Source of the DNA: Gelidibacter algens
GTDB taxonomy: Bacteria > Bacteroidota > Bacteroidia > Flavobacteriales > Flavobacteriaceae
Assembly: GCF_001678675.1 (NCBI RefSeq)
Contig: NZ_LZRN01000004.1
Location: forward strand, 62,001-126,000
DNA: 64,000 nt
Direction of reading: 5' to 3'
The notes beneath the pieces are model-generated. The model did no database searches. It worked only from the letters and a program-made list of their open reading frames with translations, and had not been told where the DNA came from. The position numbers were made by a program, and so were the translations under genes. Numbering within the stretch: the first letter of the stretch is position 1; each line of letters begins with the position of its first letter. This document shows, piece by piece, positions 1 through 64,000 of the stretch.

Positions 1-2623
1 CCAATTTGGTACTATTTGTTCAAAATAGCGGTCGTCATTTGTAATTTGATTGTCTCCATTTAAATCTACAAAAGCATTTGGAATTGGGTTTCCATCAGTA
101 TCATAAACTTGTTTAAATACAAAGGCACTTTCTGGTTGCTCTCCCAGGGCGTGGTAAAGTAATAGCGCTCCCGTACCTCTTAAAGAACCTCCAATACCAA
201 TGTTGTTTCTGCCTCCTAAATCGGTAATCTCTACTGTATTGTAAGCAACATTTCCATTGATATTGAAACTGAAATTCTCCGTCTGTATAGGATTGAGGTT
301 TAAGTTCAACTCAAAGCCTTCGCTCTCAGTAGCTCCAACATTATCGATAAATCGGTCAGAGAAGGCTTGTCCTGGTGGCACTGGAACTTGTGCCAAAAGA
401 TCTGTTGTTTCTCTCTTGTAGATATCAAATGAACCAGAAAGGAGATTTGAAAATACATTAAAATCCAGACCAAGGTTATAGGTTGTTGTTTTTTCCCAAG
501 TTAAATTAGGATTAAAAGGTAAGGCAGAATATAATGAAGAATTAGGTAAGTATTGACTATTGCTATCACCAGCTTGAAATAGTGGGATAGACGGATAGAA
601 ACCTACAACTCCCGTAATGTCTTGCTGACCTGTTTGTCCATATCCTAAACGTATTTTTAATTCATCAATAAATTCAACGTTTTTCAAAAAAGATTCTTCT
701 TTTACTTTCCAAGCCAATGCTGCTGCAGGGAAATAGCCCCAACGATTTTCTTCTGTGAACAATGACGATCCGTCTGCTCTTATGGATAGCGTTAGCAAAT
801 ATTTATTGTCAATATCAATGTTTGTTCGTCCAAAATACGATTGGAGGTTGAGCACGTTGTAATACCTGTTGTTTATGTTTTCAGGATTGACAACTTCAAA
901 CCTAAGGCCTGTTTCTGTATCATAATCAAAACGGTCTTGGTTACCATCATTTTTGAAATTTTGATAGGAATAACCGGCCTGGATATCAAATTTATTCAGA
1001 ATACCCTCTTCAAAGCTTTTGGTATATTGACCATACGCATCAAGTGTGGTGTTGGTGATGTCTTGTCTTTCACTGTAATTGACGCCAGGATTAAATACAA
1101 AATTATTGTTGATGTCAGTATTTGCACTGTCAAATCTATAGCTTGCCACGGCATTGTCAAAATAGCGTTCTTCAATAGTAGATTTTGAAGCATCTAATCC
1201 TAAATTTACTACCGCTTTTAGCTCAGGTAAAAAGGGCATCGTGTAATCAAATTCAATATTTCCTAAGAAACGAAGGGCTTCTTGCGGTCTTTCTCTCTGT
1301 TGCAGTAATGCCAACGGGTTAAACTGTCCATCCAATATCAATCGATTGCCATCTGCATTAGTGTTCATATAATAACCTCCAAACCTGTTATCTGCTGATG
1401 TATCGTATATTGGTTTGGTTGGGTCAAATACAAGTGCCCCAGCTAAAGCCCCATTTCCATCAATAGCATTCTTGTCAGCATAAGTAAGTTTTGCGTTGAC
1501 ATCCAATTTAAGATTATCGTCAAAAAACTTTGGGTTCAACTTTAATGCGGCGCTGACACGCTCGTAATCGTCAGTTTTTATGACACCTTCTGCGTTGGAA
1601 TAGCCAATAGAACCTCTAAAAGGTATTTTATCAAATAAATTGGCACTCGCACTAAAATTGGTATTTGAGGTAAATGCTGTTCTGTAAACGGCATCTCGCC
1701 AATCTGAATCATAAATATCACGCCCGTTGAGTGTTTGAGCAACTAGAGCATTGGAGGAAACTTCAGTTGGATCTACCCCAAGCGAACCCACAAAATCTGG
1801 ATGATATTCTTGAATGAATTTTACATACTCACTGCTTGTCATGACATCTAAGCCATCACCGGCTTTACTTACAGAAAGATTAGTTGAAAAATTAAATTTT
1901 GTTGCCCCTGATGTTCCTCTCTTAGTGGTTATAATTATTACACCGTTAGACGCTCTGGTACCATAAATGGCAGCTGCAGAGGCATCTTTCAAAATTGAGA
2001 AACTTTCAATGTCATTTGGGTTAACCAATGAAAGTGGATTTGAAACCCCTGCAGGGTTATCATTTCCTATTGGAACACCATCAATGACGATGAGAGGATT
2101 GTTATTTGCATTTAAGGAAGCACCACCTCTAATTCTAATATTTGGTGCAGAATCAGGAGAACCACCATCAGTAGTAATCCTAACACCAGCTGCCTTACCT
2201 GTAAGTAATTGGTCTGTTGAAAGTATGGCGCCTTTATTAAAGTCCTTGGAAGAGACAACATCAACAGATCCTGTTAAATCTTCTTTCTTGACACTGCCAT
2301 AACCAATCAAAACAATTTCGTCCAATTGGGCTGCGTCTTCTGTAAGGGTCACATTTAAGGATTGTTGTCCTGTATACGTAATTTCCTGTGGTTTGAAGCC
2401 GACATAAGAGAATACGATAACATCACCATTTGAGGCGGTTATGCTGAAGTTGCCATCAAAATCTGTGGTGGCACCTGTCGTGGTTCCTTTAATTAAAATA
2501 TTTACACCTGGTAAGGGTACGTTAGCTTGATCTGCTACAGTTCCAGTAACCGTGGTTTGTGACCACATCACTGAAGGTATCAAAAATACCGATAACAGTA
2601 AGCTATGTAAAAATGTTTTCATA
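1..2623 (-). CDS. susC: SusC/RagA-type TonB-dependent outer-membrane receptor (C-terminus off the left edge)
   Basis: Reading the minus strand from ATG at 2623 gives an uninterrupted frame of 874 codons to the window edge, so the gene is partial at its 3' end. The first ~21 residues form a signal peptide ending MWSQ. A carboxypeptidase-D-regulatory-like domain follows (GVNILIKGTTTGATTDFDGNF), then the TonB plug with the SusC hallmarks GKAAGVRI, IRIRGGASLN, PLIVIDGVP and ILKDASAAAIYGTRASNGVI, and then barrel sequence. Such receptors pair with a SusD lipoprotein, which would lie beyond position 1, and import oligosaccharides across the outer membrane. The adjacent LacI gene and alpha-glucan enzymes point to malto-oligosaccharides as substrate (inference). 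Confidence 0.95.
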
Positions 2624-2733
2624 GACTATTTTTAAAGTTAATTGTGTTAATACTTTCCTTATATTTTCACTTCTTGGGTTAAATCTATGTAAATTTTGTG
2701 TCAATTTAGAACTAGACATTATCAGATTCACAG

Positions 2734-2747
2734 CGAAAACGTTTTCG
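2734..2747. promoter_or_regulatory. Putative LacI-family operator between susC and the regulator
   Basis: CGAAAACGTTTTCG is a perfect 14-base palindrome, 110 bases upstream of the susC ATG and about 160 bases upstream of the lacI start. It has the central CG and A/T-rich arms of typical LacI/GalR operators. The neighbouring LacI protein is the obvious candidate ligand-controlled binder. I saw no second intergenic copy in the window. Confidence 0.6.
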
Positions 2748-2908
2748 TGTTGACAACTTTTGTGTGATTAGGGACATTAACTTAAATATATCTAAAAAAA
2801 ATAAGAATTTATAACAATACCACACCTTTAATTTTTAGTAGGCTACTTGTTGAGAGTTATTGTTAAATTGCTTGCCATTAATACCAAGTTTGATTCAAAA
2901 AAGACGTT

Positions 2909-3949
2909 ATGAAAAGGAAAATTACCTTAAAACAGATAGCCAGAGAGCTAGATGTTTCTATATCAACAGTTTCTAAGGCTTTGCGGAATAGTATTGAGAT
3001 CAGTGAAGATACTAGAGAAAAAGTACAGGCATTTGCCAAACTCTATAATTATCGACCAAACAACATCGCACTCAGTCTTAAAAACAGAAAAACCAAAACA
3101 ATAGGCGTAATCATTCCTGAAATTGTACACCATTTCTTTTCAAAGGTGATTAGGGGTATTGAATTAGTGGCCAATAAAAGAGGTTACAATGTTATAGTAG
3201 GGCTGTCCAATGAGTCTTTTGACAAAGAGGTAATCAACATGCAAATGCTGGCCAACGGCAGTATTGATGGCTTTATTTTGTCCATTTCCAAAGAAACCTT
3301 GCAGCAGCAGGATTACCATCATTTTAAGGAAACCATTAGTCAAGGTATGCCCATTGTCATGTTTGATCGTGTCGTAAATGAAATCAATTGTGACAAGGTT
3401 ATTATTGATGATTTAAAGGGATCAAAAAATGCTGTTAACAAACTCCTGGCTAATGGCTGTAAAAATGTAGCAATTATTACCACCAAAGATTATGTCAGTG
3501 TAGGTAAATTGAGAACGCAGGGCTATTTGGAGGCATTAGATGACTATAAGATGAGCCCTAAAGCAGATCTTATTTTGAAAGTAGATGATGCGCTGGTTTC
3601 AGAAGATCATCTGGCATCACTGGAGCTAGAAATTGAAGCGTTGTTTAAGAAAAATAATGCCATTGATGGCGTTTTTGCAGTAAATGAATTGTATGCTATT
3701 ATAGCGATGAAGGTGGCTCGTAATTTGGGAATGAAAATTCCTGAGGACATTCAGTTTATTGGATTTACGGATGGGGTATTGTCCAAACACGCTACCCCAA
3801 GTTTAACAACGGTAAATCAGCATGGGCAAGAGATGGGCGAAAAAGCCGCAGGATTATTGATAGATAATCTTGAGCGTGACGATGAAGAAGAACACTACCA
3901 AACCATCATTATTGAAACAGAACTTGTTGAAAGAAACTCCACGAAATAA
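2909..3949 (+). CDS. LacI-family transcriptional regulator of the alpha-glucan locus
   Basis: The protein has 346 residues. Residues 4-55 are a LacI helix-turn-helix and hinge (ITLKQIARELDVSISTVSKAL, then YNYRPNNIALSLKNRKTKTIGVIIPEI). The rest is a periplasmic-binding-protein-like sensor domain with the family pattern DGVFAVNE...GFTDG...PSLTTVNQ near the end. It is transcribed away from susC and lies directly upstream of the permease and GH65 genes, so it very likely controls the locus in response to maltose or a related sugar (inference from position). The palindrome at 2734-2747 is its probable site. There is no good Shine-Dalgarno sequence, as is usual in this phylum. Confidence 0.9.
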   Translation: MKRKITLKQIARELDVSISTVSKALRNSIEISEDTREKVQAFAKLYNYRPNNIALSLKNRKTKTIGVIIPEIVHHFFSKVIRGIELVANKRGYNVIVGLSNESFDKEVINMQMLANGSIDGFILSISKETLQQQDYHHFKETISQGMPIVMFDRVVNEINCDKVIIDDLKGSKNAVNKLLANGCKNVAIITTKDYVSVGKLRTQGYLEALDDYKMSPKADLILKVDDALVSEDHLASLELEIEALFKKNNAIDGVFAVNELYAIIAMKVARNLGMKIPEDIQFIGFTDGVLSKHATPSLTTVNQHGQEMGEKAAGLLIDNLERDDEEEHYQTIIIETELVERNSTK

Positions 3950-3996
3950 AAAAAAGACAGTGCCAATTTAAAAACTTTGCTATCTTTACCCCATAA

Positions 3997-4034
3997 TCAA
4001 AACCTTATTTTCACTTCTTAAAAATAAGTTTTGA
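3997..4034 (+). promoter_or_regulatory. Inverted repeat in the leader of the permease operon
   Basis: TCAAAACCTTATTTT (3997-4011) and AAAATAAGTTTTGA (4021-4034) form an inverted repeat with one bulged base and a 9-base spacer. It starts a few bases downstream of a near-consensus -7 box TATCTTTA (3981-3988) and ends 45 bases before the permease ATG. It could be a regulator site, an attenuator-like RNA hairpin, or the end of the lacI transcript. There is no clean T-run for a standard terminator. Confidence 0.4.
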
Positions 4035-4079
4035 TAAGTTTTATCGCTTGTCAATAGTATTAATTTTAAACATACTATT

Positions 4080-5453
4080 ATGAAAAAGCGCACGCTCGGA
4101 TTTTGGGAAATCTGGAACATGAGTTTCGGTTTTTTGGGAATCCAGTTTGGTTTTGCTCTACAAGGAGGCTTTATGTCTCGAATATTTCAAACACTTGGCG
4201 CCGAAAAAGATGCTATCCCATTGTTGTGGATTGCAGCTCCATTAACCGGGTTGCTTGTGCAACCAATCATTGGATATTTAAGTGATAGAACTTGGCATGT
4301 CAAGTGGGGCAGACGACGGCCTTACTTTATGATTGGTGCTATTTTGAGTTCTATTGCCCTATTTTTTGTGCCCTATTCACCGGCATTATGGATAGCTGCA
4401 GGATTATTATGGATTTTGGATGCCTCCATTAATGTGTCTATGGAACCTTTTAGAGCTTTAGTTGCTGATAAACTTCCAAATTCCCAAAGGTCTTATGGGT
4501 TTGTGATGCAAACATTGATCATAGGGATAGGGACTTGGGTGGCCAGTAATTTACCATGGTTGGTTTCTCAACTTGGAGTTAGTGATTCTGCGCCTATGGG
4601 AATTGTGCCTATGTCCGTTAAAATTGCTTTCGCCATAGGAGCTTTTGTTTTTTTGGCTAGTATTTTATACACGGTATTTACCACCACCGAATATCCTCCG
4701 GAAGACATGGAAGAATTTAAACGTGAAAAGGCTAAAAAGAATAATTTCATTTCAGACATCCTTAACAATATTGGGAGTATGCCATTGACAATGAAAAAAT
4801 TGGGTGTCATTCAATTCTTTTCTTGGTTTGCTTTTTTCACCATGTGGAGTTTGGCAAATCCGGCACTCACAGAGCATGTTTTTCAAACACCAGCACCAAT
4901 TGAATCTGCTTATGATATGACCATCTCCGCGCAAGCGCAAGCTTTTGATATCGCCAATACGTCATTCCAAAAATCTTCAAATTTAGTGGGATCAGCAATG
5001 GGAATCTACGGATTGTCTTCGATGGCATTTGCCTTGTTGCTCGTGTTTTACACTTCAAAAAGAAATATCAATCGGAAGTATGTCCATATGGCGTCCTTAA
5101 TGATTGGAGGATTAGGATTCATTTTGATGAATTATTCCTCGCCTGAAAACTTAAAATATTGCTTTGTGCTTGTTGGTTTCGCTTGGGGTAGTATTTTATC
5201 CATGCCTTATGCCATGTTATCAAGTTCTGTTGATCCTAAAAAGATGGGCGTAATTATGGGCATTTTTAATATGTTTATCGTGATTCCACAAATTATTGCG
5301 GCCTTAGGAGGTATCAATTTTGTTTCTGGATTGTTGGGAGATGAAGCGATTAATGCAATGACAGTTGCAGGAATAAGTTTATTGATTGCTGGCCTATGTA
5401 ATTTATTGATTACAAATAAAAACGCAATTTCATATCAAGCAGAAGAAATTTAA
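4080..5453 (+). CDS. MFS sugar permease of the maltose/SLC45-like type
   Basis: The protein has 457 residues and about 12 predicted membrane segments. The N-terminus ([21 protein letters not shown]) and the first cytoplasmic loop ([18 protein letters not shown]) are characteristic of Bacteroidetes maltose transporters related to the sucrose/SLC45 branch. It would carry maltose or short malto-oligosaccharides across the inner membrane for the cytoplasmic GH65 enzyme encoded downstream. The next gene starts 5 bases after its stop, so the two are almost certainly co-transcribed. Substrate is inferred from family resemblance and neighbours. Confidence 0.88.
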
Positions 5454-5458
5454 AAACA

Positions 5459-6115
5459 ATGACTAAAAAAGCATTCATATTTGACTTGGACGGCGTGATC
5501 GTAGATACCGCAAAATACCACTTTTTAGCTTGGAAAAAATTGGCCAATAGCATTGGTGTCGATTTTACACACACACAAAACGAACAACTGAAAGGTGTCA
5601 GCAGAGTCAAATCATTAGAAAAAATTCTCGCCTGGGGAGACAAAAGCATCAGCGACGCTGAATTTACGAGACTTATGGCGCTTAAAAATGATGATTATCT
5701 CACGTATATCGATACCATGGACGTACAAGAGATTCTTCCAGATGTCACCAAAACATTAGATTTTCTCAGTAACGCAAAGCAACATATCGCCTTGGGTTCT
5801 GCTAGTAAAAATGCGAGAATGATCTTAGAAAAGGTGCATATTCTTGAAAAATTTCACGTCATTGTTGACGGTAATGATGTCACCAAAGCAAAGCCAGATC
5901 CTGAAGTCTTTTTAATTGCAGCACAACAATTACATGTGGCTCCTAAAGATTGTATTGTTTTTGAAGATGCTGTGGCAGGAATTCAAGCGGCCAATGCAGC
6001 AGGTATGACATCTATTGGTATTGGCGACAAAAATACGCTCAATGAAGCCGATTTTGTCTTCACTGATTTTACTGAAATCAGTGCTGAATTTTTAAACGGT
6101 TTAATTAATAGATAG
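5459..6115 (+). CDS. pgmB: Beta-phosphoglucomutase
   Basis: This 218-residue haloacid-dehalogenase-fold enzyme interconverts beta-D-glucose 1-phosphate and glucose 6-phosphate in the cytoplasm. The FDLDGVIVDT motif supplies the nucleophile Asp9 and acid/base Asp11. The phosphate-binding Ser/Lys region is GSASKNA and KAKPDPEVF, and the magnesium-binding loop is FEDAVAGIQAA. It is the usual partner of GH65 maltose phosphorylase, whose product is beta-glucose 1-phosphate, and that gene follows immediately. Confidence 0.93.
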   Translation: MTKKAFIFDLDGVIVDTAKYHFLAWKKLANSIGVDFTHTQNEQLKGVSRVKSLEKILAWGDKSISDAEFTRLMALKNDDYLTYIDTMDVQEILPDVTKTLDFLSNAKQHIALGSASKNARMILEKVHILEKFHVIVDGNDVTKAKPDPEVFLIAAQQLHVAPKDCIVFEDAVAGIQAANAAGMTSIGIGDKNTLNEADFVFTDFTEISAEFLNGLINR

Positions 6116-6143
6116 TACAACGTATCAAGTACAACGTATTAAG
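6116..6143. repeat. Two tandem 14-base units
   Basis: TACAACGTATCAAG is followed directly by TACAACGTATTAAG, one mismatch apart, just after the pgmB stop codon. It has only two units and no spacers, so it is not a CRISPR. Confidence 0.6.
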
Positions 6144-6181
6144 AATAAAGTAGCACTAGTTAGTAAACTAAATATACGCCA

Positions 6182-6221
6182 TTGCGACCCTTGCGCCAAG
6201 CTTTGCGTCCATTGCGGTAAA
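6182..6221. repeat. TTGCGACC/GCGGTAAA intergenic repeat, copy 1
   Basis: The stretch begins TTGCGACCCTTGCG and ends TTTGCGTCCATTGCGGTAAA. It matches 22251-22292 in the same orientation, with the same order of GCGACC and GCGGTAAA blocks. It sits between pgmB and the GH65 gene within an apparent operon. Confidence 0.6.
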
Positions 6222-6265
6222 AAATATTACCTAAAAGGAATTTAGAAAATAGACATCTATAAAAA

Positions 6266-8575
6266 ATGAATCAAGATTATATACAACCAAACAATTGGTC
6301 CATCATTGAAGAAGGTTTTGATGCCGAGCGTGTCAAATCATCTGAAAGTATTTTTAGTATTGGTAATGGCGCCATGGGGCAACGTGCCAATTTTGAAGAA
6401 CACTACTCCGGAAAAACATTTCAGGGCAGTTATATTGCTGGTGTTTATTATCCAGACAAGACCAGGGTAGGCTGGTGGAAAAACGGCTACCCAGAATATT
6501 TTGCAAAGGTGCTCAACGCTCCTAGCTGGATCGGCATCAACGTCTCAATTAATGGTGAGGCATTGGATCTCGCGGCTTGTAAGGACGTCAGCAACTTTAG
6601 GAGAGAACTCAATATGAAGGAAGGTTGGTTGTCCCGAAGTTTTGAAGTAACGCTTCAAAATTCAATAGAACTTAAGGTAGATACCAAACGTTTTTTAAGT
6701 ATTGACATGGATGAAGTGGGCGCCATTCAATATAATGTGACGTCCTTAAATAGCAACGCAGAGATTGTTTTTGAGCCTTATCTTGATGCTGGTATTACCA
6801 ATGAAGACAGCAATTGGGATGATAAATTTTGGAATACCTTGAGCGTGGATTCTGAAGGGCAGCAAGCCTTTATTGTGTCGCACACCATGAAAACAAAATT
6901 CCATGTGTGTACCGCAATGCAAACTCAAGTGTCGTTAAACGGAGAGGTGTTGAACGAAAATTATTCCGTAAGCAAAACTGAAAATACCATCGCATTTCAA
7001 TATAATGCAAAGGTCAACAAAGGCGATACGGTGACCCTGACCAAATTTGGAGGATACACCGTTGATAGAAATCATGATAAAAACGAATTGGCAGCGGTGG
7101 CCAAGAAAACCTTAGCTCAAGCGTCAGCACTTGGTTTTGATACCATGCTGCAGCAACAAAAAGAAGCTTGGGCAAAAATTTGGGAGATGGCCGACATCAC
7201 TATTGAAGGCGATGTCAAAGCACAGCAAGGCATCCGTTTTAATATCATGCAACTGAACCATACATATTTGGGTAAAGATGCGCGCTTAAATATTGGTCCG
7301 AAAGGATTCACGGGCGAAAAATATGGCGGCAGCACATATTGGGATACGGAAGCGTATTGCATTCCGTTTTATATGGCCACCAAAGATCAAAAGGTAGCTC
7401 GGAATTTATTGGAATACCGCTACCATCATTTAGAAAAAGCTATTGAGAACGCTGAAAAACTCGGCTTTAAAAACGGCGCTGCATTATATCCAATGGTGAC
7501 CATGAATGGCGAAGAATCCCATAATGAGTGGGAAATCACCTTTGAGGAAATCCACCGGAATGGCGCCATTGCTTTTGCCATTTTCAATTACCATCGCTTT
7601 ACTGGAGACTTCAGTTATATTCCAGAAAAGGGATTGGAAGTTTTAATTGGTATTGCGCGTTTTTGGCACCAGCGTGCTACGTTTTCTACTGATAAAATCA
7701 AGTATGTCATTCTTGGTGTAACGGGGCCAAATGAGTATGAAAACAATGTTAATAATAATTTTTATACCAACTACATCGCACAATGGTGTATCAATTACAC
7801 GTTGGAAACTATTTCCAAAATGGAGGGTAGTTTTGCTGATGACTTGACGCGTATTTTAGAAAAAACCAATCTTTCAGAAGATGAACTGTCTTTATGGGCA
7901 CAGGTTGCAAACAATATGTACTTGCCTTTTTCAGAAGAACACCAAATCTATTTACAACAGGACGGATTTTTGGATAAGGAATTGATTACTGTAAAAGACT
8001 TGCCAAAATCAGAACGTCCTATCAATCAAAAATGGTCTTGGGACCGGATTTTGCGTTCACCGTACATTAAACAGGCAGATACGCTTCAAGGGTTTTATTT
8101 CTTTGAAGAGCAATTCTCTTTAGAGGAATTGGAACGTCATTTCGATTTTTATGAGCCATTTACAGTCCATGAAAGTTCCTTGTCGCCTTGCGTCCACAGC
8201 ATTCAGGCAGCAAAATTGGGCAGGATGGAACAAGCGTATCAGTTTTACCTACGCACCTCAAGATTAGATTTGGATGATTATAACCATGAAGTAGAAGAAG
8301 GATTACATATTACGTCAATGGCCGGAACCTGGATGAGTATTGTTGAAGGTTTTGGTGGGATGCGCGTTGTGGACAATAAACTTTCTTTTGAACCTAAAAT
8401 TCCTGAGCAGTGGGACGCCTATTCGTTTAAAATCAACTTTAGAAATCAGATTTTGAAAATAAGTGTCAGTAAAAAGGAGTCCAATTTTGAATTGGAAGGT
8501 GATGCCGCTATGGACATTTTGGTCAATGGAAAAGAAGTCTTGATAAAGCCTCAGAGTTCAGTGACGGTAGAATAA
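6266..8575 (+). CDS. GH65 family phosphorylase, probably maltose phosphorylase
   Basis: The 769-residue protein is typical in length for glycoside hydrolase family 65 and has no signal peptide, so it acts in the cytoplasm. The catalytic acid is in GVTGPNEYENNVNNNFYTN (Glu490). The fold is an N-terminal beta-sandwich, a central (alpha/alpha)6 barrel carrying YWDTEAYCIPFY, and a C-terminal beta domain. Family 65 phosphorylases split alpha-linked glucose disaccharides with phosphate and release beta-glucose 1-phosphate, which PgmB converts. Maltose is the best substrate guess from context; trehalose or kojibiose specificity cannot be excluded from sequence alone. Confidence 0.9.
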   Translation: MNQDYIQPNNWSIIEEGFDAERVKSSESIFSIGNGAMGQRANFEEHYSGKTFQGSYIAGVYYPDKTRVGWWKNGYPEYFAKVLNAPSWIGINVSINGEALDLAACKDVSNFRRELNMKEGWLSRSFEVTLQNSIELKVDTKRFLSIDMDEVGAIQYNVTSLNSNAEIVFEPYLDAGITNEDSNWDDKFWNTLSVDSEGQQAFIVSHTMKTKFHVCTAMQTQVSLNGEVLNENYSVSKTENTIAFQYNAKVNKGDTVTLTKFGGYTVDRNHDKNELAAVAKKTLAQASALGFDTMLQQQKEAWAKIWEMADITIEGDVKAQQGIRFNIMQLNHTYLGKDARLNIGPKGFTGEKYGGSTYWDTEAYCIPFYMATKDQKVARNLLEYRYHHLEKAIENAEKLGFKNGAALYPMVTMNGEESHNEWEITFEEIHRNGAIAFAIFNYHRFTGDFSYIPEKGLEVLIGIARFWHQRATFSTDKIKYVILGVTGPNEYENNVNNNFYTNYIAQWCINYTLETISKMEGSFADDLTRILEKTNLSEDELSLWAQVANNMYLPFSEEHQIYLQQDGFLDKELITVKDLPKSERPINQKWSWDRILRSPYIKQADTLQGFYFFEEQFSLEELERHFDFYEPFTVHESSLSPCVHSIQAAKLGRMEQAYQFYLRTSRLDLDDYNHEVEEGLHITSMAGTWMSIVEGFGGMRVVDNKLSFEPKIPEQWDAYSFKINFRNQILKISVSKKESNFELEGDAAMDILVNGKEVLIKPQSSVTVE

Positions 8576-8611
8576 ATTACAAGGTCAATCCAATTTAAAA
8601 ATTAATTAATA

Positions 8612-10462
8612 ATGAAGAACTTCGTGAGCATTTTAATGCTACTTTTAAGTATGACACTTTTTTCGCAAACAGCAAAAATAGAGCCTCCTTTTTGGTATGC
8701 CGAGATGCATAACCCAGAGCTTCAATTAATGGTATATGGTGAGAATATGTCGCAATATGAGGTGAGGTTTTCAAACACTATTGAAATTACAGATATTGTA
8801 AAAACTGAAAATCCAAACTATATATTTGTCACCATTACTACCGAGAATGTAAGTCCTGGAACTTATGAACTTCAATTTTTAAAGGATAACAAAATCATTT
8901 TTACAGAATCATATGAGTTGAGAGCGCGTCGCGAAAACTCTGCTTTGAGAAAAGGTTTCGACTCCAGTGATTTGATTTATTTGATCATGCCAGATCGGTT
9001 TGCAAATGGAAACCCGGACAATGACAATACAGATGACACCGTTGAAAAAGCGAACAGAGAAGAGCCTTCAGGGCGCCATGGAGGCGATATTCAAGGCATC
9101 ATTGATCATCTGGATTATTTGGAGGAGTTGGGTGTGACGGCGCTTTGGAGCACGCCATTATTGGAAGACAATGAGCCAATTTTTTCTTACCATACCTATG
9201 CGCAAAGCGATTATTATAAAATAGATCCACGTTTCGGGACCAATGCCGATTATCAGCGTTTGGCGTCAGAAATGCACCAGCGCGACATGAAGCTCATTAT
9301 GGATTATGTCACCAATCACTGGGGAAGCAAGCATTGGATGATTCAAGATTTGCCAACCAAAGATTGGATTCATTACTGGGAAGACGGCGAAGAAGGTTTT
9401 CAGCGCAGCAGTCATAAAATGACCACTCAGTTTGATTCCAATGCTTCTGAGGCAGATAAGGAAGCGTGTATGAACGGATGGTTTGATACGACTATGCCTG
9501 ATATCAACCAGAAAAATCCATTGGTTTTAAAATATATGATCCAAAATGCCATTTGGTGGGTAGAATTTGCTGATTTGGATGGGTTTCGGGTAGACACCTA
9601 TTCTTATAATGATAAAGAGGGTATTGCAAAATGGACTAAAGCCATTATGGACGAATATCCTAATTTCAATATTGCTGGAGAGGTTTGGATGCACAGTCAG
9701 GCACAAATGGCCTATTGGCAAAAAGACAGTAAAATTGGAGCGATTGATAATTACAATTCGCATTTGCCAACCGTTATGGACTTTACACTTCATGACGCAA
9801 TTGTCGTAATGTTTGCTGAAGATGATCAAGAATGGGATAAAGGAATGCTCAGGGCTTATGAGAATTTTGCAAATGATTTTCTATATCCTGATATCAACAA
9901 TATTCTAGTTCTTGCAGGAAATCACGATACCAACCGCATCAATGAAATTTATGGTGCAGATCTCAATACTTACAAAATGGTAATGACGCTTATTGCTACT
10001 GTAAGAGGAATTCCACAAGTATATTATGGGGATGAACTAGGCATGCTTGGCAACAAGGATGTCAATGGTGATGGCGATATTAGACAAGACTTTCCAGGAG
10101 GTTGGAAAGGTGATCCGATAAATGCTTTTACTGCAGAAGGAAGAACTGCCGAGCAAACCGACTTTTTTGAATTTTCTAAGAATCTATTTAATTGGCGAAA
10201 ATCGAAATCCGTTATCCATACTGGGAAAACCATGCAGTTTGTACCTCAAAACAATGTGTATGTTTATTTTAGATATACTGATGACAGTACGGTAATGGTG
10301 GTGATCAATAATAATGCTGAAACACAAACATTAGACTTAAAACGTTTTCAAGAGGTAATTAAAGCTCATAAAACAGGTACCGATATCATTTCAGAAGCAC
10401 AGATTTCTTTGGAGAACACGCTGCGTATTGATGCTAAAACTACCATGATAATTGAATTTTAG
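8612..10462 (+). CDS. GH13 alpha-amylase family enzyme, neopullulanase/cyclomaltodextrinase-like, exported
   Basis: The 616-residue protein begins with a signal peptide (ends TLFSQ, ~19 residues). It has an N-terminal immunoglobulin-like cyclomaltodextrinase domain (~22-110), a catalytic TIM barrel, and a short C-terminal beta domain. Conserved regions are DYVTNHWG, DGFRVDTYSY (nucleophile Asp328), NIAGEVWM (acid Glu357) and AGNHDTNR (Asp439). The lack of a lipobox Cys suggests a soluble periplasmic enzyme comparable to SusA of the starch system, trimming imported malto-oligosaccharides. It lies 36 bases after the GH65 stop. Confidence 0.92.
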   Translation: MKNFVSILMLLLSMTLFSQTAKIEPPFWYAEMHNPELQLMVYGENMSQYEVRFSNTIEITDIVKTENPNYIFVTITTENVSPGTYELQFLKDNKIIFTESYELRARRENSALRKGFDSSDLIYLIMPDRFANGNPDNDNTDDTVEKANREEPSGRHGGDIQGIIDHLDYLEELGVTALWSTPLLEDNEPIFSYHTYAQSDYYKIDPRFGTNADYQRLASEMHQRDMKLIMDYVTNHWGSKHWMIQDLPTKDWIHYWEDGEEGFQRSSHKMTTQFDSNASEADKEACMNGWFDTTMPDINQKNPLVLKYMIQNAIWWVEFADLDGFRVDTYSYNDKEGIAKWTKAIMDEYPNFNIAGEVWMHSQAQMAYWQKDSKIGAIDNYNSHLPTVMDFTLHDAIVVMFAEDDQEWDKGMLRAYENFANDFLYPDINNILVLAGNHDTNRINEIYGADLNTYKMVMTLIATVRGIPQVYYGDELGMLGNKDVNGDGDIRQDFPGGWKGDPINAFTAEGRTAEQTDFFEFSKNLFNWRKSKSVIHTGKTMQFVPQNNVYVYFRYTDDSTVMVVINNNAETQTLDLKRFQEVIKAHKTGTDIISEAQISLENTLRIDAKTTMIIEF

Positions 10463-10560
10463 AGGTATTTTTGCGCTCTAAATTAGTAGTGCTGCAACCA
10501 CTTTACAAAATAAAAATCGCATCTGTAAAGTTATACAACCTTGAAGGTTTAAAATAAAAC

Positions 10561-11538
10561 ATGAAAAATACCATTTATATACTGACCGTTTTTGCTGTCT
10601 TGCTTTCCTGTAATACCAAAACCAAAGAAGCCAAAATCAAACCCGCCGATAGTTCTAACGTGAAAACAGAAACCATTAAAGGAGATTTCTCTGGTGGCAC
10701 TTTACTGCGGATTGACGATTTTCCGTCCAACTATATTCCGCCACGAAAAGTGGATATTTGGTTGCCAGAAGGCTATACCCAAAGTAAAAAATATGCCGTG
10801 TTGTACATGCATGATGGACAAATGCTTTTTGATAGCAGGATCACTTGGAACCATGAGGAATGGAAAGTGGATGAAGTAGCAGCCCAATTGATGAGAGATA
10901 GCATTACTAGAGATTTTATCGTAGTGGCACCATTTAATATTAACGAATTGCGCCACAGTGAATATTTTCCACAAAAGCCATTTGAATCGCTTTCTGAAAC
11001 GGTTCAAGATTCGCTTTTTGAAGAAGCACGACTCAACAATTTCAAGCTTGATTCAGTGACCTCCAATAATTATTTAGGCTTTATTGTTAAAGAGTTAAAA
11101 CCTTATATCGATGCCAATTACGCTGTGTATACCGATAGAGAAAACACCTTTGTAGCAGGATCGAGTATGGGCGGATTGATTTCTATGTATGCTATTTGCG
11201 AATATCCGGAGGTTTTTGGAGGTGCCGCGTGCCTGTCAACCCATTGGCCAGGAGGTAATCCCAATGACAGCGACTTGTTGGCCGACACCTTTTTTGAGTA
11301 TATGGAAGGTAATTTACCTTCGCCAAAAAACCACAGATTCTATTTTGATTATGGTACAGAAACACTGGATAAATTCTATCCAAAATATGCGCCAACAGTT
11401 AGCAAGATCTTTAAGGACAAAGGCTATGACCAAACAAATTTCAAAAATCTGAAGTTTGAGGGTGGAGAGCACACTGAAATTTCATGGCAAAAACGCTTGG
11501 ATATTCCGTTGACGTTTTTGTTGAAAAAAGTCGAATAA
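10561..11538 (+). CDS. Lipoprotein alpha/beta-hydrolase esterase (Fes/esterase D type)
   Basis: The 325-residue protein has a lipoprotein signal with lipobox VLLSC (Cys17 anchored). The alpha/beta-hydrolase body includes VLYMHDGQMLFD, the nucleophile elbow AGSSMGG (Ser202), and a C-terminal GGEHTEISW supplying the probable catalytic His. This is the putative-esterase superfamily that includes enterochelin esterase-like and carbohydrate esterase proteins. In the middle of an alpha-glucan operon it may remove acyl groups from a modified glucan or have an accessory role; the substrate is unknown. Confidence 0.8.
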   Translation: MKNTIYILTVFAVLLSCNTKTKEAKIKPADSSNVKTETIKGDFSGGTLLRIDDFPSNYIPPRKVDIWLPEGYTQSKKYAVLYMHDGQMLFDSRITWNHEEWKVDEVAAQLMRDSITRDFIVVAPFNINELRHSEYFPQKPFESLSETVQDSLFEEARLNNFKLDSVTSNNYLGFIVKELKPYIDANYAVYTDRENTFVAGSSMGGLISMYAICEYPEVFGGAACLSTHWPGGNPNDSDLLADTFFEYMEGNLPSPKNHRFYFDYGTETLDKFYPKYAPTVSKIFKDKGYDQTNFKNLKFEGGEHTEISWQKRLDIPLTFLLKKVE

Positions 11539-11547
11539 ATCGGAAGT

Positions 11548-11592
11548 AGACCTCACAGGTTTTTATCCCGAAAGGTCGGGACTGTGAGGTCT
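11548..11592. repeat. Nested palindromic element
   Basis: AGACCTCACAG (11548-11558) and CTGTGAGGTCT (11582-11592) are perfect 11-base inverted arms. Inside them a second hairpin is formed by TCCCGA (11566-11571) and TCGGGA (11576-11581). The structure resembles the element at 50399-50439. It lies between the esterase and GH31 genes. Confidence 0.7.
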
Positions 11593-11613
11593 GATATAAA
11601 ACAAGCGCACAAA

Positions 11614-11675
11614 TTCCTTCCCTTTTTGAACGGAAGGTGGCTTTAATTCCCGAAAAGGAATAAAGCAGGAAGGGT
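11614..11675. repeat. Second palindromic element, branched hairpin
   Basis: CCTTCCC (11616-11622) can pair with GGAAGG (11632-11637) or with GGAAGGG (11668-11674). CTTTAATTCC and GGAATAAAG (11641-11650 and 11657-11665) form an internal hairpin with one bulge. It directly follows the preceding palindrome and ends 14 bases before the GH31 start, so it would lie in the mRNA leader of that gene. Confidence 0.6.
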
Positions 11676-11688
11676 AAAAAAACATCAC

Positions 11689-14070
11689 ATGAAGCACTAT
11701 TTATTTATAGCATTCTTATGCGCATCACTACTTGGCTTTTCCCAAAACCCAACCCGAACTTTTGAATCCGTTGATTTCAAAAACAACGTTCTTGAAATAA
11801 AAGTAAATGACGGCACCTATAAAATCACGCCTTACAGCAAAAGCATTGTTGAGACTACGTTTATCCCTTCCGGGGAAAGTTTTAATGCCAATTCACACGC
11901 CGTCGTTCTGAAACCAGAATCACTACCATCAGAACTGATCAAAACCGATACGTCCTTTGAGCTCAAAACAGAAGGTATTTCGGTCCAAATTCAAAAACAA
12001 CCCTTCCAAATTTCCTATATCTATAAAGGAAAACCCATCATCTCCGAAGAATTGGGCTATGTCAAAAACGACAGTTTGGAAACCATTCAATTCAATCTTA
12101 CAAACGACGAAATTCTTTATGGTGGAGGCGCCAGAGCTTTAGGGATGAACCGCCGTGGTTACAGATTGGAGCTTTATAATCGTGCGCATTATGGTTATGA
12201 AACCCATTCTGAATTGATGAATTATTCCATGCCCATCGTGATGTCGTCCAATAAGTATATGGTCCATTTTGACAATGCACCCATCGGTTTTCTGGATTTG
12301 GACAGTAAAAAAGATAATACCTTAACTTATGAAACTATTTCTGGCAGAAAAACCTACCAAGTTGTTGTGGGCGATTCTTGGACAGAGTTGATTGATAATT
12401 ATACAGATTTGACAGGGAAGCAACCGATGCCACCGCGTTGGGCATTGGGGAATTTTTCGAGCCGTTTTGGATACCATTCTCAAAAGGAAGTAAAGCAGAC
12501 AGTTCAGAAATTTAGAGATGAACAAATTCCGTTGGATGCAATAATCATCGATATTTTTTGGTTCGGAAAGGACATTCAAGGGCATATGGGGAATTTAGAG
12601 TTTTTAAAAGATTCGTTCCCAAATCCGACCCAAATGATCAAGGATTTAAAGTCAGATAATGTCAACACGATATTGGTGACAGAGCCTTTTGTTCTGACGA
12701 CGTCCAAACGTTGGCAAGAAGCTGTTGATAACGATGTGTTAGCGAAAGATTCCATTGGGAATCCGTTTACTTTCGATTTTTATTTTGGCAACACAGGGTT
12801 GATTGACATCTATAATCCGAAAGGAAAAACATGGTTTTGGAACATTTATAAAGGTCTTGCAGATATGGGTGTCACCGGAATTTGGGGCGATCTGGGAGAG
12901 CCTGAAGTCCATCCCTCAAAATTATTACATGCCACCGGCACAGCAAATGAAGTCCATAACATTTACGGTCACGATTGGGCAGGATTAATTGCTGAAGGTT
13001 ATAAAACTGATTTCTCCAACCAACGTCCCTTTATTTTAATGCGTGCGGGATCTTCAGGATCGCAACGTTATGGGATGATTCCTTGGTCTGGAGATGTTAA
13101 CAGAACTTGGGGTGGCTTACAAAGTCAACCAGAGATTGCACTGCAAATGGGCATGCAGGGTTTAGGGTATATGCACTCTGATTTAGGCGGATTTGCGGGG
13201 AATGTTCAAGATCCAGAACTCTACACCCGTTGGTTGCAATACGGCGTTTTCCAACCTATTTATCGTCCGCATGCTCAGGAAGATGTGCCTGCTGAACCTA
13301 TTTTTTGGGACGACAAAACGAAAGCCTTGGCAAAAAAATCAATCGAATTGCGCTATAAGTTATTGCCTTACAATTACAATCTGAGTTTTCAAAATCATAA
13401 AGAAGGCACGCCTTTAATGCGACCGCTGTTCTTTGAAGACGATTCAGACCCACTTGCAATAGTGGCTTCAACCTATTTCTGGGGTGCTGATTTTTTAATC
13501 GCACCAATCCTAATACCTAATAGTACTGACAAAGAAATCTACTTCCCTAAAAACAACAATTGGTTTGATTTCTATACCCTTAAAAAGTTCGAAGGTGGGC
13601 AAACTGTTTCGGTTAAAGTAGTTGAAGGCCACATTCCAACCTTTGTGCGCGGCGGGGCTTTAATTCCGATGGCAAAACCGATGCAGAGTACCAAAGAATA
13701 CTATGGCAATACATTTGAACTCCATTACTATTATGATGCTTCGGTTAAAGAAAGTAAAGGCCAATTGTATAACGACGATGGATTGACGGCTGAAGCATTT
13801 GAGAAAGGCAACTATGAGCTTTTGAAATTCGAATCAGAAGTTGGCAAAAAGAAAATTGAACTTGAATTCGACGCTGAAATTGGTAACCGCTTTCAATCAC
13901 AAATCAAGAAAGTCGACCTTATCATTCATAACGTCAAATCCAAACCTAAATCGGTAAAAATCAAACGAAAAAAAATTAATTTCACTTATAACGAAGCGCT
14001 TACAACGGTATCCATTCCTTTCGATTGGAGTACCTCAGAAGAATTAGAAATAAACATCAACTTAAATTAA
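11689..14070 (+). CDS. GH31 alpha-glucosidase, exported
   Basis: The 793-residue protein has an N-terminal signal peptide ending LGFSQ. The family 31 catalytic barrel carries the nucleophile in GIWGDLGEPE (Asp401) and the acid/base in PWSGDVNRTW (Asp469). The preceding substrate motif IIIDIFWFG and the later FLIAPIL are also typical. It releases glucose from the non-reducing end of alpha-glucosides, most likely in the periplasm. Its C-terminus runs up to the next GH13 start with a 5-base gap, consistent with one operon. Confidence 0.93.
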   Translation: MKHYLFIAFLCASLLGFSQNPTRTFESVDFKNNVLEIKVNDGTYKITPYSKSIVETTFIPSGESFNANSHAVVLKPESLPSELIKTDTSFELKTEGISVQIQKQPFQISYIYKGKPIISEELGYVKNDSLETIQFNLTNDEILYGGGARALGMNRRGYRLELYNRAHYGYETHSELMNYSMPIVMSSNKYMVHFDNAPIGFLDLDSKKDNTLTYETISGRKTYQVVVGDSWTELIDNYTDLTGKQPMPPRWALGNFSSRFGYHSQKEVKQTVQKFRDEQIPLDAIIIDIFWFGKDIQGHMGNLEFLKDSFPNPTQMIKDLKSDNVNTILVTEPFVLTTSKRWQEAVDNDVLAKDSIGNPFTFDFYFGNTGLIDIYNPKGKTWFWNIYKGLADMGVTGIWGDLGEPEVHPSKLLHATGTANEVHNIYGHDWAGLIAEGYKTDFSNQRPFILMRAGSSGSQRYGMIPWSGDVNRTWGGLQSQPEIALQMGMQGLGYMHSDLGGFAGNVQDPELYTRWLQYGVFQPIYRPHAQEDVPAEPIFWDDKTKALAKKSIELRYKLLPYNYNLSFQNHKEGTPLMRPLFFEDDSDPLAIVASTYFWGADFLIAPILIPNSTDKEIYFPKNNNWFDFYTLKKFEGGQTVSVKVVEGHIPTFVRGGALIPMAKPMQSTKEYYGNTFELHYYYDASVKESKGQLYNDDGLTAEAFEKGNYELLKFESEVGKKKIELEFDAEIGNRFQSQIKKVDLIIHNVKSKPKSVKIKRKKINFTYNEALTTVSIPFDWSTSEELEININLN

Positions 14071-14075
14071 ATACC

Positions 14076-15497
14076 ATGAAAAAAATTATTTTGGCAGCCT
14101 TCAGTTTTATGCTGATTATGGCCTGTAAAGAAGAAAAGAAGCAAGAAACAAACCTCGGCGAAGACACTCAGGAAAAATTTCAACCCATTTCTGATGACGT
14201 TTTGGAAACGGCCGTCATTTATGAAGCGAACATTCGTCAATACTCGCCTTCAGGGCATTTTGATGAATTCACAAAAGACATTCCGCAGTTAAAGCAATTG
14301 GGAGTGAAAGTCATCTGGTTGATGCCAATATTCCCAATCAGCGAAACCAAACGTAAAGCTACCGGCGGAGCAGACAGTAAATTTGCTTCCGATTTTCCTG
14401 AAGCAGAACAAGCAAAATACTTGGGGAGCTATTATGCGATAACTGATTTTACGAAAATCAATCCAGAATTCGGAACTATTGAAGACTTTAGAAATTTGAT
14501 CAAAACCGCACATGATAATGGCATTTATGTCATATTGGACTGGGTGCCAAACCACACGGGCTGGGACCATACATGGATTAAAAATAAACCAGAATACTAC
14601 ACGAAGGATAAGGATGGAAACATCACACATCCAATAGGTACCGATTGGACCGATGTTGCTGATTTGAATTATGACAATCAAGACATGCGCAAAGAAATGA
14701 TTGCCGATATGCAATATTGGTTAAAGGAAGAAGGAGTTGACGGCTTTAGATGTGATGTTGCAGGGTCTGTCCCAACTGATTTCTGGGTAGAAGCCATTCC
14801 GCAACTCAGAAGCACAAAAGACATTTTCATGCTGGCCGAAGCTTGGGAACCTGAACTGGCTCAGGACAATCTCTTTGATATGGTCTATGGTTGGAATACG
14901 CACCACGCCATGAACCATATGGCACAAGGGAAGAAAGACTTAAAAGCCTGGGAAGATCGTTTGGCTGAAATTGATTCACTTTATGAAGAAAATGATATTA
15001 TCATGAATTTTGTAACCAACCATGACGAAAATTCATGGAGCGGCACTATCAAGGAGCGCATGAAAGGTGCAGCGCCTTTGATGACCGCTTTCAGTTATAC
15101 CATTCCTGGTATGCCATTGATTTACTCAGGTATGGAATATGATATGGACTACCGATTGAAGTTTTTTGAAAAAGACTCCATTCCTAAAACGAAAAAAGAG
15201 ATGTGGTCCCTACTTGAGAAATTGGGAGAGTTGAAAAACACCAACCCAGCCTTGAATGGAGGGAAAGATCCCGCATCTTATAAAAACTTGGAAACTACAA
15301 ATGATAAGGTATTGGCTTTTCAACGCAGTAAAAATGACGTTACAGTGACCTTTGTTGGAAATTTTTCAGATCAGGAGCAATCGCTCACTCCACCATTAAA
15401 AGGAAATTTCACAGATTACATCACAAAGGAGTCTATTGAAATGAATGATAAGGTTCTTGTTTTAAAACCTTGGGAATATAAAATCTTAACAAATTAA
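14076..15497 (+). CDS. GH13 alpha-amylase lipoprotein
   Basis: The start is taken at ATG 14076, where a lipoprotein signal begins (lipobox LIMAC, Cys12 mature position 1); an upstream in-frame start would overlap the GH31 gene and bury the signal. The protein has 473 residues. The GH13 regions are LDWVPNHTGWDH, DGFRCDVAG (Asp227), MLAEAWEPE (Glu255) and FVTNHDENSW (Asp317). After the lipid-bearing Cys comes KEEKK, matching the K-(D/E)2 lipoprotein export signal described for Flavobacteriaceae, so surface display is likely (inference). It would cut external alpha-glucan for SusCD uptake. Confidence 0.92.
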   Translation: MKKIILAAFSFMLIMACKEEKKQETNLGEDTQEKFQPISDDVLETAVIYEANIRQYSPSGHFDEFTKDIPQLKQLGVKVIWLMPIFPISETKRKATGGADSKFASDFPEAEQAKYLGSYYAITDFTKINPEFGTIEDFRNLIKTAHDNGIYVILDWVPNHTGWDHTWIKNKPEYYTKDKDGNITHPIGTDWTDVADLNYDNQDMRKEMIADMQYWLKEEGVDGFRCDVAGSVPTDFWVEAIPQLRSTKDIFMLAEAWEPELAQDNLFDMVYGWNTHHAMNHMAQGKKDLKAWEDRLAEIDSLYEENDIIMNFVTNHDENSWSGTIKERMKGAAPLMTAFSYTIPGMPLIYSGMEYDMDYRLKFFEKDSIPKTKKEMWSLLEKLGELKNTNPALNGGKDPASYKNLETTNDKVLAFQRSKNDVTVTFVGNFSDQEQSLTPPLKGNFTDYITKESIEMNDKVLVLKPWEYKILTN

Positions 15498-15499
15498 GT

Positions 15500-17161
15500 A
15501 TGAGAAAAGTGATATGGTGTTTCCTCTGCAGCCTAATATTATTGGGATGTAAAGAAGAGAATAATTTCGAAAAAATGGATGAGAAACAAGAAGCGCCTTT
15601 TGTTTGGGAAGGCGCCAATCTATATTTTTTGTTGACAGATCGTTTTAATAATGGGGATGCGTCCAACGATGTCAACTTTGATCGTACAAAAGAAACAGGT
15701 GAATTAAGAGGTTTTGAAGGCGGCGACTTAAAAGGTATCACAAAAAAGATAGAAGACGGGTATTTTTCAGACCTAGGTGTTAATGCCATTTGGATGACCC
15801 CAGTTGTGGAGCAAATTCATGGTGGTACTGATGAAGGTACTGGCGTAACTTATGCCTATCATGGCTATTGGACTAAAGATTGGACTGCTATTGATCCAAA
15901 TTTTGGAACCAAGGAGGATTTAAAATCTTTGGTAAACGCCGCTCATAAAAAAGGGATACGGATTCTTTTGGATGCGGTTATCAATCATACAGGTCCGGTA
16001 ACGCCTGTAGACCCTGTATGGCCGGAAGAATGGGTACGCACAGGCCCCACTTGCGATTATTCGTCCTACGATTCAACAATTACTTGTACGCTCGTCAAAA
16101 ATCTGCCAGACATTAAAACAGAAAGTAATGAGGCCGTTGCATTGCCGCCACAGCTGGTTGAAAAATGGAAAGCTGAAGGGCGTTATGACCAAGAAGTGGC
16201 CGAGTTGGATGCCTTTTTTGAACGTACCGGACACCCAAGAGCGCCCCGATTTTATATCATAAAATGGCTGACAGACTATATTACCGAGTTCGGAATTGAT
16301 GGCTACCGGGTAGATACAGTAAAACATACTGAAGAAAGCGTTTGGCAAGAATTTAAAACCGAAAGTGACTATGCTTTTAGTCAATATAAATCCAACAATC
16401 CAGATTTGGTGTTGGATGACAATGACTTTTATGTGGTAGGTGAGGTGTATGGTTACGGCATTTCAGCAGGGAAATCTTATGATTTGGGTGGAACATCCAT
16501 CAATTATTTTGACAACGCTTTTAACAGTCTGATCAATTTTGAATTCAAGTATGATGCAGCAGAATTGGATTATGACGATCTTTTCAAAAAATATGATGAG
16601 GCACTGAATGATCCACTCAAAGGATATGGTGTTTTAAATTATTTGACCTCTCATGATGATGGGCAACCTTTTGATGCCTCAAGAGAAAAACCGTTTGAAA
16701 CGGGTACAAAATTGTTGTTGGCTCCTGGTACCTCCCAAACCTATTATGGTGATGAATCGGCGAGGGATTTAATTATAGAAGCAACAATTGGTGATGCGAC
16801 GTTGCGTTCTTTTATGAATTGGGATAGCATCGCTTCAAATCAAAACACAAAGTCAATTTTAAACCACTGGCAAAAATTGGGACAGTTCAGAAAGAACCAT
16901 CCAGCGGTTGGTGCGGGTATTCATCAAATGATTACAGAAAGTCCGTATGTATTTTATAGAAGTTATACAATCACTGATTTTGAAGATCTGGTGGTTATAG
17001 GTCTCGATCTTCCTAAAGGTTCGAAGACATTAGAAGTAGGCAGAGTATTTGAAGATGGCACAACCTTGCGTGATGCGTATTCTGACCAAATTGTGGAGGT
17101 GAAAAATGGCCTTGTTGAAATAGACTCTGAATTTGACATCGTCCTTCTAGAGAAAAAATAA
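15500..17161 (+). CDS. GH13 alpha-amylase lipoprotein, second paralogue
   Basis: The 553-residue protein starts 2 bases after the previous stop. Its lipobox is ILLGC, followed by KEEN, again a candidate surface-export signal. GH13 regions are LLDAVINHTG, DGYRVDTVKH (Asp272), YVVGEVYGYG (Glu315) and LTSHDDGQPF (Asp386). A longer loop between the first and second conserved regions (around PVWPEEWVRTGPTCDYSS) distinguishes it from the upstream paralogue and may alter chain-length preference. It is the last gene of the rightward glucan operon. Confidence 0.92.
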   Translation: MRKVIWCFLCSLILLGCKEENNFEKMDEKQEAPFVWEGANLYFLLTDRFNNGDASNDVNFDRTKETGELRGFEGGDLKGITKKIEDGYFSDLGVNAIWMTPVVEQIHGGTDEGTGVTYAYHGYWTKDWTAIDPNFGTKEDLKSLVNAAHKKGIRILLDAVINHTGPVTPVDPVWPEEWVRTGPTCDYSSYDSTITCTLVKNLPDIKTESNEAVALPPQLVEKWKAEGRYDQEVAELDAFFERTGHPRAPRFYIIKWLTDYITEFGIDGYRVDTVKHTEESVWQEFKTESDYAFSQYKSNNPDLVLDDNDFYVVGEVYGYGISAGKSYDLGGTSINYFDNAFNSLINFEFKYDAAELDYDDLFKKYDEALNDPLKGYGVLNYLTSHDDGQPFDASREKPFETGTKLLLAPGTSQTYYGDESARDLIIEATIGDATLRSFMNWDSIASNQNTKSILNHWQKLGQFRKNHPAVGAGIHQMITESPYVFYRSYTITDFEDLVVIGLDLPKGSKTLEVGRVFEDGTTLRDAYSDQIVEVKNGLVEIDSEFDIVLLEKK

Positions 17162-17177
17162 TGTTAGCTCGGGTATG

Positions 17178-17210
17178 TTCTGATGGCTGCTACATTAACA
17201 GTCATCAGAA
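17178..17210. terminator. Stem-loop between convergent genes
   Basis: TTCTGATGGCTG (17178-17189) pairs with CAGTCATCAGAA (17199-17210) over 12 positions with one G-T wobble and a 9-base loop. It lies between the end of the glucan operon and the convergent HD gene and probably ends transcription, but there is no long T-run. Confidence 0.5.
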
Positions 17211-17291
17211 TTGCTTCGAGAACAGTGTGCTTTATTGCTTATCGCCTATACCTTATTTGGAAGACAAACATGTACAGTATGGAATCAAATC

Positions 17292-18563
17292 CTAAACATA
17301 ATAATCATACTGGTTATGCTGTGGTTTCATAATTGTGGTGCTGGCTGCTGGCTTTAAAACGTCATTTATAGTTGCATTTGGAGCAAATTTGAATGACACC
17401 GCAAAAGCGATTACTGAGATAATCATCCCGACCATAAAAATGGTATAGGTGACTCTTAAAATGCGATATTTTCTATCCAACACTTTTCCTAAAAAATAAA
17501 GGTCTTTTGTTAATGAGCTGTACACATAATCTTTATCTTTTAAAAGCTCATTGATGGCCCATTCAAAGTCTTCAAGTTTCATTTTATGGAAATTCCCAAA
17601 AAAGGTAAGGTTGACTTTTTTGTTCTCAACATCTTCTTTGGTGAATTCCCCACTGGTAATATTAGGACGCGTTGCAATAATGGATAGAATCATTGAAATG
17701 ATACTGGAGAGCATTAATATAACAGTAGGTACAATTAAAAACTGATTGGCTGGGTTATCAAATTTTGAAAATAGTGTGGACAGCATCAACGAAATAATAA
17801 TGGCATTGACTGATAATAGGATATTAGCCTTTGTATCTGCAATATCACTTAATTTAATATGGTTACGTAAGGCAGTTCTATAAAAAGATTGGATGGCGCG
17901 CTCCGGACTTGAGTCCTTTGCTTGTGCTTTCAGCTGAGCCTTCATTTGCTCTTTTTGACGTCTCTTTTTTTCTTTCTTTTTAGATTTGATAAGATCGGCT
18001 AAATTGTCCTCCTTCTGTTTTTGCCAATTTCTTAGGGCATAGTCTGTGTAAAATTGATGTTTTTGAGAAAGCACTTTAATGTTTTCAGCGAGCCATTCAG
18101 AGGCGGAATACGTTTTAATATCCTGTAACTCCAGTTCTTTTCTTAAAAACTCACTAGCTTCATTAAAATACTCTTTTCCAAAATGTGAGGCATCAGCATC
18201 TCTGATGACCTTTCCAAGATCTGTTCTCGGGACGTCCTTAAATTTTGTAGCCATGATACACTCATTCACGGCATCAATAATGTCTTTCTCTAGGTGCTGA
18301 TCTTCTAAAAAAGTAGTGGCTATTTTAACACTTTCTTCTTCATGGCCCTCTCTCATTTTGGTATAGCCAGTATCATGGAGTAAGGCGGCAAGTTGAAGCA
18401 CAGTGGAATTTTCAGTACTGATATCAGAATTTTCTGCGATCTCTTTCACGCTTCGCAACACACGCTGCGTATGTGTGAAATTATGGTAAAGAAAGGTATT
18501 GGGTAAGTCCTCCTTAAAAAGATTGAATACAAAGTCTTCAGTTTTTTTGATGATATCAGCCAT
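17292..18563 (-). CDS. HD phosphohydrolase fused to a Pycsar-effector-like (DUF5706/PycTM) membrane domain
   Basis: The 423-residue protein has an N-terminal HD domain with HNFTH (His27, His31), LLHDTGY (His63-Asp64) and IRDADASHF (Asp122/Asp124). A strongly basic linker (KSKKKEKKRRQKEQMKAQLKAQ) follows at ~195-220. The C-terminal part begins IQSFYRTALRNHIKLSDIADTKANILLSVNAIIISLMLS and has two close membrane helices and a third near residue 385. That pattern is the membrane domain found in Pycsar and related nucleotide-triggered effectors. HD domains often hydrolyse nucleotides, so it may be a membrane-bound nucleotide enzyme or sensor. No pyrimidine cyclase gene is adjacent. It is convergent to the glucan operon. 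Confidence 0.82.
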   Translation of the reverse strand: MADIIKKTEDFVFNLFKEDLPNTFLYHNFTHTQRVLRSVKEIAENSDISTENSTVLQLAALLHDTGYTKMREGHEEESVKIATTFLEDQHLEKDIIDAVNECIMATKFKDVPRTDLGKVIRDADASHFGKEYFNEASEFLRKELELQDIKTYSASEWLAENIKVLSQKHQFYTDYALRNWQKQKEDNLADLIKSKKKEKKRRQKEQMKAQLKAQAKDSSPERAIQSFYRTALRNHIKLSDIADTKANILLSVNAIIISLMLSTLFSKFDNPANQFLIVPTVILMLSSIISMILSIIATRPNITSGEFTKEDVENKKVNLTFFGNFHKMKLEDFEWAINELLKDKDYVYSSLTKDLYFLGKVLDRKYRILRVTYTIFMVGMIISVIAFAVSFKFAPNATINDVLKPAASTTIMKPQHNQYDYYV

Positions 18564-18710
18564 AAATTTCTTAGTAAGAATTGGTGATACAAAGTACTAA
18601 AAAATAAATGGAGTATCTGAACACATTGGCTAGTATTTGTAATGCAAAACGTTAAAGGCCGACCAATTTCGTATTATAATTTTTAACTTTAAGAAAAATA
18701 CTTGAAAGAT

Positions 18711-19169
18711 ATGCTTACATGGAAAAATGTTATGGATTTTGCTGTAAACGGAAATCCAAAACCCGATAAAAGAGTTGAAAAGTCAGATGCTGAATGGCGA
18801 GAACTATTAACCCCAGAACAATTTAAGATTGCCAGAGGTAAAGGAACGGAAGCCCCAGGAACTGGCGCGCTTTGTAGCGTATATGATGAAGGTCAGTATA
18901 ATTGTGTGTGCTGTGATACGCCGCTTTTTGACTCCACAATAAAATTTAAATCGAGCTCAGGTTGGCCAAGTTTTACCCAACCTATTAAAGAAAATGCCAT
19001 TAAATATGAAAAGGATACTGCATTTGGAATGGTCAGGGTAGAAGTGATGTGCAACATGTGTGATGCGCATTTAGGACATGTGTTTCCTGACGGACCAGAA
19101 CCAAGCGGATTGCGCTATTGTGTCAATTCTGAGTCTATGACTCTGGACACCTCTAAAAAGGAGGTTTAA
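18711..19169 (+). CDS. msrB: Peptide-methionine (R)-S-oxide reductase MsrB
   Basis: ATG at 18711 is chosen over an in-frame TTG at 18702. The 152-residue protein reduces methionine R-sulfoxide. Zinc is bound by two CxxC pairs (CVCC and CNMC), and the active site is GLRYCVNSESM with the catalytic Cys. SSGWPSF and DAHLGHVFPDGP are family signatures. No signal peptide is seen, so it is cytoplasmic. The msrA gene begins 15 bases after its stop; the two stereospecific reductases form a pair and probably one transcript. Confidence 0.95.
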   Translation: MLTWKNVMDFAVNGNPKPDKRVEKSDAEWRELLTPEQFKIARGKGTEAPGTGALCSVYDEGQYNCVCCDTPLFDSTIKFKSSSGWPSFTQPIKENAIKYEKDTAFGMVRVEVMCNMCDAHLGHVFPDGPEPSGLRYCVNSESMTLDTSKKEV

Positions 19170-19184
19170 TAAATTGGAACACAA

Positions 19185-19739
19185 ATGATATCAAATAAAA
19201 ATTTAGAAGTGGTGACCGTTGGCGGCGGCTGTTTTTGGTGCGTTGAAGCGGTTTTTAATGAAGTTAAAGGTGTAGAAAAAGTGGTGTCCGGTTACATGGG
19301 CGGAACTGTTCCTGGAACGCCTACCTACCGTGAGGTCTGTTCGGGTTTGACAGGACATGCTGAAGTGGTTCAGGTCACTTTTGATCCGTCAGTAATATCT
19401 CTTGAAGATGTATTGGTCGTTTTTATGACGAGCCATGATCCAACGACGTTGAACAGACAAGGAGGTGACGTTGGGACGCAATACCGCTCTGTCATTTATT
19501 ATAACAATGATAAACAAAAGGCTTTTGCACACTTGGTGGCCAAGGAAATCGCGCCTTTTTATGAAAACCCAATCGTGACAGAGATCAGTCCAGTGGAAAC
19601 GTTTCATAAAGCAGAAGATGATCATCAAAAATATTATGCCAATAACCAAACTGCTCCCTATTGCAGCGCTGTCATTACCCCTAAGTTGGCTAAGCTGCGA
19701 AAAATGCATGCAGACAAGTTGAAAAATGTGACTGTTTAA
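19185..19739 (+). CDS. msrA: Peptide-methionine (S)-S-oxide reductase MsrA
   Basis: The 184-residue cytoplasmic enzyme has the catalytic motif GGGCFWCVEAVF, with the resolving region YREVCSGLTGHAEVV and the substrate motif GTQYRSVIYY. It reduces the S epimer of methionine sulfoxide, complementing MsrB encoded just upstream. A second, differently built MsrA lies at 21709 and a damaged relative at 22618, so this region holds three msrA-type genes. Confidence 0.95.
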   Translation: MISNKNLEVVTVGGGCFWCVEAVFNEVKGVEKVVSGYMGGTVPGTPTYREVCSGLTGHAEVVQVTFDPSVISLEDVLVVFMTSHDPTTLNRQGGDVGTQYRSVIYYNNDKQKAFAHLVAKEIAPFYENPIVTEISPVETFHKAEDDHQKYYANNQTAPYCSAVITPKLAKLRKMHADKLKNVTV

Positions 19740-19755
19740 TTGAATCAATAAACCT

Positions 19756-20025
19756 ATGAAAGTTATACACGATAAAGACAACCATCAATTTACCATGGAG
19801 GTGGATGGTGAAATTGCTAAAGTGGACTACACGCTAAAAGACGGAAAAATGCATTTGGTGTATAGTGAAGTGCCATTCAATATCCGCGGACAAGGGATTG
19901 GTAAAGTATTGGTAGAAAAAACCTTTGAGAAATTGACCGAAGAAGGCTACCACGCTGTTGCGGTTTGTGGTTATATCAAATCTGTAGCCAAAAGAAGCGA
20001 CAAATGGAATGCTATTATAGGATAA
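19756..20025 (+). CDS. Small GNAT-like N-acetyltransferase (YjdJ/NATD1 type)
   Basis: This 89-residue protein has the acetyl-CoA-binding core VPFNIRGQGIGKVLVEKTFE, with the RGQGIG loop, preceded by KDGKMHLVYSEV and followed by VAVCGYIKS. The family consists of single-domain minimal GNAT proteins of about 90-100 residues; the natural substrate is not known. It starts 16 bases after msrA and 18 bases before selO, so it belongs to the same operon. Confidence 0.8.
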   Translation: MKVIHDKDNHQFTMEVDGEIAKVDYTLKDGKMHLVYSEVPFNIRGQGIGKVLVEKTFEKLTEEGYHAVAVCGYIKSVAKRSDKWNAIIG

Positions 20026-20043
20026 ATGCCGAAGACAAAATAA

Positions 20044-21606
20044 ATGAAGCTTAACATAAAAAACAAATTTACCACCCACTTACCCGCAGATGCAAATCTA
20101 GAAAATAGCAGAAGGCAGGTCACGGAAGCGTGTTTTTCTTACGTAACACCAAAACAAACATCCCATCCAGAATTGCTGCATGTATCACCAGAAATGCGCG
20201 ACAATTTGGGCCTCACGGAAGACGATGTAACATCTGAAGAATTTTTAAAAGTGGTTACTGGCAATAAGGTATTAGAAAACACAACCCCTTATGCCATGTG
20301 CTATGCAGGCCATCAATTTGGGAATTGGGCAGGACAGTTGGGAGACGGCCGTGCCATTAATTTATTTGAGGTAGAACATAACAAGAAGAACTGGGTGGTG
20401 CAGTTGAAAGGCGCTGGAGAAACGCCCTATTCGCGCACTGCAGACGGGTTGGCAGTTTTGCGCTCTTCCATTCGGGAATATTTATGTAGTGAAGCCATGC
20501 ACCATTTGGGTGTGCCCACAACAAGGGCATTGTCATTAGCTTTAACTGGTGATAAGGTTTTGCGGGACGTAATGTACAACGGCAATCCAGACTACGAAAA
20601 AGGAGCCATCGTGAGCAGAGTGTCACCAAGCTTCTTGAGATTTGGAAGTTATGAAGTTTTTGCAGCACGGCAAGATCATAAAAATTTAAAAACCGTAGTA
20701 GATTTTACCATACAGGAGCATTTTCCACATTTGGGAGCCCCTTCTAAAGCTACCTATATTCAGTTTTTTGATGAGGTTTGCACCCGTACTTTGGAGATGA
20801 TCATTCATTGGCAACGTGTCGGATTTGTACATGGGGTGATGAATACTGATAATATGTCCATTTTGGGGTTGACCATTGATTATGGCCCTTATGGTTGGTT
20901 GGAAGGTTTTGATTTTGGCTGGACACCCAACACTACAGATAGCCAGCACAAACGCTATCGATACGGAAATCAGCCCAATATGGGACTTTGGAATTTGTAC
21001 CAACTCGCCAATGCGCTTTATCCGTTAATTGAAGACGCAAAAGCCATGGAAGCCGTATTGGAAAAATACACGACCGATTTTGAGTTGCAATCCCTAAAGA
21101 TGATGCGTTCCAAATTAGGCTTACAACTTGAGAATGCTTCAGATATATCGCTGGTAAAAGATCTAGAAGATGTATTGCAACTGACGGAAACCGATATGAC
21201 TATTTTCTTTCGGAATTTGAGCAATTTTAAAAATGATAGTTCTTCCGACGGCCTAAGCATCGTTCAAGAAGCTTTTTATAATCCAACGGACCTTTCTGAC
21301 AAAATCAGGCAGCAGTGGCATGGGTGGTTTGAACGCTACGCGGAAAGATTGCTCGCGGAATCCATCTTACACTCGGAAAGAAAGTCTGTAATGGACACTG
21401 TAAACCCCAAATACGTGCTGAGAAATTATATGGCACAGTTGGCCATTGATAAAGCTGACCATGGTGATTACACCCTGATTGATGAACTTTTTCAACTCTT
21501 GAAACACCCTTATGCTGAGCAACCAGAACATCAACAATGGTTTACAAAACGACCGGAATGGGCACGCCATAAAGTGGGCTGTTCCATGTTGTCCTGCAGT
21601 TCATAA
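20044..21606 (+). CDS. selO: SelO/YdiU-family protein AMPylase
   Basis: The 520-residue pseudokinase-fold enzyme shows GHQFGNWAGQLGDGRA, the nucleotide-site segment LKGAGETPYSR and the catalytic region FVHGVMNTDNMSILGLTIDYGPYGWLEGFD. It ends CSMLSCSS, where the Cys three from the end stands in the place of the selenocysteine of animal SelO. The family transfers AMP to proteins and is linked to redox control. Its position between methionine sulfoxide reductase genes fits an oxidative-stress role. Length and motifs are complete. Confidence 0.92.
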   Translation: MKLNIKNKFTTHLPADANLENSRRQVTEACFSYVTPKQTSHPELLHVSPEMRDNLGLTEDDVTSEEFLKVVTGNKVLENTTPYAMCYAGHQFGNWAGQLGDGRAINLFEVEHNKKNWVVQLKGAGETPYSRTADGLAVLRSSIREYLCSEAMHHLGVPTTRALSLALTGDKVLRDVMYNGNPDYEKGAIVSRVSPSFLRFGSYEVFAARQDHKNLKTVVDFTIQEHFPHLGAPSKATYIQFFDEVCTRTLEMIIHWQRVGFVHGVMNTDNMSILGLTIDYGPYGWLEGFDFGWTPNTTDSQHKRYRYGNQPNMGLWNLYQLANALYPLIEDAKAMEAVLEKYTTDFELQSLKMMRSKLGLQLENASDISLVKDLEDVLQLTETDMTIFFRNLSNFKNDSSSDGLSIVQEAFYNPTDLSDKIRQQWHGWFERYAERLLAESILHSERKSVMDTVNPKYVLRNYMAQLAIDKADHGDYTLIDELFQLLKHPYAEQPEHQQWFTKRPEWARHKVGCSMLSCSS

Positions 21607-21708
21607 AAGGACATAGTATCAATAAGCAAAGCCTTAAGCATCTTAAAATGACAGAGATTAAGGCATTAGATTTTATAAACAATTTTAAATTAATTTAAAC
21701 ACAAACGT

Positions 21709-22203
21709 ATGAGCACTAATAAAAAAGCATATATAGCAGGCGGCTGTTTCTGGGGGATGGAAGATCTTTTCAGGGTACGTCCCGGTATCAAAGACACCGA
21801 GGTAGGATATATTGGCGGAGAAAATGAACATCCAACCTATAGAAGCCATCCTGGACATGCGGAAGGTATTGAAATCACCTATGATCCGACAGAAACCTCA
21901 TTCAAACATATTTTGGATTATTTTTTTAGAATCCACAATCCTACAACCGTTGATAGACAAGGCAATGATGTTGGATCAAGCTACCGCTCAGCCATATTCT
22001 TTCAGAATGACGAAGAAAAAACGGAGGCGGAAGACATCATCAAAATTGTCAATGCTTCCCATAAGTGGGATGGTCAAGTTGCCACCACTTTAGAACCTTA
22101 TTCCAAGTTTTGGGCAGCTGAGCCGGAGCACCAGGATTATTTGATAAAAAAGCCAAACGGGTACACCTGCCATTTTGAAAGATTTGATCAATCTTTTATT
22201 TGA
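21709..22203 (+). CDS. MsrA paralogue of the single-cysteine type
   Basis: The 164-residue protein keeps the MsrA active site as [12 protein letters not shown], in which the second Cys of GCFWC is Gly, and has the shortened segment [16 protein letters not shown] without the VCSG resolving Cys. [10 protein letters not shown] is conserved. It should reduce methionine S-sulfoxide but must be recycled differently from the upstream MsrA (inference). It is preceded by a 102-base gap and could have its own promoter. Confidence 0.88.
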
Positions 22204-22250
22204 TTTTTTAGGCTCAAGATGATTTTTATTTGAGCTTGGGAACTTTTTCC

Positions 22251-22292
22251 TTTGCGACCGTAGCGTGAAATCTTTGCGACCCTGGCGGTAAA
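22251..22292. repeat. TTGCGACC/GCGGTAAA intergenic repeat, copy 2
   Basis: This copy matches 6182-6221: a TTTGCGACC block, a variable middle and a final TTTGCGACCCTGGCGGTAAA. It lies between the msrA paralogue and the DUF427 gene in the same orientation as copy 1. Confidence 0.6.
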
Positions 22293-22329
22293 TGAAAATA
22301 TATATTTAATTTTTAAAAAAAAAACACTC

Positions 22330-22611
22330 ATGAAAGCAATTTGGAACAACACAGTTATCGCAGAAAGTGACCAAACGGTCGTTATAGAAAATAACCATTA
22401 TTTTCCGCATGACAGTATCAAAAAAGAATACTTTAACCCAAGTGAAACACACAGCTCCTGTCCGTGGAAAGGCAAAGCATCTTATTATACAATTGATGTC
22501 GAAGGGAAGCAAAATAAGGACGCCGCTTGGTATTATCCTGATGCTTCAGATCAGGCAAAAAGCATTAAAAATTATGTCGCTTTTTGGAAAGGGGTAGATG
22601 TCAAACAATAA
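22330..22611 (+). CDS. DUF427 family protein
   Basis: The 93-residue cytoplasmic protein matches the small DUF427 family, with AIWNNTVIAESDQTVVIENNHYFP, the central HSSCPWKGKASYYTIDVEG and the C-terminal AWYYPDASDQAKSIKNYVAFW. The biochemical role is unknown. It starts downstream of the repeat at 22251-22292 and is followed 6 bases later by the damaged MsrA-like gene, so both sit in the redox cluster. Confidence 0.85.
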   Translation: MKAIWNNTVIAESDQTVVIENNHYFPHDSIKKEYFNPSETHSSCPWKGKASYYTIDVEGKQNKDAAWYYPDASDQAKSIKNYVAFWKGVDVKQ

Positions 22612-22617
22612 CTTGTT

Positions 22618-23157
22618 GTGACAAAAGAGTTGTCTAAAATAGCTTTCGGAGGAGGTTGTTCCCGTTCCGAGGCTTCGGAATCGGGAGTGCACAGAAGCTG
22701 TTTTTCAATCCTTAAAGCTGTTGAGAAAGTAGAACAGGGATATGTGGCTTCTACAAATGAAAATAGTGATTTTTCTGAAGCGGTTATCGTTCATTTTAAT
22801 CGCAAATGCATCACGCTCCAAACCTTAGTTGAAATACATTTGTTGACGCACAATAGCAAGTCCAATCATTCCATGCGTAAAAAATACCGTTCCGCTATTT
22901 ATACCTTCAATGAGGTTCAATTTGAGACTCTTGAGGGTTTACTCAGAGAATTTCAAAAGAAATTCAATGGAGAACTGATCACGCAAATATTGCCTTTTAA
23001 GGATTTTGAACCGTCGAGGGCGCAAATTACCAACTACTATTTTAAAAATCCTGAAAAACCTTTTTGCGAGACCTTTATCAATCCAAAACTGAAATTACTT
23101 TTAAATCAATTTTCAGGATTTGTTAACCAAAATAAAGTGGGCCATTTAAAAAATTAA
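22618..23157 (+). pseudogene. MsrA-like gene with a palindrome inserted in its catalytic motif; frame restored but active site lost
   Basis: The frame from GTG 22618 is open for 179 codons and shows MsrA-like sequence (KIAFGGGC at 7-14, then KAVEKVEQGYVAS and KKYRSAIYTFNE). Cys14 is followed by 28 bases of palindromic DNA instead of codons for Phe-Trp. The family sequence CTEAVFQSLK is still readable at 22688-22717, but in another frame. The original frame resumes after it, which implies a compensating loss of one base, probably in the A-run at 22714-22716. The product has SRSEASESGVHRSCFSI where FWCTEAVFQS should be, so reductase activity is unlikely. The TYREVCSG/GHAE segment is also absent, as in a shorter subfamily. 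Confidence 0.75.
22660..22686. repeat. Palindromic element inserted in a coding sequence
   Basis: TCCCGTTCCGA (22660-22670), GGC, and TTCGGAATCGGGA (22674-22686) form a hairpin with one bulged base. Its outer arms TCCCG/CGGGA resemble the inner hairpin at 11566-11581, so it may be a member of a dispersed family. Confidence 0.75.
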
Positions 23158-23169
23158 ACTTAATTTATT

Positions 23170-24390
23170 ATGCAAAGTACAAAGCTCAACATCCAGAATG
23201 CTAAAGGGTATCAGTTGCAAGCGTATTTAGAGCTTCCAGCAAATCAAAAGCCTAATAACTATGCTATTTTTGCCCATTGTTTCACCTGTAACAGTACGTT
23301 AAAACCTGTCAAAAATATCAGTAGGGCATTGACCTCACATGGGTTTGCTGTGGTGCGGTTTGATTTTACAGGCTTGGGTAAAAGTGAAGGCGAATTTGCG
23401 GACAGTTATTTTTCAGCCAATGTTGAAGATCTATTGGCAGTTAGTGACTATTTGAAAGAACATTATGAGGCACCTTCCCTTCTTGTTGGTCATTCTTTAG
23501 GGGGCGCGGCTGTTATTGTTGCAGCGTCAAAGCTTGATAGTGTCAAGGCCATCGCCACTATTGGCGCGCCCGCAACGACAGCGCATGTGAAACAGCATTT
23601 TTCCCATCATGTTCAGGAAATTGCCCAAAAAGGAGATGTAGAGGTTAATATTGGAGGTAGGCCTTTTAAGATCAATCAAGAGTTTGTGGATGATTTTGAT
23701 AAAACAGACTTACCTGAAGTAACCAAACAACTGCGTAAACCTATTTTAATCATGCATGCCCCTTTTGACAAGGTTGTGGGGATAGACAATGCTCATAAAC
23801 TTTATAAAAGTGCGCACCATCCCAAGAGTTTTATCAGTTTAAATGATGCCGATCATTTATTGCTCAATGAAAAAGACAGCAGTTATGTTGGCAATATGAT
23901 AGGCGCTTGGGTACAAGGCTATTTTGATACCAGTAACCATGATATTTTAGACACTGAAGGCGAGCAGTTGGTGGGTCATTTAAACTTATTGGAAGACAAT
24001 TTTACGACATCCATACAAACCAAAAAACACAGTTTTGTTGCAGATGAACCAGAATCTTTTGGAGGTGATGATTTTGGACCTTCGCCTTATGATTACTTGA
24101 GTGCAGCCTTAGCCTCCTGCACTGCAATGACCTTAAAGCTTTACGCAGAACGGAAAAAATGGGATTTGCAAGAAGTGTTTGTGTACATCACATATTCTAA
24201 AAAACACAGTGAAGATTTGATGCGCGATTTGGATAAACCAACACGCTTTGACCATCTGTTAAAAAAGCTCAAATTGGTTGGGAATTTAGATGAATCCCAA
24301 AAAAACAAATTAAAAGAAATCGCCTCAAAATGTCCAGTCCATAAAACATTGCTCAGTGATATTGTTATAGAGACAGAAATCATTTCATAA
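23170..24390 (+). CDS. Alpha/beta hydrolase fused to OsmC-like peroxidase domain
   Basis: The 406-residue protein has two domains. Residues 1-~255 are an alpha/beta hydrolase with [14 protein letters not shown] and the nucleophile elbow GHSLGG (Ser109), with ADHLLL holding the probable catalytic His. Residues ~265-406 are an OsmC domain with [18 protein letters not shown] (Cys317) and SKCPVHKTL (Cys388), the two redox cysteines of organic hydroperoxide reductases. The fusion is known in many Bacteroidetes. It probably cleaves an ester and detoxifies an organic hydroperoxide, and it fits the oxidative-damage cluster upstream. Confidence 0.9.
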
Positions 24391-24613
24391 AATATCTCTA
24401 CATTCAATTTGAGATGTCTATGGAATAAATTAATTTGTAACTTCAATAAAAACAGCAGCAATTTCGATTTAAATTCGGTCATAAAAATCGTTCATAACTT
24501 AAAGTCAAGCCCAATTGACAAGAGGAAAATGAGACGTAAAAGAATCACGTTTGCTTTTCTTTTTTATGTATAATACAACTCCTGAAAGGTAATTAAAAAC
24601 AAGTCAACAAGTA

Positions 24614-27600
24614 ATGCATACGTTTATAAAACCCACCTTAATTCTTTTATCTGCCTTTTTGCTGAATGCCTGTGCGTCTTATCAATCCCAATATCTGGAT
24701 AAAGCACATCAACAGAATATGTTTCCAGATAAAGAAGTGGACAAGGTGTTCTATTTGGTGGGAGATGCAGGTTTATCTCCCATCAATGGCATGTCTCAAG
24801 GGTTAACAGCGTTTCATAATTATATTTCTGAAAAAGATACAAAAGGAGATTACGCCTTGTTTTTGGGTGATAATATTTATCCTGCAGGACTTCCCCCAAA
24901 AGAGCATAGGTACCGTGAAGCTGCTGAAAATATGCTCAATGCCCAAGTGAAATCTGTAGAAAATTTCGAAGGTCAGAGCATCTTTATCCCTGGTAACCAT
25001 GAATGGTATGCAGGTGGTGTCACTGGAGTGCGGAGAGAAGAACAATACATTAAAAAATCGCTTGATGAGAACAGCTTTTTTCCTGAAAATGGTTGTCCTC
25101 TTAAAAGTATTGCTGTGAGTGAAACCATTCAAATGATCATTATTGACAGCCAATGGTATCTTGAAAATTGGGATCACCATCCCACCATAAATGACGACTG
25201 CGTTATAAAAACTAGGGAACGTCTGCTGTTGGAATTAGAAAGTGAAATTAAAAATGCACAAGGCAAAACCATTGTGTTTGCAATGCATCATCCCATGTAC
25301 ACCAATGGCTCTCACGGGGGGCAATTTGCATTAGAAAAGCATTTATTTCCTATGCAGAAAAAAATTCCGATGCCTGGTTTGGCCTCATTGGTTGTTCAAA
25401 TTAGAGCTCAGGGTGGTATTTCCATTCAAGACCGATATAATGAACTTTATAATGATTTGATGGATCGTTTGGAAAACTTAGCTACTGAAAACGGCAATAT
25501 TATTTTTGTGTCGGGGCACGAGCATACCCTCCAGTACATTGACAATGGAAACGTCAAACAGATTGTGTCCGGCTCTGGCTCAAAATCAGGTGCTGTCAAT
25601 TTAAAAAATAATGGTGTATTTGCTTACGGACTTCCAGGTTTTGCTGTCTTTACGGTGTTTGAGGATGGGAGTTCATGGGTGCAATATTTCGGTTCAGAAA
25701 ATAATAAACCACATCTGTTATTTCAAAAAGAGGTTTACCCTCCAACAAAACTGTATGACCTTTCTGTAGTGCCTGACACATTTCCAAATGAGGTGGACGT
25801 CGCCATTTATTCAGAAGAAGAAACTGAAAAATCTTCCGTTTACAAATTGTTATTGGGAGAGGGCTACAGAAGTATTTATAGCAAACCTATCCGTGTTCCT
25901 GTTGCAACTTTAGATACCCTTTATGGCGGATTGGAAATAGTAAGTGAAGGCGGCGGTCATCAAACCAAAACGCTTCGACTCAAAACGAAAGATGGCCTTG
26001 AATTGAACATGAAGGCACTGCGCAAAGATGCCACACATTATTTGGAAAAGGTGCTTTCCAAAAACGCTTATGTGGTAGACGATTTTGAGCAAACAGAAAT
26101 TGAAAGTCTCGTTTTGGATTTCTATACATCAGCACACCCGTATGCGTTTATGGCCATCCCTGAGTTGTCAGATGCTGCAAAAATATACCACACAAATCCA
26201 GAACTATTTTACATTCCCAAGCATAAATACTTGGGAGAGTACAATGCAGAGTATGGCGGTCAATTATACATGATTGAAGAGCGTCCCGAAGAAAATTATA
26301 CTGACGAGCGTAATTTTGGTTATGCCGATGATATCCAAAGCACCTATGATATTATTGAAAAGGTGCGGGAAAACGAAACGTATAAGATTGACGAAAACGC
26401 CTATATCAGGGCGCGTTTGTTTGATATGTTAATTGGCGATTGGGACAGGCATCAAGATCAATGGCGCTGGGCTCAATTTAACCAGGAAAATGGGGAAAGA
26501 GTTTATAAGCCCATCCCAAGAGATAGAGATCAGGTGTTTTCGAACTTTGATGGCACGCTGCTGGATATTGTGAAAATTATCTCAGGATCTTCAAGACAGC
26601 TTCAAGTATATGATGAAAAACTTGCAGATATTAAATGGATGAACAGTGCTGGTGTAAAACTTGATCGTGTGCTGCTGCAACAATCCAATATGGAGGCGTG
26701 GCTAAAACAGGCCAAGTTTCTTGAGGAAAATATCACCGATGACGTTATAGAAAACGCATTTGACAAGGTGCCTATTGAAGTACAGGATAGCATCATCTCA
26801 GATATCAAAATAAAACTGAAAGGACGTCGTGGTAATTTACATGACATCGCCAAAAGGTATTACAACTACTTAAATGAATTGGTCGTGCTTACAGGAACAG
26901 ATAAAGATGATTATTTTGAAATTACCAGACTTGGTAAGGATTTGACCCAGATAAAAATCTCTACACTAAAGGAGGGTGAAAAAAGTGAGCCATTCATTGA
27001 TCGTATCTATGATAAAAAAGTGACCAAGGAGCTTTGGATTTATGGCTTGAATGATGATGATCAATTTGAAGTGAACGGGAAAGGTGATAATTTAATTTTT
27101 ACACGAATCATCGGGGGTGAGGGTAATGACATCTATACTATTAAAGAGGGTAGAAGGATTAAGGTTTATGATCATAAATCTAAAGAAAATACAGTGCTTT
27201 CAAAAAACGGAGCACAAGTAAAATTTACAGATGTATACAATTTGAATGTCTTTAATTTTGAAAAAAACCGAACGGAATTTACAGTATTGACGCCCAATTT
27301 GAGTTTCAATCCAGATGACGGGATAGTATTGGGCGCTTCAGTGGTGTATACAATTAACGGATTTCAGCGCAATCCATTTTCTCAACAGCATGCCTTTGAT
27401 GCCCAATATGCTTTTGATACCAGCGGTTTTAAATTGGATTATGAAGGTGAATTTGCCAATTTTTTTCTCGATTGGAATTTGAATGTTGGCGGCACCTATA
27501 CCAATCAGTCTTATACCAATAACTTTTTCGGTTATGGCAATGAAACGGCTTATGACGCTGATAATTACAACTTTAATCGCGTCCGAAAAAGTATATATAG

Positions 27601-28315
27601 TGGGCACATTGGGATAGTTAAACGTTCAGCATTTGGCAGTGATTATGGTTTTAGGGCCATATTTGATGGCATTCAATTGGAGGATTCACCAGATCGGTTT
27701 ATTACCACATTCCAACCAGAGAGTAATGAAGCGTTTTATGAGCGGAAATATTTTGGAGCGCTGGAAGCACAATATGACTATTTAAGTGCTGACAATAAGA
27801 TGAATCCCACCAAGGGCATGTCTTTCAATTTGGATGTTGGCGCACGGACCAATCTTCAGGATGCTGACAACGTTTATGGGTATGTCAATTCTGATTTAGG
27901 TTTTTACAATGCCCTGACAAAAGATAAAACCTTGGTCCTTAAAACTGATGTACGTGCGCAATTCCGTTTTGGAAACGACTTTTTATTCTATCAGGCTGCA
28001 AATATTGGAGCCGATTCAGGATTGAGAGGGTATAGGGCCGAACGTTTTACAGGAAGGAATTCATTGGTGACAAGTGCTGACCTGCGTTATAGTTTTCCTG
28101 CAATCAGAACACGATTGTTACCGTTTCAAATTACTGTTTTTGGAGGAGGAGATCTTGGACGTGTTTGGCAACGGGGAGATTTTTCTGATAAATGGCATAA
28201 TGATTATGGAGGCGGTGTGAGGATTACTGCAGCCAAAACACTCTCAGGAACATTCAATCTGTTTACTGGAGAAGACGGATCACGATTTTCATTTGGCTTA
28301 GGACTCAATTTTTAA
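24614..28315 (+). CDS. Giant lipoprotein-signal metallophosphoesterase with a CotH-like central region and a C-terminal outer-membrane barrel
   Basis: The 1233-residue protein begins with a lipoprotein signal (FLLNAC). Residues ~45-370 are a calcineurin-like phosphoesterase with LVGDAG, LFLGDNIYPAG, IPGNHEWY, FAMHHPMYTNG and SGHEHTLQ. A central region (~480-760) includes LIGDWDRHQDQWRW (Asp609, Asp611, His613) and PIPRDRDQVF (Asp637, Asp639), resembling the DxDxH/DxD metal and catalytic motifs of CotH/Fam20-type atypical kinases; this is my inference. Residues ~890-1233 are a BamA/TamA-like beta-barrel ending in LGLNF, with Phe last. It should sit in the outer membrane with the enzyme parts exposed on one side. 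The cellular role is unknown. Confidence 0.8.
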   Translation: MHTFIKPTLILLSAFLLNACASYQSQYLDKAHQQNMFPDKEVDKVFYLVGDAGLSPINGMSQGLTAFHNYISEKDTKGDYALFLGDNIYPAGLPPKEHRYREAAENMLNAQVKSVENFEGQSIFIPGNHEWYAGGVTGVRREEQYIKKSLDENSFFPENGCPLKSIAVSETIQMIIIDSQWYLENWDHHPTINDDCVIKTRERLLLELESEIKNAQGKTIVFAMHHPMYTNGSHGGQFALEKHLFPMQKKIPMPGLASLVVQIRAQGGISIQDRYNELYNDLMDRLENLATENGNIIFVSGHEHTLQYIDNGNVKQIVSGSGSKSGAVNLKNNGVFAYGLPGFAVFTVFEDGSSWVQYFGSENNKPHLLFQKEVYPPTKLYDLSVVPDTFPNEVDVAIYSEEETEKSSVYKLLLGEGYRSIYSKPIRVPVATLDTLYGGLEIVSEGGGHQTKTLRLKTKDGLELNMKALRKDATHYLEKVLSKNAYVVDDFEQTEIESLVLDFYTSAHPYAFMAIPELSDAAKIYHTNPELFYIPKHKYLGEYNAEYGGQLYMIEERPEENYTDERNFGYADDIQSTYDIIEKVRENETYKIDENAYIRARLFDMLIGDWDRHQDQWRWAQFNQENGERVYKPIPRDRDQVFSNFDGTLLDIVKIISGSSRQLQVYDEKLADIKWMNSAGVKLDRVLLQQSNMEAWLKQAKFLEENITDDVIENAFDKVPIEVQDSIISDIKIKLKGRRGNLHDIAKRYYNYLNELVVLTGTDKDDYFEITRLGKDLTQIKISTLKEGEKSEPFIDRIYDKKVTKELWIYGLNDDDQFEVNGKGDNLIFTRIIGGEGNDIYTIKEGRRIKVYDHKSKENTVLSKNGAQVKFTDVYNLNVFNFEKNRTEFTVLTPNLSFNPDDGIVLGASVVYTINGFQRNPFSQQHAFDAQYAFDTSGFKLDYEGEFANFFLDWNLNVGGTYTNQSYTNNFFGYGNETAYDADNYNFNRVRKSIYSGHIGIVKRSAFGSDYGFRAIFDGIQLEDSPDRFITTFQPESNEAFYERKYFGALEAQYDYLSADNKMNPTKGMSFNLDVGARTNLQDADNVYGYVNSDLGFYNALTKDKTLVLKTDVRAQFRFGNDFLFYQAANIGADSGLRGYRAERFTGRNSLVTSADLRYSFPAIRTRLLPFQITVFGGGDLGRVWQRGDFSDKWHNDYGGGVRITAAKTLSGTFNLFTGEDGSRFSFGLGLNF

Positions 28316-28344
28316 TGTCATCTTTGCCAATTAAGAACTAACAT

Positions 28345-29670
28345 ATGAAAAAGCAATTTTATAGCATCCTTGAATATATTATCAAATTAGAGAGCAATAT
28401 TGCATTCTATCCCACCTTGATCAGCTTGATTGGCTTGTTATTTGCCTTCTTTATGTATTATTTAGAAAGTTTGGGCGTTTCTGCCTATTTGATTGAAAAT
28501 GCTCCGGTGTTGGTCATTAATAATACAGAAACTGCAAGAAGCCTTTTGACCACCTTTATTGGAGGGTTGATATCAATCATGGTGTTTAGTTTTTCATTGG
28601 TGATGATTTTGCTCAATCAGGCGTCCAGCAATTTTTCACCGCGGATACTACCAGGCTTGATTTCCAACAGAAGACATCAAATTATTTTAGGAATTTATAA
28701 TTCCTCACTGTTGTACTGTATATTTACTTTAGTGTCCATAACACCCCATGGCAATAAGTACCAACTTCCAGGATTTTCGGTGTTATTGGCCATCATTTTT
28801 ATGACCTTGTGTTTAGGGGCATTTATTTATTTTATCCATTCCATATCACAGCAAATACAGGTTGGGACTATTATGGATAAGATCTTTAATAATGCTCATG
28901 ATAGATTGAGCAGTTTGATTGAAAATGAAAAATCATACGAGGCCAAATTTCCAGATACTTCGGGTTGGAAAGTCGTAAATTCTAACGAATCAGGCTATTT
29001 TCAAGATAACAGCCTTAAATCATTGACCAGTTTTGCCAGGGAAAAAGAGGTTCAAATTGAAATTATACAAATTAAGGGCACCTATATTTTAAAAAACCTC
29101 CCATTGTTTAGATACTCTGGCGCTGAATTAGTTGAAGACGATGTTATTGAGGTTTTGGGTTATTTTAATTTTTCTCAAAATGAAATTGTTACTGAAAATT
29201 ACGTTCTGGCCTTTAAGCAAATTACCGAAATAGCCGTGAAAGCCATGTCTCCCGGTATCAACGATCCTGGTACAGCAATCAACGCTATTGATTATATGAC
29301 AGAATTGTTTGCGCTCCGCATGAAAAAAAGGGATAGTAGTTATTTGTTTGATGATGAGGATAACGATGACAATGCCATCGTTAGTATAAAAACGGTAAGT
29401 TTTGAAGTATTGATGTACAATGTAATGGCTGCCCTGCGCACCTACTGCAAACATGATATTATTGTGGTGCAAAAATTATTCATGATGCTCGATTATTTGT
29501 TGGATCATGCGGATGTTTCTGATCAGCTTTACAAAAAAACAATTGTAAAGGAAATTAGCACCTTGTATCAAGACGCCATTGCACATCAAAAAAATGAAGC
29601 TGATCTATCAATTATCAACCATCAAATGAATAAATTGAAAACGCTCAATCAATCAGATTATACGATTTAA
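28345..29670 (+). CDS. DUF2254 family membrane protein
   Basis: The 441-residue protein has four predicted membrane helices in its first ~170 residues (around 20-40, 65-90, 110-130 and 140-165), with NNTETARSLLTTFIGGLISIMVFSFSLVMILL between the first pairs. A soluble C-terminal domain carries the family motif SPGINDPGTAINAIDYM. Function is unknown. It begins 29 bases after the giant phosphoesterase, so the two may be co-transcribed. Confidence 0.85.
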   Translation: MKKQFYSILEYIIKLESNIAFYPTLISLIGLLFAFFMYYLESLGVSAYLIENAPVLVINNTETARSLLTTFIGGLISIMVFSFSLVMILLNQASSNFSPRILPGLISNRRHQIILGIYNSSLLYCIFTLVSITPHGNKYQLPGFSVLLAIIFMTLCLGAFIYFIHSISQQIQVGTIMDKIFNNAHDRLSSLIENEKSYEAKFPDTSGWKVVNSNESGYFQDNSLKSLTSFAREKEVQIEIIQIKGTYILKNLPLFRYSGAELVEDDVIEVLGYFNFSQNEIVTENYVLAFKQITEIAVKAMSPGINDPGTAINAIDYMTELFALRMKKRDSSYLFDDEDNDDNAIVSIKTVSFEVLMYNVMAALRTYCKHDIIVVQKLFMMLDYLLDHADVSDQLYKKTIVKEISTLYQDAIAHQKNEADLSIINHQMNKLKTLNQSDYTI

Positions 29671-29738
29671 AAGTCAGGATAGATTCAGATTTCATTGTCA
29701 TTTAAATACCTTTAATAAGCTTAAAAAAAAATTATGCC

Positions 29739-30599
29739 ATGACCAATGTTAAAGATTTAGTTGAGCTGCTTGCTTTAAAAGAAATCAATCCAACCCAGTT
29801 TGAAGGCTTTAGCAAAACAGTAGGAAGCCCAAATGTATTTGGTGGCCAGGTATTGGCCCAAGCCCTAAACGCCGCAACACGGACCATCACCAATAAACGT
29901 GTGCTCCACTCTATGCATTCGTACTTTTTGGAAGCAGGAGATCTGGAAGTGCCTATCACTTATACCGTCAACATTATAAGAGATGGTGGTAGTTTTTCAG
30001 TAAGACGTGTTACCGCTGATCAAAATGGAACGACTATTTTTATTCTTTCGGCATCATTTCAGAAACGCGAAGAAGGCTACAATCATCAAATTAAAATAAA
30101 TGAGGATGTCAAACAGCCTGAAGAGTTGATGAGCTGGACGGAGGTATTGGAGCAATTTGGAGAGGTCATCCCGAAGAAAACAAAAGGGTTTTTGGCGGCC
30201 GAGCGTCCTATTGAGTTTAAGCCTGTTGAACTTGTTGATCCATTCAATAAAGTAGATTTGCCAGCGTTCACCAATGTGTGGTTCAAGCTAAAAGGGGATA
30301 CTTCGCAATTGGATTTGGCAACAAAACAGCAAATTCTCACTTATATTTCAGACTATAATATTCTGGCTGCAGCCATGAACCGCCATGCCAGTAAAGCCCA
30401 TTGGGGCAATACCCAAACCGCAAGTTTAGACCATTCCATGTGGTATTTTAGGGATTTTGATTTTGATGACTGGTTGTTATACGCCATCGAATCTCCAAAT
30501 GCGTCAGGTGCTCGCGGATTTGCGAAAGGAAACATTTTTACCCGAGACGGACAACTTGTGGCTTCAGTAGCGCAAGAAGGATTGATGAGACCAAGGTAG
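29739..30599 (+). CDS. tesB: Acyl-CoA thioesterase II
   Basis: The 286-residue double-hotdog enzyme hydrolyses acyl-CoA to free acid and CoA in the cytoplasm. Diagnostic segments are FGGQVLAQALNAATRT near the N-terminus, RDGGSFSVRRVTADQNG, SLDHSMWYFRDFDFDDWLLY and the C-terminal GNIFTRDGQLVASVAQEGLMRPR. Length and motifs match TesB of E. coli. The neighbouring GDPD gene follows after 59 bases, giving a lipid-metabolism pair. Confidence 0.93.
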   Translation: MTNVKDLVELLALKEINPTQFEGFSKTVGSPNVFGGQVLAQALNAATRTITNKRVLHSMHSYFLEAGDLEVPITYTVNIIRDGGSFSVRRVTADQNGTTIFILSASFQKREEGYNHQIKINEDVKQPEELMSWTEVLEQFGEVIPKKTKGFLAAERPIEFKPVELVDPFNKVDLPAFTNVWFKLKGDTSQLDLATKQQILTYISDYNILAAAMNRHASKAHWGNTQTASLDHSMWYFRDFDFDDWLLYAIESPNASGARGFAKGNIFTRDGQLVASVAQEGLMRPR

Positions 30600-30658
30600 A
30601 AATCCCAATAAAAAACGGCCAAATTCCAATAGGGAAAGTTCAATTAACGCATCAACAA

Positions 30659-31348
30659 ATGAAAAATTTACCTTTAAAAATCGGTCATAGAGGCGCAAAA
30701 GGTCATGTTGCAGAAAATACCCTGGAATCTATTAAAAAGGCATTGGAATTAGGAGTGGATGCCATTGAAATTGATGTCCATTTATCGACGACAGGAGAAT
30801 TGGTTGTTTTTCATGATTTTACTTTGGAACGTTTGACTACAGATGCTGGAGAAATTGCTATGAAATCTCTTAAAGAGTTAAAAGAATTAAGAATTAATGG
30901 CCAATTTGAAATTCCTACCTTGCTAGAAGTTTTGGATCTGATTGACAAAAAATGCATGTTAAATATTGAATTAAAAGGGCTGCGTACTGCATTTGAAACC
31001 TGCAAAAGCATCCAATTATATACTGAAACGAAGGGTTGGAATTTTGACGGTTTTCTAGTGTCCAGTTTTAATCATGAAGAGCTTAAGACGGTTTTTAACA
31101 TCAATAAAAACATTCCTTTGGCAGTGCTAACCGAATCAGATCTTGACATGGCTAAAAATTTTGCACAAACAATCAATGCCAAAGCCATCCATCCTGTGCA
31201 TCACTTGTTGAATAAAAAAAGTGTGCGGCAGCTTCAAAAATTAGGTTTTGAAGTCAATACATGGACTGTCAATGATATTGAAACCATCCAACGTATAAAA
31301 ACGTATGGTGTAGATGGTATTTTCTCTGATTTTCCCGATCGCTTATGA
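30659..31348 (+). CDS. Glycerophosphodiester phosphodiesterase
   Basis: The 229-residue protein has the GDPD-family start IGHRGAKGHVAENTLESIKKAL, with catalytic His/Arg, then EIDVHLSTTGELVVFHDFTLERLT (metal-binding Glu/Asp and second His) and VNTWTVNDIETI near the end. It hydrolyses glycerophosphodiesters to glycerol 3-phosphate and an alcohol. There is no signal peptide, so it is cytoplasmic. Its stop overlaps the start of the next gene by 4 bases, which indicates translational coupling. Confidence 0.92.
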   Translation: MKNLPLKIGHRGAKGHVAENTLESIKKALELGVDAIEIDVHLSTTGELVVFHDFTLERLTTDAGEIAMKSLKELKELRINGQFEIPTLLEVLDLIDKKCMLNIELKGLRTAFETCKSIQLYTETKGWNFDGFLVSSFNHEELKTVFNINKNIPLAVLTESDLDMAKNFAQTINAKAIHPVHHLLNKKSVRQLQKLGFEVNTWTVNDIETIQRIKTYGVDGIFSDFPDRL

Positions 31349-32574
31349 ACGTAAAAGACATCATCATTATTGGAGGCGGCGCTGCCGGATTTTTTGCGGC
31401 TGTTAACATCGCAGAAAGAAATCCTAGGTTGACGGTTGCTATTTTAGAACGCGGTAAAGAAGGCCTTCAAAAGGTGAAAGTTTCTGGAGGCGGTCGCTGT
31501 AATGTCACGCATGCGGAATTTATTCCTTCGGAATTGGTCCTGAACTATCCAAGAGGTGAAAAAGAATTGTTAGGACCTTTCCATCAATTTATGACAGGCG
31601 ATACGATTGAGTGGTTTGAAAAACGCGGCGTTGCGCTTAAAATTGAGGAAGATGGGAGAATGTTTCCCATTACAGATTCTTCGCAAACCATCATTGATTG
31701 TTTTTTAAATGAGGCCAAAAAGCATAAGGTTGAGGTGTTGTATAATGAAAGTGTTAAAAAAATAGAGCAGTCATCCAGAAATGAAGCGGTAGATTTTGAG
31801 CACCGTTTCAAGATAGAAACCCAGGGCACAACATTTTACTGCAAGAAACTCGTCATTGCCACAGGTAGCAATCCGAAAATATGGAAATTATTGGAAGCGA
31901 TGGGCCACGGCATTTCGGAAGCAGTGCCGTCTCTTTTTACGTTCAACATAAAGGATGAACGCATCAATGACATTCCTGGAGTAGTGGCGCAAAACGTGGC
32001 CATAAAGGTTGTTGGTACCGATTTGTTTTCTGAAGGTCCGTTACTGATTACGCATGTAGGGATGAGCGCACCTGCTATTTTAAAACTGTCGGCCTTTGGC
32101 GCTATTGAACTGGCACAACGGGATTATAAATTTGAAATTGAAATCAATTTTATCAAACAATCTATTGAAGATTGCATGGGAGGTTTAAAAGACTGCAAGC
32201 TCACTTTCGCAAAGAAAACAGTGTTGAAAGCACCACAATTTGATCTTCCAAAACGCTTGTGGCAAAAGTTGGTTTTGGCATCTGGTATTTCTGCAGATAT
32301 GCGATGGGCAGAATTAAATAAACAGCAACTTGAAAACCTGTCCGCCCAACTTACAAAAGCCATCTTTAAAGTAGATGGAAAAAGCACCTTTAAGGAAGAA
32401 TTTGTGACGGCTGGAGGTGTTGATTTAAAAGAAATCAACTTTAAGACCTTTGAGAGCAAACTCCATAAGGATCTTTATTTTGCGGGTGAGGTCATCAACA
32501 TTGACGCAGTTACGGGAGGTTTTAACTTTCAAAATGCCTGGACGGGCGCTTACCTCGTTTCCAAAGCCATCTAA
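31345..32574 (+). CDS. HI0933-family flavoprotein
   Basis: The 409-residue protein has an N-terminal FAD-binding Rossmann motif IIIGGGAAGFFAAVNIAE, the family signature VKVSGGGRCNVTH, and the C-terminal FAD-contacting segment FAGEVINIDAVTGGFNFQNAWTGAYLVSKAI. The family is related to BaiN-like NAD(P)/FAD oxidoreductases; no substrate can be assigned. It overlaps the GDPD gene by 4 bases and converges with the histidine kinase gene, the stop codons overlapping at 32571-32574. Confidence 0.9.
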   Translation: MNVKDIIIIGGGAAGFFAAVNIAERNPRLTVAILERGKEGLQKVKVSGGGRCNVTHAEFIPSELVLNYPRGEKELLGPFHQFMTGDTIEWFEKRGVALKIEEDGRMFPITDSSQTIIDCFLNEAKKHKVEVLYNESVKKIEQSSRNEAVDFEHRFKIETQGTTFYCKKLVIATGSNPKIWKLLEAMGHGISEAVPSLFTFNIKDERINDIPGVVAQNVAIKVVGTDLFSEGPLLITHVGMSAPAILKLSAFGAIELAQRDYKFEIEINFIKQSIEDCMGGLKDCKLTFAKKTVLKAPQFDLPKRLWQKLVLASGISADMRWAELNKQQLENLSAQLTKAIFKVDGKSTFKEEFVTAGGVDLKEINFKTFESKLHKDLYFAGEVINIDAVTGGFNFQNAWTGAYLVSKAI

Positions 32575-34775
32575 TCTTGAAAAACATTGCTAAATTTCAG
32601 AATGATGGATTTGAACTCTTCAAAATCATAGGGCTTTGTGATGACATAATTCATGCCACAAGCAGTTGCCTTATCTTGAATTTCAGCAGAATTTAGGGCC
32701 GTCAGCGCCAAAATTGGAATAGTAGGGTTGAAGAGTCTGATATGTTTTGTGGCCTCAAAACCATCCATATCTGGCATGTTGATATCCATCAAAACCAAGT
32801 CAAAATATTTTTCTTTTACAAGACAAACAGCTTCTTTGCCATGTGCCGCGGTTTCAGAAATACAACCAGGAATTTTCTCCACGTTTTTTTGAGTCACCAT
32901 TAAGTTGATGGTATTGTCATCTACAACTAGTATTTTTGTGGGTGTATCGCTAACAGGGTTGAAGAAATGGCCATTATCACTCGGGGCTTCTGCGATTTCA
33001 AAATCAATATCAAAGTAAAATGTGCTTCCTTCATTTGGTTTGGATACAAATTGGATTTCAGAATTATGGCTTTTAAGTAAGGTTTTCACGATATGAAGGC
33101 CCAAACCTGATCCAGAACTGTTTTTTTCTAAGAAGGTTTTATTTTCAAACGCGTTGAAAATAATATCTCTGTGCTTGGTTTGAATACCAATCCCTGAATC
33201 TTTAATTTCGAAAAGTAAATTGACGTGGGTATCAGTGCGCTGTTGTTCTGTGACGTTGATAGAAATAAATCCTTTGGAAGTATACCTAATGGCATTGTAA
33301 GTGAGATTGATTAAAATTTGGCTCAGCACCACCTTATCAATGAGCAAAAATTCATTCCAATTGGTCTTTTCAACATTAGTGTAGAATTCTAATCCTTTTT
33401 GATTGGCTGAAACTTTTATTGAACGTGAAATCCTTTTAACAAGCTGTAAAACGTTAGTGGGTTTGAAATGCAGCTTCTTGTTTTCAAACTTTAATTTTGA
33501 AATTTGTAAGACATTATCAATGAGCACTGAAATGTAATTGCTTGAAGAAATCAGGGCGTTCAAATATCCCTTTCTTTTATCAGGCGATTCTTCTTGCTCA
33601 ATCAAAGTAGCGAGTCCGTTGATGCCATAAATGGGTGTTCTTAACTCATGGCTTAATATGGAGAAAAACTCAAGGCGTTCTTTGTCAATAATTTTCAACT
33701 TCTTATTGGATTCTTTCAATCTCAAATTTATTTTTTTGATATGTCTTCTATTGGTGTAGTAGTAATAGAAAAAGGTTGCCAATCCCACAAGTAATAAACT
33801 CAATACAATCGTGGCCATTAAAAACGTATTTGATAATGCTTTATCCTCCTGCCTCTTGGTGTTGGCGAGCTGCAGCTGTTTTTCAGTAGTGATAATCTTA
33901 AAAATCAAGTCACCATTTTCTGATAATCTATTTTGAAAATCACGAATGGCAATATATTTTAAAGAGTCAGCTTTTAGCAAGTATTTGTTGGCTGAATCTA
34001 ATTGTTTGGTACGCTCACTAAAATATCTAAATTTGTAATAGTTGAGCGTAGACATTTGGCTGATAGGCGCTATTTTTTCTTTTCCAGTGATACGAAACTG
34101 ATGGGGATCAAGTTCAAAGAGTATCTTGTAGCCTTCCTCAAAGTGCTTTAAATTAATCATGGCCACACCTTTGTAATATTGGAACGATATAATTAATCGC
34201 TCTTTTTCAGCCTGATCCTTTTCAGAAACAAAGTCGTAGTTTTCTAGTTTTTTAAGAGCTTCATCGGAGCTTTTTAAGGCAATCTCATAGTTTCTGAGAA
34301 AGTAATTTTTGCGGACTTTTGATTCTAAGTTGTAAAAAAGGTTAATGCTATTGAGGTTGATGGATTGCTGTAGAGCGATGGGAATAATACTATCAAATTT
34401 TTTATAATTTTTTCCGTCCACATAATTCCGTGATAAATGCGTCAACACATCATCAATTTCCTGAGGTTTGTTTAAAGAGTCAAAGAGGTGGGCAGCCTTA
34501 CTATAATAGTTGGCAGCAGTATCAGGACTTTCTATTTGAGAAAACATGGATCCTAAAGTTTGAAGGATGTAGGCTAAAGCTAAAGGTTGGTTGTTGGCTT
34601 TAGCATAAGCAATGTCTTCATTTAGCAACAAGGTTGCTTCATAGATACTATCTTTTGAAATCAGTTGATTTAACCGCTTATTATGGTAGGTATGGTTTTC
34701 ATTAATTTGAGAATGACCAAAAAAAGGGAGACAATAAAATGCTATTAATATCAAAAATGATTTTAATAAATTCAT
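32571..34775 (-). CDS. Hybrid sensor histidine kinase with periplasmic TPR-like domain
   Basis: The start is set at ATG 34775, which begins a signal peptide (ends FFGHSQ); an upstream in-frame start would lie right at the transcription start expected from the -7 box at 34823-34830. The 734-residue protein has a helical TPR-like sensor region (~20-300), one membrane helix (~315-340), a short coiled coil, HisKA with FSILSHELRTP, a HATPase domain (NLTYNAIRYT, DSGIGI, SGSGLGLHIV) and a C-terminal receiver (LVVDDN, LMDINMPDMDG with the phospho-acceptor Asp). No response-regulator gene adjoins it, so its output partner is elsewhere or the receiver acts in a phosphorelay. Confidence 0.92.
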   Translation of the reverse strand: MNLLKSFLILIAFYCLPFFGHSQINENHTYHNKRLNQLISKDSIYEATLLLNEDIAYAKANNQPLALAYILQTLGSMFSQIESPDTAANYYSKAAHLFDSLNKPQEIDDVLTHLSRNYVDGKNYKKFDSIIPIALQQSINLNSINLFYNLESKVRKNYFLRNYEIALKSSDEALKKLENYDFVSEKDQAEKERLIISFQYYKGVAMINLKHFEEGYKILFELDPHQFRITGKEKIAPISQMSTLNYYKFRYFSERTKQLDSANKYLLKADSLKYIAIRDFQNRLSENGDLIFKIITTEKQLQLANTKRQEDKALSNTFLMATIVLSLLLVGLATFFYYYYTNRRHIKKINLRLKESNKKLKIIDKERLEFFSILSHELRTPIYGINGLATLIEQEESPDKRKGYLNALISSSNYISVLIDNVLQISKLKFENKKLHFKPTNVLQLVKRISRSIKVSANQKGLEFYTNVEKTNWNEFLLIDKVVLSQILINLTYNAIRYTSKGFISINVTEQQRTDTHVNLLFEIKDSGIGIQTKHRDIIFNAFENKTFLEKNSSGSGLGLHIVKTLLKSHNSEIQFVSKPNEGSTFYFDIDFEIAEAPSDNGHFFNPVSDTPTKILVVDDNTINLMVTQKNVEKIPGCISETAAHGKEAVCLVKEKYFDLVLMDINMPDMDGFEATKHIRLFNPTIPILALTALNSAEIQDKATACGMNYVITKPYDFEEFKSIILKFSNVFQD

Positions 34776-35298
34776 GATTTGGGAGGCGATGGATTTATAA
34801 AAAGAGGTTAACAAAATCCCGGCAAACGTACAAATTCTATGAATAAAAGTATGGTTTTTTTAGAACTTAAACGATTGGGTATCTGTCAAAATAATCGCTT
34901 ATTTTTTATAAATAATTGTTAGTCAGCGGTGTACTGTTTTCTGCTGAAATTTCAACAGAAATTTTATTCTAAACGATCTTGAGTAAAGTGGACAAAAAAG
35001 CAGACTTTGAATAAAGAGATGTTGCAGAAGAGATGGTCATTTGTGAAACACATCTACGCTGTTTTGGAAGAGATAGAATCTTTTTCACTAGTACATCTTG
35101 GCGATGATTGAACTTGTCAGATTGAAAAACATTGATGATTTCAGTTAAATCGGATAAGTGGATGACTAGTTTAATGTATGTGAGGCCTCTTTTTATAGTG
35201 CGTGTCGTTTCCATTAGTCCATACTTTTTTCAACCCTGCATTGGACTATTTTTAAAATTTCAGAAATAGCAAAAGCTATGATACAACAGTAAAACTCT
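34776..35298. other. Gene-poor gap between the histidine kinase and mvaD
   Basis: The stretch holds the kinase promoter and, at its right end, the mvaD promoter. A minus-strand frame of 81 codons (34969-35214) is present, but it has no recognisable domain, no promoter box and no conserved neighbour link; I leave it uncalled. No terminator with a T-run is seen. Confidence 0.5.
34823..34830 (-). promoter_or_regulatory. -7 box of the histidine kinase promoter
   Basis: The minus strand reads TACGTTTG, an exact match to the Bacteroidetes TAnnTTTG box, 47 bases upstream of ATG 34775. A clear -33 element is not visible. Confidence 0.5.
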
Positions 35299-35306
35299 TA
35301 TCTTTG
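35299..35306 (+). promoter_or_regulatory. -7 box upstream of mvaD
   Basis: TATCTTTG matches TAnnTTTG exactly and ends 18 bases before ATG 35325. A possible TTG start at 35304 lies inside the box, so it cannot be the translation start of a transcript made from here. Confidence 0.6.
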
Positions 35307-35324
35307 CCTGCTGATAAGAAAAAA

Positions 35325-36440
35325 ATGACTGAAAAAGATTTTATTCCAAAACCTTATACTCACACCTTGGAGACGGGAAGTGTCACTTGGGAATCTCCCA
35401 GCAATATCGCATTGGTGAAATATTGGGGTAAGAAAAAGAATCAAATTCCAGAAAATCCATCCCTCAGTTTCACATTGAACAAGTGCAAAACAATAACCAC
35501 ACTAAGTTTTACTAAAAAGCTGAAAGAAGACCACACGTTTTCTTTTGATATCTACTTGGATGGTGAGAAAAAGGCAGACTTCAAACCAAAAATCCAGACT
35601 TTTTTTGAACGCATAGAGATCTATCTGCCATTTTTAAAAAAGTATGTCTTCAAAATAGAGACAGAAAACACGTTTCCCCATAGTTCAGGTATTGCTTCGT
35701 CCGCAAGTGGGATGAGTGCTTTGGCCTTGTGTTTAATGAGCATTGAAAAGCAATTATTGGATGCTGATGTCAGTCATAAAGAAGACGAAGGGCCTTTTAC
35801 TCAAAAATATTTCAATCAAAAGGCTTCTTTTCTGGCACGTTTGGGTTCAGGAAGTGCATGCCGTAGTATTGAAGGAGCGTTGATAGCTTGGGGGAAAACA
35901 GAAGGCATTGAAGGCAGTACTGATTTGTTTGGTATAAAATATCCTTATCAAGTCCATGAAAATTTCAAGAATTACCAAGACACTATTTTGTTGGTTGACA
36001 AAGGCGAAAAGCAGGTGAGCAGTACGGTGGGGCACAATTTGATGTACAATCACCCATATGCACTAAATAGATTTCAACAAGCCCATCAAAATCTTGAAAC
36101 TCTCAAAGAGATTTTAGGATCGGGTGATTTAGATGCTTTTAATGCATTGGTTGAAAGTGAAGCGTTGACCTTGCATGCCATGATGATGACCAGCATGCCT
36201 TATTTTATATTGATGAAACCAAATACTTTGGAAATCATCAACCGCATATGGAACTTCAGACAAAAGACAGGTTTACCTGTCAGTTTTACACTAGACGCAG
36301 GAGCTAATGTGCACGTGCTTTATCCGCACAATGAAAGTCAGAAAATTTTACAATTTATTAAGAGCGAGTTGGTTGTGTATTGTCAAAACGGGCACTATAT
36401 TTGCGACCAAATTGGTTTGGGCGCAAACCAAACCCAATAA
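35325..36440 (+). CDS. mvaD: Diphosphomevalonate decarboxylase
   Basis: The start is ATG 35325, giving 371 residues; the promoter box at 35299-35306 rules out the earlier TTG. The enzyme converts mevalonate 5-diphosphate to isopentenyl diphosphate using ATP. GHMP-fold motifs are WESPSNIALVKYWGKK at the N-terminus and HSSGIASSASGMSALALCLMSIE as the phosphate loop, with SGSACRSIEGALIAWG following. It is the first gene of a mevalonate pair; the kinase lies 61 bases downstream. Confidence 0.94.
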   Translation: MTEKDFIPKPYTHTLETGSVTWESPSNIALVKYWGKKKNQIPENPSLSFTLNKCKTITTLSFTKKLKEDHTFSFDIYLDGEKKADFKPKIQTFFERIEIYLPFLKKYVFKIETENTFPHSSGIASSASGMSALALCLMSIEKQLLDADVSHKEDEGPFTQKYFNQKASFLARLGSGSACRSIEGALIAWGKTEGIEGSTDLFGIKYPYQVHENFKNYQDTILLVDKGEKQVSSTVGHNLMYNHPYALNRFQQAHQNLETLKEILGSGDLDAFNALVESEALTLHAMMMTSMPYFILMKPNTLEIINRIWNFRQKTGLPVSFTLDAGANVHVLYPHNESQKILQFIKSELVVYCQNGHYICDQIGLGANQTQ

Positions 36441-36447
36441 TATTGCG

Positions 36448-36455
36448 TATATTTG
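36448..36455 (+). promoter_or_regulatory. -7 box upstream of the mevalonate kinase gene
   Basis: TATATTTG matches TAnnTTTG and lies 46 bases before ATG 36502, in the short gap after mvaD. It could give the kinase its own transcript. Confidence 0.4.
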
Positions 36456-36501
36456 TTGAACAATTCACCACTGTCGTGAACTGTAAACCCAAGATCGAAC
36501 C

Positions 36502-37431
36502 ATGAAAGGACCTCTATTTTACTCTAAAATTCTACTTTTTGGCGAATATGGCATCATCAAAGATTCCAAAGGCCTATCTATTCCGTACAATTTTTATAAT
36601 GGAGCACTAAAAACCGACGGACTTCAATCAGAGATTTCCATAAAATCAAATAGCAACCTTAAAAGGTTTGTGGAGTATTTGAAAGAGATCAGTCCAGAAT
36701 TAGTGACTTTCGATTTGGCAACTTTAAAAAATGACCTTGATGCAGGGATGTACTTTGATTCCTCAATTCCTCAAGGATACGGTGTTGGTAGTAGTGGTGC
36801 TTTGGTAGCCGCTATCTATGACAAATACGCGTATGATAAAATTACGGTTTTGGAGAATTTGACACGTGAAAAACTATTGACGTTAAAAAATATTTTCTCT
36901 GAAATGGAATCTTTCTTCCACGGAAAATCATCTGGTCTAGATCCTCTCAACAGTTATTTGAGCATACCTATTTTAATCAATTCAAAAGATAATATCGAGG
37001 CAACTGGCATTCCTTCTCAAAGAAGTGATGGAACAGGTGCTGTGTTTTTATTGGATAGTGGCATTATAGGTGAAACAGCACCTATGGTCAGTATTTTTAT
37101 GGAAAACATGAAACAGGAAGGCTTCCGTAAGATGCTAAAGAACCAATTTATTAAGCATACTGATGCTTGCGTGGATGATTTTTTAAAGGGTGATTTTAAA
37201 TCATTGTTCCTTAATACAAAAAAGCTTTCAAAAGTGGCCTTGAATCATTTTAAACCGATGATCCCACTGCAATTCCATGAACTTTGGAAAAACGGATTGG
37301 ACACCAATGATTATTATTTGAAATTGTGTGGTTCAGGCGGTGGCGGTTACATCTTAGGGTTTACTGAAGATATTGAAAAAGCGAGACAGTCTCTCAAAGA
37401 TTACAAATTAGAAGTAGTTTATAATTTTTAA
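36502..37431 (+). CDS. GHMP-family kinase, probably mevalonate kinase
   Basis: The 309-residue protein shows the GHMP start SKILLFGEYGIIKDSKGLSIP, the ATP-binding loop IPQGYGVGSSGALVAAIYDKY, the substrate segment FHGKSSGLDPLNSYL and the C-terminal LCGSGGGGYILGF. It probably phosphorylates mevalonate in the cytoplasm. The partner genes mvaD upstream and a prenyltransferase downstream support this role. The phosphomevalonate kinase needed to complete the route is not in the window. Confidence 0.88.
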   Translation: MKGPLFYSKILLFGEYGIIKDSKGLSIPYNFYNGALKTDGLQSEISIKSNSNLKRFVEYLKEISPELVTFDLATLKNDLDAGMYFDSSIPQGYGVGSSGALVAAIYDKYAYDKITVLENLTREKLLTLKNIFSEMESFFHGKSSGLDPLNSYLSIPILINSKDNIEATGIPSQRSDGTGAVFLLDSGIIGETAPMVSIFMENMKQEGFRKMLKNQFIKHTDACVDDFLKGDFKSLFLNTKKLSKVALNHFKPMIPLQFHELWKNGLDTNDYYLKLCGSGGGGYILGFTEDIEKARQSLKDYKLEVVYNF

Positions 37432-37466
37432 GCTTCTTATGATGAGCGCCCCGACTGTATGTAACT

Positions 37467-37474
37467 TAAATTTG
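37467..37474 (+). promoter_or_regulatory. -7 box upstream of the UbiA gene
   Basis: TAAATTTG matches TAnnTTTG and ends 25 bases before ATG 37500. Confidence 0.45.
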
Positions 37475-37499
37475 GTCAAAGCGCTTTAAATCTGTCTTT

Positions 37500-38402
37500 A
37501 TGCTGACCAGAAAACAAAAACACCTCCTACTAAAGTTTTTTAGCATGTTTTCGGTCATTAGAGGCTATAACATTTTGGTTATCGTCATTGCCCAATACTT
37601 GGCATCCATTTATATTTTTTCGCATGACAGCCCCTTGCGGGAGGTGGTGTTCGATCTGAATTTGTTTATGTTGGTCCTAGCATCTGCGTCTGCTATTGCA
37701 GGAGGCTACATCATCAATAATTTCTATGATTCTGAAAAAGATTTGATCAATAGGCCCAACAAATCTATGTTGGATAGATTGGTAAGCCAGAACACGAAAC
37801 TGTCCTTTTATTTTGTGCTCAATTTTTTGGCAGTCGTCATGGCGAGTTATGTATCGTTTAATGCGGTTATCTTCTTTTCGCTTTATATTTTCGGGATTTG
37901 GTTTTATTCACATAAGTTGAAAAAATTGCCGTTCATTGGAAATCTCACCTCTGCAATTCTGACCATTACGCCATTTTTTGCCATTTTTATTTATTATAGA
38001 AATTTTGAAACAGTTATATTTTTTCATGCCATGTTCTTGTTTTTGATCATCTCCATGCGGGAATTGACTAAAGATTTGGAAAATATTAAAGGTGATTTGG
38101 CACAGAATTATCACACAATTCCGGTTGTTTATGGAGAGAATGTTTCAAAAGTGATGTTGACCATTTTGGCCTTTTTAACCCTAATTCCCACACTCTTGCT
38201 GATCACTTATTTTGATGTTGGCCAGATGAACTATTTCTTTTATTCAAGTACGGTTTTGTTATTTATGGTCATCTTGATGTTATGGAGGTCAAAAACCAAA
38301 ACACATTACCTCATATTGCACAACATTTTAAAATTTATTATTGTGGCCGGTGTGTTTTGTATAGTTTTGATCAATGTGGACATTGTATTGAATAGGATTT
38401 GA
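37500..38402 (+). CDS. UbiA-superfamily prenyltransferase (geranylgeranylglycerol-phosphate transferase-like)
   Basis: The 300-residue integral membrane protein has about 8-9 helices. The first aspartate-rich motif is NNFYDSEKDLINRPNKSM and the second is RELTKDLENIKGDLAQNYHTIPV, both of which bind magnesium-diphosphate of the prenyl donor. The closest named type is the archaeal-like geranylgeranylglycerol-phosphate geranylgeranyltransferase annotated widely in Bacteroidetes, but the acceptor in these bacteria is not certain. Its place after two mevalonate genes links isoprenoid supply to use. Confidence 0.85.
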   Translation: MLTRKQKHLLLKFFSMFSVIRGYNILVIVIAQYLASIYIFSHDSPLREVVFDLNLFMLVLASASAIAGGYIINNFYDSEKDLINRPNKSMLDRLVSQNTKLSFYFVLNFLAVVMASYVSFNAVIFFSLYIFGIWFYSHKLKKLPFIGNLTSAILTITPFFAIFIYYRNFETVIFFHAMFLFLIISMRELTKDLENIKGDLAQNYHTIPVVYGENVSKVMLTILAFLTLIPTLLLITYFDVGQMNYFFYSSTVLLFMVILMLWRSKTKTHYLILHNILKFIIVAGVFCIVLINVDIVLNRI

Positions 38403-38446
38403 AAAAATTCGTAATTTGAAAATTCATAAATAGTTATATAATAAAG

Positions 38447-38454
38447 TATCTTTG
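38447..38454 (+). promoter_or_regulatory. -7 box upstream of the RluB-like gene
   Basis: TATCTTTG matches TAnnTTTG exactly and ends 17 bases before ATG 38471. Confidence 0.55.
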
Positions 38455-38470
38455 CATAAAATTTTAAGTC

Positions 38471-39382
38471 ATGAGTAGACATCAAGGGAGTAGTGGTAAG
38501 GGAAAATCTTCTGGAAGAGATCAGAGCAAGAGTAATGCTGCAGCTTCAGGAAGAGGAGGTGATAATTCTAAAAGCAAGAGTTACGCTAGAGGGAATGCTC
38601 CATTGAGAAAAGCTACAAAAGAGGGTTCGAAACCAAATTCTGATAAAAAAACACCAGTAAAAAAATCCAATCCAGACGAAATCAGATTGAACAAATACAT
38701 CGCCAATTCTGGAATCTGTTCGCGTCGTGATGCTGACATGCATATCTCTACAGGAAGTGTGACCGTTAATGGAAAAGTAGTTACAGAAATGGGCTATAAA
38801 GTAAAGCTGGAAGATGATGTTCGTTTTGATGGATCACGTGTCAATCCCGAAAAGAAAGCCTACGTATTGCTCAATAAACCAAAAGGTTTTGCAACCACTA
38901 CAAGTGAAGGTAAAGGACGTACCGTTATGGATTTGGTTGCCAATGCAACTACGTCACGTATTAAACCCATTGGACGTTTGGGAAGAAACTCCTTAGGCTT
39001 GATTTTGTTTACCAATGATGATGCTTTGGTGCAAAAATTCACCAATTCAAAAAAAGGAGTGCCGCGATTGTTTCAAATAGAACTGGATAAGAATTTGAAG
39101 TTTGAGGACCTCAAAAAAATTCAGGAAGGATTAAAAATCGAGGGTAAATTTGTGGCGGTAGAAGAAATCAGTTTTGTTGAAGGGGAATCGAAAAATCAAA
39201 TTGGTTTAAAAATCAAAAACACCGGAAGCTCTATTATCCATACTATTTTTGACCATTTAAACTATGAGATTGTAAAGTTAGATTGTGTTGCCATTGCTGG
39301 TTTAACCAAGAAAGATATTCCTCGTGGGCATTGGAAACATCTCACAGAGCAAGAAATCAATACTTTGAAAATGTTGTCTTGA
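38471..39382 (+). CDS. RsuA/RluB-family pseudouridine-synthase-like protein lacking the catalytic aspartate
   Basis: The 303-residue protein has a basic, Ser/Gly/Lys-rich extension (1-~65), an S4 RNA-binding domain (IRLNKYIANSGICSRRDADMHI, ~74-130) and an RsuA/RluB-like domain (VLLNKPKGFATT onward). The catalytic motif that should read GRLDxxTxGLL is IGRLGRNSLGLILFTNDD, with Gly171 in place of the nucleophilic Asp. The later arginine motif, normally like NRIVRRIF, reads GSSIIHTIF. It is therefore probably an RNA-binding pseudoenzyme rather than an active synthase. The frame is intact and the sequence is otherwise collinear with the family. Confidence 0.82.
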   Translation: MSRHQGSSGKGKSSGRDQSKSNAAASGRGGDNSKSKSYARGNAPLRKATKEGSKPNSDKKTPVKKSNPDEIRLNKYIANSGICSRRDADMHISTGSVTVNGKVVTEMGYKVKLEDDVRFDGSRVNPEKKAYVLLNKPKGFATTTSEGKGRTVMDLVANATTSRIKPIGRLGRNSLGLILFTNDDALVQKFTNSKKGVPRLFQIELDKNLKFEDLKKIQEGLKIEGKFVAVEEISFVEGESKNQIGLKIKNTGSSIIHTIFDHLNYEIVKLDCVAIAGLTKKDIPRGHWKHLTEQEINTLKMLS

Positions 39383-39798
39383 TTTTAAGGGCCTGAAAGT
39401 GATGGGGTTTTAAGATCCATTTTAACACGTTTTTGGTCCTTTAATAGTCGAAATTTTTGAGTATGATATTCCTATTTGTTTGATGACATATTTTTATCCT
39501 TTGCATCTTGTTTTTCAGAATTTTTATAGTTCTTTTGCACCTCATTTAGCTGAACCCTTGAATCGCGTTTTTACGTTTGGGCTTTTGGATTTTAAGAAGT
39601 CACTTTCAAAAGCAACTTATAAGATAAGTTACCAGATTTTAAAGCTTACTTCTAATTTTAGAATATCAGATAGCAAACACCTTGCCTTCGTGTCTATTCC
39701 TTCCCATCAGCAAATTCAAGTATGATTTTCATTATTTATCAGGAATTTATTACTCTAATTGATTTTTTTTTCAGAATTTTAAAACTTAATAAAGCATA
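39383..39798. other. Gap upstream of the arginine decarboxylase gene
   Basis: The 416-base stretch has a plus-strand frame of 81 codons (from TTG 39480) whose product is not recognisable and which I do not call. The sequence TTTTTCAGAATTTT occurs twice, near 39511-39524 and 39767-39780. A long leader or regulatory RNA for the polyamine operon is possible, but I see no defined structure. Confidence 0.4.
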
Positions 39799-41208
39799 AT
39801 GAATACAAAATATATTGATCTCATCAATCAAACCTTTTATTTTCCACAAGATGAATTCAAACTCGAAGACAAAACACTTCAATTTCATGACATTGATTTG
39901 ATGAAATTGGTTGAAGATTATGGGACGCCTTTAAAGTTTACTTATCTCCCTCAAATTTCAAATAATATTGGCCGTGCCAAAAGCTGGTTTTCCAAAGCTA
40001 TCAAGAAACATAAATACAAAGGGAAGTACCATTATTGTTACTGTACAAAAAGCTCACATTTTAAACATGTATTGAACGAAGCTTTAAAAAATGATATCCA
40101 TATTGAGACCTCTTCGGCATTTGATATTGATATTGTTGAAAAGCTAAAGGAAGAAGGCAAAATCACTGATAAGACCTATGTGATCAGTAATGGTTTCAAA
40201 CGTGAACAATACGTTACAAACATTGCAAGATTGATCAATAACGGACATAAAAATTGCATTCCTATTATCGATAACTACGAGGAAATTGATTTGCTGTCTC
40301 AAGAAATTAAAGGCAAATTCAATATCGGGATTCGAATTGCTTCAGAAGAGGAACCAAAGTTTGAGTTTTATACCTCACGTTTGGGGATTGGATATAAAAA
40401 CATTCTTCCATTTTACAGAAACCAAGTTAAAGACAATAAAAAAGTAAAGCTGAAAATGCTTCACTTCTTTATCAATACTGGCATTCGTGATAATGCGTAT
40501 TATTGGAATGAACTTTCTAAATGTTTAAAAGTGTATACCAATCTAAAACGCATCTGTCCATCTTTGGATAGTTTGAATATTGGTGGTGGTTTCCCGATCA
40601 AAAACTCCTTAGCATTTGACTTCGACTATGAGTACATGGTTGATGAAATTATCAATCAAATCCAATTGTTCTGTGAGCAGGAAGAGGTAGATGTGCCAAA
40701 CCTCTTTACAGAATTTGGCAGTTTTACTGTAGGTGAAAGTGGTGGTGCAATTTATGAGGTGTTATACCAAAAGCAACAGAATGACAGAGAAAAGTGGAAC
40801 ATGATCAATTCATCGTTCATTACGACGCTTCCAGATACATGGGCCATCAACAAACGCTTTGTCATGTTGCCAATTAACCGCTGGCATGATAGTTATGAGC
40901 GTGTCCTTTTGGGTGGTTTGACCTGTGACAGTGATGATTATTACAATAGTGAGCAGCACATGAATGCTATTTACCTCCCTAAATACAATAAAGAAAAACC
41001 TTTGTATCTTGGATTTTTCAATACCGGCGCATATCAAGAAACTATTGGCGGATTTGGTGGATTGCAGCATTGTTTGATACCTTCGCCAAAACATATCCTG
41101 ATTGATAGAGATGAAGATGGTAATTTAACGACCAAGATATTTAGTGAACAACAAAAGAGTGAAGACTTACTTAAAATTTTAGGATACAATAATCAGAGTG
41201 AAAGTTAA
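39799..41208 (+). CDS. speA: Biosynthetic arginine decarboxylase, short Bacteroidetes type
   Basis: The 469-residue protein belongs to the alanine-racemase-fold PLP decarboxylases and is much shorter than the ~658-residue E. coli SpeA. The candidate PLP lysine is Lys84 in HYCYCTKSSHFKHVL. Further conserved segments are IETSSAFDIDIVEKL, SLNIGGGFPIKNS, FTEFGSFTVGESG, GGLTCDSDDYYN and FFNTGAYQETIGGFGG. It makes agmatine from arginine. Agmatinase and a deoxyhypusine-synthase-like gene follow, defining a polyamine operon. Confidence 0.9.
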   Translation: MNTKYIDLINQTFYFPQDEFKLEDKTLQFHDIDLMKLVEDYGTPLKFTYLPQISNNIGRAKSWFSKAIKKHKYKGKYHYCYCTKSSHFKHVLNEALKNDIHIETSSAFDIDIVEKLKEEGKITDKTYVISNGFKREQYVTNIARLINNGHKNCIPIIDNYEEIDLLSQEIKGKFNIGIRIASEEEPKFEFYTSRLGIGYKNILPFYRNQVKDNKKVKLKMLHFFINTGIRDNAYYWNELSKCLKVYTNLKRICPSLDSLNIGGGFPIKNSLAFDFDYEYMVDEIINQIQLFCEQEEVDVPNLFTEFGSFTVGESGGAIYEVLYQKQQNDREKWNMINSSFITTLPDTWAINKRFVMLPINRWHDSYERVLLGGLTCDSDDYYNSEQHMNAIYLPKYNKEKPLYLGFFNTGAYQETIGGFGGLQHCLIPSPKHILIDRDEDGNLTTKIFSEQQKSEDLLKILGYNNQSES

Positions 41209-41277
41209 GAGATTCTGAAGACCTATAATATTTTATCAAGAAATGCATTTTACTTTTAAAATAATAATTTTTGCAAA

Positions 41278-42225
41278 ATGAACAGTAATATAACGTATGC
41301 AGGAATACCTGAGGAATATTCCAAATTAGATAATGCTAAAATCGTATTGATTCCTGTGCCTTATGATGGCACAAGTACGTGGCAAAAAGGAGCAGACCAA
41401 GGTCCGAAAGCTTTTTTGGATGCCTCAGAAAATATGGAGCTTTATGACATTGAAACGGAAACGGAAGTTTACAAACAAGGCATTTATCTTGCAGATGCCG
41501 TGACTGAAAATGCGTCTCCTGAAAAAATGGTAGATGCTGTACACCAAACCGTCAAGAAATACATCACACGCAACAAGTTTGTAACGGCATTTGGGGGTGA
41601 GCATTCCATCTCTATTGGTACCATTCGTGCTTTCAATGAGTGTTTTGATAATTTGACAGTACTTCAAATTGATGCACATGCTGATTTGCGTAAAGAGTAT
41701 CAAGGTTCAAAATGCAACCACGCCTGTGCGGTTTATGAAGCAAGCCAAAACACTAATTTGATTCAAGTGGGCATCCGGAGTATGGATGTGATTGAAACAA
41801 CGGTTATGGACAAAGAAAAAACTTATTTTGCCCATGATATGGTCAATGATGAGTTTTGGATGGACAGTGCCATTGATCAAATGACAGACAACGTGTTTAT
41901 TACTATTGATTTGGATGCTTTTGATCCTTCCATTATGCCATCAACAGGAACACCAGAACCAGGTGGATTGCTGTGGTATGAAACCCTGGAATTTTTAAGA
42001 AAAGTCTTTGAAGAAAAAAATGTGGTAGGTTTTGATATTGTTGAACTTTGTCCAGATCCTAAAGAGAAATCATCAGATTTTCTTGCTGCAAAATTGTATT
42101 ATAAAATGTTAAGCTATAAATTTTTGGACGACAATGTGGAAGATGGCTACGAAAGTAACTTTAACGAATCAGGAGGGCCAAGCATAAACAAATTTTCTAA
42201 ATTCGATAATGATGACGACAACTAA
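41278..42225 (+). CDS. speB: Agmatinase (ureohydrolase)
   Basis: The 315-residue enzyme hydrolyses agmatine to putrescine and urea. Manganese ligands are in FGGEHSISIG, LQIDAHADLR and ITIDLDAFDPSIMPSTGTPEPGG; GFDIVELCPD closes the core. It acts on the product of the preceding decarboxylase. Its 3' end overlaps the next gene by 17 bases, which suggests coupled translation. An acidic Asp/Asn-rich tail (FDNDDDN) ends the protein. Confidence 0.94.
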   Translation: MNSNITYAGIPEEYSKLDNAKIVLIPVPYDGTSTWQKGADQGPKAFLDASENMELYDIETETEVYKQGIYLADAVTENASPEKMVDAVHQTVKKYITRNKFVTAFGGEHSISIGTIRAFNECFDNLTVLQIDAHADLRKEYQGSKCNHACAVYEASQNTNLIQVGIRSMDVIETTVMDKEKTYFAHDMVNDEFWMDSAIDQMTDNVFITIDLDAFDPSIMPSTGTPEPGGLLWYETLEFLRKVFEEKNVVGFDIVELCPDPKEKSSDFLAAKLYYKMLSYKFLDDNVEDGYESNFNESGGPSINKFSKFDNDDDN

Positions 42226-43189
42226 GGGAGCTATTTCAAATTTTATTGAAAAATACTATCTTCATTTCAATGCGGCAGCATTGGTAGATGCTGCAAAAGG
42301 TTATGAAGCGCAATTAGCAAAAGGATCAAAAATGCTGGTGTCTTTAGCAGGAGCTATGAGTACTGCTGAAATTGGTAAAATATTTGCTGAAATAATTCGC
42401 CAAGATAAAGTACAGATTATTTCATGTACCGGAGCCAATCTTGAAGAAGATATCATGAACTTGGTAGCACATTCACATTACAAGCGTGTTCCCAATTACC
42501 GCGATTTGACACCACAAGATGAGTGGGATTTATTGGAGAAAGGTTTGAACCGAGTTACAGACACTTGCATCCCGGAAGAGGAAGCTTTTAGACGTTTACA
42601 AAAACATATTGTTAAAATCTGGAAAGATGCTGAGGCCAATGGTGAGCGCTTTTTCCCACATGAATTCATGTACAAAATGTTGTTGAGCGGAGTGCTTGAA
42701 GAACACTATGAAATTGATATAAAAAATTCTTGGATGTATGCTGCAGCAGAGAAAAATTTACCTATAATTGTACCAGGTTGGGAAGACAGCACGATGGGTA
42801 ATATTTTCGCCAGCTACGTTCTTAAAGGAGAATTGAAAGCAAGTACCATGAAATCTGGGATTGAATACATGACATTCTTGGCAGATTGGTACACAGATAA
42901 TTCTGATAATGGTATAGGTTTTTTCCAAATTGGTGGAGGGATTGCGGGAGATTTCCCAATATGTGTCGTTCCAATGTTATACCAAGATATGGAGCGTACA
43001 GATACGCCTTTCTGGAGTTATTTTTGCCAAATCAGCGATTCTACCACAAGTTACGGATCATATTCTGGAGCCGTTCCTAATGAAAAAATAACCTGGGGGA
43101 AATTAGATATAGATACCCCAAAATTTATAATAGAAAGTGATGCTACCATTGTAGCGCCACTTATATTTGCCTACCTATTAGATATGTAA
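42209..43189 (+). CDS. Deoxyhypusine-synthase-like protein of polyamine metabolism
   Basis: The 326-residue protein is homologous to deoxyhypusine synthase. The catalytic-lysine motif is retained as ITWGKLDID (Lys298), as are SLAGAMSTAEIGKIFAEIIR and TGANLEEDIMNLVAH (NAD-binding). The substrate-site segment that reads GGGxxKHHIANAN in true deoxyhypusine synthases is IGGGIAGDFPICVVPM here, so the active-site His is lost. Bacteria have no eIF5A, so the acceptor must differ; homospermidine-type synthesis from putrescine is the usual proposal for such homologues. The overlap with speB supports a polyamine substrate. Confidence 0.88.
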   Translation: MMTTTKGAISNFIEKYYLHFNAAALVDAAKGYEAQLAKGSKMLVSLAGAMSTAEIGKIFAEIIRQDKVQIISCTGANLEEDIMNLVAHSHYKRVPNYRDLTPQDEWDLLEKGLNRVTDTCIPEEEAFRRLQKHIVKIWKDAEANGERFFPHEFMYKMLLSGVLEEHYEIDIKNSWMYAAAEKNLPIIVPGWEDSTMGNIFASYVLKGELKASTMKSGIEYMTFLADWYTDNSDNGIGFFQIGGGIAGDFPICVVPMLYQDMERTDTPFWSYFCQISDSTTSYGSYSGAVPNEKITWGKLDIDTPKFIIESDATIVAPLIFAYLLDM

Positions 43190-43191
43190 TT

Positions 43192-43542
43192 ATGAGTAAC
43201 AAAAAAGACAATCTAAAACGCGTTATCGTCGATTTTAAAAAATTGACGCCAGAGATTCTCTCGTTGTTGGTTGAAAAATATCCTGACGGTTATGATGATG
43301 ATAATATCATTACGTTCAAGAATGCCAATAATGAAATTGTAGATGCCGTTGAAGTTACCACACATGACACTAAGTATTTAGTGAAAGTGAGTACCAAACT
43401 TCAGGTGACAATGGAGAATTATGATGAGGATGATTATGAAGATTTTGAGGGTGATGATCCAGAAGCGGTTCAAGACCCAGAATTGGGTGAGGATGATCCG
43501 CAAGTAGAAGTAGATGAGGAAGTAGATGAGGACGTAGATTAG
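43192..43542 (+). CDS. Conserved acidic protein of unknown function
   Basis: The 116-residue protein starts 2 bases after the deoxyhypusine-synthase-like stop. The first ~75 residues look like a small alpha/beta domain (LKRVIVDFKKLTPEILSLLVEKYPDGYDDDNIITF). The last ~40 residues are almost entirely Asp/Glu-rich (YDEDDYEDFEGDDPEAVQD and so on). I recognise no catalytic motif. An acidic tail could bind polyamines or other cations or mimic nucleic acid; this is only a suggestion from composition and position at the end of a polyamine operon. Confidence 0.75.
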   Translation: MSNKKDNLKRVIVDFKKLTPEILSLLVEKYPDGYDDDNIITFKNANNEIVDAVEVTTHDTKYLVKVSTKLQVTMENYDEDDYEDFEGDDPEAVQDPELGEDDPQVEVDEEVDEDVD

Positions 43543-43602
43543 TTATACATCAAAACTTAAATACATGACCTGTTAGCCTAGATCATAAAGTATTAATAAT
43601 AC

Positions 43603-43633
43603 AAAAGTTGCCTATACGTAGGCAGCTTTTTTT
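43603..43633 (+). terminator. Rho-independent terminator of the polyamine operon
   Basis: AAAAGTTGCCTA (43603-43614) pairs with TAGGCAGCTTTT (43619-43630), with one G-T wobble and loop TACG. A run of seven T follows (43627-43633). Confidence 0.85.
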
Positions 43634-43812
43634 GTTTAAAACATTTTGAAAGTAACTGAAATAAAGTTCAACAAAATTTAATTTACATCGATTAATAACG
43701 TAACTTTAATTCACGAGCAAGTTTCTCGATGCGGAATTTTCCATAATATGTAGGCGGCAAAGCCCATCATATGATTAGAACACTTATTAATAATATGATG
43801 AAAAAATAATCT

Positions 43813-44226
43813 ATGAAAACGCAATTTCATCTCGCTTTACCCTGTATTAGCATCAGCAAAACCCACGCGTTTTATAAAGATATTTTAGGTGCTCAAATTG
43901 GACGCTCCGCTGTTAAGTGGGTAGATGTTAATTTATTTGACCATCAAATTACCTTTACGGAGTGTGGGCCATTTAAATTTGAGTCCCAAAGTTACAATTT
44001 CAATGGTGATATTTTACCGTCATTCCATTTTGGGGTAATTTTGCAAAAGGTAGAATGGGACAAGATGCTTGACCGTCTCAACTCTAAAAATACTCCTATA
44101 GTTGCACAGATTAAATTTTTGGAGAGCAAAATCGGAGAGCATCATTCCTTTTTTATTAAAGACCCGAATAATTATACGGTAGAATTTAAATGTTTCAATA
44201 CATCTTCTGAAGTTTTCAAATCTTAA
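43813..44226 (+). CDS. VOC-family (glyoxalase/dioxygenase superfamily) protein
   Basis: The 137-residue protein has the vicinal-oxygen-chelate pattern: FHLALPCISISKTHAFYKDILGAQIGR at the N-terminus and GEHHSFFIKDPNNYTVEFKCF at the C-terminus, with metal-ligand candidates His6 in FHLALP, His in PSFHFGV and Glu in YTVEFK. Substrate is unknown. It stands alone, with 270 bases upstream and 140 downstream. Confidence 0.82.
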   Translation: MKTQFHLALPCISISKTHAFYKDILGAQIGRSAVKWVDVNLFDHQITFTECGPFKFESQSYNFNGDILPSFHFGVILQKVEWDKMLDRLNSKNTPIVAQIKFLESKIGEHHSFFIKDPNNYTVEFKCFNTSSEVFKS

Positions 44227-44366
44227 ATGAGTAGATTCTTATAACCGTTACAACCAATTGAAATCCACGTGCAAACTACATAGAGATGGGATTGCTAAAA
44301 GCCAACGGACTTGTTGTGGCCAATTTCCGAAAAACAATTATATACATTCTAATATAACAAATTACG

Positions 44367-44735
44367 ATGAAAACAAAATATATAACACTATTTCCCATGT
44401 TATGCCTCTTCTTAATGTCAGTTAAGCCACTGCCATCCAATATGGCGATAGTTCAAAAGAGTAGTCAAGAGTTGAAAATAGTGGGGGTTTATGACGGCCA
44501 TGAAGGTTATGGTTATAACTTTATAAGTACACACAAAGATGACGGGTCAGAATTTACCATGACCTTTCAAAAAGTTGATGAAGCAGTTATAAAAGAATAT
44601 GATCTTGATGCAGACTTGTTTCTAAATCAAAAATTTGAAGTCACCTATACATTAAAAACTGTGGTGACCAAAGATGAAAACGGATTTGATGATGAAAACG
44701 AGGTGTACACAATAACACGCCTTAAAGCGTTGTAG
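44367..44735 (+). CDS. Small exported protein of unknown function
   Basis: The 122-residue protein starts with a hydrophobic segment (YITLFPMLCLFLMSVKPLPS) that is probably a signal peptide or anchor. The mature part is beta-rich and charged (VGVYDGHEGYGYNFISTHKDDG; FEVTYTLKTVVTKDENG), without Cys beyond the signal or any catalytic motif that I recognise. It converges with the mannosyltransferase gene across a shared terminator. Confidence 0.65.
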   Translation: MKTKYITLFPMLCLFLMSVKPLPSNMAIVQKSSQELKIVGVYDGHEGYGYNFISTHKDDGSEFTMTFQKVDEAVIKEYDLDADLFLNQKFEVTYTLKTVVTKDENGFDDENEVYTITRLKAL

Positions 44736-44748
44736 CATTTACTTCACT

Positions 44749-46152
44749 TCATTTGAAAGACTGCCTTTTGGCGGTCTTTTTTTTTAATACTTCCCAGGCA
44801 AAAACAGAATAGACCACAACGTATTCCAGTGCTATAATCCATAAATTTTCAGTGCTTTCTGTATTGGCATATGCCAAATAGCTCAAAATAACCATAAGGG
44901 ACCAGACCAGAGGGAATTTGTAGTTGGTGAATACAGATAAAATTAAAAGTGTTGCTAAATACCAAGGATGGATGGTTGTAGATATAAAATAATATAAGGT
45001 TGCTGCAAGAAGCATGGATACGATAACGTGCTTTAAAGTGGTGTTTTGTCTGAAAAAAGTAAAGAGCAAAAGCATCACTATGGTCAGAATTGGAATGTAT
45101 TTACCAATGATGGCGATTTCATTATAACCTGTTACCCAATACCCAACCTCTCTGGCAACATAATACAGGCTGGCATTAAATTCAAAAGTGCTGAACCAAA
45201 GTTGCACGGTTTTCGAGTAATTGTTGACGAACTCTGAAGAATAGAATGGGGCAAATAAAATTAGGATGGTAAAGCCAATAAAGGAGTAAAACACTAATAG
45301 CTTTGTGAAATTGAGTTCAGTTCTTTTTAAAATTGGATCATCTGTATTGGAGCTCTTATTGTTTTTTGTGAAGAATTGAAAAAATAGAGGTAAAAACAAT
45401 AACGGAATTAATTTGACAGAAACCGAAAGCGCAAAAATTACGGCGGCTGTTTTCCATTTGTCCATATGCAAAAGATAAAGACTCAAAATCAGAAAGAAAA
45501 TCATGATGCCTTCAAAATGTAAACTTCCCGTTAATTCAATAACGATGAAAGGATTTAAAATATACCAGAAGATATTGTGCACAGGCATTTTTAAGCGCTC
45601 TAGTAACTTCTTTCCAAAATAAAGGGTTCCAATGTCTGCAGCTATAATAAATATCCTAAATCCAATAGCAGTCCCTATAATGCTCTTGCCTGCAAAAAGC
45701 CCTGCAATGGCGAATATGAATTGTTTTATAGGTGGATAGTTAGTATAATGACTGCCGTTAAGCGCTCCCATTCCGTTGTAGAGTTCTTGGGCTTGCGCGA
45801 TGGGAAACTTTCCCATCTCGATTAATGATTGCGGTGTGAATAAATAAGGATTCATGCCTTCAAGAATCATCCGTCCATCCCAAATAAAACGATAGAAATC
45901 TTGGGAAAGGGTTGGAGTTGCAAATAAGAACACGAATCTTAAGAGAATGGCAAAAAATACCAAAAGTTTAAAATTACCTGAATATGTTGTTACCAATTTA
46001 TAAAACAAAGCAAACAACGCAGCATATAATATAAGGAGTTTAGTGTAGTCTGTTCTCACTAAATCATAGGCGAAAACCGCATAAAGAATAACACTTATCA
46101 GCGCTAATAAAATGGGTGTTCTATTTAATCTTAAAAATGTTGGATTGAACAT
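44749..46152 (-). CDS. GT-C type membrane mannosyltransferase
   Basis: The 467-residue protein has about 11-13 membrane helices. The first large loop holds the GT-C motif QDFYRFIWDGRMILEGMNPYLFTP, and a YPP motif (YTNYPPIKQF) follows. This matches the polyprenyl-phosphomannose-dependent transferases common in Bacteroidetes. It would add a sugar on the periplasmic side from a lipid-linked donor, which the DPM-like transferase encoded at 47923-48615 could make. It is separated from the upstream GT2 by a palindromic repeat. Confidence 0.82.
   Translation of the reverse strand: MFNPTFLRLNRTPILLALISVILYAVFAYDLVRTDYTKLLILYAALFALFYKLVTTYSGNFKLLVFFAILLRFVFLFATPTLSQDFYRFIWDGRMILEGMNPYLFTPQSLIEMGKFPIAQAQELYNGMGALNGSHYTNYPPIKQFIFAIAGLFAGKSIIGTAIGFRIFIIAADIGTLYFGKKLLERLKMPVHNIFWYILNPFIVIELTGSLHFEGIMIFFLILSLYLLHMDKWKTAAVIFALSVSVKLIPLLFLPLFFQFFTKNNKSSNTDDPILKRTELNFTKLLVFYSFIGFTILILFAPFYSSEFVNNYSKTVQLWFSTFEFNASLYYVAREVGYWVTGYNEIAIIGKYIPILTIVMLLLFTFFRQNTTLKHVIVSMLLAATLYYFISTTIHPWYLATLLILSVFTNYKFPLVWSLMVILSYLAYANTESTENLWIIALEYVVVYSVFAWEVLKKKTAKRQSFK
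44756..44785. terminator. Hairpin terminator between convergent genes
   Basis: AAAGACTGCC (44756-44765) pairs with GGCGGTCTTT (44770-44779) with one wobble and a TTTT loop; T-run 44777-44785. It serves the plus-strand gene, and its left arm lies in the last codons of the minus-strand gene. The matching A-rich left arm could make it work in both directions. Confidence 0.75.
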
Positions 46153-46274
46153 TGAATACTTTGTAAAGAACTAAATATTTACCTATTGTGATGAAATGAT
46201 TGAAGCAGCAAGATAAGTTGTTTTCAGAATGCAATCTTAATAGTAGACTTTAAATCTTGAAGATTGACGGCTTT

Positions 46275-46420
46275 GCGTTAGGGATTAGAGCGGCATCCTT
46301 TTACATCAACAGCTGCCCAATAAGGCAGCTGTTGATGTAAAAGATATAGCGGAAAGCCCGACCTTGAGCCTGCCATATTTTGTTGTTATGACCTTGTAGG
46401 TTTGGCGAAAGGAAACGCCC
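46275..46420 (-). repeat. Dispersed element with conserved flanks and a variable 19-base hairpin, copy A
   Basis: Read on the minus strand it runs GGGCGTTTCCTTTCGCC ... GGTCGGGCTTTCCGCTATATC, hairpin, GGATGCCGCTCTAATCCCTAACGC-like end (within the 20-base limit, given in parts). On the plus strand the hairpin arms are 46299-46317 and 46324-46342, a perfect 19-base stem with loop CAATAA. The flanks match copy B at 59303-59452 in the opposite orientation. It lies between two glycosyltransferase genes. Confidence 0.75.
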
Positions 46421-46435
46421 AAAACAATAATCCTA

Positions 46436-47926
46436 TTATACCTTTGAGGTCAATGATTTAAAGAACACATATCCAAAACCTACAAACAACATCAAGTGGA
46501 ACGGGAACAATCCAAAATCACCACCTTGATCGCCCACCACAAATGCGCTATATAATCCAAATGCAAAATAGAGCATCAGAGCGCCTTCAAAAATTACGTT
46601 CACTGATATTTTCTTACGCAAATACTTATTGCCTTTCCATGTGTCTTTTAAAGAGCTGATATTAAATTTTGGTGTTCTGATAAATTCGCTGCGTTTGCCA
46701 ATATGTCCTTCAATAACGGCAATGGAGTTATGGAGTGAAAAACCCATCGCTATTGAAAAGAAGGTAAAGAACAATACTACATAATTGAAGAAGTTTTTAA
46801 AACCTCTGCCATAAATCTCTTTGTACATCATCCAATAGCACACAAAAAATATGATGGTACTCAACACGAAAAAGCTCATAAAATAGAAATAGAACCTTAA
46901 ATGAGCATATTCATTTTTAATATAAAGCATTGGGATGCTTAACACAGCCACCAAAAATACATTCAAAAACATGGTACTGTTCAATAGGTGCAATACCCCA
47001 TGAAGCTTTGTTTTTGCTGAAATGTTCTTAGATTTTAAGACGCGCCACATCATTTTTCTGAAATTCTCAGCACCACCTTTGTTCCAACGGAATTGTTGTG
47101 AACGGGCTGCGCTAATAACTACAGGTAATTCTGCTGGCGTTTCAACGTCTTCCAAATATTTAAATTTCCAGTTTTTAAGTTGGGCTCTATAGCTTAAATC
47201 CAAGTCTTCAGTAAGCGTATCGCCTTCCCAGTTACCCGCATCAATAATACAGGTTTTACGCCAAACTCCGGCGGTCCCATTAAAATTTATAAAGTGTCCT
47301 TTACTGTTTCGGCCAACTTGCTCTAAGGTAAAGTGTGCATCTAGAGCGAAAGCTTGAATTTTTGTAAGTGTTGAATAATTTCTGTTGATATGGCCCCAAC
47401 GGGTTTGGACCACACCAATATGCTCATCTTTGAAATAAGGAATAGTCTGTTTCAACCAGTTTGGTTTTGGTAAGAAATCAGCATCAAAAATGGCAATATA
47501 CTCGCCTTTTGCAATTTTAAGACCTTCTTTTAGGGCGCCTGCTTTGTAGCCACTACGATCAGTTCTTCGGATATGTTTAATATCCAAACCTGTTTCTTTC
47601 AATTTTTCAACATGTTGAAAGGTGGTCGTAACGGTTTCGTCAGTAGAATCATCAAGTACTTGAATTTCTAACTTATCTTTGGGATAATCCATCAAGGCGA
47701 TATTCTCCAAAAGACGATCCATGACATACATTTCGTTGTAAACAGGAAGCTGGATGGTTACAAAAGGGACTTCATCTGGATTCGAAAAATCAAAAACTTC
47801 AGAGGTATCCTGTTTCTTTTTAGCAGTTAAATAATTATATAATAGATTTAGTTGCGCTAAGGAGTATACGAAAATAAGAAGGAGAGAAATTGTGTAAACA
47901 ACTATTATTAAGGATTCTAATATCAT
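46436..47926 (-). CDS. Processive family-2 glycosyltransferase, cellulose-synthase-like
   Basis: The 496-residue protein has an N-terminal helix, a cytoplasmic GT-A domain and four C-terminal membrane helices. Catalytic motifs are LDDSTDETV, IFDADFLP, TEDLDLSYRA and the processivity motif SQQFRWNKG (QxxRW). This is the type of the plant glucomannan synthase CslA and related bacterial enzymes, so a beta-glucan or mannan chain is a reasonable guess. Its start overlaps the end of the DPM-like gene by 4 bases, so these two are translationally coupled. Confidence 0.9.
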   Translation of the reverse strand: MILESLIIVVYTISLLLIFVYSLAQLNLLYNYLTAKKKQDTSEVFDFSNPDEVPFVTIQLPVYNEMYVMDRLLENIALMDYPKDKLEIQVLDDSTDETVTTTFQHVEKLKETGLDIKHIRRTDRSGYKAGALKEGLKIAKGEYIAIFDADFLPKPNWLKQTIPYFKDEHIGVVQTRWGHINRNYSTLTKIQAFALDAHFTLEQVGRNSKGHFINFNGTAGVWRKTCIIDAGNWEGDTLTEDLDLSYRAQLKNWKFKYLEDVETPAELPVVISAARSQQFRWNKGGAENFRKMMWRVLKSKNISAKTKLHGVLHLLNSTMFLNVFLVAVLSIPMLYIKNEYAHLRFYFYFMSFFVLSTIIFFVCYWMMYKEIYGRGFKNFFNYVVLFFTFFSIAMGFSLHNSIAVIEGHIGKRSEFIRTPKFNISSLKDTWKGNKYLRKKISVNVIFEGALMLYFAFGLYSAFVVGDQGGDFGLFPFHLMLFVGFGYVFFKSLTSKV

Positions 47927-48615
47927 TTGTTAAAGCTATATTTAAAAATCCAACCTAGGATTTTTACGCCCGCAAAGATAGAACCTTTTATGGTTCCTGA
48001 AACTTTTGAGATACCAATTCTTTTTTTATATTTTACGGGTATCTCAATGTACGTTAAATTCTGCTTTATGGCCTTCAATTGCATTTCAATGGTCCAGCCA
48101 TAAGTTTTGTCCTGCATCTGTAAATCAAGGAGTTTTTGATATTTAATGGCTCTAAACGGTCCCAAATCGGTGAATTTTGCGCCAAACAAAACCCGCATCA
48201 AAAAGGTGGCCAGCCAATTTCCAAAATGTTGTTGAGGCGTCATGGAGCCTTTTTCCTGTAAGCTTTTGACTCTTGCACCCACTACAAAATCGATATTATC
48301 TTCAAGTATTGGCTGTACAATTGTTGTCAGTTCCTCCGGATAATCGCTATAGTCGCCATCCAAAAATACAATAATATCTGGTTTTTCAGATAAGGTAGAA
48401 ACGTATGCCATGCCCTTAAGACAAGCATAACCATAGCCCATTTGTTGCTCTAGCAGGACTGTGGCGCCTGCTTGTTTTGCCACTTCAGCTGTTTTATCAG
48501 TAGAGTTGTTGTTTACCACAATAACTTCACTAACAATTTTTGGAATCTCGTTAATGACGAGCGCTATGGAATCTGCTTCGTTATAGGCAGGAATGATGAC
48601 TTTGATGTTGGGCAT
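47923..48615 (-). CDS. Family-2 glycosyltransferase, dolichyl/polyprenyl-phosphate sugar synthase-like
   Basis: ATG at 48615 (MPNIKVIIPAYNEADS) is chosen: an in-frame start at 48693 would put a -7 promoter box and part of a repeat inside the coding region. The 230-residue protein has the GT-A core IPAYNEADS, VVNNNSTDKT, FLDGDYSDYPEEL and DLGPFRAIKY. It resembles DPM1-like enzymes that load a sugar on polyprenyl phosphate but lacks the large C-terminal membrane domain. It may supply the donor used by the GT-C enzyme of the same cluster. Confidence 0.87.
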   Translation of the reverse strand: MPNIKVIIPAYNEADSIALVINEIPKIVSEVIVVNNNSTDKTAEVAKQAGATVLLEQQMGYGYACLKGMAYVSTLSEKPDIIVFLDGDYSDYPEELTTIVQPILEDNIDFVVGARVKSLQEKGSMTPQQHFGNWLATFLMRVLFGAKFTDLGPFRAIKYQKLLDLQMQDKTYGWTIEMQLKAIKQNLTYIEIPVKYKKRIGISKVSGTIKGSIFAGVKILGWIFKYSFNK

Positions 48616-48635
48616 TGGCTGTTCTAATGAGGGTG

Positions 48636-48643
48636 CAAAAGTA
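48636..48643 (-). promoter_or_regulatory. -7 box of the glycosyltransferase operon
   Basis: The minus strand reads TACTTTTG, a match to TAnnTTTG, ending 20 bases before ATG 48615. Confidence 0.55.
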
Positions 48644-48666
48644 ACGTTGTTTTCTGGAAAATGTAT

Positions 48667-48770
48667 CACAGAGTAACACTGAGTTTTTCGCAAAGTCCCA
48701 CGGAGAAATTTGGTAGATTTAACACAACAATAAAATTCTCTGTGAGCCTCCGTGGTTCTCAGCGTGTCTA
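48667..48770. repeat. Heptad-type inverted repeat upstream of the glycosyltransferase operon
   Basis: The left part has CACAGAG, CACTGAG and CACGGAG spaced along 48667-48705. The right part has CTCTGTG, CTCCGTG and CTCAGCGTG along 48737-48770. Together they can fold into a long imperfect hairpin. It lies between the DPM-like gene and the Fe-S protein gene. Confidence 0.55.
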
Positions 48771-48783
48771 GGCGACATAACTA

Positions 48784-50382
48784 TTATTTCTGATTTACCA
48801 AATCCATTAAATTCACATCGTTTCCTAATAAAATATCATTGCTGTTGATACGGCCCTTCATGGAATCATTTTCCAGTTTCAAAACTCCTCTTGGGCAAAC
48901 CGCAGCACAAATACCACAACCCACGCAGCTGCTACGTACAATATTCTCTCCTTTTTGGGCATAAGCACGTACGTCAATACCCATTTCGCAATAGGTGGAG
49001 CAGTTGCCACAAGAAATACATTGGCCACCATTAGTGGTAATCCTGAACTTTGAGAATAAACGTTGTTGGAATCCTAAAACGGCAGCCATAGGGCAGCCAA
49101 AACGACACCATACCCGATTTCCAAAAATAGGGTAGAAGCCCACGCCTATTACGCCTGAAAATATGGCACCAATTAAAAAGCCATAAGAAGATTTCAGAAA
49201 ACTAGTATCTACTAAAAAGACATTTTTGGTACCACTAAAATAGTGCATGCCTATCAAAACTATTATAATTACAAAATAGCCAATGGCCCCGTATTGGGCG
49301 TCCTTTGCCAATTCTTGGCGCTTAAAAATCATGACCAAAGCGAATACAACCGTCAATAATGTTGCTACTCCAATTAAAAACACATTTTTTGTCAACCAAT
49401 ATTTACTGGAATCATCTCCCAAATAAGAATAAATAACAGCTGTCGTCATTAAGGTCACAAATACCACGACGCTATGCACTACCCAGCGCTCCACTTTCCA
49501 AGCAAACTGACTTTTATCACTCAAATGTCGAAATGGGTCACCAGCAGTTTCTGCCAAACCTCCACAACCACAAACCCATGAACAATACCAGCGTTTACCG
49601 TACTTGTAAGTTAAAATAGGTGTGATAATAAAAATGGATGCAATTCCAAAAATGAGCAGCGCTAATCCAATAGTTCCGGAACTAATAAAATCATTGACAC
49701 GATACTGGTCAAAATTATAATAATTTAAAGGCCAGATATTCTTCAAGTCGTAGTAGGGCAAATGAAATGAATCTGAATTCATTCGCGCCATAAATTCTGG
49801 AATCAAAAAAGCAAATCCCAACTGAAAAAACATGACCGAATAAGTTCTAATTCGTTCGTGTTTATTATGGCGATATTTCAAAATGAATTTATAGCCGAAT
49901 ATCAATATGGCCACGGTGTATAGGGTTCCATATACAAACCATTGACTTGCTGGTCCTCCACTTAATAGATAGCTTAATGGATCAAAAAGCGCAATCAACC
50001 CCGTATTTGCCTCACCTTTTCCTGCCAGCCCGAACCATTCAGCTTTAAAATAGAGAACAATGTAAAAAAGCGTCAGTACAATTCCCAATATCCAGCCCCA
50101 AAATCCTCTTGAGGCAATTGATTTAAACCAGACACCGTCATTTTTTATCCCTTCATGTTTTGTCAAGTAAGCATTGTTTGAGAAAATAATTGTCCCAAGC
50201 GTAATCATGACCAAGGATAGGGTCAAGAATAAAGTTTTATTAGGAAAATTGACATTAAAGAAGGCCAATGTCATAATAAAAAGTCCGATGACTCCAATAG
50301 CCACTCCAATTTTTTGTGTCTTGGACAGCGCTTGCGAATCGGGTTTGGCAAGAGACATGCTTGAATGTATTTTGTTGCTCAT
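48784..50382 (-). CDS. Polytopic membrane Fe-S protein (NapH/CcoG-like)
   Basis: The 532-residue protein has about 10 membrane helices, two redox-type cysteine motifs on loops (WYCSWVCGCGG and VWCRFGCPMAAV), and a C-terminal double [4Fe-4S] ferredoxin region (CISCGNCSTYCEMGI and CVGCGICAAVCPRGV). Proteins of this design move electrons across or along the inner membrane. The gene upstream encodes a flavin oxidoreductase that could be its electron source. The physiological acceptor is unknown. Confidence 0.88.
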   Translation of the reverse strand: MSNKIHSSMSLAKPDSQALSKTQKIGVAIGVIGLFIMTLAFFNVNFPNKTLFLTLSLVMITLGTIIFSNNAYLTKHEGIKNDGVWFKSIASRGFWGWILGIVLTLFYIVLYFKAEWFGLAGKGEANTGLIALFDPLSYLLSGGPASQWFVYGTLYTVAILIFGYKFILKYRHNKHERIRTYSVMFFQLGFAFLIPEFMARMNSDSFHLPYYDLKNIWPLNYYNFDQYRVNDFISSGTIGLALLIFGIASIFIITPILTYKYGKRWYCSWVCGCGGLAETAGDPFRHLSDKSQFAWKVERWVVHSVVVFVTLMTTAVIYSYLGDDSSKYWLTKNVFLIGVATLLTVVFALVMIFKRQELAKDAQYGAIGYFVIIIVLIGMHYFSGTKNVFLVDTSFLKSSYGFLIGAIFSGVIGVGFYPIFGNRVWCRFGCPMAAVLGFQQRLFSKFRITTNGGQCISCGNCSTYCEMGIDVRAYAQKGENIVRSSCVGCGICAAVCPRGVLKLENDSMKGRINSNDILLGNDVNLMDLVNQK

Positions 50383-50398
50383 GTTTTTTATATGTGTA

Positions 50399-50439
50399 AA
50401 GACCCCACACCTACCGAAGTGTCGGAGCTTTGAGGTCTT
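50399..50439. repeat. Nested palindrome between the Fe-S and flavoprotein genes
   Basis: Outer arms are AAGACC (50399-50404) and GGTCTT (50434-50439). An inner hairpin is CCGA (50414-50417) and TCGG (50422-50425). The arrangement resembles the element at 11548-11592. Confidence 0.55.
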
Positions 50440-50444
50440 GCGAT

Positions 50445-51743
50445 TTAAGTCGTTATAAACTGTTTAGAATAGCTATTCAAAATATTACGCTCAAAAGTTT
50501 TATAGAATTCAGGGTCAAAGTTGGCTTCCTTTAAATGTTCCATCACATAATCTGCTGTACGTTTTTCTGTAAGCCATCTATCAAAAACCTCATGTTTCAT
50601 TCGGATGCCAAAAGTGTTGATCCCTAAAAACTCATTGGAACTTTCATGGTATTCAATAGTGATGCTTTTGGTGTCATCATCATGTTTCCAATGGAAATGT
50701 GCATGCCCTTCTTTAGGTTTGGCAAAAACCCAACCATAGGTTTGATATTCAATATCAAAAAACTTGGCGGAATTGAACCAGTGTCCGGGATTGTAGGGTA
50801 TGCGATTCCCGCAAATAGTCTGTGCAACGGTTTCGCCCATCATTCTGCCAGTATACCAAACCGCCTCAACCGGTTTACGATTGCCAATGGGTTCACGTTG
50901 TTGCGCACAATCGCCAATGGCGTATATATGTTCTATATTAGTTTCTAAATAGCGGTTTACCAAAACACCACTATCGGTTTCAATGCCCGTGGTTTTGATC
51001 ATATCAATATTGGGCGTTACCCCTGCGGTCAATCCTACCAAGTTGCAGGAGATTGTCTCGCTAGTTTCTTCAATGATAACAGCATTGGCACGTCCATTTT
51101 CATCTGCTGATATTTCCTTGAGATTAGATTTTAAGCGCAAATCGATACCGTGGTTTTTGATGTGCCGATTGATCATTTGTGCATCTCCCAAGGGCAACAC
51201 CCCGTCCCAAAAATTATCCTCTCGTACTAACAACGTTACCGGAATATTTCGGGTGTGCAACATTTCAGTCAGTTCAATTCCAATTAAGCCACCACCAACC
51301 ACAACAGCACGCTGGCATACCTCCTTATTGGGAGCCAAAGCTTCCAATTGGTCCAAATCCTGTTTGCTGTACAAGCCGATAACGCCATCTAAATCCTGGC
51401 CTTTCCAGCCAAATTTATTGGATTTACTTCCTGTGGATACAATTAATTTATCGTACTGTAGGGTCTCACTATTGTCGAAATGCAATGTATTGGTTGCAGT
51501 GTCAATCGTTTTTACAAATCCAAATTTTAAATCAATCCTGTTTTTTTTCCAAAACCAATCTTCATAGGGTTTTGTGTGTTCATATTTCATGTGACCCATA
51601 TAAATATACATGAGTGCGGTACGCGAGAAGAAATGTTCGGTCTCGGCTGAAATAATCGTGATTTTCTTATCGGAAAGCTTTCGGATATGTCTGGCAGCAG
51701 TTATGCCAGAAATCCCGTTGCCAATGATGACGATGTGTTCCAT
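50445..51743 (-). CDS. NAD(P)/FAD-dependent oxidoreductase (NirB/NorW-like flavoprotein)
   Basis: The 432-residue protein has two dinucleotide-binding motifs: FAD site IVIIGNGISGITAARHIRKL at the N-terminus and NAD(P) site AVVVGGGLIGIELTEML near residues 148-164. The FAD-binding ATG/IYAIGDCA motif is present as YAIGDCAQQ. This is the pyridine-nucleotide-disulphide oxidoreductase class II fold without a redox disulphide. It is the first gene of a two-gene operon with the membrane Fe-S protein and could feed it electrons from NAD(P)H (inference). Confidence 0.88.
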   Translation of the reverse strand: MEHIVIIGNGISGITAARHIRKLSDKKITIISAETEHFFSRTALMYIYMGHMKYEHTKPYEDWFWKKNRIDLKFGFVKTIDTATNTLHFDNSETLQYDKLIVSTGSKSNKFGWKGQDLDGVIGLYSKQDLDQLEALAPNKEVCQRAVVVGGGLIGIELTEMLHTRNIPVTLLVREDNFWDGVLPLGDAQMINRHIKNHGIDLRLKSNLKEISADENGRANAVIIEETSETISCNLVGLTAGVTPNIDMIKTTGIETDSGVLVNRYLETNIEHIYAIGDCAQQREPIGNRKPVEAVWYTGRMMGETVAQTICGNRIPYNPGHWFNSAKFFDIEYQTYGWVFAKPKEGHAHFHWKHDDDTKSITIEYHESSNEFLGINTFGIRMKHEVFDRWLTEKRTADYVMEHLKEANFDPEFYKTFERNILNSYSKQFITT

Positions 51744-51759
51744 AGTTTGGTAGTTAGTA

Positions 51760-51788
51760 GTTCTTATGTCGCAACTAAAGGTAAGAAC
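51760..51788. promoter_or_regulatory. Inverted repeat at the promoter of the flavoprotein operon
   Basis: GTTCTTA (51760-51766) and TAAGAAC (51782-51788) are perfect 7-base inverted arms around a near-consensus -7 box that reads TACCTTTA on the minus strand. The position would suit a repressor or activator dimer. Confidence 0.3.
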
Positions 51789-51888
51789 TTAATCTGTATT
51801 TCAATTTTATGATAATACAATTACAAATTAACGATGCTATTTTTTCTTGTTATGTAAGTTATCTACATTTCATAAGACCAAGACGCTA

Positions 51889-51896
51889 TACATTTG
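51889..51896 (+). promoter_or_regulatory. -7 box of the DUF547 operon
   Basis: TACATTTG matches TAnnTTTG exactly, 18 bases before ATG 51915. Confidence 0.6.
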
Positions 51897-51914
51897 TAAA
51901 AATTTATAAGGGTG

Positions 51915-52631
51915 ATGAAAAACAAGATTTTACTTTTTTTATTGGCTTTATCCTCAATTCAGCTTTTTTCGCAAGACGTATATTCTTTTTTTGAAAAAAC
52001 TGACAGCTTCTTGAAAGCGAATGTAGCTGACGGGAAGGTGGATTATGATGCCATTCATTCCAATCCAAAATCGTTGAATGAGTTGATGACATTGGGAGAA
52101 GGAATTTCGGTTTCAAAAGATGACAAACAAACCTATCAGGCGTTTTGGATCAATGCTTATAATTTGTCCGTTATCAAAGGAATCATCAATAACTTTCCAA
52201 CGAAATCGCCATTGGATGAAAAAGGCTTTTTTGATAAAACCAAATATAAGTTGGCTGGTAAATCCATTACACTAAATGACATTGAGAATACAATTTTGAG
52301 AGCGGAATTCAAAGACCCACGGTTTCATTTTGTATTGGTTTGTGGCGCAATTGGTTGCCCGCCGTTGATTAACGAAGTTTATATGCCAAAAACATTGGAT
52401 GCACAATTGACCAAACAGACCAAGTTAGCCCTGAATGGTAACTATTTTATTAAAGTGAATGATAAGAAAAAAACTGTTGAGGGCTCGGAAATCATGAAAT
52501 GGTATATAGAAGACTTTACGATGAATGGCGGCTCTGAAATCGATTTTATAAACACATACAGAGATGAAAAAGTGCCTTCAAACTATAAGCTTACGTATTC
52601 CAAATACGATTGGAATTTGAATAGGAAATAA
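51915..52631 (+). CDS. Exported DUF547 protein, first of the operon
   Basis: ATG at 51915 is preferred to an adjacent GTG at 51912. The 238-residue protein has a signal peptide ending SIQLFSQ and a DUF547 domain: FWINAYNLSVIKGIINNFP, ITLNDIENTILRAEFKDPRFHFVLVCGAIGCPPL and the C-terminal YSKYDWNLN. The Cys/His in FVLVCGAIGCPP recall a cysteine-protease-like active site proposed for such folds, but the function is not known. A paralogue lies at 57546-58349. Four rightward genes follow closely, in an apparent operon. Confidence 0.85.
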   Translation: MKNKILLFLLALSSIQLFSQDVYSFFEKTDSFLKANVADGKVDYDAIHSNPKSLNELMTLGEGISVSKDDKQTYQAFWINAYNLSVIKGIINNFPTKSPLDEKGFFDKTKYKLAGKSITLNDIENTILRAEFKDPRFHFVLVCGAIGCPPLINEVYMPKTLDAQLTKQTKLALNGNYFIKVNDKKKTVEGSEIMKWYIEDFTMNGGSEIDFINTYRDEKVPSNYKLTYSKYDWNLNRK

Positions 52632-52652
52632 TAGAACTAACTAACATCAAAC

Positions 52653-53567
52653 ATGAAAAAATTCACAATGTTAAGTATGTTACTATTGAGCATTGCAGGC
52701 TATGCCCAAGATGATACGGACACCGACACGCAAAAAAGTAACATTCAAGAATACACACCATCCAAACTCCTAAAAAAAGGGCAATGGGATATCAAATTTT
52801 TCAATAGTCTATATACACAAACTAAAAGTACGGACGAAGGAAGTACCTCATTTGATATTCCACGTCAAAACTTTTTCACAAACACCAACGAAATTTATAC
52901 GGGAATCAGTGATAATTCGAGAATCAATATCGGATTGATTTTTCAGGTGAGAGCGAATACCTTTGGCGGGCAAGATGCTTTTTCGGTTTTTGGTTTTGAA
53001 AATAATTCGACGGATGCTAGAAGTGGTTTAACGACCATTGCGCCATCCATCCGTTTTCAACCGATTGCGAGCGTTCCGAATTTTTCATTGACAAGTTCGG
53101 TCTATTTTCCAGTATTTAAGGATACGCCAAATGCACCATATCTTGATAAAAGAAGTGTCTTTTGGGAAACTAAATTTTTCTATGACAAAACCTTTGGTGG
53201 TGGCGATTGGCAGATTTTTACAGAAATGGATTTAGGTTTTAATTTCGGGGAGAAAAGTCAAGATGCAAACCCCGTAGATTCAAACATCGGTGAACGTTTT
53301 GCAAATAATAGTTTGTTCATGCCCTTCAGTGCGTTTTTAAGTTATTTTCCTTCCGATAAATCGACCCTTTTCATTAATGGACAGCAAGCGTTTTTAGTGG
53401 ATTTAGGGAATGATTTTTCCCAACGTTACACACAACTAGGTTTTGGTGGAAAATATCAAATAACAGACGTATTAAACCTTGAAGCGTCCTATGGAAAGAT
53501 AGTCACAGGGCATAACTTTCAAGGATTGGGTCATACATTTAGTTTAGGATTGAGAGCGCTTTTTTAG
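52653..53567 (+). CDS. Outer-membrane beta-barrel protein of unknown function
   Basis: The 304-residue protein has a signal peptide (ends IAGYAQ), a short Asp/Thr-rich linker, and amphipathic beta strands through to a C-terminal Phe (LGLRALF), as in outer-membrane barrels. It starts 21 bases after the DUF547 stop. No domain name can be given; it could be a pore or a partner for the products of the neighbouring genes. Confidence 0.78.
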   Translation: MKKFTMLSMLLLSIAGYAQDDTDTDTQKSNIQEYTPSKLLKKGQWDIKFFNSLYTQTKSTDEGSTSFDIPRQNFFTNTNEIYTGISDNSRINIGLIFQVRANTFGGQDAFSVFGFENNSTDARSGLTTIAPSIRFQPIASVPNFSLTSSVYFPVFKDTPNAPYLDKRSVFWETKFFYDKTFGGGDWQIFTEMDLGFNFGEKSQDANPVDSNIGERFANNSLFMPFSAFLSYFPSDKSTLFINGQQAFLVDLGNDFSQRYTQLGFGGKYQITDVLNLEASYGKIVTGHNFQGLGHTFSLGLRALF

Positions 53568-53601
53568 AGATTTGAAGTATTTTAGTACTTAAATCGCTAC
53601 T

Positions 53602-54606
53602 ATGAAATTATTTAAGTCTCTATTGTTAACCTCTTTTGCTGTATTGCAATTAGCGTGTTCGGGGCAGTCTCCTAAAATCAACGGTGTTAGTTTTGTAGCT
53701 TCTCGTAACGCTATTACAGAGAAAAGTGTACAGCCTGTAGTGAGAATCAACGCAAATTTCGCGGCCTTGATGCCCTTCGGGTTTATTCGCGAATTATCAC
53801 ATCCCGAAATATGGTTCAACACAGAAAGACAATGGTTTGGAGAGCGCGAAGATGGCATTAAACAATATGCTGAAGAGCTTCGAAAGAAAGGAATCAAAAT
53901 TATGTTGAAGCCACAAATTTGGGTATCAAATGGCCAGTTCACAGGCTTTATTAAAATGACAAAAGAAGAAGATTGGAAAACACTCGAAAAATCATATTCG
54001 TCATTTATTTTGGAATATGCGCGGATTGCCCAAGAAAGTAATTTTGAAATTTTGTGTATTGGAACTGAACTTGAGGGCTTTATTGATGCGCGTCCTAACT
54101 ATTGGAAAGGGTTGATTACGGAGATAAAAAAAATATACAAAGGTAAACTGACTTATGCGTCCAACTGGAATGAGTACAACAGAACGCCATTTTGGGATGA
54201 CATCGATTATATAGGAATTGATGCTTATTTTCCAGTTGATGATAAACAATCACCTACATTGGAAGCTAGTAAGAAAGGTTGGCAAAAGCATAAAATTGAA
54301 ATGAAAACCTATTCAGAAAAGCATGACAAACCAATTCTGTTTACTGAATTTGGATATAGAAGCAGTGACTATGCAGGAAGAGAACCTTGGACCGTTGACA
54401 GAGTGGACAAACAAGTAAATCTCGAAGCGCAAGCAATTTTGACGCAGGCCTTGTTCGAAGAATTCTGGACTGAAGAGTGGTTTTCGGGAGGCTTTGTTTG
54501 GAAATGGTTCCACGATTACGAGAAAGTAGGTGGACCGGAAGACAACCGTTTCACACCTCAAAATAAACCTGCCGAACAGGTCTTAAAAACATTTTATTCT
54601 AAATAA
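53602..54606 (+). CDS. TIM-barrel glycoside hydrolase lipoprotein, GH113-like
   Basis: The 334-residue protein has a lipoprotein signal (LQLAC, Cys19). The catalytic barrel shows LCIGTELEGFID (probable acid/base Glu156), IDYIGIDAYFPV and PILFTEFGYRSS (probable nucleophile Glu249), followed by GFVWKWFHD. This pattern fits the clan-A GTA-like hydrolases near family 113, which includes beta-mannanases. The residue after the Cys (SGQS) does not match the surface-export signal, so it probably faces the periplasm. Its stop overlaps the next start by one base (TAATG). Confidence 0.82.
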   Translation: MKLFKSLLLTSFAVLQLACSGQSPKINGVSFVASRNAITEKSVQPVVRINANFAALMPFGFIRELSHPEIWFNTERQWFGEREDGIKQYAEELRKKGIKIMLKPQIWVSNGQFTGFIKMTKEEDWKTLEKSYSSFILEYARIAQESNFEILCIGTELEGFIDARPNYWKGLITEIKKIYKGKLTYASNWNEYNRTPFWDDIDYIGIDAYFPVDDKQSPTLEASKKGWQKHKIEMKTYSEKHDKPILFTEFGYRSSDYAGREPWTVDRVDKQVNLEAQAILTQALFEEFWTEEWFSGGFVWKWFHDYEKVGGPEDNRFTPQNKPAEQVLKTFYSK

Positions 54607-55868
54607 TGAGACCTCTAATCGCCCTTGCAGTATTCATTTTCAGCTTTCAAATGTCAGCCCAACAACCGAAAGTTGCGGATTTGAAAGTTCAGGGCATTAA
54701 AAAGCTCAAATCATCTTTCGTTCAAAAAGTGTCTAAAATACGTTCAGGCGAAGTATTAGATTCCATAATGATAGAGCAGGATATCAGACGTCTCAAGCGA
54801 TTACCATCGATTGCACATGCTACTTATCAGGTTTTTCCAGCAGAAAATGAAGGTGAATATAACGTGATTTATAGCATTGATGAAAATTTCACAATCATTC
54901 CATCCCTGAATGTTTACACGACTAATGAAGATGAATTCGCTTACCGATTGGGATTGTATGAGTTCAATTTATTTGGTCAAAATATTGCCTTTGGTGGTTT
55001 TTATCAGAAAGATATTTACAGTTCTTACGGCATCAATTTTAGGGCGCCCTATTTATTCAGTCGTAATTTTGGTTTGGCCGTTAATCATCAAAATTTAACA
55101 ACCCAAGAGCCTGTTTTTTTTAATAATGCATCGTCCGATTATAAATATAACAATACATCTTATGAGATTTTGGGCTTATACGAATTCAATTTCAAGAATA
55201 AGATAGAATTGGGAATCAATTATTTCACTGAAGATTATCAATATAAATTTGGAGCAACAAGTCCTGATGTGCCACAGGCATTAAAAGTCAATAAAGTGTT
55301 GTATAAGTTGATTTACGAATTCAATACTTTGGATTATGATTATCAATATGTCGCTGGATTTAGGAGTATTTTCCAATTTCAGAATGTAACAACGACCGAC
55401 AATACATTACCAGCATTTCTAATTGGTTGGAATGATTTTCTCTATTATAAACGTCTTGGAGAAAAAGGAAATTGGGCAAGTAGACTGCGATTGGGTGTCG
55501 CTTCTAATGATGAAACACCTTTTGCGCCATTTTCAGTTGATAATAATCTGAACATTAGAGGTGTCGGAAATATTATAGATAGAGGTACCGCTGCCATCGT
55601 TTTAAATACGGAATATAGACACACATTTATTGACAAAACTTGGTTTGTGCTTCAAGGCAATGCCTTTGTTGATGCTGGAAGTTGGCGAAATCCAGGAGGT
55701 GATTTTGGCGATTTTGGAGACAATAAAAACTTAAGGGTCTATCCCGGTGTCGGATTGCGTTTTATGCACAAAAGGATTTTTAATGCGATTTTTAGGATTG
55801 ATTATGGTTATGGGATTACCGAAAATGCCAGCAGAGGATTTGTGTTTGGTATTGGGCAGTATTTCTAA
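54606..55868 (+). CDS. Omp85-superfamily protein with one POTRA domain
   Basis: The 420-residue protein has a signal peptide (ends QMSAQ). One POTRA-like domain (~22-95: VADLKVQGIKKLKSSFVQKVSKIRSGEVLDSIMIEQDIRRL, broken here by its strands) precedes a BamA/TamA-like barrel ending IGQYF with Phe last. The typical BamA has five POTRA domains, so this is a short, specialised member, like two-partner-secretion or lipoprotein-linked barrels. It is translated from an ATG that overlaps the hydrolase stop, pointing to a functional link. Confidence 0.85.
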   Translation: MRPLIALAVFIFSFQMSAQQPKVADLKVQGIKKLKSSFVQKVSKIRSGEVLDSIMIEQDIRRLKRLPSIAHATYQVFPAENEGEYNVIYSIDENFTIIPSLNVYTTNEDEFAYRLGLYEFNLFGQNIAFGGFYQKDIYSSYGINFRAPYLFSRNFGLAVNHQNLTTQEPVFFNNASSDYKYNNTSYEILGLYEFNFKNKIELGINYFTEDYQYKFGATSPDVPQALKVNKVLYKLIYEFNTLDYDYQYVAGFRSIFQFQNVTTTDNTLPAFLIGWNDFLYYKRLGEKGNWASRLRLGVASNDETPFAPFSVDNNLNIRGVGNIIDRGTAAIVLNTEYRHTFIDKTWFVLQGNAFVDAGSWRNPGGDFGDFGDNKNLRVYPGVGLRFMHKRIFNAIFRIDYGYGITENASRGFVFGIGQYF

Positions 55869-55901
55869 CAAAAAAGCTCGAAATTTGTAAAAAAAAACGA
55901 A

Positions 55902-56660
55902 TTGATTAGAACAATTGCAATCGGAGATATTCACGGCGGATTAAAAGGATTAAAGCAGCTTTTGAAACGTATTGATTTAAAGGAAGACGACCGACTTATT
56001 TTTCTGGGAGATTATGTCGACGGATGGAGCGAATCAGCACAGGTGATTCATTATTTGATGGAATTGTCCAAAACAAATGCCTGTATTTTTATAAAAGGCA
56101 ACCATGATGCGTGGTGTGAAACTTGGCTGCGGACCAAAAAGGCAGAAAAAGTTTGGCTGGAACATGGCGGAAAAGGAACGATAGAAAGTTATTCGAGCTT
56201 TTCAAAGAAAGAAAAGCGAACGCATTTAGAATTTTTTGAGGGCATGAAATTGCATCATTTAGAGGATGAAAACCTGTTGTTTCTTCATGCAGGATTTACA
56301 TCTAAATATGGCGTTGAACAGGAAACCTCTGAAAGTACGTTTTACTTTGACCGGACGCTTTGGGAAATGGCCTTGACCATGGACAAACAGATTGATGAAA
56401 ACTCCGCGTTATTTCCAAAGCGCTTAAAACATTACCGCGAAATCTATATTGGGCATACCCCTACACTTAATTTTAATTCGGAAGAGCCAATGAATGCTGT
56501 TAACGTATGGAATGTGGATACCGGAGCTGCATTTTACGGGAAATTATCTGCAATAGATATCCATTCAAAACAGATTTTCCAAAGTGATATTATAATGGAA
56601 TTGTATCCTGAAGAAAAGGGAAGAAATGAACGTTCATTAAATGAAATCTTAGGAAAGTAG
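55902..56660 (+). CDS. Cytoplasmic metallophosphoesterase, PP2B/ApaH-like
   Basis: The 252-residue protein starts at TTG 55902, since no ATG precedes the IAIGDIHGGLKGL motif. Calcineurin-like motifs are GDIHG, IFLGDYVDGW, FIKGNHDAWC, LFLHAGF and YIGHTP. The DYVDGW/GNHD combination is that of serine/threonine protein phosphatases and diadenosine tetraphosphatases. It ends 6 bases before the convergent glycosyltransferase gene and is the last gene of the rightward operon. Confidence 0.85.
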   Translation: MIRTIAIGDIHGGLKGLKQLLKRIDLKEDDRLIFLGDYVDGWSESAQVIHYLMELSKTNACIFIKGNHDAWCETWLRTKKAEKVWLEHGGKGTIESYSSFSKKEKRTHLEFFEGMKLHHLEDENLLFLHAGFTSKYGVEQETSESTFYFDRTLWEMALTMDKQIDENSALFPKRLKHYREIYIGHTPTLNFNSEEPMNAVNVWNVDTGAAFYGKLSAIDIHSKQIFQSDIIMELYPEEKGRNERSLNEILGK

Positions 56661-56666
56661 CATTGT

Positions 56667-57458
56667 CTAATAAATGTGCTTTTGGTAATAAGCCAACAAT
56701 GTTTGTGCATCTGCGCCAAACCATTTCTTTGCATAGATGACCCAAAAGTGGTACTGTAGTTTCCAAATACCATGTTTACGGTAGCGTCTTGAAGAGGTTT
56801 TTAGTTTTTTATTGATAACCACAAATTGTTTTCTGGCAAACAATTCATTGATCAACATATTGTCTTCATATATAGTAAAACGCTCGTCATAACCTCCAAT
56901 CTCATCAAAAAGCTGTCGTGTGATAAACTGGCTTTGATCACCACCTCTGCAGGCACGCCAACGAAATTGTGTCAACCAACTTGCCAATCTTAACCACCAA
57001 TGGCCGCTGTCAAACTGCATCCTAAAACATCCTGCTTTGTTGCCTTTTTCCACTTCATCAATAATATGCTGGTCAAATTTTTTGGGAGGAAATGAATCGG
57101 CATGTAAAAAATAAAGAATGTTGGCGTTGGCAATTTTAGCGCCTGCGTTCATCTGTTTGGCGCGTCCTTTTTGTGAGGCTATAAATCGTATCCTGGATTT
57201 TACATCTGGTCTGTCTTCAATAAAGTGTAGTTCGGCGTTATGGGAAACAGCATTTTTTGACTGATGTGATTGCAATTGCGATACTTCTGAAATAAAACTA
57301 TTCACGATAGCTTTTGATCCATCTGTACTGCCACCATCCATAATAATAATTTCCGAAACATTTTTTGCAGAACTATAATCCAAAAGGTGATGAATCAGTT
57401 TCCCAATGGTTTCTTCTTCATTTAATATGGGAATGATGATAGAGATCTGGTTGCTCAT
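56667..57458 (-). CDS. TIGR04283-like family-2 glycosyltransferase of the arsenosugar-associated type
   Basis: The 263-residue protein has a GT-A core (IIPILNEEETIG, IIMDGGSTDGSK, KGRAKQMNAGA, YFLHADSFPP) and the subfamily marker CRGGDQSQFI, then GYDERFTIYEDNML. Between the DGGSTDG strand and the KGRAKQMNAGA segment it has a stretch of about 35 residues (~60-95) longer than in relatives I know. NCBI naming associates this subfamily with arsenosugar biosynthesis. It is the last gene of the minus-strand cluster. Confidence 0.85.
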   Translation of the reverse strand: MSNQISIIIPILNEEETIGKLIHHLLDYSSAKNVSEIIIMDGGSTDGSKAIVNSFISEVSQLQSHQSKNAVSHNAELHFIEDRPDVKSRIRFIASQKGRAKQMNAGAKIANANILYFLHADSFPPKKFDQHIIDEVEKGNKAGCFRMQFDSGHWWLRLASWLTQFRWRACRGGDQSQFITRQLFDEIGGYDERFTIYEDNMLINELFARKQFVVINKKLKTSSRRYRKHGIWKLQYHFWVIYAKKWFGADAQTLLAYYQKHIY

Positions 57459-57545
57459 AAGCAGAAAATCGTTCAGATATGTAACGCTGAAATTTCGAGA
57501 CTTAAAGTTATGGATATAAATTTCTTAAGGAACACTTAAGCAAAA

Positions 57546-58349
57546 TTACTTTTGCTCATTTAAATTCCAATCGTATTCTATGAAAGTGTAGGAGGCATTC
57601 GTATTGATTTTGGTGGTGCTGTATTGATTGATATAAGCAATAAGATCCTTTTTGCCGTTGACTTTAAAATCGGATGTATAAAAATCGAAAATTTTTGAGA
57701 ATTTAGGATTATCGGCAGTAATCTCATTTAGATCGCTGTTGATAAATTCTTTGGTGGCTCTCTCCAACTGCTCATTTATTTCTGATGCTGTGTAAGCTTC
57801 ATTCATCAGTTTGGGACAAGAAAAAGAAGCGCAATTGATAGCAAAATGAATTCGAGGTTCATTCATTTTTCGCAACACCCCATTTTCTATGGTTCCAAGT
57901 GAAACGTTCTTATCTCCAATTTTCACGAACCCTTTTGTCCAGGCCCCTTTAATATCCTTAATACTTTTTGTGGGATAATTTTTTAGAATTAATTCAACTG
58001 TTGCCGCGTTGTACAAATTAATATAATAGGCCAACAATTCTTGAACACTCCACTCTTTATTGGGCTCCGTCTTCGACAGGTTTACCAAGTAAGCTTCCAA
58101 TTGGTCCTGATCAGATTTAAAGCCTTTGTAATTGACAAAGCCTTCAGCATTTACATGTTTTTTGAGCAATTTATCCCAGGCGCTATGGTCAACATTAATG
58201 GCAGAATTTGCCGTGGTAGAGGTCAATTTGTCGCCCACTTCTTTGGTAGGTTGGCCCTGGCTGCCAATACCTGCTGCTGCCGTAAGGTTACAGCTGCTCA
58301 AATTGAAAGCTATAAAAGTCAGAAATGCGAACTTGATAAGAGATTTCAT
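57546..58349 (-). CDS. DUF547 lipoprotein
   Basis: The 267-residue protein has a lipoprotein signal (FNLSSC, Cys20). The DUF547 domain includes LLAYYINLYNAATVELILKNYP, SLGTIENGVLRKMNEPRIHFAINCASFSCPKL and ends IEYDWNLNEQK. It is a paralogue of the gene at 51915. DUF547 proteins commonly occur in arsenosugar-type gene clusters of Bacteroidetes, but their function is not known. Confidence 0.86.
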   Translation of the reverse strand: MKSLIKFAFLTFIAFNLSSCNLTAAAGIGSQGQPTKEVGDKLTSTTANSAINVDHSAWDKLLKKHVNAEGFVNYKGFKSDQDQLEAYLVNLSKTEPNKEWSVQELLAYYINLYNAATVELILKNYPTKSIKDIKGAWTKGFVKIGDKNVSLGTIENGVLRKMNEPRIHFAINCASFSCPKLMNEAYTASEINEQLERATKEFINSDLNEITADNPKFSKIFDFYTSDFKVNGKKDLIAYINQYSTTKINTNASYTFIEYDWNLNEQK

Positions 58350-58389
58350 TGTGGTGTTTTTAGGAGTTGTAATCTATATACGCAAAATA

Positions 58390-59277
58390 TCACTTTCTAG
58401 TTTTTATCGGATAGATGCTTTGCTTGATAAATGTTTTAGGAAATTCTTCATCGTCTTCAAAGCCGAGTTCAATATCCCGTCCGTCAGAAGGAATATAATC
58501 CGTGTTGAAAAGATAATCCCAAATGCTTAAAGTAATGCCATAATTCATCCCATATTTTGTGTGTTTAGGCAGTTCTTTAGCGTGATGCCAAATATGCATC
58601 TTCGGGTTGTTCAAAACATACTTCAAAGCGCCATAATTCCAACCTAAGTTGGCGTGGTTCAAATGACCAATGGCAATGGTAAAAAAGTATATAATAGCCA
58701 CATCCTGCGCATCAAAGCCACCTATAATGGCAATAGGAATGTAAAGTATGGACTTATAAACCACGGGTTCCATCCAGTGGTAACGTAAATGACCGGCAAA
58801 TCCCATCTCTTTAATGGAATGGTGGACTTTGTGGAAATTCCATAGTAGAGGCACACGGTGCAACAGTCGATGGGTGTTCCATTGTACAAAATCGCTGATC
58901 AAAAATAAAATGAGTAAGCCTGACCAACGCGGCAGTTCGTCAACGTCAAAAACTTGTAAGCTGTTTACATGCCATCCAAAAACACTCAGAATGTCATTAA
59001 AGAATTCGGCCGTGGTATTGGAAAGTGCAATGAGCACGATCAAATTCAGCAAAAAGAAATTGAAGAACATATAAAAGGTGTCCAGCCAAAAGTCTTTTCT
59101 AAAGATTGACTGATTTTTGCGCCAAGGAAATATAATTTCAAGAGCCCAAACCAATAGTGAAATGACAATTAATCCGTAAAAGAAGTTGTCCCAATGGTAC
59201 ACGTCTATTAACTCATATTTGAGATAGTTCCAGTATCCAGAATAGGATTTTGATATGATGTCAATGTATTTTTCCAA
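58390..59277 (-). CDS. Sterol desaturase / fatty-acid hydroxylase superfamily protein
   Basis: The 295-residue membrane protein has about 4-5 helices and the di-iron histidine clusters HRLLHRVPLLWNFHKVHHS, HLNHANLGWNYG and HIWHHAKELPKH. These ligate the iron pair of integral-membrane hydroxylases and desaturases. The substrate could be a fatty acyl chain, a hopanoid or carotenoid, or a headgroup-linked lipid. It is bracketed by cluster genes but may be an independent lipid-modifying enzyme. Confidence 0.88.
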   Translation of the reverse strand: MEKYIDIISKSYSGYWNYLKYELIDVYHWDNFFYGLIVISLLVWALEIIFPWRKNQSIFRKDFWLDTFYMFFNFFLLNLIVLIALSNTTAEFFNDILSVFGWHVNSLQVFDVDELPRWSGLLILFLISDFVQWNTHRLLHRVPLLWNFHKVHHSIKEMGFAGHLRYHWMEPVVYKSILYIPIAIIGGFDAQDVAIIYFFTIAIGHLNHANLGWNYGALKYVLNNPKMHIWHHAKELPKHTKYGMNYGITLSIWDYLFNTDYIPSDGRDIELGFEDDEEFPKTFIKQSIYPIKTRK

Positions 59278-59302
59278 GATGTTATTTTAATTAGTATTTT
59301 TT

Positions 59303-59452
59303 GGGCGTTACCTTTCGCCGAGATAATAATTTCAATTAAATTTAAGATTGGTCTTGGCGAAAGGTCGCGCTATCCACTATATCTTTTCGGAAGAATATCT
59401 GCCTTTAGGGCAGAAATTCTTCCGAAAAGGATGCCGTTCCTATCGCTAACGC
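59303..59452 (+). repeat. Dispersed element with conserved flanks and a variable hairpin, copy B
   Basis: It begins GGGCGTTACCTTTCGCC and ends GCCGTTCCTATCGCTAACGC. ACCTTTCGCC (59310-59319) and GGCGAAAGGT (59356-59365) form one inverted pair. The main hairpin has arms 59383-59403 and 59409-59429 (21 bases, one mismatch, loop TTTAG). Flanks match copy A reversed, but the stem sequence is different except CTTTT/AAAAG at the base and CTGCC/GGCAG at the tip. Confidence 0.8.
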
Positions 59453-59640
59453 AAATTTTACGCTAAACTTGATTTTTACGATTTTATTATAATTTGCCAG
59501 ATTGAACAATCAAAAATTAAATCCAAAAAGTTGATTTGACTGATTTAAAAACAATTTACAGTCAATTAATTAGCTTAAAATAGCTTCCAACACTAATTTG
59601 AAATTAAAAATTCTAGAATGCTAATATTTAGTACAAACCT

Positions 59641-59702
59641 GCGTTACCTTTTGCTTTTCGCAAAAGATATAGCCGAAAGCCTGACCCTTTTGGGTAGCGC
59701 CC
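59641..59702 (-). repeat. Reduced copy C of the variable-hairpin element
   Basis: On the minus strand it reads GGGCGCTACCC, then GGTCAGGCTTTCGGCTATATC, then a short stem CTTTTGC/GCAAAAG, and ends GGTAACGC. The GGATGCCGCT block before the end is missing and the stem is only 7 bases. Confidence 0.65.
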
Positions 59703-59711
59703 AAATAATAA

Positions 59712-60524
59712 TTATAACATTCTAATCAATTCCTTAAACAAAACAATCATATCTGGCTCCGCTTTTTCAGCCATTGCGATGATCTCAGAGATATTTACAG
59801 GTTTCAGATTGCTTGGGTCGCATTCATCGGTTAAAACTGACACTGCTGCAACTCTTAATTTTAAATGGTTGGCCACAATAATTTCCGGAACGGTGCTCAT
59901 CCCAACGGCATCAGCACCTAAGGTTTTCAGCATGCGATACTCGGCTCTGGTTTCCAATTGCGGACCAACAACAGAAGCATACACACCTTTATGAAGCGTT
60001 ATATGATGTGCTGCTGCAATCTTCTCAAATTTAGAATTGATTTCGGCATCGTAAGGCGCACTCATGTCTGTAAAACGTTCACCTAATTGTTCCACACCTT
60101 TGAATGCCAATGGCGAGCTGCCCTGAAGATTGATATGATCATCAATTAACATCAGTTCTCCCTTTTTGAAATCGAGATTGATAGCTCCTGAAGCGTTCGA
60201 AACCAATAAGGTGTGAATGCCCAATTTTTCCATAATACGAACAGGATAAGTAACGTCTTGAAGCGTGTAACCTTCATAAATATGGAAACGGCCTTGCATG
60301 ATCATCACTTTCTTGCCTTCTAAAATGCCGTAAATTAATTTCCCTTTATGGAATTCTACGGTTGCTGTTGGGAAATTTGGAATGTGGTTGTAGCTAACCT
60401 CTTGTAGTATTTCCAGTTCATTGACCAATTGGCCTAATCCAGTGCCAAGAATGATCCCGATTTCTGGTTTATCAAAGCCTTTGCTTTGTAGATATTCTGT
60501 GGTTTCATTTATAAACTTAATCAT
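59712..60524 (-). CDS. punA: Purine nucleoside phosphorylase
   Basis: The 270-residue trimeric-type phosphorylase has the phosphate-binding loop IILGTGLGQLV, the VEFHKGKLIYG and MQGRFHIYEGYT segments, LLVSNASGAINLDFKKGELMLIDDHIN, and the purine-site region YASVVGPQLETRAEYRMLKTLGADAVGMSTVPEII. It cleaves purine nucleosides with phosphate. In arsenosugar-type clusters it could remove adenine from an arsenic-adenosine intermediate (inference). It overlaps the upstream transferase gene by one base. Confidence 0.93.
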   Translation of the reverse strand: MIKFINETTEYLQSKGFDKPEIGIILGTGLGQLVNELEILQEVSYNHIPNFPTATVEFHKGKLIYGILEGKKVMIMQGRFHIYEGYTLQDVTYPVRIMEKLGIHTLLVSNASGAINLDFKKGELMLIDDHINLQGSSPLAFKGVEQLGERFTDMSAPYDAEINSKFEKIAAAHHITLHKGVYASVVGPQLETRAEYRMLKTLGADAVGMSTVPEIIVANHLKLRVAAVSVLTDECDPSNLKPVNISEIIAMAEKAEPDMIVLFKELIRML

Positions 60525-61195
60525 TATATGTTTTGAAATTTTTTGAGTTGTTCATACTGTTGCATATCTTCAAAAGTATCGATATCATTCAATTCTTTAA
60601 GTAAATGGAGCTTACTATTTTGAAGGTCATTCTTTGTGTCTTTTAATACCGTTTCAGTTCCCCAGGTTTTATTCTCAAAAATGTTAGGGTGTAAATTTTT
60701 CATGCCCAATAAATAATACCCACCATCTAATGCCGGGCCAATAACCACATCATTAGAATCAAGTTGACTAAAAGCATCATTCACGAGTTCTGAGTTTAAA
60801 TCTAAAAGGTCGCTTCCAATAATGATTACTTTTTCATAACCCATTTCAAGTAATTCTGAAAAAGCATTTTGCATGCGCGCTCCTAAATCAGGGCCAATTT
60901 GTAGTTTCTTCCTAAAAACTCCAGACTCCCAAAGATCTTCTTTTTTGATATTTTCAGAATAGAATACGTAGCGGTCAGCTTTAATGTCTTTAGAAATGTG
61001 AGCGGTGTGGTTCAAAAGAAATTTATAGACTTCCAAGGCATTTTCATCACCAATTGTTGCTGCCAATCGCGTTTTGCATTTGCCCAATTCAGGATTGCGA
61101 GTAAAAATGATCAGTGCTTTTTTGGAGGTAGGAAAATGGAAATCGGTTGCCATTTCATTAGCGCTGGCGGTGTCCTTTGAGGAAAGTAAACCCAT
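60524..61195 (-). CDS. TIGR04282-like transferase of the arsenosugar-associated type
   Basis: The 223-residue protein has a nucleotidyl/glycosyltransferase-A fold with ALIIFTRNPELGKCKTRLAATIG, GPDLGARMQNAF, IIIGSDLLDLN, IGPALDGGYYLLGM and ELNDIDTFED, all markers of this family. The first ~25 residues (ending TSKKALI) precede the conserved core, so the start could be internal, but no better start is evident. Its coupling with punA indicates a shared pathway. Confidence 0.86.
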   Translation of the reverse strand: MGLLSSKDTASANEMATDFHFPTSKKALIIFTRNPELGKCKTRLAATIGDENALEVYKFLLNHTAHISKDIKADRYVFYSENIKKEDLWESGVFRKKLQIGPDLGARMQNAFSELLEMGYEKVIIIGSDLLDLNSELVNDAFSQLDSNDVVIGPALDGGYYLLGMKNLHPNIFENKTWGTETVLKDTKNDLQNSKLHLLKELNDIDTFEDMQQYEQLKKFQNI

Positions 61196-61291
61196 AATTA
61201 GAGATTAAATTGAACTATTCAGTAGTAACATTCAAAGTTAAGTTTTAGGAAAGATTTCCGAAGTATTACAAGGTTAAATTTTATCTAAAAT

Positions 61292-61786
61292 TCAGTCATA
61301 TACTTTAGTGCCTTTCAAAAGCCATTTTTCCCAAGCTTCGGAAAAGACATGGATATTTTCAGTTTCTTTTCCATCGGAATCAACGATAGGAAATCCCTTG
61401 TTTTTCCATTCAAAAACACCACCATAGAGATTGTAGACATTGGTATAGCCAGCTTTTTTGAGTTTATCAGCAACGGTTTCTGAACGGATTCCCAAAGAAC
61501 AATACACGACAATGGTTTGTTGTTTGGCTTGAAGTTGTAGAGTCGTTTGTTCCAAATTGAAATTAATATAGCCTACAAAAATGGCATCTTTCAAATGGCT
61601 AACATCATATTCTTCTTTTTCTCGAGCGTCGAGTATAATAGCATCGGTTTTTGGCATTGCCAATTCTTGCACCGAAATGTAAGGTGCTCGATTCGTATTG
61701 TATTGATTGAGCAATTCATCCAATGTTTTCTGGGCATTGGCTTGAAATGTAAAGCAACTCAATAGTATAAAAAACAGTAATCTCAT
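61292..61786 (-). CDS. Exported rhodanese-domain protein
   Basis: The 164-residue protein has a signal peptide (ends FQANAQ) and a single rhodanese domain: AIILDAREKEEYDVSHLKDAIFVGY, the active-site loop VVYCSLGIRSE (catalytic Cys), and NLYGGVFEWKNKGFPIVD. Single-domain rhodaneses carry sulfane sulfur on the Cys. The role in the cluster is unknown; thiol chemistry with arsenic is one possibility. It ends the group that starts with the phosphoesterase gene 1 base upstream. Confidence 0.9.
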   Translation of the reverse strand: MRLLFFILLSCFTFQANAQKTLDELLNQYNTNRAPYISVQELAMPKTDAIILDAREKEEYDVSHLKDAIFVGYINFNLEQTTLQLQAKQQTIVVYCSLGIRSETVADKLKKAGYTNVYNLYGGVFEWKNKGFPIVDSDGKETENIHVFSEAWEKWLLKGTKVYD

Positions 61787-61787
61787 C

Positions 61788-62615
61788 TTAAAAATTTATT
61801 ACAAATCCTTGTAAACCGCTTTCTACGGCTGGTAAAATTTCGGTGTTGTCCCAAATACCTGTGATGATGGTTCGAGCATATTCTTCTGGTAGAAATCCAT
61901 TCTGCATCAACTTACTGGTCAATTTGTGATTGTAATCCAATTGATGATGTTTAAAATTGAAGGTTTCGTTGGCATCATCCAAAATCGCATACCAAACATT
62001 TGGCGTTCCATCATTCGCTGGCATTCCAATAACACCGGGGTTGAGCCAAAGATAATCATCGTTAAATTGATAAAATGGTAAACCACAATGGCCAGCAATA
62101 ATCACGTCACTTTTGGTCGCTTTAAAACTGGGTTGCTTACGTTCCCAGGGTGTCGATTTAAAAATGAATTCAGAGGTATTTTCAAAAGAACCGTGAATCA
62201 CGGTTACTTTCTTATCGGCATATTCAAAAGTGATATGGTCTGGTAAGGTCGCCATAAATTCCAATGAATTTTTGGACAATTTACTTTGTGCATATGGATA
62301 CCACAATTGCGAAAATCCGTCACAACGTGAGCCTTTTCTAAAATCGCAACCGCAATCTTCGGCCCCTTCTCGTAATTGAATTTCCACATTTCCTGCGATA
62401 CTTTGAGCATTCCAATTTTTAAAGAATTGAACCGTTTCTTCGGGTTGCGCACAATACCCAACAATATCACCTGTACAAATGCAGTTTTCTGGCGGAATGT
62501 TTTCAGATTCAGCTATACTTTTCAATTGTTCTAAAGCCTGTAAATTACTGTAGACGCCACCGAAAAGCATTATTTTTCCTGATATTTTTCCTATGTTATT
62601 TATTTTTTTATCCAT
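61788..62615 (-). CDS. Metallophosphoesterase of the arsenosugar-associated cluster
   Basis: ATG 62615 (MDKKINNIGKISG) is taken; an upstream start at 62669 would overlap the symporter gene much further. The 275-residue protein starts LFGGVYSNLQALEQL, in which the usual GDxHxN of phosphoesterases is GGVYSN, followed by CICTGDIVGYCA, SIAGNVEIQL, TVIHGSF and VIIAGHCGLPFY. The Cys-rich run EDCGCDFRKGSRCDGF is distinctive. Its normal metal-binding D-x-H is not present, so substrate and activity need experiment. It overlaps the symporter stop by 16 bases. Confidence 0.8.
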   Translation of the reverse strand: MDKKINNIGKISGKIMLFGGVYSNLQALEQLKSIAESENIPPENCICTGDIVGYCAQPEETVQFFKNWNAQSIAGNVEIQLREGAEDCGCDFRKGSRCDGFSQLWYPYAQSKLSKNSLEFMATLPDHITFEYADKKVTVIHGSFENTSEFIFKSTPWERKQPSFKATKSDVIIAGHCGLPFYQFNDDYLWLNPGVIGMPANDGTPNVWYAILDDANETFNFKHHQLDYNHKLTSKLMQNGFLPEEYARTIITGIWDNTEILPAVESGLQGFVINF

Positions 62616-63988
62616 TTCGGAATCAAATATAAGAGAATACAACTTGCAATACCAAATACGTTTACCCAAAGTAAATCAGCATATTTTCCTTCAGTGAAAA
62701 TGAGCGCTTCAGGAAATATTTCAAAAACAAGAATAAACCCGAAGACCAATCCGCAAATCACACTCAAATAAAAACTAATTTTTGGGGCGTCCATCTTCCA
62801 AAATAGAAAAACTGGGGTTAAACCAATCACCATAGTTCCTGATATAGTCGTTGCAGAAAGAATTTCGGCATTCAAAAACACCGGCAGTGTTCCTAAAATA
62901 GCAATGGCAGCCATAGACGCGCGACCAATAGTCAAATCTTTTCCCATCTTCAAATCGATGGCCAGTAATTTTGAAAACGATGAAAACGTCGAATCTAAAG
63001 TAGAGGCTGCGGATGTGATCATGATAAAATTGATAACCAATAAAATAACGACGCCAAAGGCCTTCCCAACTTCAACTGCTGCTTGTCCAACCATACCTTG
63101 CATTTGCGCATACACACCAATAATACTAAACAGAACGATACATAATCCGCCTAAAACACTGGCCCAGAGAAAACTTTTGAGCGTGACTTTAGGCGAACTG
63201 ATAAAAGCTCTATCTGTCAAAACAGGGTCATGAAAGGGATAACTGAACGATTGGATAATGGCGGCAAAAAAGAGGTTCAGACCAAGCTCAAAACTCCAAG
63301 TGCCTGACATGGTAACTTCCTTAACGGTAAAATCATCCTTTGTAAAAATGCTCCATAGAATAACACATAGTAAAATTGAAAATAGGCCCATTTGAATGAC
63401 ATCTGTAAATATGGAACTGCTCAAACCGCCTTTTATGGCATAAGCTAATGTTAGCGCAGTAAAAACAATTATAGCCCAATAATACTGTGAACTTCCTTGC
63501 TCACCAAAATAGGTGCCAATAACTGTGGTGTTGCTCCAAACTTCATTGAACAAACGTATGGCAATCAAAATGGAAAAAAGTGCCATGGCACTACGACCAA
63601 ATTTTGTGGTCAAAAACTGATGGATACTTTTAAAACCACCATGTTTCCGCATGCGATAAATAAGAATTCCTGCTACGGCAAAAGACAAATAATACCCGGC
63701 ATAAGCAACACCACCAACAATCCCAAAATCCAAACCAAGATTCGCGGCATTGGTAATGCTTTTTGCGAAAATCCATGAGATGATCAAGCTTCCCGTTAAA
63801 ACAAAAGCATTTGGTCGCTTGTTTCGTTTAGAAGCTTTAAAAAATTGATTGGTTGTTTTGGCTAAGGGTGAAAGCAAAAAGAGGATCAAACTTGATCCGA
63901 TGATGAGTGCCCATTGAGCCCATCCTATCCTTCCCGAAGGTAAGGAACTCTCACTCAAACTTAATATAGTTGAAAAAAGTGTAATCAT
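62600..63988 (-). CDS. Sodium:solute symporter (SSS family)
   Basis: The 462-residue inner-membrane protein has about 13 helices. SSS-family features include SIIAWIFAKSITNAANLGLD-like early helices (seen as SWIFAKSITNAANLG), AIKGGLSSSIFTDVIQMG, SYPFHDPVLTDRAFIS and ITSAASTLDSTFSSFSKL. The transported solute is unknown; its place with the phosphoesterase and PNP genes suggests the product or precursor of that cluster. The gene is complete, ending 12 bases before the right edge. Confidence 0.86.
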   Translation of the reverse strand: MITLFSTILSLSESSLPSGRIGWAQWALIIGSSLILFLLSPLAKTTNQFFKASKRNKRPNAFVLTGSLIISWIFAKSITNAANLGLDFGIVGGVAYAGYYLSFAVAGILIYRMRKHGGFKSIHQFLTTKFGRSAMALFSILIAIRLFNEVWSNTTVIGTYFGEQGSSQYYWAIIVFTALTLAYAIKGGLSSSIFTDVIQMGLFSILLCVILWSIFTKDDFTVKEVTMSGTWSFELGLNLFFAAIIQSFSYPFHDPVLTDRAFISSPKVTLKSFLWASVLGGLCIVLFSIIGVYAQMQGMVGQAAVEVGKAFGVVILLVINFIMITSAASTLDSTFSSFSKLLAIDLKMGKDLTIGRASMAAIAILGTLPVFLNAEILSATTISGTMVIGLTPVFLFWKMDAPKISFYLSVICGLVFGFILVFEIFPEALIFTEGKYADLLWVNVFGIASCILLYLIPKWIKK

Positions 63989-64000
63989 TCATTTGGTTTA

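Follow-up and report, generated by a model that had tools for sequence, protein, structure and literature searches.

How does a short hairpin come to lie within the catalytic motif of a gene whose long reading frame is open, and what becomes of the encoded enzyme? Both questions are raised by an MsrA-like gene of Gelidibacter algens, located at positions 22618-23157 of the forward strand of the window, that is, the whole 64,000-nt stretch of DNA that was analysed. This GTG-started ORF runs through 179 codons with no interruption, and its product, altered in the catalytic region, matches the Pfam family PMSR (PF01625) with 55.8 bits from residue 29 onwards. An alpha/beta hydrolase-OsmC fusion gene (23170-24390, forward strand) begins 12 nt past its stop codon, and the neighbourhood further comprises an MsrA gene, a DUF427 gene, and SelO, a neighbour that we take to be SelO-like. 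These five genes occur together in 7 of the 17 named relative loci and in 5 of the 8 genus loci, and the hydrolase-OsmC gene lies 3′ of the MsrA-like gene in 22 of these 25 loci, a set that counts some places twice and includes some loci with a truncated flank. The window stretch 19185-24390 holds three PMSR-domain genes in about 4 kb, with the SelO-like, DUF427, and hydrolase-OsmC fusion genes between and after them. The one intact orthologue that was scored (L002) fell under NCBI's MsrA cut-off (74.3 vs. 108.1 bits), so native MsrA-type activity of this subfamily is itself putative and unproven.

The palindrome and its absence from relatives

The hairpin is an imperfect palindrome of 27 nt (22660-22686; TCCCGTTCCGAGGCTTCGGAATCGGGA) placed directly 3′ of the TGT codon of Cys14 (22657-22659, forward strand), which is kept and abuts the 5′ side of the insert, at the site where relatives have CATTG or CACTG. 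It is built of 5 bp, a 1-nt bulge, 6 bp, and a 4-nt loop, which amounts to a stem of 11 bp. Folding of a 51-nt stretch as single-stranded DNA yielded a z-score of −3.4, with none of 200 dinucleotide shuffles equally stable, and folding of the 27-mer as RNA gave −15.6 kcal/mol, a stability equalled by one of 2000 mononucleotide shuffles. Stem length alone is not extreme in the window, which contains seven hairpins of at least 11 bp with at most one irregularity, two of them with 20 bp; among the other long hairpins, at least two fall within ORFs of at least 100 codons. What makes the palindrome stand out is its G+C content. Hairpins with a stem of at least 10 bp and at least 50% G+C number six in a 464-kb sample of the genome (the window together with 20 segments of 20 kb each), and two of these lie within a closed ORF of at least 100 codons, namely the palindrome (11 bp) and another one (10 bp).

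We compared the locus with the genomes of eight other species of the genus, the nearest relatives, which share 69-75% DNA identity with it over the matched stretch. All eight lack the insert, encode GGGCHWC, and continue after the Cys codon with CATTGG or CACTGG (His-Trp), and in their DNA alignment the window sequence is alone in having 22 extra columns, followed shortly downstream by a 1-nt gap. The palindrome together with base 22687 makes up 28 nt that substitute for six. Replacement of six bases by 28 had been proposed in the initial annotation, and this arithmetic stands, but the lost pair is His-Trp rather than the Phe-Trp named there, because this subfamily reads GGGCHWCTEAVF. No target-site duplication was detected at the insert in the genus alignment; instead, five or six bases were replaced. 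That the palindrome coincides with the alignment gap is the strongest evidence for the original observation, which is confirmed, its sequence and coordinates included.

A search with the window protein matched 36 of 45 loci, some of these loci being one place found twice, and revealed an insert-free GGGCHWC in 34 of the 36, a GGCFWC paralogue (L059), and one decayed copy (L051). The closest named proteins, with 62-65% identity, are those of Gelidibacter gilvus, G. japonicus, and G. maritimus, and Algibacter, Bizionia, and others come next. The decayed copy (genome G014) is a plain pseudogene of the same MsrA-like gene, with several stops and frameshifts and with GGGCHWC intact in another frame. 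Where relatives have the 11 residues HWCTEAVFQSL, the window protein has 18 (SRSEASESGVHRSCFSIL), of which F29 and L32 align as matches. Residues H15, W16, C17, T18, E19, and A20, invariant across 27 aligned relatives, are lost. The catalytic motif GC(F/H)W at the helix start is thus absent from the window protein, in which GGGC is kept and HWC is gone; the motif, first described as destroyed, has lost its HWC part but retains the Cys14 codon.

Reading frame, fold, and constraint

The codons that formerly specified CTEAVFQSLK are still present at 22688-22717 (forward strand), as originally noticed, but outside the GTG frame, and the gene's own frame over 22687-22716 gives VHRSCFSILK. The old frame returns at a stretch (22710-22718, forward strand) that has one base fewer than in all eight genus relatives. 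As MAFFT sets the gap just before CTTAAAG, the missing base is placed only within about 22710-22718, a range that takes in the A-run at 22714-22716 first suggested. The alignment and the 179-codon ORF also bear out the proposed balance: +22 at the palindrome and −1 downstream add up to +21, and the long frame is open. Stops occur in the other two frames at 22722 and 22730, shortly after the return of the old frame, and by frame arithmetic these are the stops that the larger or the smaller change alone would meet. Roughly a third of all possible second indels would restore the frame by chance. Therefore, the open frame alone is no proof of selection, and selection for keeping it is possible.

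The lesion might be an error of assembly or sequencing at the hairpin. The assembly is a draft of 140 contigs, and the normal constraint seen elsewhere in the gene (below) is what would be expected if the lesion were very recent or absent. An error, however, would need to have generated a near-perfect palindrome of 27 nt that is new and to have preserved the frame as well, and the second lesion adjoins three A only, with no long homopolymer. We regard this explanation as improbable; the lesion is real in the assembly and looks like a one-off mutation of a known sort.

Constraint on the remainder of the gene was evaluated over 145 codons, from residue 33 onward. Mean dN between the window and eight sequences of other genera was 0.324, within the range of the genus (0.321-0.346), and dN/dS ranged from 0.097 to 0.218 in pairs with the window and from 0.086 to 0.249 in the remaining genus pairs for which it was finite, one pair being saturated. 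Of 44 columns invariant in 16 other sequences, 42 are kept in the window protein; the corresponding figures for the rest of the genus are 42 of 42 to 45. These values indicate that the gene outside the lesion is under ordinary purifying constraint, and the copy is free of the decay seen in L051. Most pairs are near saturation in dS, so the lesion is undatable.

AlphaFold modelled the window protein (with 27 relatives) at a mean pLDDT of 87.3 and the intact G. gilvus orthologue at 89.2. In the former, the mean pLDDT drops to 61 over residues 11-20, and residue 21 is the first of the helix; in the latter the helix begins at residue 15, right behind Cys14. Foldseek retrieved 39 PDB matches of the window protein at E-values up to 0.001, of which 38 are titled methionine sulfoxide reductase, MsrA, or Mxr1; the exception, 7c13, bears the title cGrx1 and is elsewhere named MsrA. 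The window protein is therefore placed with MsrA by both its PMSR domain (Pfam) and its fold (Foldseek), from which it differs in lacking HWC, the intact orthologue L002 being itself below the NCBI cut-off. The models predict that the MsrA fold is kept, with a low-confidence loop at the expected start of the catalytic helix. Trp and the helix start play roles in MsrA catalysis. Since this loop replaces the helix start, the model makes loss of reductase activity likely.

An RPE-like insertion (in the manner of the Rickettsia palindromic elements discussed below) with function retained would picture SRSEASESG as a tolerated loop, with activity perhaps altered via Cys14 or the new Cys28. Such an outcome is consistent with the kept frame, the fold kept in the AlphaFold model, the retention of Cys14 and Glu54, and the ordinary constraint. 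The insert, however, lies inside the catalytic motif, the invariant H15-A20 block of the 27 relatives is lost, and about ten residues past the insert are frame-shifted, all of which render retained function unlikely.

Source of the hairpin

Our favoured reading, held tentatively, is that of a private lesion of one strain, in which a TCCCG/CGGGA-class hairpin was inserted in place of a few bases and another small change brought back the frame. The 27-nt hairpin would have displaced five or six bases past the catalytic Cys codon, entering by illegitimate insertion with no target-site duplication, and the loss of one base some 25-30 nt further downstream, whether as part of that complex event or afterwards, would have restored the frame. 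The protein would then be made and keep the MsrA fold, but with Trp gone and the catalytic helix no longer capped by Cys14, it would have scarcely any reductase activity or none. The open frame may have been favoured for expression of the hydrolase-OsmC gene 12 nt downstream, since an early stop could lower it.

Evidence for such a class comes from the genome itself. The pattern TCCCG-N3-7-CGGGA occurs at 36 places, five of which form one tandem array, against 4 for a control pattern, and TCCCG/CGGGA with a spacer of 8-24 nt occurs at 28 places, including two clusters, on contigs 2 and 10, that account for seven, against 10. The palindrome's own spacing (TCCCG-N15-24-CGGGA) was not enriched in this genome (9 vs. 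7), and the inner hairpin TTCCGA-N2-8-TCGGAA was found at three places, including the feature, against one for the control. In the 464-kb sample with the feature masked, TCCCG scored 5 vs. 0; when the 714 arm words are ranked by ratio it shares places 4-8, and by absolute excess it is 78th.

No copy of the 27-mer emerged from these searches. With up to three mismatches, its single place in the genome is the feature itself; a degenerate form with a spacer of 3 was found in 1 of 299 family genomes, the own one; and viral contigs gave no match. Hence no donor is known. A looser pattern matched in 4 of 149 family genomes, the own one included, at places between genes in G173 and G165 and within a 212-codon ORF in G025 (L087). 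The arms resemble a local hairpin class, and no copy turned up among the sequences searched; the insert is therefore a copy of no member found.

Fifteen of the 36 short-spaced places were read, and 12 of these lie outside ORFs of at least 90 codons and three inside, the latter read in the own genome alone. Four of the 15 head a longer palindrome whose outer arms are ACCTGTCAG-like; it is a repeat of this genome, and its outer arms are missing from the window palindrome. Four intergenic places (L112, L113, L114, and L115, near position 1500) carry a compound palindrome, about 50 nt long, with ACCTGTCAG-like arms enclosing TCCCGA-N4-TCGGGA. Beyond the feature and a place on contig 35, 11 of the 28 longer-spaced places were read; two (L100 and L101) are in ORFs of at least 100 codons, and L026 lies on the border of a long frame. 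L100 was rejected as an intragenic insertion: another genus member (L105) has nearly identical bases, which makes it ordinary coding sequence. The 15 and 11 places read, few of them aligned with relatives, yielded no demonstrated second case of such an insertion; the suggested check for such palindromes inside genes thus returned some in-ORF places but no further case. In other genus members the repeat TCCCGCGATCCCGATAGCTATCGGGA lies, at the places read, between genes or just 5′ of gene starts. Similar hairpins at L084 and L090 are intergenic, and the class members L084 and L032 resemble plain terminators. Two family genomes carry TCCCGTTCCGAT..ATCGGAA hairpins between genes, one of them followed by a T-run, terminator-like. 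Regularly spaced hairpins were also observed, with five TCCCGAA(C/T)TGTCGGGA hairpins in a tandem array at an exact spacing of 60 nt (G000:C19:30857-31112) and five TCCCGCATTTGGGCGGGA-type hairpins spaced by about 84 nt (G000:C2:152253-152607).

The close rival, which ranks second and which we judge less likely, is that a replication error built the palindrome on site, its likeness to the TCCCG class being due to chance. Template switch, fold-back synthesis, or filler-adding end joining would be the routes, and the replaced bases, together with one neighbouring base, would have been lost along the way, perhaps all within one complex event. The single copy of the 27-mer, the replacement rather than duplication of target bases, and two lesions inside about 30 nt all fit this explanation, as does the residue at the second lesion, which is Ala where aligned relatives have Gly. 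Against it, hairpins of the class that the arms resemble are enriched in this genome, and no local template was found, the longest word shared with the flanks being 6 nt (50 and 100 nt of flank) or 8 nt (300 nt). Local templating was rejected on the grounds that random window places equal these values in 95 of 297, 167 of 296, and 29 of 293 cases, respectively. Template-switch (quasipalindrome) mutations are described as local replication errors that make or perfect short hairpins; the window insert is likewise a short hairpin, but one for which no local template was found. The claim of a mobile palindrome is partly supported by the enrichment of the class (36 vs. 4); in the sense of a dispersed element it is unsupported, given the single copy and the lack of target-site duplication.

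Relation to known palindromic elements

Rickettsia palindromic elements (RPE) are small palindromes within an ORF whose long frame is open (PMC3733652). The same paper gives a size of 20-40 bp for REP/RPE-type small palindromes, which includes the 27 nt of the window palindrome, and GTAG or CGTC tags at the foot of REP hairpins; here, the flanks are GGTTGT and GTGCAC, with neither tag at the hairpin foot. The insert resembles RPEs and intragenic REPs in being absent from orthologues and in leaving the long ORF open. It differs in that RPEs form dispersed families whereas the window palindrome is single-copy and replaces target bases, and in that its frame is kept only together with a second 1-nt change. 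With no donor, no target duplication, and no tag, its status as a mobile element is unproven.

A likeness to REP/BIME sequences with RAYT transposases is that the palindrome is a bulged GC-rich hairpin and that palindromic repeats surround each of two Y1_Tnp genes in the genome. These RAYT-like genes lie on contig 35 (G000; L062 and L063), the first with several copies of palindromes nearby, e.g., GTCCCGTTAGGGAC and GTGCCTTTAGGTAC, and the second with the GGAATGAATTCC type. The GTCCCGTTAGGGAC, GTGCCTTTAGGTAC, and GGAATGAATTCC repeats are, however, other sequences, and the 27-mer is unrepeated, on which grounds a RAYT link was rejected. A further palindrome near the first gene, TCCCGTAATCCGGATAGCTGTCGGGA, has the outer arms alone in common with that of the window.

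An RPE-like event outside Rickettsia, in which a flavobacterial TCCCG/CGGGA hairpin entered the catalytic motif and the compensating loss was fixed because an open frame was selected for, leaving a stable pseudo-enzyme, is in our view doubtful. What was selected would then be either that translation continues as far as the next gene downstream or that the protein serves some non-catalytic role. Narrow literature searches, confined to open papers, gave no match for intragenic small palindromic insertions in Flavobacteriaceae or for compensatory-frameshift pseudogenes in bacterial genomes. In the favoured reading of a private insertion-replacement, the locus offers a clean example of a short hairpin entering a coding region and removing a catalytic motif with the frame left open, in a gene that Pfam still places in the methionine sulfoxide reductase family. 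If selection kept the frame, the need would be for translation through the gene rather than for enzyme activity.

Elsewhere in the window, two Flavo-1 RNAs (Rfam RF01705) were identified at 46270-46367 on the forward strand and at 59359-59457 on the reverse strand, with 51.1 and 55.7 bits, respectively. Their flanks are conserved, and the 20-bp hairpins between CTTTT and AAAAG differ.
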